Positions 1 through 40,718 of a stretch of 40,718 nt of DNA are shown here, one piece after another. The stretch is taken from the IMG/VR virus record IMGVR_UViG_3300031331_000004, positions 1 through 40,718 of that record; one strand, 5' to 3'. This stretch comes from a virus. The first letter of the stretch is position 1. Every line of letters starts with the position of its first letter. A model generated the notes under the pieces. The model searched no databases. It was not told the DNA's origin and was given only the letters and a program-made list of their open reading frames with translations. The translations under genes and the position numbers were made by a program.

Positions 1-127
1 TTGCAAGCTCGGATGAGGACAAGCTCCTCGTTAGGCAAGTTAGAACATCGGTCACGATCCCAGAGGATGTCGAACAGTGGATCATGCAGCGCGTCAAGCG
101 GCATTTCGACAACAGGGATGCGCTTCT
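1..127. repeat. 127-bp direct terminal repeat, left copy
   Basis: Bases 1-127 are identical to 40592-40718. The repeat lies inside a coding gene and restores its frame exactly when the ends are joined. This fits an assembler k-mer overlap on a circular or circularly permuted genome better than a biological end repeat. Confidence 0.95.
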
Positions 128-245
128 CTCGGAGAACATTACCGGAAAAAGTGTCAAGATGTGGATCTCGATGAAGTCGGAAGAAGCGGGGATGGTTGAC
201 AATTTTGACCTCCTTTCGCACTACATATTGTTACCAGGACCATAA
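1..245 (+). CDS. gp6-like head-tail connector, C-terminal part (gene wraps around the contig end)
   Basis: This is the end of the gene that starts at 40123. The first complete codon in frame is at base 3 and the stop TAA is at 243-245. Joined across the 127-bp overlap the protein has about 237 residues. This part holds the last helices of the connector fold, with the PEDVEQWIMQRVKRHF and NRDALL segments typical of HK97 gp6-like proteins. Such proteins form the ring under the portal. The next gene is the head-closure protein, which is the expected neck order. There is no start codon here because the gene is cut by linearisation of a circular map. Confidence 0.85.
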   Translation, partial: ASSDEDKLLVRQVRTSVTIPEDVEQWIMQRVKRHFDNRDALLSENITGKSVKMWISMKSEEAGMVDNFDLLSHYILLPGP

Positions 246-264
246 GGATTATGTGGTGATCTAA

Positions 265-609
265 GTGCGCGACCGTATACGGATAGAGACTGGATCGAAA
301 GTACCTTCGCCGGCGGGCGGGACTGTATGGACACCCGTATCGTCCATTACCCGCTGCGCTGAGGCAGTGTCGGTTTCTGCTGCGGCCCGTGAGCGTTATC
401 AATCGATTGACAAGGTAATCGAGTATGAATTCCAGTTTCGCGGTAGACCGACGATCACCATGCAGGGAACACGGTTTGTATGGGTAACCAACGGGCACCC
501 GAACGTGCTCAAGATTTACGTTCCGGTAGCCCCAGCGGAGAATAGGGATGGAGTTGGACGATATACAACGGTGCTTGTGAGTGGTACGGGGGAGGTTGCA
601 GATGAGTAA
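265..609 (+). CDS. Head closure / head-tail joining protein (Phage_H_T_join type)
   Basis: A 114-residue protein of the SPP1 gp16 / HK97 gp7-like adaptor family, which plugs the connector and forms the interface to the tail. The family signature is visible: a basic start (MRDRIRIE), then GGTVWTPV near residue 20, then an alpha-beta segment with RERYQ and a C-terminal strand. The start is GTG, because an in-frame TAA lies directly before it. GGTGATC at 255-261 can pair with the extreme 3' end of 16S rRNA and places the start correctly. Its gene follows the gp6-like connector and overlaps the next gene by 8 bases. Confidence 0.75.
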   Translation: MRDRIRIETGSKVPSPAGGTVWTPVSSITRCAEAVSVSAAARERYQSIDKVIEYEFQFRGRPTITMQGTRFVWVTNGHPNVLKIYVPVAPAENRDGVGRYTTVLVSGTGEVADE

Positions 610-997
610 GGTGTTTGTCTCCTATCTTCCGGTGATATTACCGATGATCGAGGTTGCATCCCGTAAGGCGTTACTTGCCGCCTGCAACGAAGGGCGTAAC
701 CAGGTAGACAATAACCTATCAGGGTTACGCACTGGCCGGACGTATAAGGTGCCAGGAACACAACGGACTTACATAGCATCAGCGCCAGGTGAGTATCCGG
801 CGGTGCGGCTTGGCGATCTTAAAGGAAGCGTCCGCGCAGTCGTCAAAGGCGATAAGGGATACATCGGCTCTGATGAGGAATATGCGTTGCCACTTGAGAA
901 GAAGGCGTCGAGTAAAGGTGGGCGTCCGTGGCTCAAGCCGTCCTTGGATCAAGCGAGACCAAAAATGTTACGTGAGCTTGCTAAGAGGTGGTTCTAA
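602..997 (+). CDS. HK97 gp10-like tail completion protein
   Basis: A 131-residue protein placed between head closure and the tail-terminator candidate. The family pattern is clear: RTGRTYKV near residue 35, then APGEYPAVRLGDLKGS, then IGSDEEYALPLE, then RPWLKPSL and a helical C-terminus. Proteins of this family sit at the head-tail interface or act in tail completion. ATG at 602 is preferred because GGGGGAGG at 588-595 is correctly spaced. An in-frame GTG at 581 lies further upstream and lacks this spacing. The stop overlaps the next ATG (TAATG). Confidence 0.75.
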   Translation: MSKVFVSYLPVILPMIEVASRKALLAACNEGRNQVDNNLSGLRTGRTYKVPGTQRTYIASAPGEYPAVRLGDLKGSVRAVVKGDKGYIGSDEEYALPLEKKASSKGGRPWLKPSLDQARPKMLRELAKRWF

Positions 998-1443
998 TGC
1001 CGCTTGAGACGGGACAGGCAACAAGGAAGTCTATCGCTACTCGCATTACGACCGATGAGACGATGATAAGCGTATTCAGCCACGACAGTCTTGTATGGTT
1101 ATACGATATCGAGGCAGACAGTAATCCTGGTATGCCCTATATGGTGGATCGGCTTATGGTCAACGGTATCTTCGTTGGCACACACGACTACTACTTGGAT
1201 CTGTACGATTATAACCTTGATGGCAACCCTGCTCGTATAGGGTTGGCTTTAGACCAGCTGAAGATTCTATTGCACGGATGGCAGATAACAACTGCTGAGG
1301 ATGAAATTGGTGGCGGCGTAATGGAAGCACGGGATTATGGGTGGGGATGGATACCCACGGGCGATTCAAAGGTTATGCACTACGCGACTCACTGGGCTGT
1401 ACGGTTCGGAGCGACGCGCGATATAACAAATATCTTAGCTTAA
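997..1443 (+). CDS. Probable tail terminator protein
   Basis: A 148-residue protein with no motif I recognise strongly. It lies between the gp10-like protein and the tail tube, where siphoviruses keep the tail terminator (lambda gpU-like, DUF3168-like) that caps the growing tube. The sequence alternates short strands and helices (LVWLYDIEADS, LDQLKILLHGW, WAVRFGATRDI), which suits that small alpha-beta fold. Its ATG overlaps the previous stop (TAATG), so it is probably translationally coupled. The function rests on position, so it could be another neck protein. Confidence 0.5.
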   Translation: MPLETGQATRKSIATRITTDETMISVFSHDSLVWLYDIEADSNPGMPYMVDRLMVNGIFVGTHDYYLDLYDYNLDGNPARIGLALDQLKILLHGWQITTAEDEIGGGVMEARDYGWGWIPTGDSKVMHYATHWAVRFGATRDITNILA

Positions 1444-1456
1444 GGAGTGATTCAGA

Positions 1457-2575
1457 ATGGGAACGCACAGAGCAGGAATAACCGCTGCGGCGGTGAACAA
1501 GTATTTACGGGGTGGAGGCCCTTTGTATAAGGATTTCACGGACTTAGATAATCCAGGTACGCTCCTTGGTGAAACGAAGGGTGGAGTGAGCTTTTCTTAT
1601 GGCTTGAGCTTCCACGACGTTGAGCCGGACGGGGCGATGGGGCTTATCATCGGACATAGGCAGATCGACAAGATTATACCGACGCTTGCGGCAAGTCTAC
1701 TGGAGCATTCAGTAAACCACTATCTGTGGCACCTTCCTGGTGCGAATAGCGATGATCAAGCACCGACGGGAGTCAAGGGCGAATACATTGGGGTTGGAAC
1801 CGAGGTCGATGTTGGTGTTGCCCCAGCAGGGACACCTAGTATCGACGAGAGCACGCTTGAGGTGTGGCGAACGCCTGCGGCGTTGGGTTCGGGGGTGAAA
1901 TTGACACTAGCTACGGACTACAACATAGTCGATCAAATCACCTTGGCATCGGTTGTGAATGGTGACACGGTAACGATTGGCGGGGTGGAGTTTACCGCTC
2001 ACACTGATACGACGACCCCTGCAGATCGGGAATTTGCTATCGATGGAACTGACACGGAAGACGCTGTTGAGCTAGTTTCACTTATCAACAATGCGACCTA
2101 TGGAGTAACAGGAGTCACGGCTACCTCAGCATTAGGCGTTGTCTCCCTTTCACGGGCAACTTCAGGGACGAAGAATACTATCACTCAGACTGGCGACACT
2201 ATGACGATGGCATATCAAGTTGTTCTTGCTACCGCGGGTGGTGCTGTTCTTGATGGTGACTTCATCACCGTATTCTACGTCTACGATGCGACGGCCTCGG
2301 ATGACACGTTTACGATCATCAAGCCAGGGCAGATCGCGGCGGCGGACCACCTAACAAATATCGCACTGTTGTGCGAGGTATCAGAGGTGGGCCAGACCTA
2401 TCCGATCATCTTCATCATTAAGAATCCATTGAGCGAGCCTGATACGATTGAGATTCCAGGTGAACGGCTTGGTGAGACATTACTCAAGACAACCTGGAAG
2501 GGCTACTTTGATCCAGCGGACGGGCTTGACCTAGCGAACGCTCCGGTTGAGCTTTGGGTTCCGTATGGAATATAG
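1457..2575 (+). CDS. Major tail (tube) protein with an extra beta domain
   Basis: A 372-residue protein just before the chaperone and tape measure genes, which is the standard place for the tail tube. AGGAGTGA at 1442-1449 precedes the ATG. The N-terminal part (GETKGGVSFSYGLSFHDVEP, then GLIIGHRQIDKIIPTLAASL) and the C-terminal part (GETLLKTTWKGYFDP) look like the tube domain. Between about residues 165 and 250 there is a distinct block with VNGDTVTIGGVEFTAH, GTDTEDAVELVSLINN, YGVTGVTAT and VVSLSR. Recognisable versions of this block occur in the connector and in the 253-residue protein after the capsid. The family call is from gene order plus composition. Confidence 0.75.
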   Translation: MGTHRAGITAAAVNKYLRGGGPLYKDFTDLDNPGTLLGETKGGVSFSYGLSFHDVEPDGAMGLIIGHRQIDKIIPTLAASLLEHSVNHYLWHLPGANSDDQAPTGVKGEYIGVGTEVDVGVAPAGTPSIDESTLEVWRTPAALGSGVKLTLATDYNIVDQITLASVVNGDTVTIGGVEFTAHTDTTTPADREFAIDGTDTEDAVELVSLINNATYGVTGVTATSALGVVSLSRATSGTKNTITQTGDTMTMAYQVVLATAGGAVLDGDFITVFYVYDATASDDTFTIIKPGQIAAADHLTNIALLCEVSEVGQTYPIIFIIKNPLSEPDTIEIPGERLGETLLKTTWKGYFDPADGLDLANAPVELWVPYGI

Positions 2576-2583
2576 GGGGATAG

Positions 2584-3177
2584 ATGACTGAGAAAGAAAC
2601 GAGCGGCGCGGGGCCTATGACCTGGGTCCCGCCCGTGCTAGACATTGTGGGTGTAGAGCGTAAGGTAAGTCGGCTTGGGCTTCCGCAGATTGGATATCTG
2701 GCAAAGATTTACGCTGCCGCTTCATCCCTTGCGAACCGTGCTGCCATGCTACAAGCGATCAACGATCCTACGATACTTGGAACGTTTTTGATCGATGCCT
2801 GTGTTGTAGCCTTCGATGAAGTTGTGGAACTACTTGCCAGCGTGATCGGTATGGATCCTGGCGTGTCTGAGAAAAGAATGGCGAAGCTCCGCGAGGAGCA
2901 TGACCGCCGTAATGCGCAGCGTGTTGAACGAGGAGAGGATGCTTTCCCGTGGGTTCCACTTAGTAACGAGGGTACGATCCGCGACCCGAACACATTTCCG
3001 CTTGACGCTATTGTAGACCTCATTGAGGCTGTCATTACACATGATGACGTGATTGCTTTTTTCGACAAGTTCAAACGGATGGCGAAAGGCCCAGCCCTGG
3101 AGAAGCTGATACAGGGTTTGAAAGGGCGATCGACCGGATCGAAGAAAGGTACGGGTGGACGGACGAAGAAGTCCTAG
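2584..3177 (+). CDS. Tail assembly chaperone, zero-frame product (gpG-like)
   Basis: A 197-residue helical protein between the tail tube and the tape measure, the conserved place of the lambda gpG-type chaperone that coats the tape measure during tail assembly. The C-terminus is basic and Gly/Ser/Lys-rich and ends at TAG 3175-3177. The -1 frame is open from 3048, across this stop and on to 3465. It carries a protein-like sequence with no start codon near its beginning, so a gpG-T style frameshift is expected. The heptamer T TTT TTC lies in the correct register at 3057-3063. Confidence 0.75.
   Translation: MTEKETSGAGPMTWVPPVLDIVGVERKVSRLGLPQIGYLAKIYAAASSLANRAAMLQAINDPTILGTFLIDACVVAFDEVVELLASVIGMDPGVSEKRMAKLREEHDRRNAQRVERGEDAFPWVPLSNEGTIRDPNTFPLDAIVDLIEAVITHDDVIAFFDKFKRMAKGPALEKLIQGLKGRSTGSKKGTGGRTKKS
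3057..3063 (+). other. Candidate -1 programmed frameshift site (T TTT TTC)
   Basis: The zero-frame codons are GCT TTT TTC GAC, so the heptamer T TTT TTC fits the canonical X XXY YYZ slippery pattern. Slipping back one base enters the frame that stays open to 3465. No other heptamer before TAG 3175 fits as well. GGT TTG AAA GGG near 3116 is a weaker alternative. Confidence 0.55.
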
Positions 3178-3467
3178 CGTTACCGTACTCGCGGCTCTTA
3201 CAGCTAATACGGGTAACACGAGAGGCTGTCAGAAGTGACCGCCAACGGGAAGCAATATGGAGTTACAGAGCAAGCCCGCCAACAGTAGGCGAAGGGGAAA
3301 ACAGAACGGTAGTGCCGCTCAATAATTGGCTTGTGCAGCTTGGGCTTGGTGAGGAAGTAGAAGAGAAGGGGCGCACGTTGACCGACGAAGACATCAAGCG
3401 AGCATTCTCGCGGGGTGTAAGGAAGATAGCGGTGCTTCCACCAGGGATGAAGATTAAGGAGAAGTAA
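3063..3467 (+). CDS. gpT-like extension of the tail chaperone, made by -1 frameshift
   Basis: Read from 3063 in the -1 frame, this gives about 134 residues, including FERAIDRIEERYGWTDEEV, LPYSRLLQLIRVTREAV and RQREAIWSYRA, and ends at TAA 3465-3467. The middle and end look like real helical protein. There is no ATG, GTG or TTG in its first 80 codons, so it is unlikely to be made independently. In lambda and many siphoviruses such an extension recruits the tape measure and is made at a few percent of the chaperone. If slippage is at 3057-3063, the fused product would have about 294 residues. The position of the slip is inferred. Confidence 0.7.
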   Translation, partial: RQVQTDGERPSPGEADTGFERAIDRIEERYGWTDEEVLALPYSRLLQLIRVTREAVRSDRQREAIWSYRASPPTVGEGENRTVVPLNNWLVQLGLGEEVEEKGRTLTDEDIKRAFSRGVRKIAVLPPGMKIKEK

Positions 3468-3478
3468 GGTGGTTCAAA

Positions 3479-6400
3479 ATCGAAATCTTTAGATTATTCG
3501 GCACAATTCAAGTAAATAAGGCCAAGGCGATCGCTGACCTGAAGGCCGTCTCTGCGGCGGGTCAGACGCAAGGTAATAAGCTGACGAGCATTTTCAAGGC
3601 AGTTGGAAAGGCCGCCATTGCTGGGTTCGCTATCGTTGCCGCTGCTGGCGCGGGGATCTTCGTTGCTGCGATCAAAAAGGCTGCTGATTACGAACTCGCT
3701 ATGGCGAAGGTCCGGGCGATAACCGGGGCCTCGGCAGATGAGTTTGCCGACTTAACCAGAAAAGCCAAAGAGCTCGGTCTTGAAACCGCACAGACCATGA
3801 CTGATATCGCGGCGGGCATGGAAGCATTCGGGCGGGCTGGGTTTAGTGCAACAGAGATTATCAGCGCGATGGATGGTGCGGTAGCCCTTGCTGAGTCACA
3901 GGTGATGGACCTTGGTGAGGCCGTAGGTATCACAGCAAACATCCTGCGAGGGATGAGGCTTGAGGCGTCGGAGTCGGAGCGTGTCGTCAATGCGCTTGCA
4001 GCAGCGGCCTCATCGTCTAATACAACGGTTAGCTCTCTTGCAGGCTCAATGAAGTATTTCGCGCCGATAATGGCCGACCTGAACATTCCACTCGAAGAAG
4101 GGTTGGCACTTATCGGCAAGCTGGGCGACGCAGGCCTGACAGGGACAATGGCTACCCGTGCTCTTGCAACTGCTTTCACGCGACTTGCCGATCCAACAAC
4201 AGAGATGCAAGAGGTGATGGAAGAACTCAATATTGAGTTCTTTGATGCTCGAGGGAACTTTGTCGGTATAACTCCGATGATCGCTCTGCTTGAGGATCGC
4301 TTCGCAGGCTTAACTCAAGAGCAACGACAGGCAGCCATTTCTACTCTGTTTGGAGCGGAGGCTCTAAAGCACTTCTCAATCCTGTTGGGTGTTGGGGCCG
4401 AAGACATTACCACGTATACAGAAAAGATAACGGGAACAACAAAAGCATTTGACCAACAAGCCGAGATGCTGGACACGCTTTCAGGTCAGTGGCAGATTCT
4501 CAAAGGGTCGGTCGAGCTGTTGCTGGTAACAATCGGAATAGACATGATGCCGATTCTCAAGACTTTTCTAAAGGACCGCATTATCCCCATAGTCAACAAT
4601 ATGACTTCTTGGATCGAGAAGATGGGGGGATTGAAGGGTATCTTTGCCGCGTTGAAGGGCAAGGTCAAGGATTGGGCAAGAGAGCACGAGCCGCTGATCT
4701 CAGCGTTCGTCAGGGCCAAGGACGCGGTGGTGAAGCTATGGAATACGGTGAAGGATGCTTTCCGCGCGATCGGCAAGGCGCTCGGACTGGCGGGTGAGGA
4801 TGCACAAAGCCTTGGAACTACTTTTGTAAACGGCCTGACAGTCGCGGTGAATATCGTAGCGGATTTGCTCGATGTGGTCTCTCGTTTTATTAATTTCCTG
4901 TTGAGGCATAAGGCGTCAACAGTGGCGGCCATATCTGCTATTACCGTGGTGTTCCTTGCTCTCAAGGCGGTACAGATGGCAAAGTGGTTTGCGGCCACTA
5001 TTAGCGGGATGACTCTTTTGAGCGCAATCCTATCACCAGCGGGTTTGTTGGTCATGGGATTAGGTCTCATTACAATTGGTTTCATCGAAGCGCGTAAAGC
5101 CATAACAAGCTATTCAGATGCTCAGAGCGAGGCCGTGGAAGCATCCAAGGATCTGGAGGGGGCATTCTCCGATTTAACGGACAGCGCGGAAGACGTGGAG
5201 AAAGCAGGGGTTATCCTGCAAGGGGGAATCAATCTTGTTGGGTCCAGGTTGGCGGAACTGGTTCAGACCGGAGGGTTGTCGATCATCACACTTCGTGACA
5301 TCACTGACAAGATGGGTGATCTCCGCGAGGAGGTAATGAAGGTTCCTGTCAGCGAAATGGCTCAGGCTTGGGCGGAAGGCGTTAGCGCGATCCTTGGCGA
5401 ATACGAGGAGATTCTGCCTGGGATCGGGTCTATTCTGGATGACCTTGTGGTGAAGTCAGAGGAGAAGGGAGAGGAAGCGGGGGAAGCGCTAACAGAAGGC
5501 GTCGTAAGAACTGTTGAGGAAGGCATACCTGACATAGAGGGAGCAGGGGAAGACACGGGCGAAGCGTATACAGAGGGAGTGGCTACCGGAGTCATGAACG
5601 GATCGGCGCTCATTCTCAAGGCCGAGGAAACGCTTCAAACGGTTTGGGATGCTTTACGTAAAGGCCACCATAAAGATGCGATAGAGGAAGAGAGGACATT
5701 CTGGGATGACTTCGTTGACGTTGTGAAAGACAGCGGAGCCGAGGTTGGAAACGTAATGGCCGATATGTGGGATAGCCTCAAGTCCCTGGCGAAGAGTGCC
5801 TTGGGCGACACGTTGAATGGTATTGTCGATCACTTCCGCGACCAGCGGCGACTAGCGGAGGAACATGCGGACCGGATGCTCGATATAGAGGAAGACTATA
5901 ACCAGGACGCAGCGGATCTTCAGTATACCCGCCAGGACGACTCTAAAGACGCAGAGCTATCCTACCAACGGAGAGTAGAGGATATCGAGAGAAGACACCG
6001 AAGAGAGTTGCAAGGCATAACTGGTGAAGATACAGAGGAACGAGCTCGAATCGAGACCCGCTACCGTGAAGACATGGAAGATGCAACAACGAACTATGCC
6101 CGTCGCAGGGAGGACATTGAGGAAGATTATTCGGACGCAGTTATCGCGCAAGAGAGGCGTCGTGAACAAGCATTAGCAGATGAAAGACAGGAATACAAGG
6201 ACACGCAGAAATCCCTATGGGGGGTACTTGGGGATATGCTGCATGATTTACTTACCGCGTTGCGCGAAGAACTATTTGTAAAGGCGGCGTCTCATGCCGT
6301 GGAAGCGCTTGCGTGGTCTTTCATCCCTCCGTTGTTTTTCCTGAATCCACAGGCGATCGGGCATGCAGCAGCGGCAGCGGCGTTTGCTGCTGGCGGTGCT

Positions 6401-6745
6401 GGCTTAGCAATTGCTGGCTTTGGGGAAGGCGCGGTATTTGAACAGCCGACCATGATCCCTCCGGCGCTTGTTGGTGAGAGTGGATATAAGGAAGCGTTTC
6501 TACCGTTGTCCCCAAGCATATTCGGTGAGATCGGTCAAGGAATCGTTGACGCATTAAGTGTGCCTACACCAGCCCCAGTATTGGTGGGGGCAGGTGGTGG
6601 GACTACGATCAATATGGACTGGCGTGGACTATACGACGGAGCGACGATCAACGTGCGTGACGATCAGGACATCACGCGGATCGCTCGTGAGCACTTTGAT
6701 CTGTTTCGCTCACGGCTACGCAGTAAGGGGAGGGATATCGGATGA
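3479..6745 (+). CDS. Tape measure protein (TP901 type), apparently starting at AUC
   Basis: About 1088 residues, which sets the tail length. At about 0.15 nm per residue that would be roughly 160 nm. The start codons ATG, GTG and TTG are absent in this frame from the stop at 3455 to 3701. ATC at 3479 follows AAGGTGG (3466-3472) with good spacing and gives EIFRLFGTIQVNKAKA, the typical beginning of this family. Next come an Ala/Gly-rich hydrophobic segment (about residues 45-65) and the TP901 core with AADYELAMAKVRAITG and LFGAEALKHF. Hydrophobic segments lie near residues 470-530. A long charged coiled coil (RRLAEEHADRMLDIEEDYN onward) spans about residues 785-910, and an Ala-rich hydrophobic region follows. 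The stop overlaps the Dit start (ATGA). Confidence 0.9.
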   Translation: MEIFRLFGTIQVNKAKAIADLKAVSAAGQTQGNKLTSIFKAVGKAAIAGFAIVAAAGAGIFVAAIKKAADYELAMAKVRAITGASADEFADLTRKAKELGLETAQTMTDIAAGMEAFGRAGFSATEIISAMDGAVALAESQVMDLGEAVGITANILRGMRLEASESERVVNALAAAASSSNTTVSSLAGSMKYFAPIMADLNIPLEEGLALIGKLGDAGLTGTMATRALATAFTRLADPTTEMQEVMEELNIEFFDARGNFVGITPMIALLEDRFAGLTQEQRQAAISTLFGAEALKHFSILLGVGAEDITTYTEKITGTTKAFDQQAEMLDTLSGQWQILKGSVELLLVTIGIDMMPILKTFLKDRIIPIVNNMTSWIEKMGGLKGIFAALKGKVKDWAREHEPLISAFVRAKDAVVKLWNTVKDAFRAIGKALGLAGEDAQSLGTTFVNGLTVAVNIVADLLDVVSRFINFLLRHKASTVAAISAITVVFLALKAVQMAKWFAATISGMTLLSAILSPAGLLVMGLGLITIGFIEARKAITSYSDAQSEAVEASKDLEGAFSDLTDSAEDVEKAGVILQGGINLVGSRLAELVQTGGLSIITLRDITDKMGDLREEVMKVPVSEMAQAWAEGVSAILGEYEEILPGIGSILDDLVVKSEEKGEEAGEALTEGVVRTVEEGIPDIEGAGEDTGEAYTEGVATGVMNGSALILKAEETLQTVWDALRKGHHKDAIEEERTFWDDFVDVVKDSGAEVGNVMADMWDSLKSLAKSALGDTLNGIVDHFRDQRRLAEEHADRMLDIEEDYNQDAADLQYTRQDDSKDAELSYQRRVEDIERRHRRELQGITGEDTEERARIETRYREDMEDATTNYARRREDIEEDYSDAVIAQERRREQALADERQEYKDTQKSLWGVLGDMLHDLLTALREELFVKAASHAVEALAWSFIPPLFFLNPQAIGHAAAAAAFAAGGAGLAIAGFGEGAVFEQPTMIPPALVGESGYKEAFLPLSPSIFGEIGQGIVDALSVPTPAPVLVGAGGGTTINMDWRGLYDGATINVRDDQDITRIAREHFDLFRSRLRSKGRDIG

Positions 6746-7620
6746 GTTCAATTCATCGCTTCACAATAGGCGGCACGGCGGATACGGCGCTTGGGGTAGA
6801 GCTTCTTCCCACTTTCCAAGAGCCAGTGCTTCCCGCCACGCGGGATCGGTCGGTTGAGATTCCTGGGCGACATGGGCGGTATCTGTTCTCTTCGGACCTC
6901 GCGGCGCGAGAGATTGTGCTTGACCTTGTGGTGATTGATTCGACCACGGCGGAGACGTTGCAAAGCCTCTCACGGGCGTTCGCAGCGATCCTCCTCGATC
7001 AGGATGGACACCCGGAAGACGTAACACTGGTATTTACGAAGGAACCATTGAAGACATATACGGTGCGCTACTCAGGTAACATGCCGCTGCAACGCCTTAT
7101 AGGTGGAAGCAAGGGATACTTCTCTCTTCCACTCATTGCAGCGGATCCATTTGCCTACGGAGCAGAGCATACAGATACGGATAACATCATACGGTCGAAC
7201 CAGACAGTGACAGTGGCAAATGCAGGGGATTACAGAACACCCCCAACAATTACAATAGCACTAGGTACAGGTTCAACCGACGTAACGGGGTTTACATTGC
7301 TAACACGACAACTCATTTCCACAGTAGCGGCAAATGGTAGGTTTGGAACAGCTAGATTTGGGACGGTCCGATTTGGTTCGGTCGCGGAAAATACCTACGC
7401 TACGCAGTTTCTTAGCTACTCAGGTACAATCACAGTTGGGGATATACTGGAGATCGACACCGACAATATGACCGTTACGCTCAATGGGGTCAACGCAAGA
7501 GCATTATTCAACGGTACTTTCCCGTTGCTCTATGTGGGAAATAATGAGCTACACTGGAAGGATGAGGACGCGAGTCGTGACGTGGATCTTGTGGTGGTGC
7601 ACAAGCCAAGATACCTATAG
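6742..7620 (+). CDS. Distal tail protein (Dit)
   Basis: A 292-residue protein directly after the tape measure, overlapping it by ATGA. It has the Dit / siphovirus tail component layout. The N-terminal domain contains RSVEIPGRHGRYLFSSDLA, then AREIVLDLVVID, then an SLSRAFAAILLD helix and YTVRYSGNMPLQRL, ending at LPLIAADPFAYG. A beta-sandwich C-terminal domain follows. Dit forms the hexameric ring at the tail end to which the tail-tip proteins attach. GTARFGTVRFGSV at about residues 200-212 is a short internal repeat. Confidence 0.85.
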   Translation: MSSIHRFTIGGTADTALGVELLPTFQEPVLPATRDRSVEIPGRHGRYLFSSDLAAREIVLDLVVIDSTTAETLQSLSRAFAAILLDQDGHPEDVTLVFTKEPLKTYTVRYSGNMPLQRLIGGSKGYFSLPLIAADPFAYGAEHTDTDNIIRSNQTVTVANAGDYRTPPTITIALGTGSTDVTGFTLLTRQLISTVAANGRFGTARFGTVRFGSVAENTYATQFLSYSGTITVGDILEIDTDNMTVTLNGVNARALFNGTFPLLYVGNNELHWKDEDASRDVDLVVVHKPRYL

Positions 7621-7629
7621 GAGAGAGAA

Positions 7630-8304
7630 ATGTATGATCCGAAGAATGAGGTACACACAACTTTAGCTAGTGCATTTGTGCATGGAACAGATGTAACGAT
7701 GGTCCTCACTTCCGCGACGGGCTTCCCCGCGACCGGTAACTATATCCGTATTAGCGGGATAGATACTGATGAAGAGTGGGCCCTGTATGAATACACGGGA
7801 ATCTCAACTAATACGCTAACTGGTTTGACGCCTTGCACCTTGGGAAATGTAGAGAGTACAGCGGCACACACGTTCGGTGTTGGTTCCATAGTAGAGGTAA
7901 TGTTCGTCGCTGAGTACCTGAGGGATCTAGAAAGTGATGCTGTTTTAGACGCTCTTTTCGACGCAAATACAATTCTCAAGGCAGATTCCGACAATACCCC
8001 AGCCGCGTTGACGGTAGCAGAGCAGCGGATAGTGGGGAGAATAACGGCTGGCGTTATCACAGCTCTTACGGCGGCACAGGTGAATACCTTGTTGGCTACT
8101 TTCCTGGCCGATGGTTCCGTAGAGATGACAGGCGCGCTTACACAACAACCACTATCTGCTGACCCTGGCGATCCCGATGCTGGAAACTGGACATTCTGGA
8201 TTAGCGATGGAACTGACAGCTTTGAGGCTGGAGACGTTTGCGTAAAGATAAATGTATTGGGGACAACGAAGACTTTTAGGCTAATCGATTATAGCGCTCA
8301 TTAG
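7630..8304 (+). CDS. Small tail or fibre-associated protein, function unknown
   Basis: A 224-residue acidic protein in the tail-tip cluster with a good ribosome site (AGGAGAGAG). The first 100 residues are beta-type with GTDVTMVLTSATGFPATGNY, IRISGIDTDEEW and YEYTGISTNTLTGLT, resembling small beta domains found in phage fibre and baseplate proteins. The middle is helical (LTAAQVNTLLATFL) and the end is again beta (DGTDSFEAGDVCVKINVLG). It is probably a virion component between Dit and the receptor-binding protein. I do not recognise a named family. Confidence 0.6.
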   Translation: MYDPKNEVHTTLASAFVHGTDVTMVLTSATGFPATGNYIRISGIDTDEEWALYEYTGISTNTLTGLTPCTLGNVESTAAHTFGVGSIVEVMFVAEYLRDLESDAVLDALFDANTILKADSDNTPAALTVAEQRIVGRITAGVITALTAAQVNTLLATFLADGSVEMTGALTQQPLSADPGDPDAGNWTFWISDGTDSFEAGDVCVKINVLGTTKTFRLIDYSAH

Positions 8305-8319
8305 GAGTATAATATAAGC

Positions 8320-8916
8320 ATGGTAAGCAAGAACTGGACTGAGAAAGCGAAGGAACTGCGAGCGCAAGGGATGAGTTATGCTAAGATTGGGGCAGCGGTT
8401 GGGAAGAGTGCAGAATGTATCCATTATACATTGAATCCAGAGGCCAGAAAGCGTAGAAATCAAGTTAGCTTGAGGCGTTATTACAAGATAAGAAAAAAGA
8501 TATTAGCGGAAGAGGCAAAATACTATCAAGATAACAAGGAAGAAATCCTAAAGAAACATGTGAAATACAAGCGAGAACACAGAAAGGAAACTGCAATTAC
8601 TAGAAAGACTTACCGTGAGAATCATGGAGCTGAGCACAATGCAGATGAGGCAAAACGGCGTGCTTTGAGACGAAATGTAACCATAGTTGAGGACAAAGAA
8701 ATGATTAATGAGATTTTCAGGATTGCCAGGGAAGAAAAACGCATACGATGTTATCTGTGTGATAAGCTCATTCCCCTTGGTCAACGAGAGGTTGATCATA
8801 TAATCCCATTGATCAATGGCGGCAAACATTGTGCGTCGAATCTAGCGATAGTTCATAGATATTGTAATCGATCTAAGGGCCCAAAACTGCCTCAAGAAAT
8901 AGGACTACTATTATAG
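8320..8916 (+). CDS. Free-standing HNH homing endonuclease
   Basis: A 198-residue basic protein. The N-terminus has a helix-turn-helix-like segment (ELRAQGMSYAKIGAAVGKS), the middle is a Lys-rich helical linker, and the C-terminus is an HNH nuclease domain. The domain shows CYLCDKLIPLG, then VDHIIPLINGG, then CASNLAIVHRYCNRSKG, so the metal-binding Cys pairs and the catalytic His are present. It is likely selfish DNA inserted cleanly between two tail genes. It is richer in A and Lys codons than its neighbours. TATAAT at 8308-8313 lies just before the ATG, but the -35 region is poor. Confidence 0.88.
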   Translation: MVSKNWTEKAKELRAQGMSYAKIGAAVGKSAECIHYTLNPEARKRRNQVSLRRYYKIRKKILAEEAKYYQDNKEEILKKHVKYKREHRKETAITRKTYRENHGAEHNADEAKRRALRRNVTIVEDKEMINEIFRIAREEKRIRCYLCDKLIPLGQREVDHIIPLINGGKHCASNLAIVHRYCNRSKGPKLPQEIGLLL

Positions 8917-8930
8917 GAGAGTGAGAAATT

Positions 8931-10154
8931 ATGGGAACTTTTAACACTTCTGACCTTGGCCATCTGGCTAGATACGGCTTGCCAGTTAAGGAATGGATGC
9001 ACTGGGATGACAACGTTGCACAGAATTTTAAGGTTCTAAGCACGATGGCGTATGTTCCTCCATTTATTACGGCAGGTCTCCCGCAAGCAGGGCTGAATGG
9101 TCTTGAGATGGGGAATTTTTGGGTAGATGTCTTTCACTGTTCACAACCTGACGCCGGATCGGACGAAACGGTAAACAACGGCTATGGCTCTACGGCTAGA
9201 GATACCCCCGCGAATATAGCGGCTGTGTCTCAGGCGGGCGTCGTGCCATGGACAGATATATCATGGCTAAACGCTCGTATCGCGGCCTCTAATCGGGTGA
9301 TCCAGGGACGGGCCTGCCACCTGATGACACCATTCGAGCGAGCGAGCCTGTTATATCTTGTCCTGATGTCGGGGCATGATATCAGAGGCAACAATAACAA
9401 CGGCAAGGACACGCGAGACACAGATACTTGGGACAACTATGGTATTTTCGATCCCGTCAAATCAGATTACCGTACCTTGACTGGCTCTGGCCCCTCTTCG
9501 TGGTGGTCGCATGGAATACCCGCCGCAGGTGTCTTTGGGCTAGTTGCAAACATCTCTGATTGGGAGGATCTGAGATTAGAAAGCGGTATCTTTCAGCCCA
9601 AAGCGTATCTAGCTGGGGCTATTGCAAAGGATGATACTGTAATTGCATACGATGATAACGCCAACGGAGATGGGGTCGATGTATGTCAGCTTACGCCAGG
9701 GGTATATACAATCACCGATGGTGTCAATGGTAATGAAGATGTGACAGTAGAAAGAGTATTGATTACCGGAAGGTTTACAGGTATTTTAACCCTTGCATCT
9801 GGAATCACGAATGTGGCCGGACATGGTGATAACTGTCTAATCCAGCTCAAAACGGCCATTGATTTGTGTCAGGATGATGCCGGGTCCTTTAAAGCAATCG
9901 GGGCATTGCTCACCGATGCGACGTCGAAATACATGGCATTGCCGGACTATTCGGATACGTCAAGCCACACAGCGACTTATCTTGATAGCTGGTATGCCTT
10001 TGACGCTGGAGACTCGCGGGCCTTGCGACGTGGTGGTGCTTGGGATGATACGAACTATGCCCGACGTGGTTTCTACATCAGGCCGAGCAATACGCCCACC
10101 CAACTGCTTCACGGCTTTGGCTTTCGTGCTGCATTAAGTATAGGTACACTATAG
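8931..10154 (+). CDS. Receptor-binding tail protein with a C-type-lectin (FGE/Mtd-like) C-terminus
   Basis: A 407-residue protein. The N-terminal third contains GLEMGNFWVDVFHCSQPDA, ACHLMTPFERASLLYLVL and WDNYGIF, the layout of the formylglycine-generating-enzyme/sulfatase-modifying fold seen in phage receptor-binding proteins. The C-terminus reads ALRRGGAWDDTNYARRGFYI, then NTPTQLLHGFGFRAAL, which is the classic end of the C-type-lectin fold used by Mtd of Bordetella phage BPP-1. A central insert (about residues 225-300) is beta-rich. It probably binds the host surface. No reverse transcriptase or template repeat was found, so diversification by a retroelement is not supported here. Confidence 0.75.
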   Translation: MGTFNTSDLGHLARYGLPVKEWMHWDDNVAQNFKVLSTMAYVPPFITAGLPQAGLNGLEMGNFWVDVFHCSQPDAGSDETVNNGYGSTARDTPANIAAVSQAGVVPWTDISWLNARIAASNRVIQGRACHLMTPFERASLLYLVLMSGHDIRGNNNNGKDTRDTDTWDNYGIFDPVKSDYRTLTGSGPSSWWSHGIPAAGVFGLVANISDWEDLRLESGIFQPKAYLAGAIAKDDTVIAYDDNANGDGVDVCQLTPGVYTITDGVNGNEDVTVERVLITGRFTGILTLASGITNVAGHGDNCLIQLKTAIDLCQDDAGSFKAIGALLTDATSKYMALPDYSDTSSHTATYLDSWYAFDAGDSRALRRGGAWDDTNYARRGFYIRPSNTPTQLLHGFGFRAALSIGTL

Positions 10155-10161
10155 GAGGATT

Positions 10162-10476
10162 ATGCTAAAAGATAAAATACCGGAATTTGATAGTTTCAAG
10201 TTTGGCGAAATACGATTATTGCCATACACAATAACCGAAAGCATCCCGATAGATCCCACCGACCCTGAATCGGATCATGAGGACGTCGAGGTGCTGATGG
10301 TCAAAGTGACGCGAAAGGTAGCCCCGCTGGATGTGAACGGAGTGGCGATCCCGTATCGCGTAAAGGATCTAGTGCGTAGGCTGAAGTGGAACACTTTGCC
10401 GGCAAGTATGAAAGCATGTCTGACACAGATGGATACCTGGACGCAGCAAGAGAAAGAGGACGAAGAAGGAGTGTAA
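10162..10476 (+). CDS. Small tail-region protein, function unknown
   Basis: A 104-residue acidic protein between the receptor-binding protein and the large tail-tip protein, with a strong ribosome site (AGGAGGAT). It has alternating strands (FGEIRLLPYTITESIPI, VEVLMVKVTRKVAPL) and a C-terminal helix ending in an acidic tail. GTAAG follows so closely that the next GTG start is one base past its stop, so it is co-translated with the tail-tip protein. It could be an assembly factor or minor tail protein. No family recognised. Confidence 0.55.
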   Translation: MLKDKIPEFDSFKFGEIRLLPYTITESIPIDPTDPESDHEDVEVLMVKVTRKVAPLDVNGVAIPYRVKDLVRRLKWNTLPASMKACLTQMDTWTQQEKEDEEGV

Positions 10477-13266
10477 GTGGCATCTGTAGTGATCTATAAT
10501 ACTAGCCGAGAACCAATTGCTGATCTCCATCTAGCATTTGATATCGGCTATGAACAACGGATCAACGGTCTCCACCGTGCTTGGTTTAGTCTTCCTCTAG
10601 ACGATCCTCACATCGCAGAATGCACAGGAATGAATTACGCAGAGATCTGGGACGGTGATGAGCGGGTAGACCTGTTCAGGATCGTAAGGAAGTACAAGCG
10701 TCGCACAACAAAAGAAACCTATTACCGCTTCGAGTGCGAACATGCCCTGGTAACGCTGATGGACAACCGGTTCCAGGCGACTACCTACTCAGGGCCAGGA
10801 ACAACGACCTCGATCGGTGACGTGCTCGATGAACAGGATACGGCCAACTGGCAACTTGGGACGTGCGACTTTGATCGGCAGTTTTTGTACAAGTGGAAGC
10901 CAGGCACATCTCTTCTCGAAGCATTGATGTCGATTCCGGCACGGTTCCAATGCGCTTATCAGTTGACATGGGATACGTCCTCTTATCCGTGGACGCTCAA
11001 CCTAATTGAGCCGCCTGCGACAGTCACGGCCTATCTTGACTATTCCCGCAACCTGAAGACCATCGACATAGACGAAGACTTTCGTGGACTTTACACACGA
11101 CTTTATCCCTATGGTGCGAAAGCGGGGGCGGACCAGCTTGACATCACAGGTATTGAACCAGACGGCCACAACTACATCGAGAACAACGTTGGCACTTACG
11201 GATTGATCGTAGGCCCACGCTGGAGCGATCAGAGATATACCATCGCACAGAACCTCTACGATGCAGCGGTTGACAAGTTAGCTGAGGCGTCGGTGCCCAA
11301 GGTAACGTATACGATGGGTGCGGCGGACCTCTCCCGCCTCACCGGAGTAAGTACGGACCAATTCGTGCTCGGGGCATTGCTCTCTGTCAATGATACGGAT
11401 ATGGGAATCACGATCGAAGAGCGGATCGTTTCCGTCTCTAAGCCGGATCTCGACGGGAAGCCAGGAGATGTGACGATCCAAACATCCAATAAGTCAGAGG
11501 AGTTCGACCTGCGGGACGTAGTACGGGTGAACGACCTGAGTGCGTTAGAGATGGTGGACATTCCAGGTGGGGTGGTGGGAGCGTTAGCAGCCTCACCCTC
11601 AGTGGCGGGCCTCTATGCCTCTACCGATTACTTGGGGTTCTCAGATGGAACTGACTGGCGTGCTTATTTCGACATCGCTGGACGGGTCAGGCTCATTGGT
11701 GATGCAGACCACTACCTTACGTTTGATATCAATGCGTCACCACCACTAACGATCAAATCAGACGGTGAGTGGCTAGGTACCGCATTGATCTCGAATCTAA
11801 TCGCTGGAAATCTAACCGTGGGTATGAATCTAGGTACCGGCGGCTATATCAAGAGTGACAACTATGAGGCAGGAGTAAGTGGCTGGCAGATCAACAACAG
11901 CGGAAGTGCGGAGTTCCAGAATGCAACTATACGAGGGTCATTGAATGCGTCTGACTTGGACGCAGGGACCATTGATTTCGCTACCATCTCACGTTCGGGT
12001 ATGAGCATTATAGCTGATGAAATAGCCAACGGAGCGGTAACCGACGCTAAGATCGATACGGTGTCAGTCTCAAAGTTGCTTGCTGGTGACATCAACGTGG
12101 CGTGGAACCTCGTAGCTGGAGGATCGGTCAAGAGTGACAACTATGAGGCAGGAGTAAGTGGCTGGCAGATCAACAACAGCGGAAGTGCGGAGTTCCAGAA
12201 TGCAACTATACGAGGGTCATTGAATGCGTCTGACCTTGACGCAGGGACCATTGATTTTGCTACGATCTCCCGTTCGGGTATGAGCATTATAGCTGATGAG
12301 ATTGCTAATGGAGCTGTGACGGACGCTAAGATCGATACTGTAACGGCTGCTAAAATTGTAGCGGCAAACCTTGCTGCAATCAGTGCCGACCTAGGAGCTA
12401 TTACGGCAGGGACTATAACCCTCAACGCTGCTGGACACATTAAGGGCGGGCAAACTGCCTATGATAGCGGGGTAGGATATTGGATAGGGTACGTTGGTGG
12501 ATTGTATAAGTTTTCCATTGGAGATAGCAACGGCTCTAATCTCACATTCGATGGTGACAATGTACGTATCGAGGGTGCCGATACTTATATTGCAGGTGCC
12601 GTGAACTTCGCGGGGATCGAGGTCTCCGATGTGACTGGGTGGAGATATGTCGCTGACCCCACGTATATTGATGGGCAGAGTATCTATGCACATACGATAA
12701 CAGGAACGGAGATCAGTGCTTCTGCGATAATCACGGCTGGGACAGGAAACAACGTGGCGGTTCTGAATGGGACTGATGCAACTTGGCGGATCTATGCAGG
12801 ACATGCAACGCCAGCAAGTGCGCCGTTTAGGGTAAACCAAACAGGGCAATGCTTTGCGACGGATTTCCAGACCTTAACGGATACAGATGGTACTCTCGTT
12901 ATATCTGGTGGTGTTTTTCAGGGTGCTATAGGACATATAGCAGAGGCTGGATGGGTCTTTGAGGGCAATGCGGAAACTTCTTGGACTCTCTTGGGGGTCG
13001 CGGGTGATATAGGGGCTCACCTTGCTCTTGTTACTTTGTATGTCGTCAATGATAACGTGGGTGTAAACAATTTTGCCTTTGCTCCCGTGGGCAATGATGG
13101 CTATTGGCCTGCAGACTGGAGTGATACATACGGTACTAATGTTATACGCCTAGCAGCTTCGAAGTTTGGATGGGTGACCGTTAGGACTAATAGCTCTGGG
13201 CAAATATACTGGAAGGCCACCAGCGCAATAAACGTCCATATTGCCCTAGATGCCTGGTTTTATTGA
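10477..13266 (+). CDS. Tail-tip / tail-associated structural protein (Tal-like, minor structural protein)
   Basis: A 929-residue protein. The first about 370 residues match the hub-like N-terminal domain of phage minor structural or tail-endopeptidase proteins: HLAFDIGYEQRINGLHRAWF, AEIWDGDERVDLFRIVR, FECEHALVTLMDN, then FRGLYTRLYPYGAK. The rest is fibre-like and includes two near-identical 71-residue blocks (about residues 459-529 and 552-622) with the motif SGWQINNSGSAEFQNATIRG, common in central tail fibres. The C-terminus is beta-rich and probably a globular tip. I see no clear peptidoglycan hydrolase motif. GTG start with AAGGAG at 10466-10471. Confidence 0.75.
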   Translation: MASVVIYNTSREPIADLHLAFDIGYEQRINGLHRAWFSLPLDDPHIAECTGMNYAEIWDGDERVDLFRIVRKYKRRTTKETYYRFECEHALVTLMDNRFQATTYSGPGTTTSIGDVLDEQDTANWQLGTCDFDRQFLYKWKPGTSLLEALMSIPARFQCAYQLTWDTSSYPWTLNLIEPPATVTAYLDYSRNLKTIDIDEDFRGLYTRLYPYGAKAGADQLDITGIEPDGHNYIENNVGTYGLIVGPRWSDQRYTIAQNLYDAAVDKLAEASVPKVTYTMGAADLSRLTGVSTDQFVLGALLSVNDTDMGITIEERIVSVSKPDLDGKPGDVTIQTSNKSEEFDLRDVVRVNDLSALEMVDIPGGVVGALAASPSVAGLYASTDYLGFSDGTDWRAYFDIAGRVRLIGDADHYLTFDINASPPLTIKSDGEWLGTALISNLIAGNLTVGMNLGTGGYIKSDNYEAGVSGWQINNSGSAEFQNATIRGSLNASDLDAGTIDFATISRSGMSIIADEIANGAVTDAKIDTVSVSKLLAGDINVAWNLVAGGSVKSDNYEAGVSGWQINNSGSAEFQNATIRGSLNASDLDAGTIDFATISRSGMSIIADEIANGAVTDAKIDTVTAAKIVAANLAAISADLGAITAGTITLNAAGHIKGGQTAYDSGVGYWIGYVGGLYKFSIGDSNGSNLTFDGDNVRIEGADTYIAGAVNFAGIEVSDVTGWRYVADPTYIDGQSIYAHTITGTEISASAIITAGTGNNVAVLNGTDATWRIYAGHATPASAPFRVNQTGQCFATDFQTLTDTDGTLVISGGVFQGAIGHIAEAGWVFEGNAETSWTLLGVAGDIGAHLALVTLYVVNDNVGVNNFAFAPVGNDGYWPADWSDTYGTNVIRLAASKFGWVTVRTNSSGQIYWKATSAINVHIALDAWFY
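11851..12063 (+). repeat. Internal duplication in the tail-tip gene, copy 1
   Basis: The 213-base unit encodes the same 71 residues as the copy at 12130-12342, 279 bases downstream. The first 105 bases are identical, and the rest differs only at synonymous positions. Confidence 0.95.
12130..12342 (+). repeat. Internal duplication in the tail-tip gene, copy 2
   Basis: Second copy of the 71-codon block. After base 12234 the two copies differ at third positions (for example TTG/CTT, TTC/TTT, ACC/ACG) while the protein stays the same. Confidence 0.95.
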
Positions 13267-13301
13267 TGATTATAAATTACCAATCAGTGAAGATACCTAA
13301 G

Positions 13302-13331
13302 TTGTTTCAGAGTGGGGGTTTGTGATAGGAT
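13302..13331 (+). promoter_or_regulatory. Possible promoter before the lysis/accessory cassette
   Basis: TTGTTT at 13302-13307, an 18-base gap and TAGGAT at 13326-13331 with TG upstream (extended -10). It lies in the 80-base gap between the tail-tip gene and the 13347 gene. The match is weak. Confidence 0.3.
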
Positions 13332-13346
13332 AAACAAAGGAGAAAC

Positions 13347-13730
13347 ATGACCAAGAAAATGGTAGAGCTCAATATCGGGCAAGAGATCGAAATGTTAAGG
13401 GGACCTATACCAACAGTCAACGGTCGGTTGATGACAGTGGGCGATTTAATCCTACAGCGGATCCCGATAGCAGCAAGCGGGAACAGGGATCAAGCAGTAA
13501 GATTGTGGAACATCGGGCTGGAGATGGACAAGGCAAAGGGCACGTTCACCTTGAGCGAGCTGGACCTTGAGCTGTTGAAGAAGTCAGTCCTCAGTGGTGA
13601 TATGCAAGTGTGGGCACAGGTCAACCTTGATCGGGCATTCAAAGATGCAAAGATAGGAGGTGTTACCGATGGAGAAGACGCTCAAAAGCGAACTAAGAAA
13701 GGCGCTGGAAGAGGCAAAGGTTCACATTGA
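13347..13730 (+). CDS. Hypothetical protein after the tail module
   Basis: A 127-residue protein with a good ribosome site (AAAGGAGAAAC). It contains the strand-turn pattern MVELNIGQEIEMLRGPI, then helices (LWNIGLEMDKAKG, SELDLELLKKSVL), and ends in a basic tail (KRTKKGAGRGKG). Its length, helical content and position as the first gene after the tail suggest a small soluble regulatory or assembly protein. It overlaps the following gene by 62 bases in another frame. No family recognised. Confidence 0.55.
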   Translation: MTKKMVELNIGQEIEMLRGPIPTVNGRLMTVGDLILQRIPIAASGNRDQAVRLWNIGLEMDKAKGTFTLSELDLELLKKSVLSGDMQVWAQVNLDRAFKDAKIGGVTDGEDAQKRTKKGAGRGKGSH

Positions 13731-13860
13731 TGAAGCGATAGCTATGCCGCTTACAGCTGATGCGATAGTGGCAATACAGCGGCGGATCGATGCGGTTCTC
13801 AATGCGCTGTCATGGGTCCGGCAAACAGTGGTACGGTTGAAGAAACAATCAGAGGAATAA
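13669..13860 (+). CDS. Small helical protein
   Basis: A 63-residue, almost wholly alpha-helical protein (LKSELRKALEEAKVHIDEAI, RRIDAVLNALSWVRQTVVRL). ATG 13669 is chosen because AGGAGG at 13655-13660 is ideally spaced. An in-frame GTG at 13660 falls inside that site. It starts inside the previous gene and sits two genes before the membrane proteins of this cassette, so it may belong to the lysis functions. No family recognised. Confidence 0.55.
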   Translation: MEKTLKSELRKALEEAKVHIDEAIAMPLTADAIVAIQRRIDAVLNALSWVRQTVVRLKKQSEE

Positions 13861-13870
13861 AAGGAGAATA

Positions 13871-14155
13871 ATGGACCTGAAAACCTTAACGCAGGCAGGC
13901 GCAGCTGTCGTTGTCGCATTCTTGTTTTTGAGGTTTCTCAAGTGGCTCATTCCGTATCAGACCACGCAGTCAATGTCGGTTGTAATCGAGGTCGTTCAGG
14001 ACTTCAAGGCGATAATGGCTAATCATATGGAACATCAGGCCAAAGAACACGCGGCGTTCATGAAAGCTGAAATGGAACAGATAGAAATGCTACGTAATAT
14101 CAATGGCAACTCTGAAATAGCGAAAGGAGGGAAGAAGAAAGGTGAAACGGGATAG
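13871..14155 (+). CDS. Holin-like / BhlA-UviB-like membrane protein
   Basis: A 94-residue protein with one N-terminal membrane segment (about residues 8-27, AGAAVVVAFLFLRFLKWLI), then an amphipathic charged helix (QDFKAIMANHMEHQAKEHA) and a basic tail. This single-span plus coiled-coil layout is that of small bacteriocin-secretion (BhlA/UviB) proteins that act as phage holins. It lies with another small membrane protein at 14434 after the tail genes, where lysis genes usually sit. Strong site AAGGAG precedes the ATG. The call is from topology, not clear homology. Confidence 0.5.
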   Translation: MDLKTLTQAGAAVVVAFLFLRFLKWLIPYQTTQSMSVVIEVVQDFKAIMANHMEHQAKEHAAFMKAEMEQIEMLRNINGNSEIAKGGKKKGETG

Positions 14156-14188
14156 GCAACCAATAAACAAGTTTATCGGGAGGTGAAC

Positions 14189-14431
14189 ATGGCTGACGCC
14201 AAAGGCATTATAGCGTGGGTAAGTAATTGGTTTGATAATGCGATCAACACAGCTGAAGGCACTGGCATGCCAGGGCCAGAAAAGAAACAAAGTGTCCTTG
14301 ATAGGCTTTTTGAGCTGCTTGAAATAGGCGGAGCGTTAAAGGGTATCATTGAATGGGCTATGGGCTTGATAATCGATGCTCTTGTTCGCAGGAAGAACGA
14401 CACTGGCGAGTTCACTCACGGAGGTGAGTAA
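14189..14431 (+). CDS. Small hypothetical protein in the lysis-like cassette
   Basis: An 80-residue protein with helices such as GIIAWVSNWFDNAIN, and a C-terminal hydrophobic stretch (ALKGIIEWAMGLIIDALV, about residues 51-68) that could be membrane-associated. ATG 14189 is preferred because GGGAGG at 14178-14183 is spaced for it. An upstream GTG at 14183 overlaps that site. The next gene starts two bases after its stop. It lies between two predicted membrane proteins and may be part of the lysis machinery. No family recognised. Confidence 0.5.
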   Translation: MADAKGIIAWVSNWFDNAINTAEGTGMPGPEKKQSVLDRLFELLEIGGALKGIIEWAMGLIIDALVRRKNDTGEFTHGGE

Positions 14432-14433
14432 TA

Positions 14434-14634
14434 ATGAAGTGGAGTAAGTTTCTATCTCGAAAGTTCATACTGGCGGTCCTAGTTGTAATCTTAGGTTTCT
14501 TGAACACGTTAAGGCCTGAGCTTGTCGAAGCCATACCGTGGCCTGCGGTCGCGGCGGCACTAGCCTTTATTTTCGGTGAGGCTGGCAGGGACATTCTGCG
14601 GGATTACGTAGACTACAAGCACAATGGTAGCTAG
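14434..14634 (+). CDS. Two-span holin-like membrane protein
   Basis: A 66-residue protein with a basic N-terminus (MKWSKFLSRK), two hydrophobic segments (about residues 11-25 and 36-49, FILAVLVVILGFL and WPAVAAALAFIFG) joined by a short loop, and a charged C-terminus. This is the topology of small class II holins. It is the last gene before a strong terminator. No endolysin is recognisable next to it, which weakens the call. Confidence 0.5.
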   Translation: MKWSKFLSRKFILAVLVVILGFLNTLRPELVEAIPWPAVAAALAFIFGEAGRDILRDYVDYKHNGS

Positions 14635-14680
14635 CAAGCATGAGGCCTGGATAGGCGACTAACGTTTCTTAACCTCCGGG

Positions 14681-14712
14681 AAGGGGGCACTACGGTGCCC
14701 CTTTCTTCTTTT
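14681..14712 (+). terminator. Strong intrinsic terminator at the end of the tail/lysis transcript
   Basis: A 10-bp stem (14681-14690 with 14695-14704) closed by a TACG tetraloop, an unusually stable UNCG-type loop, is followed by TTCTTCTTTT. It separates the late tail/lysis genes from the early promoter at 14721. Confidence 0.9.
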
Positions 14713-14720
14713 ATCGTCGC

Positions 14721-14749
14721 TTGACTTCTCAATAGTAATATGTTATGAT
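14721..14749 (+). promoter_or_regulatory. Sigma70-type promoter P1 with extended -10
   Basis: TTGACT, a 17-base spacer and TATGAT, with TGT just before the -10. Transcription would start near 14756, only a few bases before ATG 14759, so the first gene would be leaderless. It directly follows the terminator. Confidence 0.85.
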
Positions 14750-14758
14750 CTTCCTACT

Positions 14759-14944
14759 ATGACACAAACAAGAGCAACCGTACCAGTAGCAATCAGTAGA
14801 GAGACACACGACCTAGTCCGGCGCATAGCGTACGAGCAACACATAACTATGCGCAAGGTAGTAGAAAAAGCGTTGCTGGAGATACATGGCGAAGACGAAC
14901 ACTATGAAAAGGAAAGGAGGAAGAATGTTCGGCAAAAAAACTAG
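14759..14944 (+). CDS. Ribbon-helix-helix DNA-binding protein, probably leaderless
   Basis: A 61-residue protein with the CopG/Arc ribbon-helix-helix pattern. It has a strand (RATVPVAIS), helix 1 (RETHDLVRRIAYEQ) and helix 2 (MRKVVEKALLEIHG), then a charged tail. Such dimers bind operators and often regulate their own promoter. It is the first gene after promoter P1 and has no ribosome site. The -10 box ends 9 bases before its ATG, so the mRNA would begin almost at the start codon. It is a candidate early transcription regulator, possibly acting at the TTGACTTCT promoters. Confidence 0.65.
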   Translation: MTQTRATVPVAISRETHDLVRRIAYEQHITMRKVVEKALLEIHGEDEHYEKERRKNVRQKN

Positions 14945-15146
14945 AAAAAGGCTAGATCGTCTGGACCGAGATTACAGTCAACGTATAGGCAACCTTGAGA
15001 AAACAATCAACCAACTGGCGTGCGACCACAGCGATACAGAGTTTAGGAGTCATCCTTTCTCTCCGTTCTGGATTGGTCCCACAGGGGCAGTACGTCTTCC
15101 TTATACCAAGGAGTGCTTGCTCTGTGGCAAGTTCGTATTCTCTTGA
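14925..15146 (+). CDS. Small protein with a Cys/His metal-binding pattern
   Basis: A 73-residue protein with a basic N-terminal helix (KKTRKRLDRLDRDYSQ) and a C-terminal half containing CDHSD and CLLCGKF, which resembles a short zinc-binding loop. ATG 14925 follows an excellent site (GGAAAGGAGG). An ATG at 14886 in the same frame has none. It overlaps the ribbon-helix-helix gene by 20 bases. Its stop lies inside the -35 box of promoter P2. Function unknown. Confidence 0.6.
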   Translation: MFGKKTRKRLDRLDRDYSQRIGNLEKTINQLACDHSDTEFRSHPFSPFWIGPTGAVRLPYTKECLLCGKFVFS

Positions 15147-15171
15147 CTTCTTGATGTCCATAGGTTATGAT
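15143..15171 (+). promoter_or_regulatory. Sigma70-type promoter P2
   Basis: TTGACT, a 17-base spacer and TATGAT, nearly the same as P1 (both begin TTGACTTCT). It is followed by AAGGAGG and ATG 15198, so it has a normal short leader. Two matching promoters 420 bases apart suggest shared control. Confidence 0.85.
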
Positions 15172-15197
15172 GTTTATATATACAAGGAGGTAAGAAC

Positions 15198-15392
15198 ATG
15201 TTACGACAAACCGCAAGTCCTGCGGAAATAGTTGACGTTGTAGCCTACAGTCATTACCGCTACAACCGGAAGCACTTTCCCGCTTCACCGGAAGTAGTGA
15301 AGGAAGACTGGTATCCCATGTATGGCGAGAAGATGGTGAACCGGATGGAGCGGAAGTATCAACAGGAGGTTACTAGTGAAAACGAAGGTTAA
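15198..15392 (+). CDS. Small hypothetical early protein
   Basis: A 64-residue protein directly after promoter P2, with a consensus AAGGAGG site. It is helical, with SPAEIVDVVAYSHYRYNRK and VKEDWYPMYGEKMV, and ends in KYQQEVTSENEG. The end of the next gene's product contains RYQQERHAN, coded by a similar stretch (TATCAACAGGAG), so the two may share a short duplicated tail. It overlaps the next gene by 17 bases. No family recognised. Confidence 0.6.
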   Translation: MLRQTASPAEIVDVVAYSHYRYNRKHFPASPEVVKEDWYPMYGEKMVNRMERKYQQEVTSENEG

Positions 15393-15699
15393 AATGCCAA
15401 GAGGAGAGATCAAGCTAGGAACATATATCGGAAGAGCTAAAGGCAGAACAGGTAGTGAACAGACTATCTTTGTCTCTCTCGATGAGTCCACTCCAGGACT
15501 TTATGAGTTGTACGCAGAAGGTGACCACCCGTATAGCATGCACCTTACAAAACAAGAAGCAATATGGCGAATCGAAGGCATGAAGTATCTGGGAGAAGAC
15601 GTGCTAGACGAGGAGGAGAAGCGGTATCAACAGGAGCGACACGCAAACGTCGATCCGGTATTTCGTACGATTCTCAAGGAGGTGTCTAGTGATACTTGA
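15376..15699 (+). CDS. Hypothetical early protein
   Basis: A 107-residue protein starting at GTG after AGGAGGT. The first half has strands (GEIKLGTYIGRAKG, EQTIFVSLDE, GLYELYAEGD) and the second half a helix (KQEAIWRIEGMKYLG, then DEEEKRYQQERHAN). It is translationally coupled to both neighbours: it starts inside the upstream gene and contains the next start codon. No family recognised. Confidence 0.6.
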   Translation: MKTKVKMPRGEIKLGTYIGRAKGRTGSEQTIFVSLDESTPGLYELYAEGDHPYSMHLTKQEAIWRIEGMKYLGEDVLDEEEKRYQQERHANVDPVFRTILKEVSSDT

Positions 15700-15931
15700 G
15701 ACGACCGGACCTTGCCCTTCGTGTGGCTACCCCTATGCCAGTCATGTCCACTATACGGAAGGCGAATCACCGCACGAAATATACTGTGAGGAGTGCGGCT
15801 TCAACTGGGTACAGAGCAGAGGTAACTTGTCACCGGACGATGAAGCACAAGCACATAGAGGCTTGCGTGAAGAAGCTATGGCGTACCAAGACCCAGAAGA
15901 CAGGGAGGAAAGAAATGAAGCGTTGCCCTGA
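15689..15931 (+). CDS. Zinc-ribbon protein
   Basis: An 80-residue protein whose first 45 residues contain two Cys pairs (CPSCGYPY and CEECGFNW) about 25 residues apart, a four-Cys zinc ribbon. The rest is acidic and helical. It starts at GTG after CAAGGAGG and overlaps the previous gene. It could bind nucleic acid or a host protein. The exact role is unknown. Confidence 0.6.
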   Translation: MILETTGPCPSCGYPYASHVHYTEGESPHEIYCEECGFNWVQSRGNLSPDDEAQAHRGLREEAMAYQDPEDREERNEALP

Positions 15932-16067
15932 ATGTAACGGTACGGGGGAAATTGAGATCCAGATCGGCGGCGATGGATATGATAACAGGTGTTGTGCGGT
16001 GGCGGACGTTCCAGTTGAATGTCCTGAATGTAACGGCACAGGAAAGGTAAAAGGGAGGAAAACGTGA
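15915..16067 (+). CDS. DnaJ-type double zinc motif mini-protein
   Basis: A 50-residue protein with two copies of CPECNGTG (near residues 4 and 38) around a loop with CC. This is the CxxCxGxG pattern of the DnaJ zinc domain without the J domain. ATG 15915 follows GGGAGGAA. A longer reading frame upstream lacks a good start. Its TGA overlaps the GTG of the SMC-like ATPase gene, so they are coupled. A similar motif is inserted in the large terminase of this phage. Confidence 0.65.
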   Translation: MKRCPECNGTGEIEIQIGGDGYDNRCCAVADVPVECPECNGTGKVKGRKT

Positions 16068-17404
16068 ACGAGAAAGAACAGAAAGGCGGCATAATTGATC
16101 TCCTAGTTGAGAACTATAAGAAAGTGAAGAAGCTACATGTGGTTCTTGTCATGGGGATCAACGAGATCACTGGCCCAAACGGGGCAGGCAAAAGTTCAGG
16201 CCTTGACGCCGTAGCGAACATCTTCGGGGGGAAGAAACTAACCCCACCGGAACCAATCAACGAGGGGGCGCAAGGGTTCCTACTCCAAGCGACACTCCCA
16301 AAGCTGGGCCTCAAGATAACCCGTACCGGCAAACTGCGAGAGGACGGCACACTCAAAGAGGATCTAATCGTAGAGAATGCTGATGGTCTAGCTGCTGGAG
16401 CGGCACTGGGGAGACCCCAAGAGTTACTTGATAAGGTCCTCCACGGACACAGCGTAACCCTAAAGTCACTCATGGAAATGCCAATAGCCGAGCGCATCGC
16501 AGTTATGCGAAAGGTCACGGGTCTCGACTTCACAGAACTAGATGCTGAACGCGAAGCGGTATACGCTGAGCGAACAGCGGTCAACAACGCGACCAAGGCG
16601 CTTCATGCCCGTCTCAAAGGCATGTCTACGCATATAGATGTACCGGATAAGTTGGTGTCCGTCTCGGATCTAATGACTGAGTTGAACGTCCAGACAATAA
16701 TCAACCAGGAAAACGACGTGCAAAGGAAAAGGCTAGAAGCAATCAACAATCAAGTCTGGAATATCGAATCAGAACGAAACCATCTCGTGGAACAGATCGA
16801 AGAGCTCAAGAAGCAGGTTGGGCAGAAGACAGAGGAGCGCAAGGCAGCTGTCTTATCGAGCAAGGCGATAGCGGAAGAAGTTGACAAGCTAGAAGACTTC
16901 GACCTCGGGAAGATTCAGTCCAGGATCTCCGAAGCCGACGGTATCAACGAAAAGGTAAGAGCTAACGTAGCCCATGCCGAGGTCGAAGCCGATTATGTGA
17001 GATCAACAGCTCACGGTAACGCCCTCACAAACCGATTGAAGGAGATCGACAAGAAGAAGGCGGATGACCTCGCGGGTGTGAAGTTCCCCGTCAAGGGATT
17101 GTCCTTTGACTCCGAACATATTTACTTGAACAAGAAACCGCTAGAACAGGCTAGTCAGGTTGAGTTGATGAACCTTGACATCGCTATCGCTATCGCTCAG
17201 GACCCCGACGTTCCCCTCCTGCTAGTCAACAAAGGATCGCTCTATGACAAAGGTCACCGGAAGGAACTAGACCGGATGGCTAAAGAGAAGGGTGTGTTTG
17301 TTGGGTTTGAGCGCGTGCTTGATACCCTTGAGGACGCTGAGAAAGAAGGAGTGGCTGTCTTCATGGAGGACGGTGTAGGAATAGTAATAGGGGAGGAAAA
17401 GTGA
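16064..17404 (+). CDS. SMC/Rad50-like AAA ATPase
   Basis: A 446-residue protein. The N-terminus has NEITGPNGAGKSSGLDAV, a clear Walker A (about residues 32-48), then a coiled-coil region (about 190-320). The C-terminal half-ATPase shows KPLEQASQVELMNLDIAIAIA, a signature-like helix, and LLLVNKGSLYD where Walker B belongs. The usual acidic pair of Walker B is not present, as in phage relatives that have a GSLLD-type motif here. Such ATPases accompany phage recombination genes, and here the annealing protein and exonuclease follow. GTG start, 4-base overlaps on both sides. Confidence 0.8.
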   Translation: MNEKEQKGGIIDLLVENYKKVKKLHVVLVMGINEITGPNGAGKSSGLDAVANIFGGKKLTPPEPINEGAQGFLLQATLPKLGLKITRTGKLREDGTLKEDLIVENADGLAAGAALGRPQELLDKVLHGHSVTLKSLMEMPIAERIAVMRKVTGLDFTELDAEREAVYAERTAVNNATKALHARLKGMSTHIDVPDKLVSVSDLMTELNVQTIINQENDVQRKRLEAINNQVWNIESERNHLVEQIEELKKQVGQKTEERKAAVLSSKAIAEEVDKLEDFDLGKIQSRISEADGINEKVRANVAHAEVEADYVRSTAHGNALTNRLKEIDKKKADDLAGVKFPVKGLSFDSEHIYLNKKPLEQASQVELMNLDIAIAIAQDPDVPLLLVNKGSLYDKGHRKELDRMAKEKGVFVGFERVLDTLEDAEKEGVAVFMEDGVGIVIGEEK

Positions 17405-18099
17405 ACGAGATCGACGTAGCAAAGAACATGAGTATCTGGAACAAGGTTGCACAACCGCCCAAGGAAGTTCTGAAACAGATTCCCGCTGGTCGACTGAAAG
17501 GGAAAACGAGTATTGATCCCCAGTGGCGACTGCAAGCGCTCACAGAACGATTTGGCCCTTGTGGGATCGGCTGGAAATTGGAGACAGTTAGGCAGTGGAC
17601 CGATCCTGGGCCAGAAGGACAAGTATTTGCGTCTACCCATATCCTCCTGTACATACGGGTAGACAAAGAATGGAGCGATCCCATCCCTGGTACTGGCGGC
17701 TCAATGCTGGTAGTGAAGCAATTCGACAAGTACAAGAACGCCGAGGTCCTCTACCTGAACGATGATGCGTTTAAGATGTCGGAGACTGACGCATTATCAG
17801 TAGCATGTAAGAGGCTCGGATTTGGCGCTGCTATTTACATGGGACAGTGGGACGGGGAGAAGTACACAACCGGACCTATAACCATTGACGAGCATAAGCT
17901 AGCTGACTGGCTCCTTGCAGTGGAAGAAGCAGCGGAGGGACTGCTAGAAGACTTTCTGGAATGGTGGCCTAACAGCAAGGAGAAAATTGAGAAGGATTGT
18001 GGTGAGGGAGTTGCAGCGAGGATATACGCCAAGTACGTTGGGCTCCTGAACAAAAAGAGAGCTGAAGTAAGGGAAGCCAAGAAAAAGAAAGCGGAATAG
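17401..18099 (+). CDS. Putative ssDNA-annealing recombinase (Rad52-like, Sak3-type)
   Basis: A 232-residue protein. It contains GRLKGKTSIDPQWRLQALTE, FGPCGIGWKLE, IPGTGGSMLV, then SETDALSVACKRLGFGAAIY, the conserved pattern of a phage Rad52-like annealing protein family, with a Lys-rich C-terminus. It would pair complementary single strands made by the exonuclease at 18521. It is coupled to the ATPase gene by a 4-base overlap (GTGA). The exact superfamily is by memory of the pattern, so an Erf- or RecT-like assignment is not excluded. Confidence 0.6.
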   Translation: MNEIDVAKNMSIWNKVAQPPKEVLKQIPAGRLKGKTSIDPQWRLQALTERFGPCGIGWKLETVRQWTDPGPEGQVFASTHILLYIRVDKEWSDPIPGTGGSMLVVKQFDKYKNAEVLYLNDDAFKMSETDALSVACKRLGFGAAIYMGQWDGEKYTTGPITIDEHKLADWLLAVEEAAEGLLEDFLEWWPNSKEKIEKDCGEGVAARIYAKYVGLLNKKRAEVREAKKKKAE

Positions 18100-18110
18100 G
18101 GAGGTTCGAA

Positions 18111-18524
18111 ATGTTAGGGATTATAATAATGATAGTTTTCGGTGGAGTACTTGGGATTTTTGCGATTTGGTCAGTAGTTTCTGGTTTTAGTGCCAAAGGC
18201 GGATATAGTACCTCTGATGGAGATGCTAGGGTAGGGTTTGGCACAGCGGGTATCATAGTTGCTATTTGCGTATTGATCTCTATGCCCGTTGGTCAATATT
18301 CAAGTAACTTAACCTTAGTGTACCGCTTGCCAGCAATCGAAAAGACGATTAAGGAACAGACAGTATTGATTGCAAATGGCGATATAGGTAGTGGGCTTGA
18401 GGGAATGCAAATGAAGCAGAAAATACAGGATCTTCTTCTTGAGAAAAACGAGCTATTGGCTACTTATGAGGCTCGGCAAGTCTCACCTTGGTGGATGTTC
18501 AAGCCAAGGTGGATAGCGGAATGA
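18111..18524 (+). CDS. Two-span membrane protein with a cytoplasmic helix
   Basis: A 137-residue protein with two hydrophobic segments (about residues 3-25 and 42-62: IIIMIVFGGVLGIFAIW and AGIIVAICVLISMPVG), then a helical tail (MKQKIQDLLLEKNELLATYE). GGGAGG precedes the ATG. It sits between the annealing protein and exonuclease genes, an odd place for a membrane protein. Its stop overlaps the exonuclease start (ATGA). It could be a superinfection-exclusion protein or simply a spacer gene. Confidence 0.6.
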   Translation: MLGIIIMIVFGGVLGIFAIWSVVSGFSAKGGYSTSDGDARVGFGTAGIIVAICVLISMPVGQYSSNLTLVYRLPAIEKTIKEQTVLIANGDIGSGLEGMQMKQKIQDLLLEKNELLATYEARQVSPWWMFKPRWIAE

Positions 18525-19132
18525 GGATTATCGAGTGTGTCCAGTACTCTAAAGAGTGGTGGGATGCAAAGAGAGGAATCCCTAGCTCGTCTGGCTTCAG
18601 CAATATAATCACGTCTACAGGGAAGCCTTCAAAATCAGCTATGGGCTATGCCCAAGAACTTGCCGCCGAACGGATCTCGGGATTCACCGAACTTTCATAC
18701 CAATCAAAAGCGATGGAGGAGGGCAGCCGGAGAGAGGAGGAAAGCAGGCTGGTATATGAGATGAAAAGAGAGGTAGAGGTCAGGCAAGTTGGCTTCTGCC
18801 TCTCGGACTGTGGTCGATATGGATGTAGCCCAGACGGGCTAGTGGGCGATGATGGTCTACTAGAGCTGAAGAATAGGACGGGTAAAGTCACGATTGAACA
18901 TATCCTTGGAAACAAATTACCGACATCGGCTATCCAGCAAGTCCAGGGACAGTTGTTTGTTACAGGTCGGCGATGGTGTGACTACGTTAGTTACTACCCA
19001 GGACTTCCTATGCTGATTGTTAGGGTAGAACGAGATGAGAAATTCCTTGCTGTACTCGAGGATCTTCTGGAATCGTTTTGTTGCAAACTAGAAGAGATCT
19101 GCACAACCATTCGGCTTAGGGGGTTGAACTGA
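18521..19132 (+). CDS. YqaJ-type (lambda exonuclease-like) recombination exonuclease
   Basis: A 203-residue nuclease of the PD-(D/E)XK superfamily. The layout is SKEWWDAKRGIPSSSGF at the N-terminus, an E in the AMEEGSRREEE helix, the core GCSPDGLVGDDGLLELKNR with catalytic D, E and K (about residues 104-122), then QQVQGQLFVTGRRWCDYV. It would digest one strand of double-stranded ends for the annealing protein. ATG 18521 overlaps the previous TGA. An upstream in-frame GTG is inside the membrane gene. Confidence 0.85.
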   Translation: MRIIECVQYSKEWWDAKRGIPSSSGFSNIITSTGKPSKSAMGYAQELAAERISGFTELSYQSKAMEEGSRREEESRLVYEMKREVEVRQVGFCLSDCGRYGCSPDGLVGDDGLLELKNRTGKVTIEHILGNKLPTSAIQQVQGQLFVTGRRWCDYVSYYPGLPMLIVRVERDEKFLAVLEDLLESFCCKLEEICTTIRLRGLN

Positions 19133-19182
19133 TGGACTGGATATATCCATTTCCTCTTGGATTCTGTAAGGAGGAGGAATAA
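19132..19182 (+). CDS. Possible 16-residue leader peptide
   Basis: ATG overlaps the exonuclease stop (TGATG) and the frame encodes MDWIYPFPLGFCKEEE, ending at TAA 19180-19182. Its last codons are the ribosome site (AAGGAGGAGGAA) of the next gene. It may just couple translation, and may also be chance. Confidence 0.25.
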   Translation: MDWIYPFPLGFCKEEE

Positions 19183-19183
19183 T

Positions 19184-19429
19184 ATGGAATTAATTACTCT
19201 TATTGAAGAGGGCCCGAAGTGTCCTAAGTGTAAGATGAAGATGGTAAAACGGTATAAGAACTGGGCTTCATATCGAGTTGAAGCACCCTGGTATTGGTGG
19301 TGTGGCTGCGGATACAGGATAGAAGGAGGGATTGAGCCTAGGGCAACAGAAGAACAACAAGCAAGGGCAAATTGGCAATCAATCAATGGGCTTACAAGTA
19401 CAATTCCAGCTAATGAAGGAGAGGACTAA
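19184..19429 (+). CDS. Lar-like zinc-ribbon protein
   Basis: An 81-residue protein with KCPKCKMKMVKRYKNW, then WCGCGYRI, then an EEQQARANWQSING end. The two Cys pairs followed by a WN-type helix resemble the Lar (restriction alleviation) and related small zinc-ribbon families found in many phages. ATG 19184 follows AAGGAGGAGG. The match to Lar is weaker than for the gene at 24073. Confidence 0.55.
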   Translation: MELITLIEEGPKCPKCKMKMVKRYKNWASYRVEAPWYWWCGCGYRIEGGIEPRATEEQQARANWQSINGLTSTIPANEGED

Positions 19430-19899
19430 TGCTAGTCACCGTTGACCAGATCAAAGCAAATATTAACGAACTACCCGCTGATTATGCTGAGCATGTTCAC
19501 ATTACTCTCGTTCCCACGGCAGAAACGGGCGGGACAGCAGAGGTCGAATCGTTTAGCGACCCGAAACAAGAGAAACCGTGGGTGGTGCATATCGAGAAAG
19601 CCAAGACGGTCGGATATCGAAGCGTTACCTGCACATGCCCCGCTACAAGGTTGTGTAAACACATAACAGCCTTCTACGCCGTGGCGAAGCATATCAAGCC
19701 TGTGATTTCAGAGGAGTCGGCTGGGATTGATACGCCCAAGAAGGATGAAGGCAAGGAAACACCCTCTGAGGAGATCAAAGGCGAAGGAATGACGCCTGAG
19801 GAACTTGAACAGACATTCAAGGACATTGGGGCGAGATGTGAGAAAATAGCAGAGGCAGCAAAGGAACTTACGGCAGCACTAGCGGAGATTCAGAAATGA
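19429..19899 (+). CDS. SWIM zinc-finger protein
   Basis: A 156-residue protein. VTCTCPATRLCKHITAFYAV (about residues 66-85) is the SWIM pattern CxCxnCxH. The N-terminal part is beta-type and the C-terminus is an acidic linker followed by a helix (EKIAEAAKELTAALAEI). SWIM domains bind nucleic acid or protein, and here the gene lies in the recombination cluster. It starts at the last base of the previous stop (TAATG), and its end overlaps the next start. Confidence 0.65.
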   Translation: MLVTVDQIKANINELPADYAEHVHITLVPTAETGGTAEVESFSDPKQEKPWVVHIEKAKTVGYRSVTCTCPATRLCKHITAFYAVAKHIKPVISEESAGIDTPKKDEGKETPSEEIKGEGMTPEELEQTFKDIGARCEKIAEAAKELTAALAEIQK

Positions 19900-20171
19900 A
19901 TAGCTGGCCTGGCCCAAAGAATGGTACGGCTTCCTGGGGTCTAAACAAGCCCTGGGACACGGCGAAAGAAAACAACAGGGTTCATTTACTCAAGCGGAAA
20001 CGGTTGAGTCCCTGTGACCTCCTTGGACGTTGTGCGACTTTGTCGGGCTGCATGGGTTCGAGCACCCGTGGCCAGGTCAACTTTCTACTTGATTGTCTAG
20101 AGGAAGCGAAGAACATCGTATACGCACTGTTGATCGTAATCCCGTGCGAGATCAAAGGAAGAATACGATGA
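19896..20171 (+). CDS. Hypothetical protein
   Basis: A 91-residue protein coupled to the previous gene by ATGA and to the next by ATGA, with GGAGA eight bases before the start. It has a Cys-containing middle (CDLLGRCATLSGCMG) and a hydrophobic C-terminal segment (IVYALLIVIPCEI). The coding potential is supported mainly by the tight overlaps. No family recognised. Confidence 0.5.
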   Translation: MNSWPGPKNGTASWGLNKPWDTAKENNRVHLLKRKRLSPCDLLGRCATLSGCMGSSTRGQVNFLLDCLEEAKNIVYALLIVIPCEIKGRIR

Positions 20172-20437
20172 CCAAGAAGCAAGGGGGTCCAGAAGGCCGG
20201 GAGTGGAGAGAGGATAGAGGGGGAGAGATGGGTGAGAAAGGATTAAGGATTCGTATCGACGGACCAGGACGTTACTTTGTCAACGGTATTCGATGGAAGA
20301 GAGAAGCGCTTCAGCTGTTGCTAAGCGTTCAAAAGGAGTCACCGACGCAGAGATATCTCGCCGGTGTGAGTCAAGAAGATGCTATGAATCTGACAGGGCA
20401 ATTCATGGACGCGAGGAGATATGACCAAGGCAGTTAA
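20168..20437 (+). CDS. Hypothetical protein
   Basis: An 89-residue protein. ATG 20168 overlaps the previous stop and follows AAAGGAAG. The N-terminus is rich in Gly and charged residues (GGPEGREWREDRGGEMG), then comes a strand-helix unit (GLRIRIDGPGRYFVNGIRW, REALQLLLSVQ). It overlaps the next gene by 17 bases. No family recognised. Confidence 0.5.
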   Translation: MTKKQGGPEGREWREDRGGEMGEKGLRIRIDGPGRYFVNGIRWKREALQLLLSVQKESPTQRYLAGVSQEDAMNLTGQFMDARRYDQGS

Positions 20438-20624
20438 GGTTCCAGAAAGCCAGGAAAGGTTCGCGGAAGACATCATCAGCTACAATAACCAGTTAGAATA
20501 CCGGATGAGGCATTGTGTTCGCTGTGGAGTAGGCGTAAGGCTAATGACGTACAAGATGTATGACAAACGGTATACGGATACCAGTTGTGTGTGTGAACGA
20601 TGTAACAAGGTAATGGGAGGATAA
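20421..20624 (+). CDS. Small zinc-ribbon protein
   Basis: A 67-residue protein with CVRCGVGV and CVCERCNKV, two Cys pairs about 21 residues apart, forming a probable zinc ribbon after a helical N-terminus (RFAEDIISYNNQLEYRM). It starts inside the previous gene. Exact role unknown. Confidence 0.55.
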   Translation: MTKAVKVPESQERFAEDIISYNNQLEYRMRHCVRCGVGVRLMTYKMYDKRYTDTSCVCERCNKVMGG

Positions 20625-20625
20625 C

Positions 20626-20718
20626 GTGAAGAGTAAATTAGCTTACTTCGGTTTCGTTCTAATCGGAAGCCTGTTGTGCATGGGCGTTCCGATAGTGATA
20701 GTTCGCTGTTGGATATAA
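20626..20718 (+). CDS. 30-residue single-span membrane peptide
   Basis: A GTG start one base after the previous stop, with GGGAGG upstream, opens a 30-codon frame ending at TAA 20716-20718. The peptide begins KSKLAYFGFVLIGSLL and is almost wholly hydrophobic with Arg-Cys-Trp near its end. It would be a single membrane helix with the N-terminus inside. Such small peptides in early regions are often regulators of host membrane proteins. This one is unassigned. Confidence 0.5.
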   Translation: MKSKLAYFGFVLIGSLLCMGVPIVIVRCWI

Positions 20719-20745
20719 GCAACAAGAACGACGGAGGTGGTTAGA

Positions 20746-21024
20746 ATAGATAAATGGGGAGACAAAGGGAAGTACGAAGGGATCGACGTTGATTCTCGTG
20801 CGGATTGGTCTCATGCGTTGTATCCGCTCCTGGCGCGTCCGATGAAGGTTGTGATTGTCCCACGTGTCAACAGGATGTGGAGAAGCAATCCCGATGGCTT
20901 AGCGGAGATCGTGAGTGGGACGTTCATTGGTTTCAAGCTTGACGGCTCAGCGGTGTTCCAGAATTCAGTAATTAGAGGGTCCATTGAGGAGGTAGAAGAT
21001 GCACGTGGGATCGATCGAAAGTGA
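20746..21024 (+). CDS. Early protein with a tail-fibre-like motif, apparently starting at AUA
   Basis: Read from ATA 20746 this is a 92-residue protein. GGAGGTGG at 20733-20740 is spaced for ATA 20746. The only conventional start, GTG 20737, lies inside that site. Near the end GFKLDGSAVFQNSVIRGSI mirrors the GSAEFQNATIRG motif of the tail-tip protein of this phage. The first part (WGDKGKYEGIDVDSRADWS, VVIVPRVNRMW) is unfamiliar. It overlaps the next gene by 26 bases. It might interact with the same partner as the tail motif. Confidence 0.55.
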   Translation: MDKWGDKGKYEGIDVDSRADWSHALYPLLARPMKVVIVPRVNRMWRSNPDGLAEIVSGTFIGFKLDGSAVFQNSVIRGSIEEVEDARGIDRK

Positions 21025-21313
21025 GCTTACAGCGGCGGGGCGTGTATACGCTTATCTCGCGCACCGTAGAGGTTCCTGGGTGGATTCATGGCGGTTGACG
21101 CTTGACACGCAAACAACGGCGATCTCGACGCGCATCTCAGAGATCCGTCACCAGCTGCCGCCAACCGAGGATGTTGAAGTCAACCAGATCGGGCGCAAGT
21201 TCTATTACCGCTTGGTCAAAGTGGTTCAGCCGGTAGGCGAACAACTAGCATTCAAGCTTCTCGCTAGGCAAGTAAGGCCATTAGCGACGATTCCTGATGA
21301 TATAGGAGTGTGA
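20999..21313 (+). CDS. Winged-helix-like DNA-binding protein (tentative)
   Basis: A 104-residue protein with GAGGAGGT before its ATG. The pattern VYAYLAHRRGSWVDSWRLT, then TRISEIRHQLPP, then GRKFYYRLVKV is the helix, helix, recognition helix, beta-wing order of small winged-helix proteins. In phage early regions such genes modulate replication or transcription. The family is inferred from the pattern only. Confidence 0.5.
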   Translation: MHVGSIESELTAAGRVYAYLAHRRGSWVDSWRLTLDTQTTAISTRISEIRHQLPPTEDVEVNQIGRKFYYRLVKVVQPVGEQLAFKLLARQVRPLATIPDDIGV

Positions 21314-21317
21314 GGAA

Positions 21318-21566
21318 ATGAAAGGTGAACCTGAGCATGATTTTTACAGAGAAGCACGGATTGAAGCAGAAACAGCTAAGCGTACAGGGCTAAAGTATTA
21401 TGGGCTTGAGAGTAGGGTTACTGGTCATCGTTATAGTGACGAATGGCGATATTACAGCCTTTATAACGGTGCTCGTGGTGCTTGGCACTGGAGCCAGGAA
21501 CTTGCGATCGAGGATGGAGAAGCACACAAGGCACTGGTAATTTTATCCTTGCGTATTATTGATTGA
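21318..21566 (+). CDS. Hypothetical protein, paralogue of the 28581 gene
   Basis: An 82-residue protein. Residues about 28-72 (YYGLES, then WRYYSLYNGARGAWHW, then EDGEAHKALV) match a stretch of the 190-residue protein at 28581 (YYELES, WRYVSYYNGARGPW, GGEAHKALL), so both carry one small domain. AGGAG precedes its start. It is the last gene before the promoter at 21578. Function unknown. Confidence 0.6.
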   Translation: MKGEPEHDFYREARIEAETAKRTGLKYYGLESRVTGHRYSDEWRYYSLYNGARGAWHWSQELAIEDGEAHKALVILSLRIID

Positions 21567-21577
21567 TCTAAATTGCC

Positions 21578-21605
21578 TTGACAATGGCGGATAAATGACT
21601 ACAAT
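21578..21605 (+). promoter_or_regulatory. Promoter P3 before the replication genes
   Basis: A perfect -35 TTGACA, a 16-base spacer and TACAAT at 21600-21605. Transcription would start near 21612, at the base of the structured leader described next. Confidence 0.75.
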
Positions 21606-21608
21606 AAT

Positions 21609-21682
21609 AGTTGCGGGTGAGGCGTGCCGGAGCCTTGCCCTGAAAGGGTGCTCCGTTATTCGGGGCTGCTTCGCCCGCAACT
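21609..21682 (+). ncRNA. Structured 5' leader RNA A before the replication initiator
   Basis: A long basal helix pairs 21609-21620 with 21671-21682 (one G-U). Inside it 628-633 pairs with 650-655 (numbered from 21000) and continues with 637-640/646-649 around a TGAAA loop. The structure is at the mRNA 5' end and ends 10 bases before AGGAG of the initiator gene, so it may stabilise the message or control initiator translation. No poly-T tract follows, so it is not a terminator. I cannot match it to a known riboswitch. Confidence 0.5.
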
Positions 21683-21705
21683 CTACCGAATAGGAGTAGT
21701 ATAAA

Positions 21706-22656
21706 ATGTATAGACCGATAGACGCTAGATTCTGGACAGATCCTAAGATAAGGGAACTCAATCTAGCAGATCGACATGCTTTTCTCTACCTGCTAACTAA
21801 CCCACACACCAATATGCTTGGGCTATATCGTTTGCCCTTGCCATATATGGCTGATGACCTTCAACAGTCGTTGAACACTTGTCGAACAGTCGTTGAACGA
21901 CTGTCGAACGCTAATCTAATCGCCTATGATCGAGCCAATCACATGGTATTCGTGAGCCACTTTCTCAAATATAATATAATCAAAGGTGGTAACCGTGAAG
22001 CTGGTGCAATAAATAGACTGCATGAGCTGTCACCAACACCATTATTGCATGATCTGCAAAACGCTATAACACAATATCAGCCTGAACTACAGGACTTAAG
22101 CAAAGCATTAGGATTAATGCTAACCGAACGGTGTCTTGACAGTGATCCGATAGTGCATGAACAGTGTTCACACAGTGTCGGAACTAAGGAACAGGATAAG
22201 GAACAGGATAAGGAACAGGATAAGGAACAGGATAAGGAACAGGATAAGGAAGAAACGGCTATCAACCAAGTCATCGACTACCTAAATGAAAAAGCAAACA
22301 CCCGCTTCCAACACAGCGTGCAATCGCAGAAGCATATCCGTGCGCGTCTGCAGGCTGGTGCAACAGTCGAAGACTGTTGTCTCATAATTGACCACAAGCT
22401 CAAGTGGCTACACGATGAGGACATGGCGGAATACCTACGTCCAATAACGCTCTTCAGCTCAAGCAAATTCGAAGGATATCTTACAGCAGCGATACGATGG
22501 GATCAGAACGGTAGACGACGAACAAAGGAAGAGAAACTAGCGCGCAATAAGGCGATAGCTAAAATGGGGTCGGCGCTATATGACACGCAACACAATGAGG
22601 CGCCGCCTGAAATGATAGAAGAAGCACTTGGAGATGGTGGCAATGGCAACGGCTAA
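21706..22656 (+). CDS. Replication initiation / replisome organiser protein
   Basis: A 316-residue protein. The N-terminus (DARFWTDPKIRELNLADRHA, FLYLLTNP, MLGLYRLPLPYM) is the winged-helix start of phage replisome organisers. A KEQD repeat linker (about residues 161-180) joins a C-terminal domain with VIDYLNEKANTRFQ, then KWLHDEDMAEYLRPITLF, then FEGYLTAA, the Phg_2220_C pattern. It would bind the origin and recruit the host helicase through the loader-like gene that follows. The coding sequence holds tandem 22-base repeats and 12-base repeats, so the origin may lie inside the gene. Confidence 0.8.
   Translation: MYRPIDARFWTDPKIRELNLADRHAFLYLLTNPHTNMLGLYRLPLPYMADDLQQSLNTCRTVVERLSNANLIAYDRANHMVFVSHFLKYNIIKGGNREAGAINRLHELSPTPLLHDLQNAITQYQPELQDLSKALGLMLTERCLDSDPIVHEQCSHSVGTKEQDKEQDKEQDKEQDKEQDKEETAINQVIDYLNEKANTRFQHSVQSQKHIRARLQAGATVEDCCLIIDHKLKWLHDEDMAEYLRPITLFSSSKFEGYLTAAIRWDQNGRRRTKEEKLARNKAIAKMGSALYDTQHNEAPPEMIEEALGDGGNGNG
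21865..21908 (+). repeat. Two tandem 22-bp iteron-like repeats with a palindrome
   Basis: Two 22-base units (21865 and 21887) match at 19 positions. The second contains the perfect palindrome CAGTCGTTGAACGACTG (21887-21903). They lie in the part of the initiator gene that encodes the winged-helix domain, a place where several phages have their origin. A role in initiator binding is inferred. Confidence 0.6.
22186..22245 (+). repeat. Five perfect 12-bp tandem repeats (KEQD linker)
   Basis: AAGGAACAGGAT is repeated five times without a mismatch and encodes KEQD five times, followed by KEE. It forms a flexible charged linker in the initiator. The copy number is likely to vary. Being A-rich and directly repeated, it could also act as initiator sites. 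Confidence 0.9.
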
Positions 22657-23050
22657 GGGAATTGCAAAGATGAGCAAGATATTCGATCAAGCATACGAGA
22701 AGCCGATAGATGAAGAAGCCTATTCTTTGTGGTTAGAACTGTTTGAAGATGTTGACGATGAAGACTTACGTAAGGCGGCGATATGGTTGGCCAAGACTCG
22801 CGCACAGTATATGAGAGGGCTAGTAACGCCAGATGAAATCACTAGGGAGCTGCAAGACATGGGAATATACCCTCAACGACGCCAAGAAGACCCTGCGTTC
22901 GCGGCGGCAATGGCGCAACAGTTTCCCGTAGCGGAGGGGAAGGGAATCACGTTGGCTGAGTTCTATAAAATGTACCCCGAAGTAGGACAAGCATTGAAGT
23001 CATATATGAGAGGAGGGAAGCGTGAAACTGTGGGGTCTACCAGTAATTGA
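22643..23050 (+). CDS. Helicase-loader-like replication protein (tentative)
   Basis: A 135-residue helical protein. Residues about 10-75 (IFDQAYEKPIDEEAYSLWLE, LFEDVDDEDLRKAAIWLAKT, YMRGLVTPDEI) follow the layout of phage helicase loader proteins such as SPP1 G39P (several helices ending in a short motif before a partner-binding tail). It follows the initiator gene and overlaps it, as in many replication cassettes. The phage seems to lack its own helicase, so it would load the host DnaB. ATG 22670 is an alternative start with AAGGGA upstream. Confidence 0.5.
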   Translation: MATAKGIAKMSKIFDQAYEKPIDEEAYSLWLELFEDVDDEDLRKAAIWLAKTRAQYMRGLVTPDEITRELQDMGIYPQRRQEDPAFAAAMAQQFPVAEGKGITLAEFYKMYPEVGQALKSYMRGGKRETVGSTSN

Positions 23051-23327
23051 GGATAATCTGCGGTATTTATCAGCTACACGATTGCCTACGGGCGCGGACA
23101 TAACTCTTGCCGACCTTGGCTACTATGTTCTCAAAGCATACCGTATCGGAGAGCTAGACGATAAGGCCGTTTACCAATTTGAGGGCATAGATCATAGTCA
23201 TGGTCAGCTGGCAATTGCAAGAGAATACGTAGGTAATCAGATAGTACTCTATCCGCTTAGTGAAGATGAGCGCAAGCGATGGGAAGGACAAAGGGAGGGA
23301 GCGAAGAGATTAGGAATGAAACCATGA
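23022..23327 (+). CDS. Hypothetical protein
   Basis: A 101-residue protein starting at GTG within the end of the loader-like gene, after GAGGAGGG. It has strand-helix elements (ADITLADLGYYVLKAYRIG, AVYQFEGIDHSHGQLAIAR) and a basic C-terminus. Tight overlaps on both sides suggest real translation. No family recognised. Confidence 0.55.
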   Translation: MKLWGLPVIEDNLRYLSATRLPTGADITLADLGYYVLKAYRIGELDDKAVYQFEGIDHSHGQLAIAREYVGNQIVLYPLSEDERKRWEGQREGAKRLGMKP

Positions 23328-23545
23328 ACAGCCTAACGGATTATGCTTATGAAGGCGTGAGACGGGTCACTTATGATACAGGTGGCGGTGAAGCCGTATT
23401 TGTCCCTGTTTGTTCTAAGTGTGGAAGGTTCGCGAAGGCCGACAAGGAGATCCTGGTCGGTGACCTCAGCGGATTGGCAGACCAACCCAACGCGACTTGT
23501 TCAAGGTGTGGGAGAATAAAGATGCTATTCGAGGGGTTTTTCTAG
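23324..23545 (+). CDS. Zinc-ribbon protein
   Basis: A 73-residue protein whose ATG overlaps the previous TGA. It has CSKCGRFAK and CSRCGRIK, two CxxCGR pairs 28 residues apart, a four-Cys zinc ribbon. An in-frame ATG at 23279 lies inside the previous gene and is less likely. Role unknown. Confidence 0.55.
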   Translation: MNSLTDYAYEGVRRVTYDTGGGEAVFVPVCSKCGRFAKADKEILVGDLSGLADQPNATCSRCGRIKMLFEGFF

Positions 23546-23560
23546 AGGGAGGGAATCATA

Positions 23561-23860
23561 GTGATGAAAGAGCAAGAATTTCTCCTAACAACAAAAAATG
23601 GGCCTGAAAAGGTAATGGGTCGTGGATATGGTAAGTATTTCTATATTCACGGGGAACCAAGACACTGGACGATAGCACATGCCCCTACGGGATACATGAT
23701 AGCGTTTTCTGACTCGTTAGAGAAGTGTCGACGCATAATCAACGAGCTGTTGTCCATTGACATTGATTGGAGCTCGGCAGATCCACACTACTTCTCGCAC
23801 TCACCAAAGAAGATCAAAAGACAGGTAAAAGATGTACTGGCAAGGAGATATGAGAGGTGA
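23561..23860 (+). CDS. Hypothetical protein
   Basis: A 99-residue protein after a strong GAGGGAGGG site (GTG start, with an ATG one codon later). It has strands (EQEFLLTTKNGPEKVMGRG, YFYIHGEPRHWTIAH) and helices (LEKCRRIINELLSI, KKIKRQVKDVLARRYE). The Trp/His-rich beginning is unfamiliar. No family recognised. Confidence 0.55.
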   Translation: MMKEQEFLLTTKNGPEKVMGRGYGKYFYIHGEPRHWTIAHAPTGYMIAFSDSLEKCRRIINELLSIDIDWSSADPHYFSHSPKKIKRQVKDVLARRYER

Positions 23861-23863
23861 GCG

Positions 23864-24076
23864 ATGACTAGAAAGGTGAAGATATTACGTCGGATTGACT
23901 TGTTCGTGGGACGGCATATGGGCGTTAGACGATGGATCGTTTTCTGGCTTGTCGTTGCCGGGGGCTGCCTATGCTTGTTGTTCTCGGTACAGTCCTGGGC
24001 TGTATATACGTTCTGTCCAATAGGTGTTATCCTGGGGTTGATCATGGCATGGGGTAATCTTCGGAGGTTGCGATGA
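23864..24076 (+). CDS. Two-span membrane protein
   Basis: A 70-residue protein with a very basic N-terminus (TRKVKILRRIDLFVGRH) and two hydrophobic segments (about residues 24-41 and 46-63: IVFWLVVAGGCLCLLF and YTFCPIGVILGLIMAW), ending in LRRLR. It starts four bases after the previous stop and overlaps the next start by 4 bases. It may be a small inner-membrane protein of the exclusion kind, which the sequence cannot show. Confidence 0.55.
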   Translation: MTRKVKILRRIDLFVGRHMGVRRWIVFWLVVAGGCLCLLFSVQSWAVYTFCPIGVILGLIMAWGNLRRLR

Positions 24077-24369
24077 ATAAAATGATCGAGAGTGAACAGC
24101 GTGTTGGGACGGCTGCGCGTTTATTTGTTGATGCGACGACGAATGTTGCCTTAAATACTATTCAAGCGGAGAAAGAAAAGAGGTCTATACATCTTGCCCG
24201 TTGCCCTGAATGTGGAGGGAGACCAGATCCTGTTAGGTCTATAGACGGCGACACGTATGGCGTGATATGCTCTTCTTGTGGTGTTATGCTTGAGGGTTTT
24301 CGGACTCGTGCCGAAGCAGATGAAACGTGGAATCTTAATTATAAGAGCGAGGGGGAAGATGACTCGTAG
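24073..24369 (+). CDS. Lar-family zinc-ribbon protein (restriction alleviation-like)
   Basis: A 98-residue protein. The C-terminal 60 residues show ARCPECGGRPDP, then VICSSCGVMLEGF, then TRAEADETWNLNY, which is the Lar pattern: two CxxC pairs, then a helix with EA and a final WN. Lar of the Rac prophage helps DNA escape type I restriction by promoting modification. The N-terminal 40 residues are a helical extension. It is coupled to its neighbours by overlap. Confidence 0.65.
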   Translation: MNKMIESEQRVGTAARLFVDATTNVALNTIQAEKEKRSIHLARCPECGGRPDPVRSIDGDTYGVICSSCGVMLEGFRTRAEADETWNLNYKSEGEDDS

Positions 24370-25174
24370 TAAGGCGATCCGTGAGGAAGTCCTCAAACTC
24401 GATCACTACCACGGTCAGATATCCGGCTTCGACGGACGGGATCTTGGGGAGCGATCAAGGCTTGCCGTTCACCACGTCGATCCGTTAGGTGGTGGCGGTG
24501 AGGATACCGTCAAGAATGGGATCACCTTGCGCTCAGACATTCATATGCCATTCATTGAAGACAAGGCATTGACGATCGAGAAATGGGATCGCGACGCGGG
24601 GATACTCGAAGTGATAGATCACCAGGGCGTTCTTATCGAGGAGCCCGGGCCGGTGCCACACGAAAAGTTATGGTTCCATCGAGCGCGGTTGAAGGAGGAA
24701 GGGGAGGTAATCACCACACGCCTGAGCGTATACGCACGGATAGAGCGTGACGTGGCACGGGACGCTTATCGTCTCAAGCACAGATTCCAGACGATCGATC
24801 CAGAGGTGTCGTTTTTAGAGTACCTTGCCTCGCGTGGCCTTGCCTCTGCGACACTGAACAACGCGGCGCTGCTGTATGCGAAGAGCCTGAAACTTGGCTT
24901 TGAGTGGAAGGACGGCGTGACGGCGACGGATTTCTGGCGACAACTAAAGGATGCTGGTCTGGTTAAGCAGCGAAAATATTGGCACGTGGCGTTCAAGCAC
25001 GCGGGGATGCTGCGATTCTTGGTCAAGGTGAAGGCGATTAAGATCAGTCATTGCACGAGCGATGAGTTCGCAGATATAGGGAAGGCCGGCTTTAAGGCCG
25101 GAAAACTGTTTCAAATCAAGGCCGTTCGTGGTAAACTATTAGGACCGGACGGAAAGGAGATAGCTCATGGGTAA
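24359..25174 (+). CDS. HNH-motif protein, early region
   Basis: A 271-residue protein. VHHVDPLGGGGEDTVKNGIT, then LRSDIHMPF, near residues 35-63 has the HH, N and H pattern of an HNH nuclease, although no Cys zinc knuckles are seen. The rest (ARIERDVARDAYRLKHRFQT, FLEYLASRGLASATL, FWRQLKDAGLVKQRKYW) is helical and could bind DNA. ATG 24359 overlaps the Lar-like gene. It may be a phage nuclease for DNA processing or a homing endonuclease. Unlike the 8320 gene it is part of an overlapping operon. Confidence 0.6.
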   Translation: MTRSKAIREEVLKLDHYHGQISGFDGRDLGERSRLAVHHVDPLGGGGEDTVKNGITLRSDIHMPFIEDKALTIEKWDRDAGILEVIDHQGVLIEEPGPVPHEKLWFHRARLKEEGEVITTRLSVYARIERDVARDAYRLKHRFQTIDPEVSFLEYLASRGLASATLNNAALLYAKSLKLGFEWKDGVTATDFWRQLKDAGLVKQRKYWHVAFKHAGMLRFLVKVKAIKISHCTSDEFADIGKAGFKAGKLFQIKAVRGKLLGPDGKEIAHG

Positions 25175-25724
25175 GATATTATTAGGTGTGATCGTGGAAG
25201 TGATTCCAGATAAGAATAGTACCCTTCTCCGTTACAGAGATGAGAGTGGCAAGGTGCTGGTTGAGAAGCTTATCTCTGGGGTGCGATACGGTGATAGCAT
25301 CGAGATTCCATTTTACGGTGATGTGGATGTGAGCTCACAGCTACATTGTGTACTAGGAGCGGCTATAGGCTCAACTTGTATGTACTACAATCGCGGAGGT
25401 TACTGTGACCGTCATTGGATTAAGGCTAAAATAGAAAATGAGAAGCCAGTATGTTCGGAGTTTGCGTCGAAGCGTTGGGCGGAAGAAGAAGCAGGAGAAG
25501 ACAAGAAGGAGATAGGCGAAATAACGTTCAAGTTGAACATCGATTGCTCAGAAGCGTTGAAACAGCTTGATGAAGTCAAAGAACGCATGAAGCGCCTATC
25601 TCGTGACCCCACCGTGAATAGGATGGTTGATCGACTTACGGAGGATGATATTCGTGGGGGCCTTATTATTCACCCCTTAACGGGCCTAAAACATGACAAG
25701 GATCTAGAAGCAAAGCCGCTCTAA
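25167..25724 (+). CDS. Hypothetical protein with a Cys-rich middle
   Basis: A 185-residue protein. The N-terminal part is beta-type (ILLGVIVEVIPDKNSTLLRY, VRYGDSIEIPFYGDVDV). The middle contains CVLGAAIGSTCMYYNRGGYC and a later CSEF, a possible metal-binding set. The C-terminus is a helix (EALKQLDEVKERMKRLSRD) with an acidic end. It starts 8 bases inside the previous gene. No family recognised. Confidence 0.55.
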   Translation: MGKILLGVIVEVIPDKNSTLLRYRDESGKVLVEKLISGVRYGDSIEIPFYGDVDVSSQLHCVLGAAIGSTCMYYNRGGYCDRHWIKAKIENEKPVCSEFASKRWAEEEAGEDKKEIGEITFKLNIDCSEALKQLDEVKERMKRLSRDPTVNRMVDRLTEDDIRGGLIIHPLTGLKHDKDLEAKPL

Positions 25725-25739
25725 AGGAGGGCAAATAAG

Positions 25740-26012
25740 ATGGGCAAATTACGAACTGGAGTCGGAGCACAAAGCCGAGTAATCAACCTTGGAGACACGG
25801 TAACTGATACCATCACTGGATTCACTGGTATTGTAGTAGGACGGGTTGAGTACCTAACCGGATGTATACAGTTTGAGGTACAATCAAAAGGATTCAAGGA
25901 CGGCGTGCCTATCGAACCTCAATGGATAGACGAAGTGCGACTGGGTATCGAAGAAGCTGAAGCGGGTGGGCCACACGACAATAGTCCTGTGCGTGTGACG
26001 CCGCCGCTCTAA
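25740..26012 (+). CDS. Small beta-barrel-like protein
   Basis: A 90-residue protein with AAAGGAGGG before the ATG. The first 60 residues, VINLGDTVTDTITGFTGIVV, GRVEYLTGCIQFEVQS and QWIDEVRL, look like an SH3/KOW-like small barrel, a common phage single-domain protein. Role unknown. Confidence 0.6.
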   Translation: MGKLRTGVGAQSRVINLGDTVTDTITGFTGIVVGRVEYLTGCIQFEVQSKGFKDGVPIEPQWIDEVRLGIEEAEAGGPHDNSPVRVTPPL

Positions 26013-26013
26013 G

Positions 26014-26271
26014 ATGACAGAGAGGGAGATGAAACAAACGTACCGCTTCAGGGCGGGCTTTAGATATACTTTCGGATTCAACGAAAGATCAATTATGTCT
26101 GCGTGTGAGACAATACTCAGCGCCTATCGGCTGGCTCCCCTCAAGCCGTACCCTGCGTTCTATCTTCCCGTAAATGCCTCAGAAGGTCTTGCCCGGGCGT
26201 GGAGAGAAGCACTATTCAAGGGGCTCTTCCGTGGAGATAGGCGTCTTCTTAGCTTCTCTTGGAGGCCGTGA
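26014..26271 (+). CDS. Hypothetical protein
   Basis: An 85-residue basic, aromatic-rich protein (QTYRFRAGFRYTFGFNERS) with a helix (IMSACETILSAYRLAP) and an Arg-rich end. The start lies one base after the previous stop with no clear ribosome site. ATG 26029 is an alternative. No family recognised. Confidence 0.45.
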   Translation: MTEREMKQTYRFRAGFRYTFGFNERSIMSACETILSAYRLAPLKPYPAFYLPVNASEGLARAWREALFKGLFRGDRRLLSFSWRP

Positions 26272-26272
26272 T

Positions 26273-26578
26273 ATGAAACGAACATACAAGTGTCCTAACT
26301 GTGGCGCCGTGAAGACGATCGACCAGCAAGAGGCTGACGAGAGCCGTGTGCTTAAAGGCGAGATTCCAGCGTTCATCTGGTGCATGGCCTGTCCAGGAAA
26401 GACGCACCACTGGGAGCGCGTTCGGGCTTGGGGTGACGATGTGACCGATCGCAACCCGACGAAATACAGTATATTCGGAACGAAAGGGACCTATCCAGTA
26501 TTCAATCGGAAGATGCGACGGACGCTGGAAAGGCGGGGAAGAAGGGAGAGCAACAGCAGGAGGAGCGATGAACGCTGA
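26273..26578 (+). CDS. Zinc-ribbon protein with a basic tail
   Basis: A 101-residue protein. TYKCPNCGAVKTI and WCMACPGKTHHW form a two-pair zinc ribbon, and the last 35 residues are very basic (NRKMRRTLERRGRRESNSRR), as in nucleic-acid-binding proteins. ATG 26273 follows GGAGG at 26261-26265. A longer frame upstream lacks a ribosome site. It overlaps the next gene by 11 bases. Confidence 0.6.
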   Translation: MKRTYKCPNCGAVKTIDQQEADESRVLKGEIPAFIWCMACPGKTHHWERVRAWGDDVTDRNPTKYSIFGTKGTYPVFNRKMRRTLERRGRRESNSRRSDER

Positions 26579-26768
26579 AGAGAGAGCAAAGCGAGCATTA
26601 GATACGAAAAGGCCACATCCGACCGACAAACATAGCGTCATGGTGGTGCCCAGTGATCTTGAGGGTATGGTTGATCCGGCAGGTATGCCTCGACGCACCA
26701 GGCATGACATGGTTGCGCGAGTATCTGAAGAAATCTATGGCGCTCAGCGCGAGGCAGAGGCTTCATGA
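26568..26768 (+). CDS. Small hypothetical protein
   Basis: A 66-residue protein with a basic N-terminal helix (AEERAKRALDTKRPHPT) and the segment VVPSDLEGMVDPAGMPRRTR, then a helix. It overlaps both neighbours and has AGGAG upstream. No family recognised. Confidence 0.5.
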   Translation: MNAEERAKRALDTKRPHPTDKHSVMVVPSDLEGMVDPAGMPRRTRHDMVARVSEEIYGAQREAEAS

Positions 26769-27007
26769 ACAACATTTTAGATCATTTAGCAAAAGCCCTC
26801 GAAGAGAATTGTTCCTCACCTTTCCTGCCGAAGGGGTTTGTTCAAATTCAATTTGCCCATTTCACTGACGGTGAACGAGAATTGAATATCCAAATTGGCG
26901 ATAGGGATTTCACCTTGAACAAGGATTTAGATTGCACTGGCAGCGGAAGCAGAGTGGGAGTTGGGAAAAACTGGAATATTCAGCAATCCCCAGCTGAAAG
27001 CATATAA
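26765..27007 (+). CDS. Small hypothetical protein
   Basis: An 80-residue protein coupled by ATGA to the previous gene. It has an N-terminal helix (ILDHLAKALEENC) followed by strands (FVQIQFAHFTDGERELNIQI, GDRDFTLNKDLDC). It is the last gene before structured RNA B. No family recognised. Confidence 0.5.
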   Translation: MNNILDHLAKALEENCSSPFLPKGFVQIQFAHFTDGERELNIQIGDRDFTLNKDLDCTGSGSRVGVGKNWNIQQSPAESI

Positions 27008-27011
27008 AATA

Positions 27012-27101
27012 AGGCGGTTGCAGCGTAGCGTGCTACGTTGGGGGGATGAATCGGTTTCGTGCCGTATTAGGCAGCCGGATGGGGAATCCGGCCAGCCGCC
27101 T
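27012..27101 (+). ncRNA. Structured RNA B (four-way, tRNA-like outline)
   Basis: The base helix pairs 27012-27020 with 27093-27101 (one G-U). Inside are an 8-bp hairpin (27021-27028/27033-27040, loop CGTG), a small middle hairpin near 27052-27073 and a 7-bp hairpin (27074-27080/27086-27092) that abuts the base helix, as a T-arm does in tRNA. It lacks T-loop and D-loop consensus and CCA, so it is not called a tRNA. Its ends match RNA C. It fills the gap between two small genes. Confidence 0.55.
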
Positions 27102-27115
27102 AAATAGAGAAGTGC

Positions 27116-27226
27116 GTGAAGTACATTGAGACAGAATGGATGGACGAACAAGGGATGATAATCGCTGTAGACGGGGAGGACTTCCTCAACGATGTCCGTA
27201 GCACCCTCATAGGAGATAACAATTGA
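27116..27226 (+). CDS. Small hypothetical protein (36 residues)
   Basis: A GTG start 14 bases after RNA B opens a 36-residue acidic frame (KYIETEWMDEQGMIIAVDGE, ending STLIGDNN). It ends inside the start region of the next gene, so translation is probably coupled. There is no clear ribosome site. It reads like a real small protein with hydrophobic and acidic alternation, but is short. Confidence 0.4.
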   Translation: MKYIETEWMDEQGMIIAVDGEDFLNDVRSTLIGDNN

Positions 27227-27437
27227 CGGGCTAGACGTGAAGGAATTGGAGACGTTATTGAAAGCAGTCGGGCGCAGTGAGACCAATAAGCGGGAATTCC
27301 TGCGGCTTGCGCGGCTGTCGAATGCCGGATATAGCGGGAAAGGGAGTATCAACCTGAGCCAGGGGAACGTCACTGATATGAAGTGGATGACTAGCTCGGA
27401 GGCTTTGAGCCGGTTGCTTGACTCGAAGAGAGGTTAA
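27222..27437 (+). CDS. Hypothetical protein, apparently starting at AUU
   Basis: Read from ATT 27222 this is a 71-residue protein (DGLDVKELETLLKAVG onward). AGGAG at 27211-27215 is spaced six bases from the ATT. The first conventional start, GTG 27237, lies 21 bases beyond it. The protein has helices (EFLRLARLSNAGY, SSEALSRLLDSKR) around a short strand region. It overlaps the previous stop by 5 bases. No family recognised. Confidence 0.5.
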   Translation: MDGLDVKELETLLKAVGRSETNKREFLRLARLSNAGYSGKGSINLSQGNVTDMKWMTSSEALSRLLDSKRG

Positions 27438-27439
27438 GG

Positions 27440-27586
27440 ATGACATGGTGGGGTTGGATATTGGTTGGAATTGTTTGTTCGGTAATTGTAGTAGCAGTGG
27501 CAGCGTTTTATCTGCGTGAAGCATGGCTTACGATACTAGACGAGTGGCCGTTTAGCAAAAGGTATCATACCAGGAGAAGGAAGTAG
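27440..27586 (+). CDS. 48-residue membrane protein
   Basis: ATG follows TTAAGGA and the frame stays open for 48 residues to TAG 27584-27586. It begins TWWGWILVGIVCSVIVVAVA, a Trp-led membrane segment, and ends with a basic tail (KRYHTRRRK). It starts two bases after the previous stop. It is probably an inner-membrane peptide with a cytoplasmic basic end. Confidence 0.5.
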   Translation: MTWWGWILVGIVCSVIVVAVAAFYLREAWLTILDEWPFSKRYHTRRRK

Positions 27587-27599
27587 GGGATATGCGTAT

Positions 27600-27767
27600 A
27601 TGGCACCACCACATAGTTTCGTAGGCGGCCATTTGGTGCAATATGATTATGCAGATAAGGTTTGGCGTTATCTTGATTACGGTATGGAGATAGAGCCTAA
27701 ATACGTAGCCGTGGTCCTTGAACGCTTATCCGCGTTAGGTTTAGAGCCGAGGAGATGTGATGGCTGA
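27600..27767 (+). CDS. 55-residue hypothetical protein
   Basis: ATG 27600 lies 9 bases after AGGGGA and opens a frame to TGA 27765-27767. The product (SFVGGHLVQYDYADKVWRYL, then VAVVLERLSALGLEP) has protein-like alternation and a helix. It overlaps the next gene by 8 bases. It closes an otherwise empty 170-base gap. Confidence 0.5.
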   Translation: MAPPHSFVGGHLVQYDYADKVWRYLDYGMEIEPKYVAVVLERLSALGLEPRRCDG

Positions 27768-28068
27768 GAAACACGCAGGAGGAAGCATGAAGTTTATAGG
27801 AGGGCCTCTAGACGGGAAAGAATACACCGGCGAAGTAACTGCATCAGTTCTTCGCTTTCCTATGTTTGGTAATAGGCGGCTGATAAGAGGCGGCGACCTG
27901 TTTGGTAGAGATATGATGACCACAGACGGTCTTGCTAAATTCAACGCAAGCGGCACCCCTCCGATTGACTTTGCAGAATACTCGGTTGTTGAAGGCTCGC
28001 TTGTTCATAAATTAACGGAGAGGTTCTATAAGTCTGAAGCATACGCAGATCAGGCGGTGGTATTATGA
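27760..28068 (+). CDS. Hypothetical protein before the terminase genes
   Basis: A 102-residue protein. GGSMKFIGGPLDGKEYTG at the N-terminus is a frequent beginning of small phage proteins. Basic strands follow, then a helix (HKLTERFYKSEAYA). GAGGAGA precedes ATG 27760, and an in-frame GTG lies one codon upstream. It overlaps the terminase small subunit gene by 4 bases, which may make it the first gene of the packaging operon. Role unknown. Confidence 0.6.
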   Translation: MAEKHAGGSMKFIGGPLDGKEYTGEVTASVLRFPMFGNRRLIRGGDLFGRDMMTTDGLAKFNASGTPPIDFAEYSVVEGSLVHKLTERFYKSEAYADQAVVL

Positions 28069-28568
28069 GCAAAGAGAAACTGAAACATGCAGGGGGCAGG
28101 CCTCGCAAGTTCGAGACGGTAGAAGAGATGCACACGGCAATCGGAGAATACTTTGAGAAGTGCGATGCACGGATGGTCAAGGTTGTAGTAAACCAGGGCA
28201 ACAAGAAGGTGCTGGCAAACGTACCTAAGCCTGAGCCGTACACCGTTCAAGGGCTTACCGTCTTCCTCGATCTTACCAGGGAAGGCTTGCGTGAATATGA
28301 GAAGCGTGAGGAGTTTTCTGACACTATAAAGAAAGCGAAGGCAGTGATCGAAGCAGATAAGGTATTACACATGCTCGATGGTGACGGGTACGGGGCAGGA
28401 TATATCTTCGATCTTAAGAACAACTTTGGCTGGACAGATAGGCAAACAATCGAACACACTGGCAAAGACGGAGGCCCTATTGAGCACGAAGACCTCTCCG
28501 GTATGACGAACGAACAGTTGCGGGAGCGGTTGAGGATCATCCGTGGTGAGAAGGGAGAGAAGGATTAG
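28065..28568 (+). CDS. Terminase small subunit
   Basis: A 167-residue protein that recognises the packaging start on phage DNA. The layout is GGRPRKFETVEEMHTAIGEY at the N-terminus, PYTVQGLTVFLDLTREGLRE (a helix-turn-helix), FSDTIKKAKAVIEAD, then FDLKNNFGWTDRQ, the hallmark of this terminase small subunit family. A C-terminal helix region with the LRIIRGE end may contact the large subunit. The large subunit gene lies one gene downstream, separated by an unrelated 190-residue protein. Confidence 0.85.
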   Translation: MSKEKLKHAGGRPRKFETVEEMHTAIGEYFEKCDARMVKVVVNQGNKKVLANVPKPEPYTVQGLTVFLDLTREGLREYEKREEFSDTIKKAKAVIEADKVLHMLDGDGYGAGYIFDLKNNFGWTDRQTIEHTGKDGGPIEHEDLSGMTNEQLRERLRIIRGEKGEKD

Positions 28569-28580
28569 GAGGAGGGAGAG

Positions 28581-29153
28581 ATGCACTTGATATGTGTACT
28601 GGGTAGTTCTGGCGAGAGCTGTGAGTATTGGGTTGGAGGAAGATGTGAGCGTGGGGATATCCAAGCCAGAACCGAAGGCGCTATGAGAATATGTAGTGAT
28701 TACGTTTGTAGGAGAGGGTCTATGTGCCGCTCCGTGGAAATACCCAAGCCCAAAGAGTCAACGTATTATGAGCTTGAATCAAAGTGGATGTTAGACCAGG
28801 TGACAGCAGGAACTATACTACACTGGCGATATGTTAGTTACTACAACGGCGCTCGTGGGCCTTGGTATAGCGTGAAGGCAAAGGCGGTCGAGGGAGGAGA
28901 GGCACACAAGGCTCTTTTGACTCGAAAGGAGAAGACGCCAGAGTTCCGGGTCGTAGAGGCCGCTCAGGAAGATGCTGTAAGAAAAGCGGGGGAAATCCTA
29001 GAATATGTAAAGGAGCTAAACTATCACCCAGCGGAGTTAGCAACAGATGCCGCGCGTGAGTTACTCAGACAATTGTTGAGATTGCAAAAGGAGACCCACT
29101 ATCTTGCCAGCAGGGATTACGGTAGTCCACGGAGCCGAAACCCCATTTTATAG
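28581..29153 (+). CDS. Hypothetical protein between the terminase genes
   Basis: A 190-residue protein with GGAGGGAGAG upstream. The N-terminal 60 residues are Cys-rich (CVLGSSGESCEYWVGGRCE, CSDYVCRRGSMCR), suggesting metal binding. The middle carries the small domain also found in the 21318 product (YYELES, YYNGARGPW, GGEAHKALL). The C-terminus is helical. Insertion of an accessory gene between terminase subunits is uncommon. Role unknown. Confidence 0.6.
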   Translation: MHLICVLGSSGESCEYWVGGRCERGDIQARTEGAMRICSDYVCRRGSMCRSVEIPKPKESTYYELESKWMLDQVTAGTILHWRYVSYYNGARGPWYSVKAKAVEGGEAHKALLTRKEKTPEFRVVEAAQEDAVRKAGEILEYVKELNYHPAELATDAARELLRQLLRLQKETHYLASRDYGSPRSRNPIL

Positions 29154-29177
29154 CCTAGAGAAGGATAGTCTGGAAAA

Positions 29178-30746
29178 GTGGAAACAGCGACGATAGAACA
29201 GACAACCCTACAGAATGAGGAGCGCCGCGTTCTAAGCGTTCTAGCCAAGCGCAGTCTGTCCAGCTTCTGCGAGTATGCCAGTAACGGGGCATGGAAGCAC
29301 GCGGCACACTTGGACTACCTTTGCCGGAAGATCGAAGAGGTTGAACAGTGGATCAACGAGGAGCATGATGAACCCAAGCTACTAATGGTGATCATGCCTC
29401 CCAGACACGGCAAGAGCGAAGTTGTTTCGAGGAATACCCCTGCATGGTTCTTAGGACGTAACCCAGACAAAGAAATCATCCTCGCTTCCTATGGCGCGGA
29501 GCTCGCCACAGATATGAGCCGCGACGCAAGGCGGATCTTTAGAGATAACTGCTCTGAACTATTCGGCTTGGAGATGTCCGAGGAGTCTGCTGCTGTTGGG
29601 CGCTGGCATATCAAGGGGCATAAGGGAAGGATGCAAGCAACAGGGGCCGGTGGCGCTATTACTGGCCGTGGAGCAGACCTCGCAATCATAGATGATCCGG
29701 TCAAGAACATGGAAGAGGGGGAGAGTCCCGTTTACCAGCGCAAGCTCGCTGATTGGTTCAGGACGACACTCCTAACTCGCTTGGTTCCTGGCGGTGCTGT
29801 GATACTTGTGATGACCCGCTGGCACATGCAGGACCTTGGTGGCCGCCTATTAAAAGCGGCAAAGGCAACCGGCGTGGAATGGGAAGTTATCAAGTTCCCT
29901 GCAATCGCGCAAGAGGACGATGTTCTCGGGCGGAAGAAAGGTGATCCCCTGTGGCCGTGGCGGTTCAACAAGAAGACACTGGCGAAGATCAGAGCGGCGA
30001 TCGGCGGGCGGTTCTGGAATGCGCTCTACCAAGGAGATCCAGAAGGTGATGTAGAGGGAGCCTTATGGAGACGGGAGACGATGATAGACCCTTATCGGGT
30101 GGCTATCGCGCCAGAGCTCGAGGAGATTGCCCTCGGTATTGACCCGTCTGGTGGTAGCGCAGAGTCGAACGATGAAGTAGGAATGATCTTAGGATCCCGC
30201 GGCGTGGATGGTAGGGGATACGTGCTGGCGGATATATCTGGACGTTATACGGCGAGCCCAAACGCCTGGGCAAAGGAAGCGATTCTCACGTGCATCGAAT
30301 GGAAGGCAAATCGGATTGTTGCTGAAAAGAACTTTGGCGGTGATATGGTATTAGCCGTGATCCTGGGGACGAAAGTAACAGTACGAGAGGAGTGTCCTAA
30401 ATGTCATGGCGGTGACGAAAAGGAAGAGTGCGAAATATGTGGCGGCGCTGGGGAAGTGGACGTGGAGCATAGTGGTGGGGAGTTCATGTCGGCGGAGGAT
30501 CTGGTGAATGCCTCACAAGCCAAACATATCAGGGCAGAGCCTATCGCTAACCTATGCTCTCAAGGAGAGATTAGCCACGTGGGAGAACTATCGGAGCTCG
30601 AGCATGAGCAATGTACGTGGATAGCCCAGGGTCCGAAACGTTCACGGTGGTCTCCGAACCGGATGGATGCTCTCGTGTGGGTAATGACAAAGTTGATGGT
30701 CGGTAGCCACTTTGTTGGCGTTACGAGCTTGGAATGGCCGGAATAG
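29178..30746 (+). CDS. Terminase large subunit with a zinc-ribbon insert
   Basis: A 522-residue packaging motor and nuclease. Walker A is in MVIMPPRHGKSEVVSRN (about residue 75) and Walker B in GRGADLAIIDDPVKN. The nuclease domain begins with IALGIDPSGGSAESNDEVG and continues with IVAEKNFGGDMV, and the end shows SPNRMDALVWVMTKL. Between VTVREE and NASQAKHIRAEP, where relatives are continuous, lies an extra about 40-residue block with CPKCHGG and CEICGGAGEV, a DnaJ-like zinc ribbon. GTG is the only start after an in-frame stop, with AAGGA 12 bases upstream. Confidence 0.92.
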   Translation: METATIEQTTLQNEERRVLSVLAKRSLSSFCEYASNGAWKHAAHLDYLCRKIEEVEQWINEEHDEPKLLMVIMPPRHGKSEVVSRNTPAWFLGRNPDKEIILASYGAELATDMSRDARRIFRDNCSELFGLEMSEESAAVGRWHIKGHKGRMQATGAGGAITGRGADLAIIDDPVKNMEEGESPVYQRKLADWFRTTLLTRLVPGGAVILVMTRWHMQDLGGRLLKAAKATGVEWEVIKFPAIAQEDDVLGRKKGDPLWPWRFNKKTLAKIRAAIGGRFWNALYQGDPEGDVEGALWRRETMIDPYRVAIAPELEEIALGIDPSGGSAESNDEVGMILGSRGVDGRGYVLADISGRYTASPNAWAKEAILTCIEWKANRIVAEKNFGGDMVLAVILGTKVTVREECPKCHGGDEKEECEICGGAGEVDVEHSGGEFMSAEDLVNASQAKHIRAEPIANLCSQGEISHVGELSELEHEQCTWIAQGPKRSRWSPNRMDALVWVMTKLMVGSHFVGVTSLEWPE

Positions 30747-30758
30747 AGGAGGTGAGAG

Positions 30759-30794
30759 ATGCAGATTGTCGGAGATCCTGCGCTATATCCTTAG
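30759..30794 (+). CDS. Possible 11-residue leader peptide
   Basis: ATG after a perfect GAGGAGGTGAG encodes MQIVGDPALYP and stops at TAG 30792-30794. It lies between the terminase gene and RNA C. The ribosome site is too strong for chance alone, so a leader or coupling role is possible. It may also be the remnant of a lost gene. Confidence 0.35.
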   Translation: MQIVGDPALYP

Positions 30795-30824
30795 GAAGAT
30801 TAACAAGGAATAAGTAAAACTACG

Positions 30825-30951
30825 GGCGGCTGCGGTGTCGAGCCCAAGCCCACAAGGCTATGGCCCTATAACTAGGGCGCGGACAGGCCGTAAGCGAAGG
30901 TCTTTTGGCGGGGCAAAACGTGTCCCGTCTCAGGCAGTAGGCCCAGCCGCC
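30825..30951 (+). ncRNA. Structured RNA C (large multi-branch, same family as RNA B)
   Basis: The base helix pairs 30825-30832 with 30944-30951 (8 bp, GGCGGCTG/CAGCCGCC). Visible hairpins inside are 847-850/856-859, 863-867/874-878 (GCCCT/AGGGC), 885-889/899-903 and an overlapping alternative 903-907/914-918 (TTTTG/CAAAA), the last two enclosed by 881-884/922-925 (numbered from 30000). The first 14 and last about 30 bases match RNA B closely. It sits after the terminase gene and ends exactly at the -35 of the capsid promoter. No known class recognised. Confidence 0.55.
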
Positions 30952-30980
30952 TTGACTTGATGGGGGGGATATGGTATAGT
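30952..30980 (+). promoter_or_regulatory. Promoter P4 of the portal-capsid operon
   Basis: TTGACT, 17 bases, TATAGT, with TGG before the -10 (extended -10). Transcription would start near 30987, about 90 bases before the portal start, giving a leader with two hairpins. Confidence 0.8.
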
Positions 30981-31006
30981 GAGCTAAGAGTGAGATAGCG
31001 CATAGT

Positions 31007-31066
31007 AACGGCTAAGGGCCGTTTGACTTGGCATCTCTCGGGAAACTGGGAGATGTCTCTGTTTTT
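31007..31066 (+). terminator. Leader with a terminator-like hairpin before the portal gene (possible attenuator)
   Basis: A first hairpin pairs AACGGC (31007-31012) with GCCGTT (31018-31023). A second, 10-bp stem (31030-31039/31048-31057, two G-U) is followed by TCTGTTTTT at 31058-31066. It lies between promoter P4 and the portal start, so transcription of the head genes may be conditional on antitermination. It could also be a simple processing structure. Confidence 0.5.
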
Positions 31067-31077
31067 GGGGGTGGTGA

Positions 31078-33240
31078 ATGGGATTAGGGAGCACAGTTGC
31101 CAACCTTGTTATGCAATGGGCGGCAAAGCGCAGCAAGTGGGATACATTCACGCCTCGCTTAGGTAATCCGTGGATGGCTGGGCAGGCTATCTTCCCTGAA
31201 TGGTCAACCGAGAAAGCGGTAAAAGAAGGCTATAAAGCTAGCTATATTTACTATACCGTAGCATCTGATATAGCAGACTGTATACGCTCCGTGCCGTGGG
31301 TGGTCAAGCGCAAGACAAAGACTGGCTCGGACCTTGTTGATAGTCACCCGCTCATGGAGATGCTACGAAGTCCGAACTCTGAAACCACCTGGGGGGCACT
31401 TAGTGAAGCGTGGGATCTGTTCAAGTCTATTGATGGGGACGCCTATGGGCATTTCGTACAGATCGCAGATGAGATGAAGATTTGGCTCCTACGTAACGAC
31501 CGCGTGAGAATAGTTCCTGATAAACGCGGACACATTGAGTCCTATAAATATACTCTAGGAGGAGAGTCTGAGCATTTCCCGCCCGAGGAGATCCTACACT
31601 TTAAGTTCTTCGACCCTAGCTCTGACTACTACGGGCTGGCTCCTCTACAGGCTGGAGCACCGATCATTGACACTCTAAATGCGAGCATTAAGTGGAATAG
31701 GGTAGCGATAGGTAGGCGCGCTATCAAAGATATGATCCTCGCTCCTGAGAAAGGCGTGAATATGAGTGGAACGCAGTATGAAGATTGGATTAAACATATA
31801 AACAAGCAAATCCACGGCCCTGAGAATGCCCACGGGCTGCTCATCAATTCGTTTGGTGTACAAATGGCGGAAATGTCACGCACTCCCATTGAGATGGATT
31901 TTATAAAGTCTGCGGGGTTCTACGAGGCGGCGGCGTGCAAGATCCTCCATGTGCATCCCGAGGCAATCGGAGCGCTAGGGGCGACGTTTGAAAATAAGGA
32001 ATGGGCTATCCGCGATAAGTGGCAAGGCCCGGTTGAATCAAGGTTGTCTGAGATGCGCGCGGTATTTAACCACAAGTTCCGACCTCTGTTTGGCACAGCT
32101 GATCCTAAGCTAGCAGCACCAGGTGAATTGTTCATGGACTACGACCTAACGAATACACCAGGGGCAAACGCAGCACAGAAAGAAGGGCTTGATCGAGCAG
32201 TAAAGGCATGGAAGTGTGGAGTGCCGTGGGATGTAGCTGATGAGAAGTTTGGTGTCGGTATCGGGCCTGTTCCTGGTGGTGATGTGGGTTACCTTCCAGT
32301 GAATGTTCTTCCAGCGGGGACGACCTTGCCTGCTGCTACTGCAAGATCCGAAGATGGATCAATCCGGTTTCTGTTCCCTGAAGGCCGGTCAAGCCGGTCG
32401 TTCAACTTGGAAACCAAGGAACAGTTTGCAGCGCACTGGCGGGCAGTTGACCGTCGTAAGCAGGGATGGGAGCGCGGCGTTGCGCCAAAGGTCGCTCAGG
32501 AATTCAGACTTGAACGTGAAGCAGTAGTAAAGGCGATCAAGGCGGGGCATGTCGATGTGGATTATGTGATAGACGCACGAGCTCCCTCATGGTCGAAATT
32601 GATCACCGCTGTCATGAGAGCCGTCATCGAAGACTTTGGCGGGCAAGTGGCAGATGATCTCAATGGTAGGGCCACTGAGGTAGGCCCCAGAGCGGGCCTC
32701 TCAGAAGATTTGGAGGCTCGACAAGGCTACGAATTTGATCCGTGGAATGATCTGATTAAAAAGTGGGTCACTACTAAGACAGCGGAGGACGTTGTAGAGA
32801 TTGGCATAACGACCAAGAAGGCGATTCGCAAGGTAGTCCTTGCCAGCCTCAAAGCGGGCGAATCATCGGTGAAGATCGCCAAACAGATTGAGGGAGTCTA
32901 TCGGCACTGGGAGAAGGTTGAAGGCCTAATAGATCCAACGACAAAAAAGCCGGTCGTTGCACGAGCGATGATGATTGCACGAACCGAGGTGCACACGGCG
33001 ACTGGATTCGGGATGCACGAGTCGGCGCGACAGTCGGGCGTGGCGAAAAAGAAGGCGTGGCTGTCTGCGATGGACCCACCGAGGGCGCGAGAGATGCACA
33101 TGGAGATAAGCGGGATCTGGATTCCGTTCGATGAGCCGTATGTAATGGCTGATGGAGCGACAATGCAGCATCCAGGTGACGGACCGGCGGACCATGTTAT
33201 AGGCTGCCGTTGCACAGAAATGTATAAAAATTCATCATGA
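31078..33240 (+). CDS. Portal protein fused to a MuF-type head morphogenesis domain
   Basis: A 720-residue fusion. Residues about 1-430 are an HK97-type portal (SYIYYTVASDIADCIRSVPW, HPLMEMLRSPNSETTW, LLRNDRVRIVPD, ILHFKFFDPSSDYYG, AAACKILHVHPEAIG). After a linker, residues about 575-720 are a SPP1 gp7/MuF domain with MMIARTEVHTATGFG, KKKAWLSAMD, then ADHVIGCRCTEM. The portal forms the DNA channel. MuF proteins are packaged minor head proteins. Both are usually separate genes, so the fusion would put about 12 MuF domains in each head. GGTGG precedes the ATG. Confidence 0.85.
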   Translation: MGLGSTVANLVMQWAAKRSKWDTFTPRLGNPWMAGQAIFPEWSTEKAVKEGYKASYIYYTVASDIADCIRSVPWVVKRKTKTGSDLVDSHPLMEMLRSPNSETTWGALSEAWDLFKSIDGDAYGHFVQIADEMKIWLLRNDRVRIVPDKRGHIESYKYTLGGESEHFPPEEILHFKFFDPSSDYYGLAPLQAGAPIIDTLNASIKWNRVAIGRRAIKDMILAPEKGVNMSGTQYEDWIKHINKQIHGPENAHGLLINSFGVQMAEMSRTPIEMDFIKSAGFYEAAACKILHVHPEAIGALGATFENKEWAIRDKWQGPVESRLSEMRAVFNHKFRPLFGTADPKLAAPGELFMDYDLTNTPGANAAQKEGLDRAVKAWKCGVPWDVADEKFGVGIGPVPGGDVGYLPVNVLPAGTTLPAATARSEDGSIRFLFPEGRSSRSFNLETKEQFAAHWRAVDRRKQGWERGVAPKVAQEFRLEREAVVKAIKAGHVDVDYVIDARAPSWSKLITAVMRAVIEDFGGQVADDLNGRATEVGPRAGLSEDLEARQGYEFDPWNDLIKKWVTTKTAEDVVEIGITTKKAIRKVVLASLKAGESSVKIAKQIEGVYRHWEKVEGLIDPTTKKPVVARAMMIARTEVHTATGFGMHESARQSGVAKKKAWLSAMDPPRAREMHMEISGIWIPFDEPYVMADGATMQHPGDGPADHVIGCRCTEMYKNSS

Positions 33241-33440
33241 CAAGGATGGGATACATGTTTGAGGTCCGTAAGGAAGATACAAAGGCCATAAGGATAATGA
33301 AGAGAATCATACTGCTTCCTATCGTTATGGTTGTGTGGATTGTGTCGTTCATAGGGCTATGGGGCATTTGTATTCCCATCGGCATGTTATGTTTACTATT
33401 CAAAGGGAAGGAGAAAAGGGTGGGTGAGGTAAATGAGTAA
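33237..33440 (+). CDS. Single-span membrane protein in the head operon
   Basis: A 67-residue protein starting 4 bases before the portal stop (ATGA). A basic N-terminus (KAIRIMKRI) leads into a hydrophobic stretch (about residues 25-55, IILLPIVMVVWIVSFIG and IPIGMLCLLF), long enough for two short passes, then KGKEKR. Membrane proteins are unusual within head operons. It may act in superinfection exclusion. It overlaps the next gene by 8 bases. Confidence 0.55.
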   Translation: MTRMGYMFEVRKEDTKAIRIMKRIILLPIVMVVWIVSFIGLWGICIPIGMLCLLFKGKEKRVGEVNE

Positions 33441-33870
33441 CAGGCGATTTTGGGAGTCTTCACACTACGATAGCGATCACGACATTGGCAGTCCGATCAG
33501 CATTGCTATAACGACACCGGCAACGGGTAGCTATCGTCTAGGGTGCGAACTGGCTTGCGACAATGGGGTAGTGTTGCAGTGGTATGAGGGCGTGACGATC
33601 GGCGCGGCTGGGACAGCGATGGTGTGGCGGAACGTGATCAGATCAGACAGCGCCGAGGATGAGACACATGCAGTATTGATTGAGCAAGGTGGAACGTATA
33701 CGGGTGGAACGCTGATCCGGCAGCGGATGGGCGCATGGTCGTATACCGATCCGTCTGAGCCTCCTCCTCCGTTTACGCTGAAGCAGAGTACGACTTACCT
33801 GGTGGTTGCCACGTCGCTTGCAGACAACAATGACACGACGCTAATTATGCGGCTGTCGAAGCGAAGGTGA
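33433..33870 (+). CDS. Probable virion-associated beta protein
   Basis: A 145-residue beta-rich protein (SPISIAITTPATGSYRLG, GVVLQWYEGVTI, YTGGTLIRQRMGAW, STTYLVVATSLADNN) located between portal and protease. Its composition and lack of helices suggest a head decoration or fibre protein. GAGGTAA precedes ATG 33433. No named family. Confidence 0.5.
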   Translation: MSNRRFWESSHYDSDHDIGSPISIAITTPATGSYRLGCELACDNGVVLQWYEGVTIGAAGTAMVWRNVIRSDSAEDETHAVLIEQGGTYTGGTLIRQRMGAWSYTDPSEPPPPFTLKQSTTYLVVATSLADNNDTTLIMRLSKRR

Positions 33871-33875
33871 TGGCG

Positions 33876-34889
33876 ATGGATAGACTACAGGCGATTCACA
33901 ATTTTGAGCTGAGGGAGCTTGATAAAAAGGGCCGGTTCAGCGGCTATGCCTCAGTGTTCGGGGTCCTCGATACGTATGGAACAGTGTTTGATAAGGGGGC
34001 ATTCAAAAAGACGATCAAGGATCACAAAGGCGTCTTTCCATTAACCTGGATGCACAACGCGACTGTACCTATAGGAATGGCGAATGTTGAAGAGGATAGT
34101 CACGGTCTGTTCGTCAAGGAAGGGCAGCTTGATCTTGACGTTGAGAAAGGGCGCGACGTATATAGCGGAATGATGAAGAAGTATATCACGCAGATGAGCC
34201 ATAGCTTTCATTCCTTGAAGGAGTTGATTATTGAGGAGAACGACAAGAAGATTCCGCACTTCAAGGAAGTCCGTTTATATGAGATTGCACCAGTGACTAC
34301 TAACTTTGCCTCAAATGAGGAGGCGTTGATCGGTGAGGTAAGGATGCAGGAGGAGCGTGGCGTGATCTCATCGAATCTTCCGCTTGGAGATCGCAAGAAG
34401 AAGTGGGATAAGGCCGCTGCGGAAAAGCGCGTGAGGGCATGGGCCGGAGCAGGAGATGAACCGAACGCGAAGTACCGAAGGGCGTTTTTGTGGTACGACG
34501 GGGAGAACGCAGACAAGTTCGGTGCTTACAAGTTGATGATCGGTGATGTGATTGGTGGGACTTTGAAGGCGATGCCGCGAGCGATCTTTGCTGTGGCGGT
34601 TGTTCTCCAAGGCGGACGCGGCGGGGTGAATATCCCTGCCTCTGATAAGGTGAAAGTCAAGACAATTATAACGAAGTATTATCACAAGATGGATGAGAAG
34701 GCCCCGTGGGAGTCGAAAACGATTTATATTCCCGTGGGGATGGCGTTTGAAATGGGACGTTTATCAGCACTCCTTAGAGAGCCGCCTGTTGGCACTCAGA
34801 CTGGGGAGCCGCGACGCGAGCCGGGCGACCACTTGCGAGAGTTCCGAGAAGAAATCGCTCGCCTAGAGCGGGTACTAAAAAAGGAGTGA
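33876..34889 (+). CDS. HK97-type prohead protease with a C-terminal extension
   Basis: The first about 165 residues form the serine protease that matures the capsid: GRFSGYASVFGVLDTYGTVF, then PLTWMHNATVPIG with the catalytic His, then MSHSFHSLK with the catalytic Ser, then VRLYEIAPVTTNF. Residues about 180-285 are a second domain (KKWDKAAAEKRVRAWAGAGD, FLWYDGENADKFGAYKLMIG, VLQGGRGGVN) that is often found beside phage proteases. The remainder is charged and helical and may be a scaffold-like tail. ATG 33876 is chosen since AAGG is 8 bases upstream. GTG 33867 and ATG 33870 are in frame. Confidence 0.85.
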   Translation: MDRLQAIHNFELRELDKKGRFSGYASVFGVLDTYGTVFDKGAFKKTIKDHKGVFPLTWMHNATVPIGMANVEEDSHGLFVKEGQLDLDVEKGRDVYSGMMKKYITQMSHSFHSLKELIIEENDKKIPHFKEVRLYEIAPVTTNFASNEEALIGEVRMQEERGVISSNLPLGDRKKKWDKAAAEKRVRAWAGAGDEPNAKYRRAFLWYDGENADKFGAYKLMIGDVIGGTLKAMPRAIFAVAVVLQGGRGGVNIPASDKVKVKTIITKYYHKMDEKAPWESKTIYIPVGMAFEMGRLSALLREPPVGTQTGEPRREPGDHLREFREEIARLERVLKKE

Positions 34890-34894
34890 TCAGA

Positions 34895-36223
34895 ATGGAT
34901 GATGATGCCACGAATGCAGTGGAAAACACAGAAGGCAATGAAGAAAGACAGAACCTGGAGAAGTTGACGCTTACCCTCAAAGGTATAGCGGATAGCATCG
35001 AAGGGTTGCCTGAGACTGTGAAAGAGGAAGTCGACCGACGCATCAAAGTGATAGCTGGGGACGTAAAGGCATTCAAGGAAGAGCGTGATGAGAAGATTGT
35101 CGCGCTTGAGAAACGGCTGTCTACCGCGATGGAAAAGCAGGCTGCGCCAAGGCTAGGCGGTGATACAGAGACCGAAGAAGACTATGGCTACGGCAATGAG
35201 CCAGGCGGCTTCGATGATATGATCGCCGAAGTTCGTGCGGCTGGCCAGCCCGGGGGAACGCCGGAGCGTCTCCTCAAGATGCACAAAGGCGAGATAGAGC
35301 GGCGCGATCTATCGACGCTTACCGGCTCGGATGGTGGGTTCTGGATGCGCCCGCAGTTCTCGGCGCAGTTGCTACAAATTCCACCGGATCAACAGTGGCT
35401 TTCGTCCTTAGTGCGGATGCTTCCTAGGACCGATCCGCCAAACGCAGACTTCGTTTTCAATGCGTTCGATCAAGCTGGATCAAAGGGTATCTTTGGCGGG
35501 GTTGCGGTCTACTCTGCAAAAGAGTTGGCGACGCTCACAAAGACTGCGACGCCCAAAATCTTACAAGTGAGACTGAAGCCTGAGAAAGTTGGCGTGTACT
35601 GGCTCGTATCTGAAGAGTCACAGGCAAATGCGCCACAGATGGGCTCGATGATGCAGCCGCTCGTCAACGGTGCAATCCTATCCTACAGGGATGACAAGAT
35701 TCAAACAGGGACAGGCGCAGGCGAGTTCCTTGGCTTCGCAGATAGTCCGGCAATGATTCAAATTTCCCGTAGCGTGGCGGATGAAGTCAACTATGAGGAT
35801 CTAACCTACATGTTGGCAAGAGCGATGTCGAATGGCGGTGGGCGGTTCGTGTGGGTATGTCAAAAGGTCACGATGCTTCCACAACTGATGACGATGACCG
35901 ATGGTAGTGGAAAGCTCATCTGGGCGGATAACGCGCGGGAGGGAATCCCTGCTCCGACCCTGGCGGGCATCCCGATCTTCTTCAATGAAATCTCGCCGAC
36001 GCTTGGAACGACGGGTGATCTGCGGTTGATCAACCTCGAATACTACCTTGTGAAACCTGGAATGGGCGTAACGCTCAAGTCCGACAGTACTTACGCGAAC
36101 TTCCTGATCGGTAATGAGACAATCAGGGTCGTGTACTATGAGGATGGTAAGCCGTGGCTCACGGAACCTCTCACGTTGAGGGATGGCACTAATACGGTGA
36201 GCCCGTTCATTGAACTTGTGTAG
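34895..36223 (+). CDS. Major capsid protein (HK97 fold)
   Basis: A 442-residue protein directly after the protease. The N-terminal about 95 residues are helical and acidic (LEKLTLTLKGIADSIEG, KAFKEERDEKIVALEKRL), the delta/scaffold domain removed by the protease. The rest is the HK97 fold: TLTGSDGGFWMRPQFSAQLL, MLPRTDPPNADFVF, VYWLVSEESQAN, GTGAGEFLGFADSPAM, LAGIPIFFNEISPTLG and a C-terminal TYANFLIGNETIRVVYYED. ATG 34895 lies 8 bases after AAGGAG. A GTG at 34886 is in frame. Confidence 0.9.
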   Translation: MDDDATNAVENTEGNEERQNLEKLTLTLKGIADSIEGLPETVKEEVDRRIKVIAGDVKAFKEERDEKIVALEKRLSTAMEKQAAPRLGGDTETEEDYGYGNEPGGFDDMIAEVRAAGQPGGTPERLLKMHKGEIERRDLSTLTGSDGGFWMRPQFSAQLLQIPPDQQWLSSLVRMLPRTDPPNADFVFNAFDQAGSKGIFGGVAVYSAKELATLTKTATPKILQVRLKPEKVGVYWLVSEESQANAPQMGSMMQPLVNGAILSYRDDKIQTGTGAGEFLGFADSPAMIQISRSVADEVNYEDLTYMLARAMSNGGGRFVWVCQKVTMLPQLMTMTDGSGKLIWADNAREGIPAPTLAGIPIFFNEISPTLGTTGDLRLINLEYYLVKPGMGVTLKSDSTYANFLIGNETIRVVYYEDGKPWLTEPLTLRDGTNTVSPFIELV

Positions 36224-36231
36224 TGGAACAT

Positions 36232-36318
36232 GGGACTTGATAGGCTGGGTCCAATTGTGCGCACTCAGCCCGCTTGTAAAGCGCCGGAATTGACCGGTTG
36301 GGATGGTCCTCAAGTCCC
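36232..36318 (+). ncRNA. Structured RNA D after the capsid gene
   Basis: A perfect 9-bp base helix (36232-36240/36310-36318) encloses consecutive hairpins: 243-250/263-270 (8 bp), 271-275/279-283 (CGCTT/AAGCG), 284-287/294-297 (CCGG/CCGG) and a small 301-303/307-309 (numbered from 36000). The hairpins abut with almost no unpaired bases between them. It fills most of the 140-base gap between capsid and the decoration-like gene. There is no poly-T after it, so it is not a simple terminator. Confidence 0.55.
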
Positions 36319-36365
36319 TTGCATAGAGAGAAGTCAATCTGCCACAGGCAGAAAGGAGAACTAAT

Positions 36366-37127
36366 ATGCACGATATAGCAGAAGCAACAAAAGTAGATTG
36401 CGCAGTATATCCACAGGTAGGGGCTACAAGCCTCACTGGTGAATGGTTTAGCATGGAGAAATACGCAAAGGCGCTGTTCATTGCACAGGTGTGGGGGCAG
36501 CATGACGGTGATGATTGTACATTCGCTGTCTACGAAGCAACTGACGCAGAGGGTTCAGATGAACAGCAACTTGGTGCAACGATTACGATGGCGCAAGGCA
36601 TCAAGATCACAATGTGTACCGTAACCTTTGCATCGATTGACGTTGATGACACGGTTATCATTACACCGTATACGTTTGTGAATGGTGTGATGACAGTGGG
36701 TACAGCGTTGACGTTCACCGCGAAAGCGGCAGAGTCGCTGGCAAATCGGCAGTTTGACCAGAGCGGCACAGATACCGAAACGGCGACTTCGTTTGCAGCG
36801 TGCATCAATGACGCAACTTATGGGGTGCCTGGTGTGCTGGCAACAGCGGCTGTAGCAGTTGTCACCTTGACGATGGACGAGCCTGGTGACGGGACGTTCA
36901 CAATCGTTGAATCCGACGCAGCCAAGTCTGCTGTAGAGGACTATATACAGCAAGCGCATTTCGAGGTTGCGGTTCAGGATCTAGATCGGGATGACAACTT
37001 CACTCACATTGGCGGTCGGTTTGCGAGCGTTGAAACGGATGTACGCACTTCTTGTCAGTTGATCCGTGCGGTCGCTGGTTACTTGCCGGTTGGGCAGGTT
37101 TCAGCATATAGCGACGATGCAAGCTAG
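36366..37127 (+). CDS. Head decoration/fibre-type protein with the shared beta domain
   Basis: A 253-residue protein after the capsid gene with AAAGGAGAA upstream. The N-terminal part (WFSMEKYAKALFIAQVWG, CTFAVYEATDAEG) suits a capsid-surface protein. Residues about 105-185 (VIITPYTFVNGVMTVGTALT, FTAKAAES, GTDTETATSFAACIND, YGVPGVLAT, VVTLTM) are the same domain as in the tail tube and connector. The C-terminus (DDNFTHIGGRFAS, VRTSCQLIRAVAGYLP) is globular. Its expected role is outer capsid decoration. Confidence 0.6.
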   Translation: MHDIAEATKVDCAVYPQVGATSLTGEWFSMEKYAKALFIAQVWGQHDGDDCTFAVYEATDAEGSDEQQLGATITMAQGIKITMCTVTFASIDVDDTVIITPYTFVNGVMTVGTALTFTAKAAESLANRQFDQSGTDTETATSFAACINDATYGVPGVLATAAVAVVTLTMDEPGDGTFTIVESDAAKSAVEDYIQQAHFEVAVQDLDRDDNFTHIGGRFASVETDVRTSCQLIRAVAGYLPVGQVSAYSDDAS

Positions 37128-37135
37128 GAGGGATC

Positions 37136-37552
37136 ATGCGTAGACTAAGACCACACAGTGTTCGCAACGTTGGTGGTCCCGCTCCGTGGGCGCCAGAGAC
37201 GGTTGGATCAATCTCCGAGCTCATTGAATATACGGATGTGGTAGACAATGCGGCGTCGGTCCTTATAGGGACTATCCCTGCAGGAGCACGCTATCTGATG
37301 GCCGATATTAAGGTCATCACGGCGTTCAACTCCGGCGGAGCTGATGATGCTATTGTCGTTGGCATTGTTGGAGACACAGACTACCTCATTGAAGACGGAC
37401 ACCCGGATATTGCGGATAGCGTAACTGAGGGGGAGCTTTTGGACTGGACGCCTACAGCGGATCAGCTCATTTACGCAACCCACTCAAGTTCTGGAACGGC
37501 TCCCACAACGGGAAAGGCGATTGTAACTGTTAGATTCAAGCAACCACTTTAG
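37136..37552 (+). CDS. Probable small virion protein
   Basis: A 138-residue protein with GGAGGGAT upstream, 9 bases after the previous gene. It is beta-rich (LIEYTDVVDNAASVLIGTIP, ARYLMADIKVITAFNSGG, AIVVGIVGDTDYLIE, KAIVTVRFKQ). The final strand pattern resembles small head-fibre or decoration proteins. No named family. Confidence 0.5.
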   Translation: MRRLRPHSVRNVGGPAPWAPETVGSISELIEYTDVVDNAASVLIGTIPAGARYLMADIKVITAFNSGGADDAIVVGIVGDTDYLIEDGHPDIADSVTEGELLDWTPTADQLIYATHSSSGTAPTTGKAIVTVRFKQPL

Positions 37553-37564
37553 GAGGTGGTGAGA

Positions 37565-39397
37565 ATGAAGAAAGTATTTGTATTGATGCTTGCCGTCCTC
37601 CTTCTGGGGACGGTTGGAATGGCGAAGGTTGAGATCTTCGAGAGTATTACTATCGAAATAGGAGCGACGTTCGCGGGGGCAACAATTGCAGATCTCGGCA
37701 CGGTCACAACTGCCGATATCAACGCAGGGACGTGGCAAGGGACAATAGATGGGGCTTGGACGGCAACAGGACAAACCTGTACCGATCTCGGCTCGATCTC
37801 AACTGTCGATATCAATGGCGGGACAATCAATGGAATCACCGATCTCGCTGTAGCCGATGGTGGTACTGGATCGTCTAATGCGAGCGATGCACGGACGGCA
37901 CTCGGACTTATAATCGGGACGGACGTTCAGGCATACGATGACGAGTTAACTGATATCGCTGGGCTTACATTCGCAGACGATTACTTCATCTTAGGAACTG
38001 GAGCTGGTACAATTGGGACGGCTTCTTGTACTGTTTTTGCACAGTCAATCTTGGACGATGCAGACGCAGGAACTGTTCTAGGTACGTTGGGCGCGGTGAT
38101 TGGTACGAACGTTCAAGCATATAACGCTAACCTAGACGATATTGCTGGATTGACCTTTGCCGATGATTATTTCATCCTGGGAACGGGTGCCGGTACAATT
38201 GGGACGGCTTCCTGTACTTCGTTTGCACAGACGATTCTTGATGATGCAGCTGCAGGAAACGTGGCGACTACTATCGGCCTTGGTACAGGGGACAGCCCAA
38301 CGTTTACAGGGCTTACTCTGTCAGGGAAGGCTGTACAGGGCGGAGAATGGGGCGCGACCCCAGTCGATCTTGACGGGACAGACCCTGACCAAGCAGCTCA
38401 GTTCCACGCCGACATTACTACCGACGTGGCTGGTGGAGCCTATGCAACGGTGTATAAAACGATGACCATCACTAGCGCACAGACGGGTGACACCTCAGTG
38501 TTCGGTGATTGGCAAGAGCTTTATATCGATGGCGATATTACGATTGCGGTAGGAAATCACGCGGCATCATGGGGTCACCTGGAATTGATCGATGGCGGCG
38601 GGACCAACCTTACTCTCAATTCGTCCGTAACGGAGCTATGGAGCGCCGGTGTTACGGGTAGCATTATCGTTCCTGACGCGCTTATTATCGGTCAGGATAG
38701 GCAGATTGCCTCAGTGATTGCAACGAGTGATATTACAACTGGTTACTCACTTGCACACGCTGACTCACTTCTTGCCGGTGTCTTGATTCGAGCAGACGGT
38801 CAGCCGTTCCCAGTTGGATTGTTAATCGATGACGATGACGCGACAATCGACATTCAACTCTCTACCGATCAGTTGATTGACGGTAGCACTGCTGGCGTTG
38901 CGTCTGTTGCTGGAGATTCGGCTGTGGAATATGTGGCGGGTCTTATGCGTACCGTCATCACGGTCGATTCAACAAGTGCAGGGGATGACATTGATCTGGA
39001 AGACAAGGACGATGGCGGCGGGACGCTTCTTTACACGTTCCCCGTTGGACACATCCGTATTCTGGGGTGTGTCGCAGATCTTACAACTACATCGAGTGCT
39101 GAGATCTTCCAGGCTACTTTCCCGATGTCTATTGGGACCACTGCGGCGGCTGATTCAGAGGCAACTTTAACAGGTACAGAAGCGGACCTTTGTGCATCAA
39201 CGGCCATCTCTTATGACGGGGAGGTTGCTTGTGATCTGCCTCCAGTGTCGGCAGCAGATATGACATACGACGGTACGTCTAGTGCTGTCGTCGCCTATCT
39301 CAACGCTGCGGTTGCTGCCGCGGACATCAATGGTGCAGCTACGGTGAAATCAACAGGTACTGTGACGATCCACTGGATGCTCCTTGGTGACTACTAA
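37565..39397 (+). CDS. Fibre-like protein with a signal peptide
   Basis: A 610-residue protein. The N-terminus is a textbook Sec signal: basic KK, then FVLMLAVLLLGTVG, then AKVE. Next come fibre-type segments (TADINAGTWQGTIDG, GGTGSSNASDARTALG) and two copies of a repeat with DDYFILGTGAGTIGTASCT (about residues 140-150 and 200-210), then beta-rich domains and the end IHWMLLGDY. It may be a head fibre, or it may be exported and displayed by the host. ATG 37565 follows AGGAGGTGG. Confidence 0.6.
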   Translation: MKKVFVLMLAVLLLGTVGMAKVEIFESITIEIGATFAGATIADLGTVTTADINAGTWQGTIDGAWTATGQTCTDLGSISTVDINGGTINGITDLAVADGGTGSSNASDARTALGLIIGTDVQAYDDELTDIAGLTFADDYFILGTGAGTIGTASCTVFAQSILDDADAGTVLGTLGAVIGTNVQAYNANLDDIAGLTFADDYFILGTGAGTIGTASCTSFAQTILDDAAAGNVATTIGLGTGDSPTFTGLTLSGKAVQGGEWGATPVDLDGTDPDQAAQFHADITTDVAGGAYATVYKTMTITSAQTGDTSVFGDWQELYIDGDITIAVGNHAASWGHLELIDGGGTNLTLNSSVTELWSAGVTGSIIVPDALIIGQDRQIASVIATSDITTGYSLAHADSLLAGVLIRADGQPFPVGLLIDDDDATIDIQLSTDQLIDGSTAGVASVAGDSAVEYVAGLMRTVITVDSTSAGDDIDLEDKDDGGGTLLYTFPVGHIRILGCVADLTTTSSAEIFQATFPMSIGTTAAADSEATLTGTEADLCASTAISYDGEVACDLPPVSAADMTYDGTSSAVVAYLNAAVAAADINGAATVKSTGTVTIHWMLLGDY

Positions 39398-39603
39398 TGC
39401 GGATTGAACTAGCTAAAGAGAGACGGATTAAGGGGAAGCTCCACAAGGAAGGCGAAACCATCATTGTCAAAAAAGACTATGGTGAACGCCTAATCAGTGA
39501 GGGCTTGGCGAACAGGATCATTGGCGAACAAGAGAATCGGGTGGCCCCGGAAGTCCGGGGTCGCCGGTTCAGTGGTCACAAAATCTTTAGGGGTGACCCA
39601 TGA
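39397..39603 (+). CDS. Small neck-region protein
   Basis: A 68-residue protein. The pattern ELAKERRIKGKLHKEGETII, then DYGERLISEGLANRI, is a short phage protein family commonly found between capsid-type and connector genes (a small beta-hairpin-helix unit). It overlaps both neighbours (ATG within the previous stop, ATGA with the next). It may help connector assembly. The role is inferred from position. Confidence 0.55.
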   Translation: MRIELAKERRIKGKLHKEGETIIVKKDYGERLISEGLANRIIGEQENRVAPEVRGRRFSGHKIFRGDP

Positions 39604-40130
39604 GCATAGTGGCCTGCAGAGTCAACAAAGATAACTATGAGATCGCCGCTGATTCGATCACTGTACGTGGATACACACAAGAAAAAGGTGATCGGACTAA
39701 ACATTCGAAGCTTTGGGAGTCTAATGGTTTGATTGTTGGCGGGGTTGGATTTTGCGAAGAGCTAGGATTATTGCAATTCTTTGCCGGTACACATCAACTT
39801 GCAGCAGCAACGGAAGGAGCTTTACTAGAGTTTCTTGTGGAGTTTTCAGCGTGGAAAAAGCGAAAGATCAATAAACCAGAGCTGGAAAATTCCTATCTTA
39901 TGGGTATAGAAGACATTATTTTGTATGTAAATCAATGGCACATTACACGTGTCTCTACATTTGAGGCAATCGGAGCTGGAGAGGACTTTGCGCTTGCGGC
40001 GTTACACCTTGGGCACAGTGCAGAAGAAGCAGTGCGTGTGGCGACTGAACTAAGTATCTATTGTGAAACACCAATTCAGGTTAAGCGGAGAACTTTCAAA
40101 GGAGAGGGTAAAGGAGTAGCCGATGCCTGA
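39600..40130 (+). CDS. Proteasome/HslV-like Ntn hydrolase family protein
   Basis: A 176-residue protein. It begins SIVACRVNKDNYEIAADSIT, the strand pattern of HslV and proteasome beta subunits, and its end has EAIGAGEDFALAALHLGHSA, EEAVRVATELSIYCETP, the family's GSG-ALAA segment and final helix. Compared with HslV (TTIV after Met removal) it has one residue fewer, so Ser2 would become the N-terminal nucleophile if Met is removed. It sits with head and neck genes, so it may process virion proteins or be an inactive structural relative. Confidence 0.6.
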   Translation: MSIVACRVNKDNYEIAADSITVRGYTQEKGDRTKHSKLWESNGLIVGGVGFCEELGLLQFFAGTHQLAAATEGALLEFLVEFSAWKKRKINKPELENSYLMGIEDIILYVNQWHITRVSTFEAIGAGEDFALAALHLGHSAEEAVRVATELSIYCETPIQVKRRTFKGEGKGVADA

Positions 40131-40718
40131 TGGTCCTGTCTACACTAATCTAGAATGGGAAGAAGAGGGTGAAGAGGTGACTCTCAAAATCCTAACCAAG
40201 GCGTATTGCTACGCCACGGGGATGGACGATTATGACACGCTACTTGAAGCTCTATTCGACGCAGCGAAGCGCAAGGCCGACGAATATCTTAACAATCCAT
40301 TCGAGGTACTTAATCCGACCATTGTGTTCTCAGGCGTTGAGGAGAACGACTACATCACTGTTAACGGGCGATCCTATACGGTTGCTGACGCGCTAGATGA
40401 GGATGAACTCTACTTCGCACTTGGGGACACCGACTCAGATACAGCGGACAACTTTTGCGCGTTAGTGAACTCGAGCACGTTTGGCGGCTCTTATGGGGCC
40501 GTTGGCGTGGCTGGTGTAACAGCGACCAACAAGGAAGGCACGGTTACCTTGACGCGGCGCTATCCTTATCCTGACAACAAGCTCATTGAGATTGCAAGCT
40601 CGGATGAGGACAAGCTCCTCGTTAGGCAAGTTAGAACATCGGTCACGATCCCAGAGGATGTCGAACAGTGGATCATGCAGCGCGTCAAGCGGCATTTCGA
40701 CAACAGGGATGCGCTTCT
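40123..40718 (+). CDS. gp6-like head-tail connector with inserted beta domain, N-terminal part
   Basis: The gene starts at ATG after AAGGAGTAG and overlaps the previous gene by 8 bases. It runs off the right end and continues at base 1, for a total of about 237 residues. Residues about 12-50 (LKILTKAYCYATGMDDYDTL, LEALFDAAKRKADEYL) are the helical start of the connector. Between its helices lies an insert (about residues 65-150) with FSGVEENDYITVNGRSYTV, DTDSDTADNFCALVNSS, VAGVTATNKEGTVTLTRR, the domain also found in the tail tube and 36366 proteins. Connector proteins of this family are usually near 100 residues. Confidence 0.8.
   Translation, partial: MPDGPVYTNLEWEEEGEEVTLKILTKAYCYATGMDDYDTLLEALFDAAKRKADEYLNNPFEVLNPTIVFSGVEENDYITVNGRSYTVADALDEDELYFALGDTDSDTADNFCALVNSSTFGGSYGAVGVAGVTATNKEGTVTLTRRYPYPDNKLIEIASSDEDKLLVRQVRTSVTIPEDVEQWIMQRVKRHFDNRDAL
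40592..40718. repeat. 127-bp direct terminal repeat, right copy
   Basis: Exact match to bases 1-127. Joining the two ends makes the connector gene continuous. Confidence 0.95.

Follow-up and report, generated by a model that had tools for sequence, protein, structure and literature searches.

The closest described counterparts of the element examined here, which we call RNA C, are phage RNAs and folded elements of several kinds. The packaging RNA (pRNA) of phi29 is a phage RNA near a packaging gene, and RNA C has a similar location. YrlA, which accompanies Ro60/Rsr (RF02553), is about 110–130 nt long with paired ends, and a YrlA shares one contig, L064, with a copy of RNA C. Integron gene cassettes join an open reading frame (ORF) to an attC site, a layout resembled here by an ORF followed by a folded element of the 90–130-bp class at an insertion boundary (RNA B). 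Uncharacterised structured phage ncRNAs resemble RNA C in their compact folds between co-directional genes and their patchy distribution.

RNA C nevertheless departs from each of these. Rfam scans of the window, RNA C, RNA B and L064 returned no family that matches RNA C, which was found in only three records. A pRNA is indispensable for packaging and would be kept in close relatives; RNA C has no Rfam match at E ≤ 10 and is missing from the whole, possibly incomplete, record of a near-identical phage (G001), and we rejected this identity. The YrlA model does not match RNA C, and the YrlA of L064 is a separate gene beside Ro60. The RYYYAAC/GTTRRRY cores and the G^TT junction of integron cassettes are missing here.

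Position and predicted fold of RNA C

The window, meaning the whole stretch of DNA analysed, is a 40,718-base virus record whose first 127 bases are identical to its last 127, compatible with a genome that is circular or terminally redundant. The first-pass annotation had placed RNA C between the terminase gene and the capsid promoter, and its coordinates are right: the core follows the terminase stop (30746) and precedes a promoter-like site (30952), with the portal start at 31078 (Table 1). The 11-codon ORF listed there is possibly a gene remnant.

Table 1 Features of the window discussed in the text
Feature	Position	Strand	Basis or remark
346-bp insertion: 80-aa ORF (26765-27007) plus RNA B	26757..27102	+	Empty site in G001 and G003
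RNA B, shorter structured element with RNA C-like ends GGCGGTTG...CAGCCGCCT	27012..27101	+	Folding, alignment
Terminase large subunit gene	29178..30746	+	PHROG 38, E 8e-93
Stretch missing from L008/G001	30757..30945	+	189 bp replaced by 238 bp with a small ORF
11-codon ORF MQIVGDPALYP with Shine-Dalgarno-like AGGAGGTGAG	30759..30794	+	Sequence
RNA C conserved unit (core 30825-30951)	30817..30952	+	Folding; L064 and L007 copies
Sigma-70-type promoter-like site TTGACT-N17-TATAGT before the portal/capsid operon	30952..30980	+	Retained in L008, which lacks RNA C
Terminator-like hairpin with T-rich tail, portal leader	31030..31067	+	Same in L008, similar in L010
Portal/head morphogenesis fusion gene	31078..33240	+	PHROG 2662, E 1.6e-72

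The nested hairpins noted earlier are borne out by the calculations. In the predicted structure a closing stem, GGCGGCTG/CAGCCGCC, encloses about four hairpins, and the 127 bases reach a minimum free energy (MFE) of −61.2 kcal/mol (z −2.90; 2 of 200 shuffles equally good). Taking 128 bases and 1,000 shuffles gives z −2.93, with 8 equally good. Comparison between copies sets the limits of the conserved unit, so that its pairing ends on the first base of the −35 box. RNA C has the lowest MFE among 678 sampled 127-base plus-strand stretches of the window phage, in part because of its high G+C (65% versus 50.5% for the genome), and z falls below −2.9 in 3.4% of those stretches; hence, the energy alone is not decisive. 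Compared with shuffles, the plus strand (z −2.9) folds better than the minus strand (z −0.9).

A scan of 28500–31200 detected no promoter-like site directly upstream of RNA C and no T-run 3' of it, and the G+C hairpin followed by a T-run that marks an intrinsic terminator was absent from RNA C; the only plus-strand terminator-like site in that interval is at 31030, past the promoter. ARAGORN finds 0 tRNA or tmRNA genes in the window. Elsewhere in the window, a 929-aa ORF (10477-13266) holds two direct 274-base copies, 85% alike, at 11789-12341.

A twister ribozyme had been raised because of a stretch in one loop. This stretch, CCCAAGCCC, is present, but at E ≤ 10 the twister covariance models find nothing in 30700–31100, nor does any ribozyme model of Rfam in the window copy, L064 or RNA B. 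Self-cleavage by this or another known ribozyme class is thus without support and, in our view, highly improbable.

Relatives with and without RNA C

Relatives were gathered by scanning viral contigs for terminase and portal, which gave near-identical and distant phages. In pattern scans of viral contigs, RNA C occurs beyond the window only in L007/L041 and L064. The L007 copy (record G003) differs by one base, at 30824. L008 (record G001) matches the window at 98.8% identity across the 3.65 kb upstream of the replaced stretch and at 98.6% downstream of it, and no copy was found anywhere in the 35.5-kb G001 record, which spans the site but may be an incomplete genome. The absence of RNA C from so similar a phage makes it an accessory element. 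L008 retains GCCGCC directly 5' of the −35 box, the final bases of the RNA C closing stem; loss in L008 and gain in the window are both possible.

Wider searches added no homologs. A genome-collection scan produced 74 matches, none judged to be a homolog (close-spaced matches were inspected, with local BLAST and, for six, a model search), and matches on Sinorhizobium plasmids (E=0.6) are chance hits of the same kind. When a model built from RNA C alone was run on 299 and 400 genomes from two phyla, its two weak matches, at an E of about 0.005 per genome, were no more than chance would produce.

The copy in L064 is 90% identical to window positions 30817-30952 across 138 alignment columns, and the flanks do not match. 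It fills the gap from a stop codon to the ribosome-binding site of the next gene, and its neighbour genes are unrelated to those in the window. The two phages are loosely related, since a protein of L064 shares 54% identity with one from the window across 80 residues. By hand alignment the two RNA C sequences are separated by 11 change events, including five indels of 1–2 bases, none a multiple of three, and these frame-breaking indels show that RNA C is not protein-coding. Eight of the 11 events hit positions left unpaired in the window fold, a class that makes up only a third of the element (binomial P 0.009, in a test that uses a structure taken from one of the two compared sequences), and the 34 bases at the 3' end are identical in both.

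Base-pair probabilities favour the closed form in the window and L064 sequences each, and the hand-alignment consensus favours a different overall topology, with all 38 pairs kept in both copies; three internal hairpins are common to the two topologies. Taken alone, the L064 copy reaches a z of only −1.15 and has an A-C mismatch in its closing stem, and none of the changes among the three closely similar sequences (two diverged copies) is a two-sided compensatory change. The first-pass annotation had regarded the lack of a distinct RNA and of conserved structure in relatives as evidence against its reading. The L064 copy answers that point, with copies too few for compensatory evidence.

One could read the same pattern as functionless GC-rich passenger DNA exchanged with neighbouring genes, as the absence from a close relative and the modest shuffled-energy z-scores would allow. 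Identity of 90% despite unrelated flanks and changes mostly in loops make this reading improbable. Judged by sequence comparison, RNA C is a real, conserved, non-coding, accessory element, and most likely a structured RNA that is transcribed with its neighbours and passes between phages.

The capsid promoter and the Ro60 locus of L064

The promoter-like site next to RNA C has a TG before its −10, which lies at 30975, and a terminator-like hairpin follows within about 80 bases (30952-31067), an arrangement reminiscent of lambda-type late antitermination. Both the site and the leader hairpin are kept in L008 without RNA C, so the arrangement that would control the capsid operon exists independently of it; a similar pair precedes the portal of L010, which is about 52% identical to the window portal. 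There is no promoter 3' of the L064 copy. From its place at the end of the packaging transcript, RNA C had been proposed to act as a free small RNA, a 3'-end element or an antiterminator target. The first two remain viable, but a position before the capsid promoter is not essential, because the L064 copy has no such promoter and L008 has the promoter without RNA C; the same comparison makes it less likely that RNA C is an antiterminator or insulator dedicated to this operon boundary. On these arrangements, RNA C is not tied to the capsid promoter.

Directly after a second promoter-like site in the window, TTGACA-N17-TACAAT, comes a long hairpin leader with the closing sequence AGTTGCGGGTG... 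(21567-21705). Its counterpart in G001 has a similar closing stem and promoter with a different interior, and the element is possibly a 5' leader or small RNA.

L064 also carries, at 3604-5489, a phage Ro60/Rsr gene with an adjoining YrlA Y RNA. The protein is a Ro60 homolog (TROVE 9e-47, Ro60 vWA 1e-65, solved Ro60 structures at E down to 1e-139), encoded 1.25 kb upstream of the RNA C copy; Ro60 and YrlA together lie 1.3–3.2 kb from RNA C. Ro60 is encoded by many annotated phages, most of them phages of actinobacteria. RNA C could accordingly be imagined as a ribonucleoprotein (RNP) partner of a protein such as Ro60, a second Ro60-bound RNA in L064 and a client of the host's Ro60 for the window phage. 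However, L064 has its own YrlA directly upstream of Ro60 (5367-5489; E 4.7e-9, below the Rfam gathering score), RNA C is unlike YrlA, and no TROVE gene occurs in the window, G001 or G003. Recovery of that YrlA indicates that the YrlA search works, and model RF02553 gave no match to RNA C at E ≤ 10 in the window and L064 regions. We rejected RNA C as the Y RNA of L064, given the separate YrlA beside Ro60, and we hold a Ro60 partnership to be distinctly unlikely. The closeness of Ro60 to RNA C is proximity, not evidence of binding, and serves as a lead only.

RNA B and models for RNA C

RNA B sits at the 3' boundary of the 346-bp insertion, the remainder of which is filled by the ORF. The insertion splits a reading frame that is intact in two near-identical phages, and one of these, G003, has the empty site although it shares 99.8% identity with the window over 11 kb, which dates the insertion as recent. 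A relative of the inserted gene, 45% identical, sits between the terminase and portal genes of a different phage, where no matching RNA accompanies it. RNA B folds with z −3.6 on the plus strand and −2.7 on the minus strand. Pairwise scores between RNA B and RNA C give P values of 0.014 and below 1/3000, and the RNA C-alone model finds no significant match to RNA B (E 3.7); kinship of the two thus rests on the shared ends and the pairwise scores, and is suggestive only.

The joint ending of RNA B and the gene insertion, with the ORF filling the rest, also fits a DNA-level recombination or mobile element, either an attC-like site or the palindromic end of a non-autonomous transposon, that moves small genes. 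The sizes (90 and about 130 bp), similar ends and variable middle resemble attC sites, and both integrons and attC sites are on record in phage genomes (PMC9892861). Against this, neither RNA B nor RNA C is framed by a RYYYAAC...GTTRRRY core pair, the 346-bp insertion lacks a G^TT junction, folding is best on the transcript strand and no target duplication is evident, and we give the idea little credence. It is also unlikely that RNA C and RNA B represent a new family of mobile phage gene-plus-RNA cassettes whose RNA functions in an RNP or in host takeover, perhaps with the Ro60 system handling it.

RNA C, its L064 copy and RNA B all lie 0–30 nt 3' of an ORF, on the coding strand and without a T-run. 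This would suit a purely cis-acting element of the 3'-UTR or intercistronic kind, in which clustered hairpins halt 3'-5' exonucleases and prolong the life of the upstream message, with no free RNA. The large conserved non-hairpin part, including the 34 identical 3' bases, exceeds what a simple hairpin needs, and we consider a purely cis-acting role rather unlikely.

Our preferred reading, to which we assign a probability of roughly 45%, is that RNA C is a non-coding RNA module, accessory and exchanged horizontally, transcribed with its operon and folded on the plus strand, most likely giving a stable RNA of about 130 nt. Its position, its conserved unit, its non-coding pattern of change and its presence or absence in near-identical phages are observed, and we infer its co-transcription, processing, stability and function. 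Having no recognisable promoter of its own, RNA C would be transcribed within the operon around it; the transcript strand would fold into the closed multi-hairpin structure and, being compact and stable, would most likely outlast the decay of the surrounding mRNA. It could then act as a free RNA or as a barrier guarding the 3' end of the upstream message.

The non-coding RNAs of environmental phages are largely unannotated. RNA C offers a clean natural experiment, with near-identical phages that have or lack it and a copy relocated beside a Ro60/YrlA locus, which makes it a practical candidate for learning what such RNAs do.
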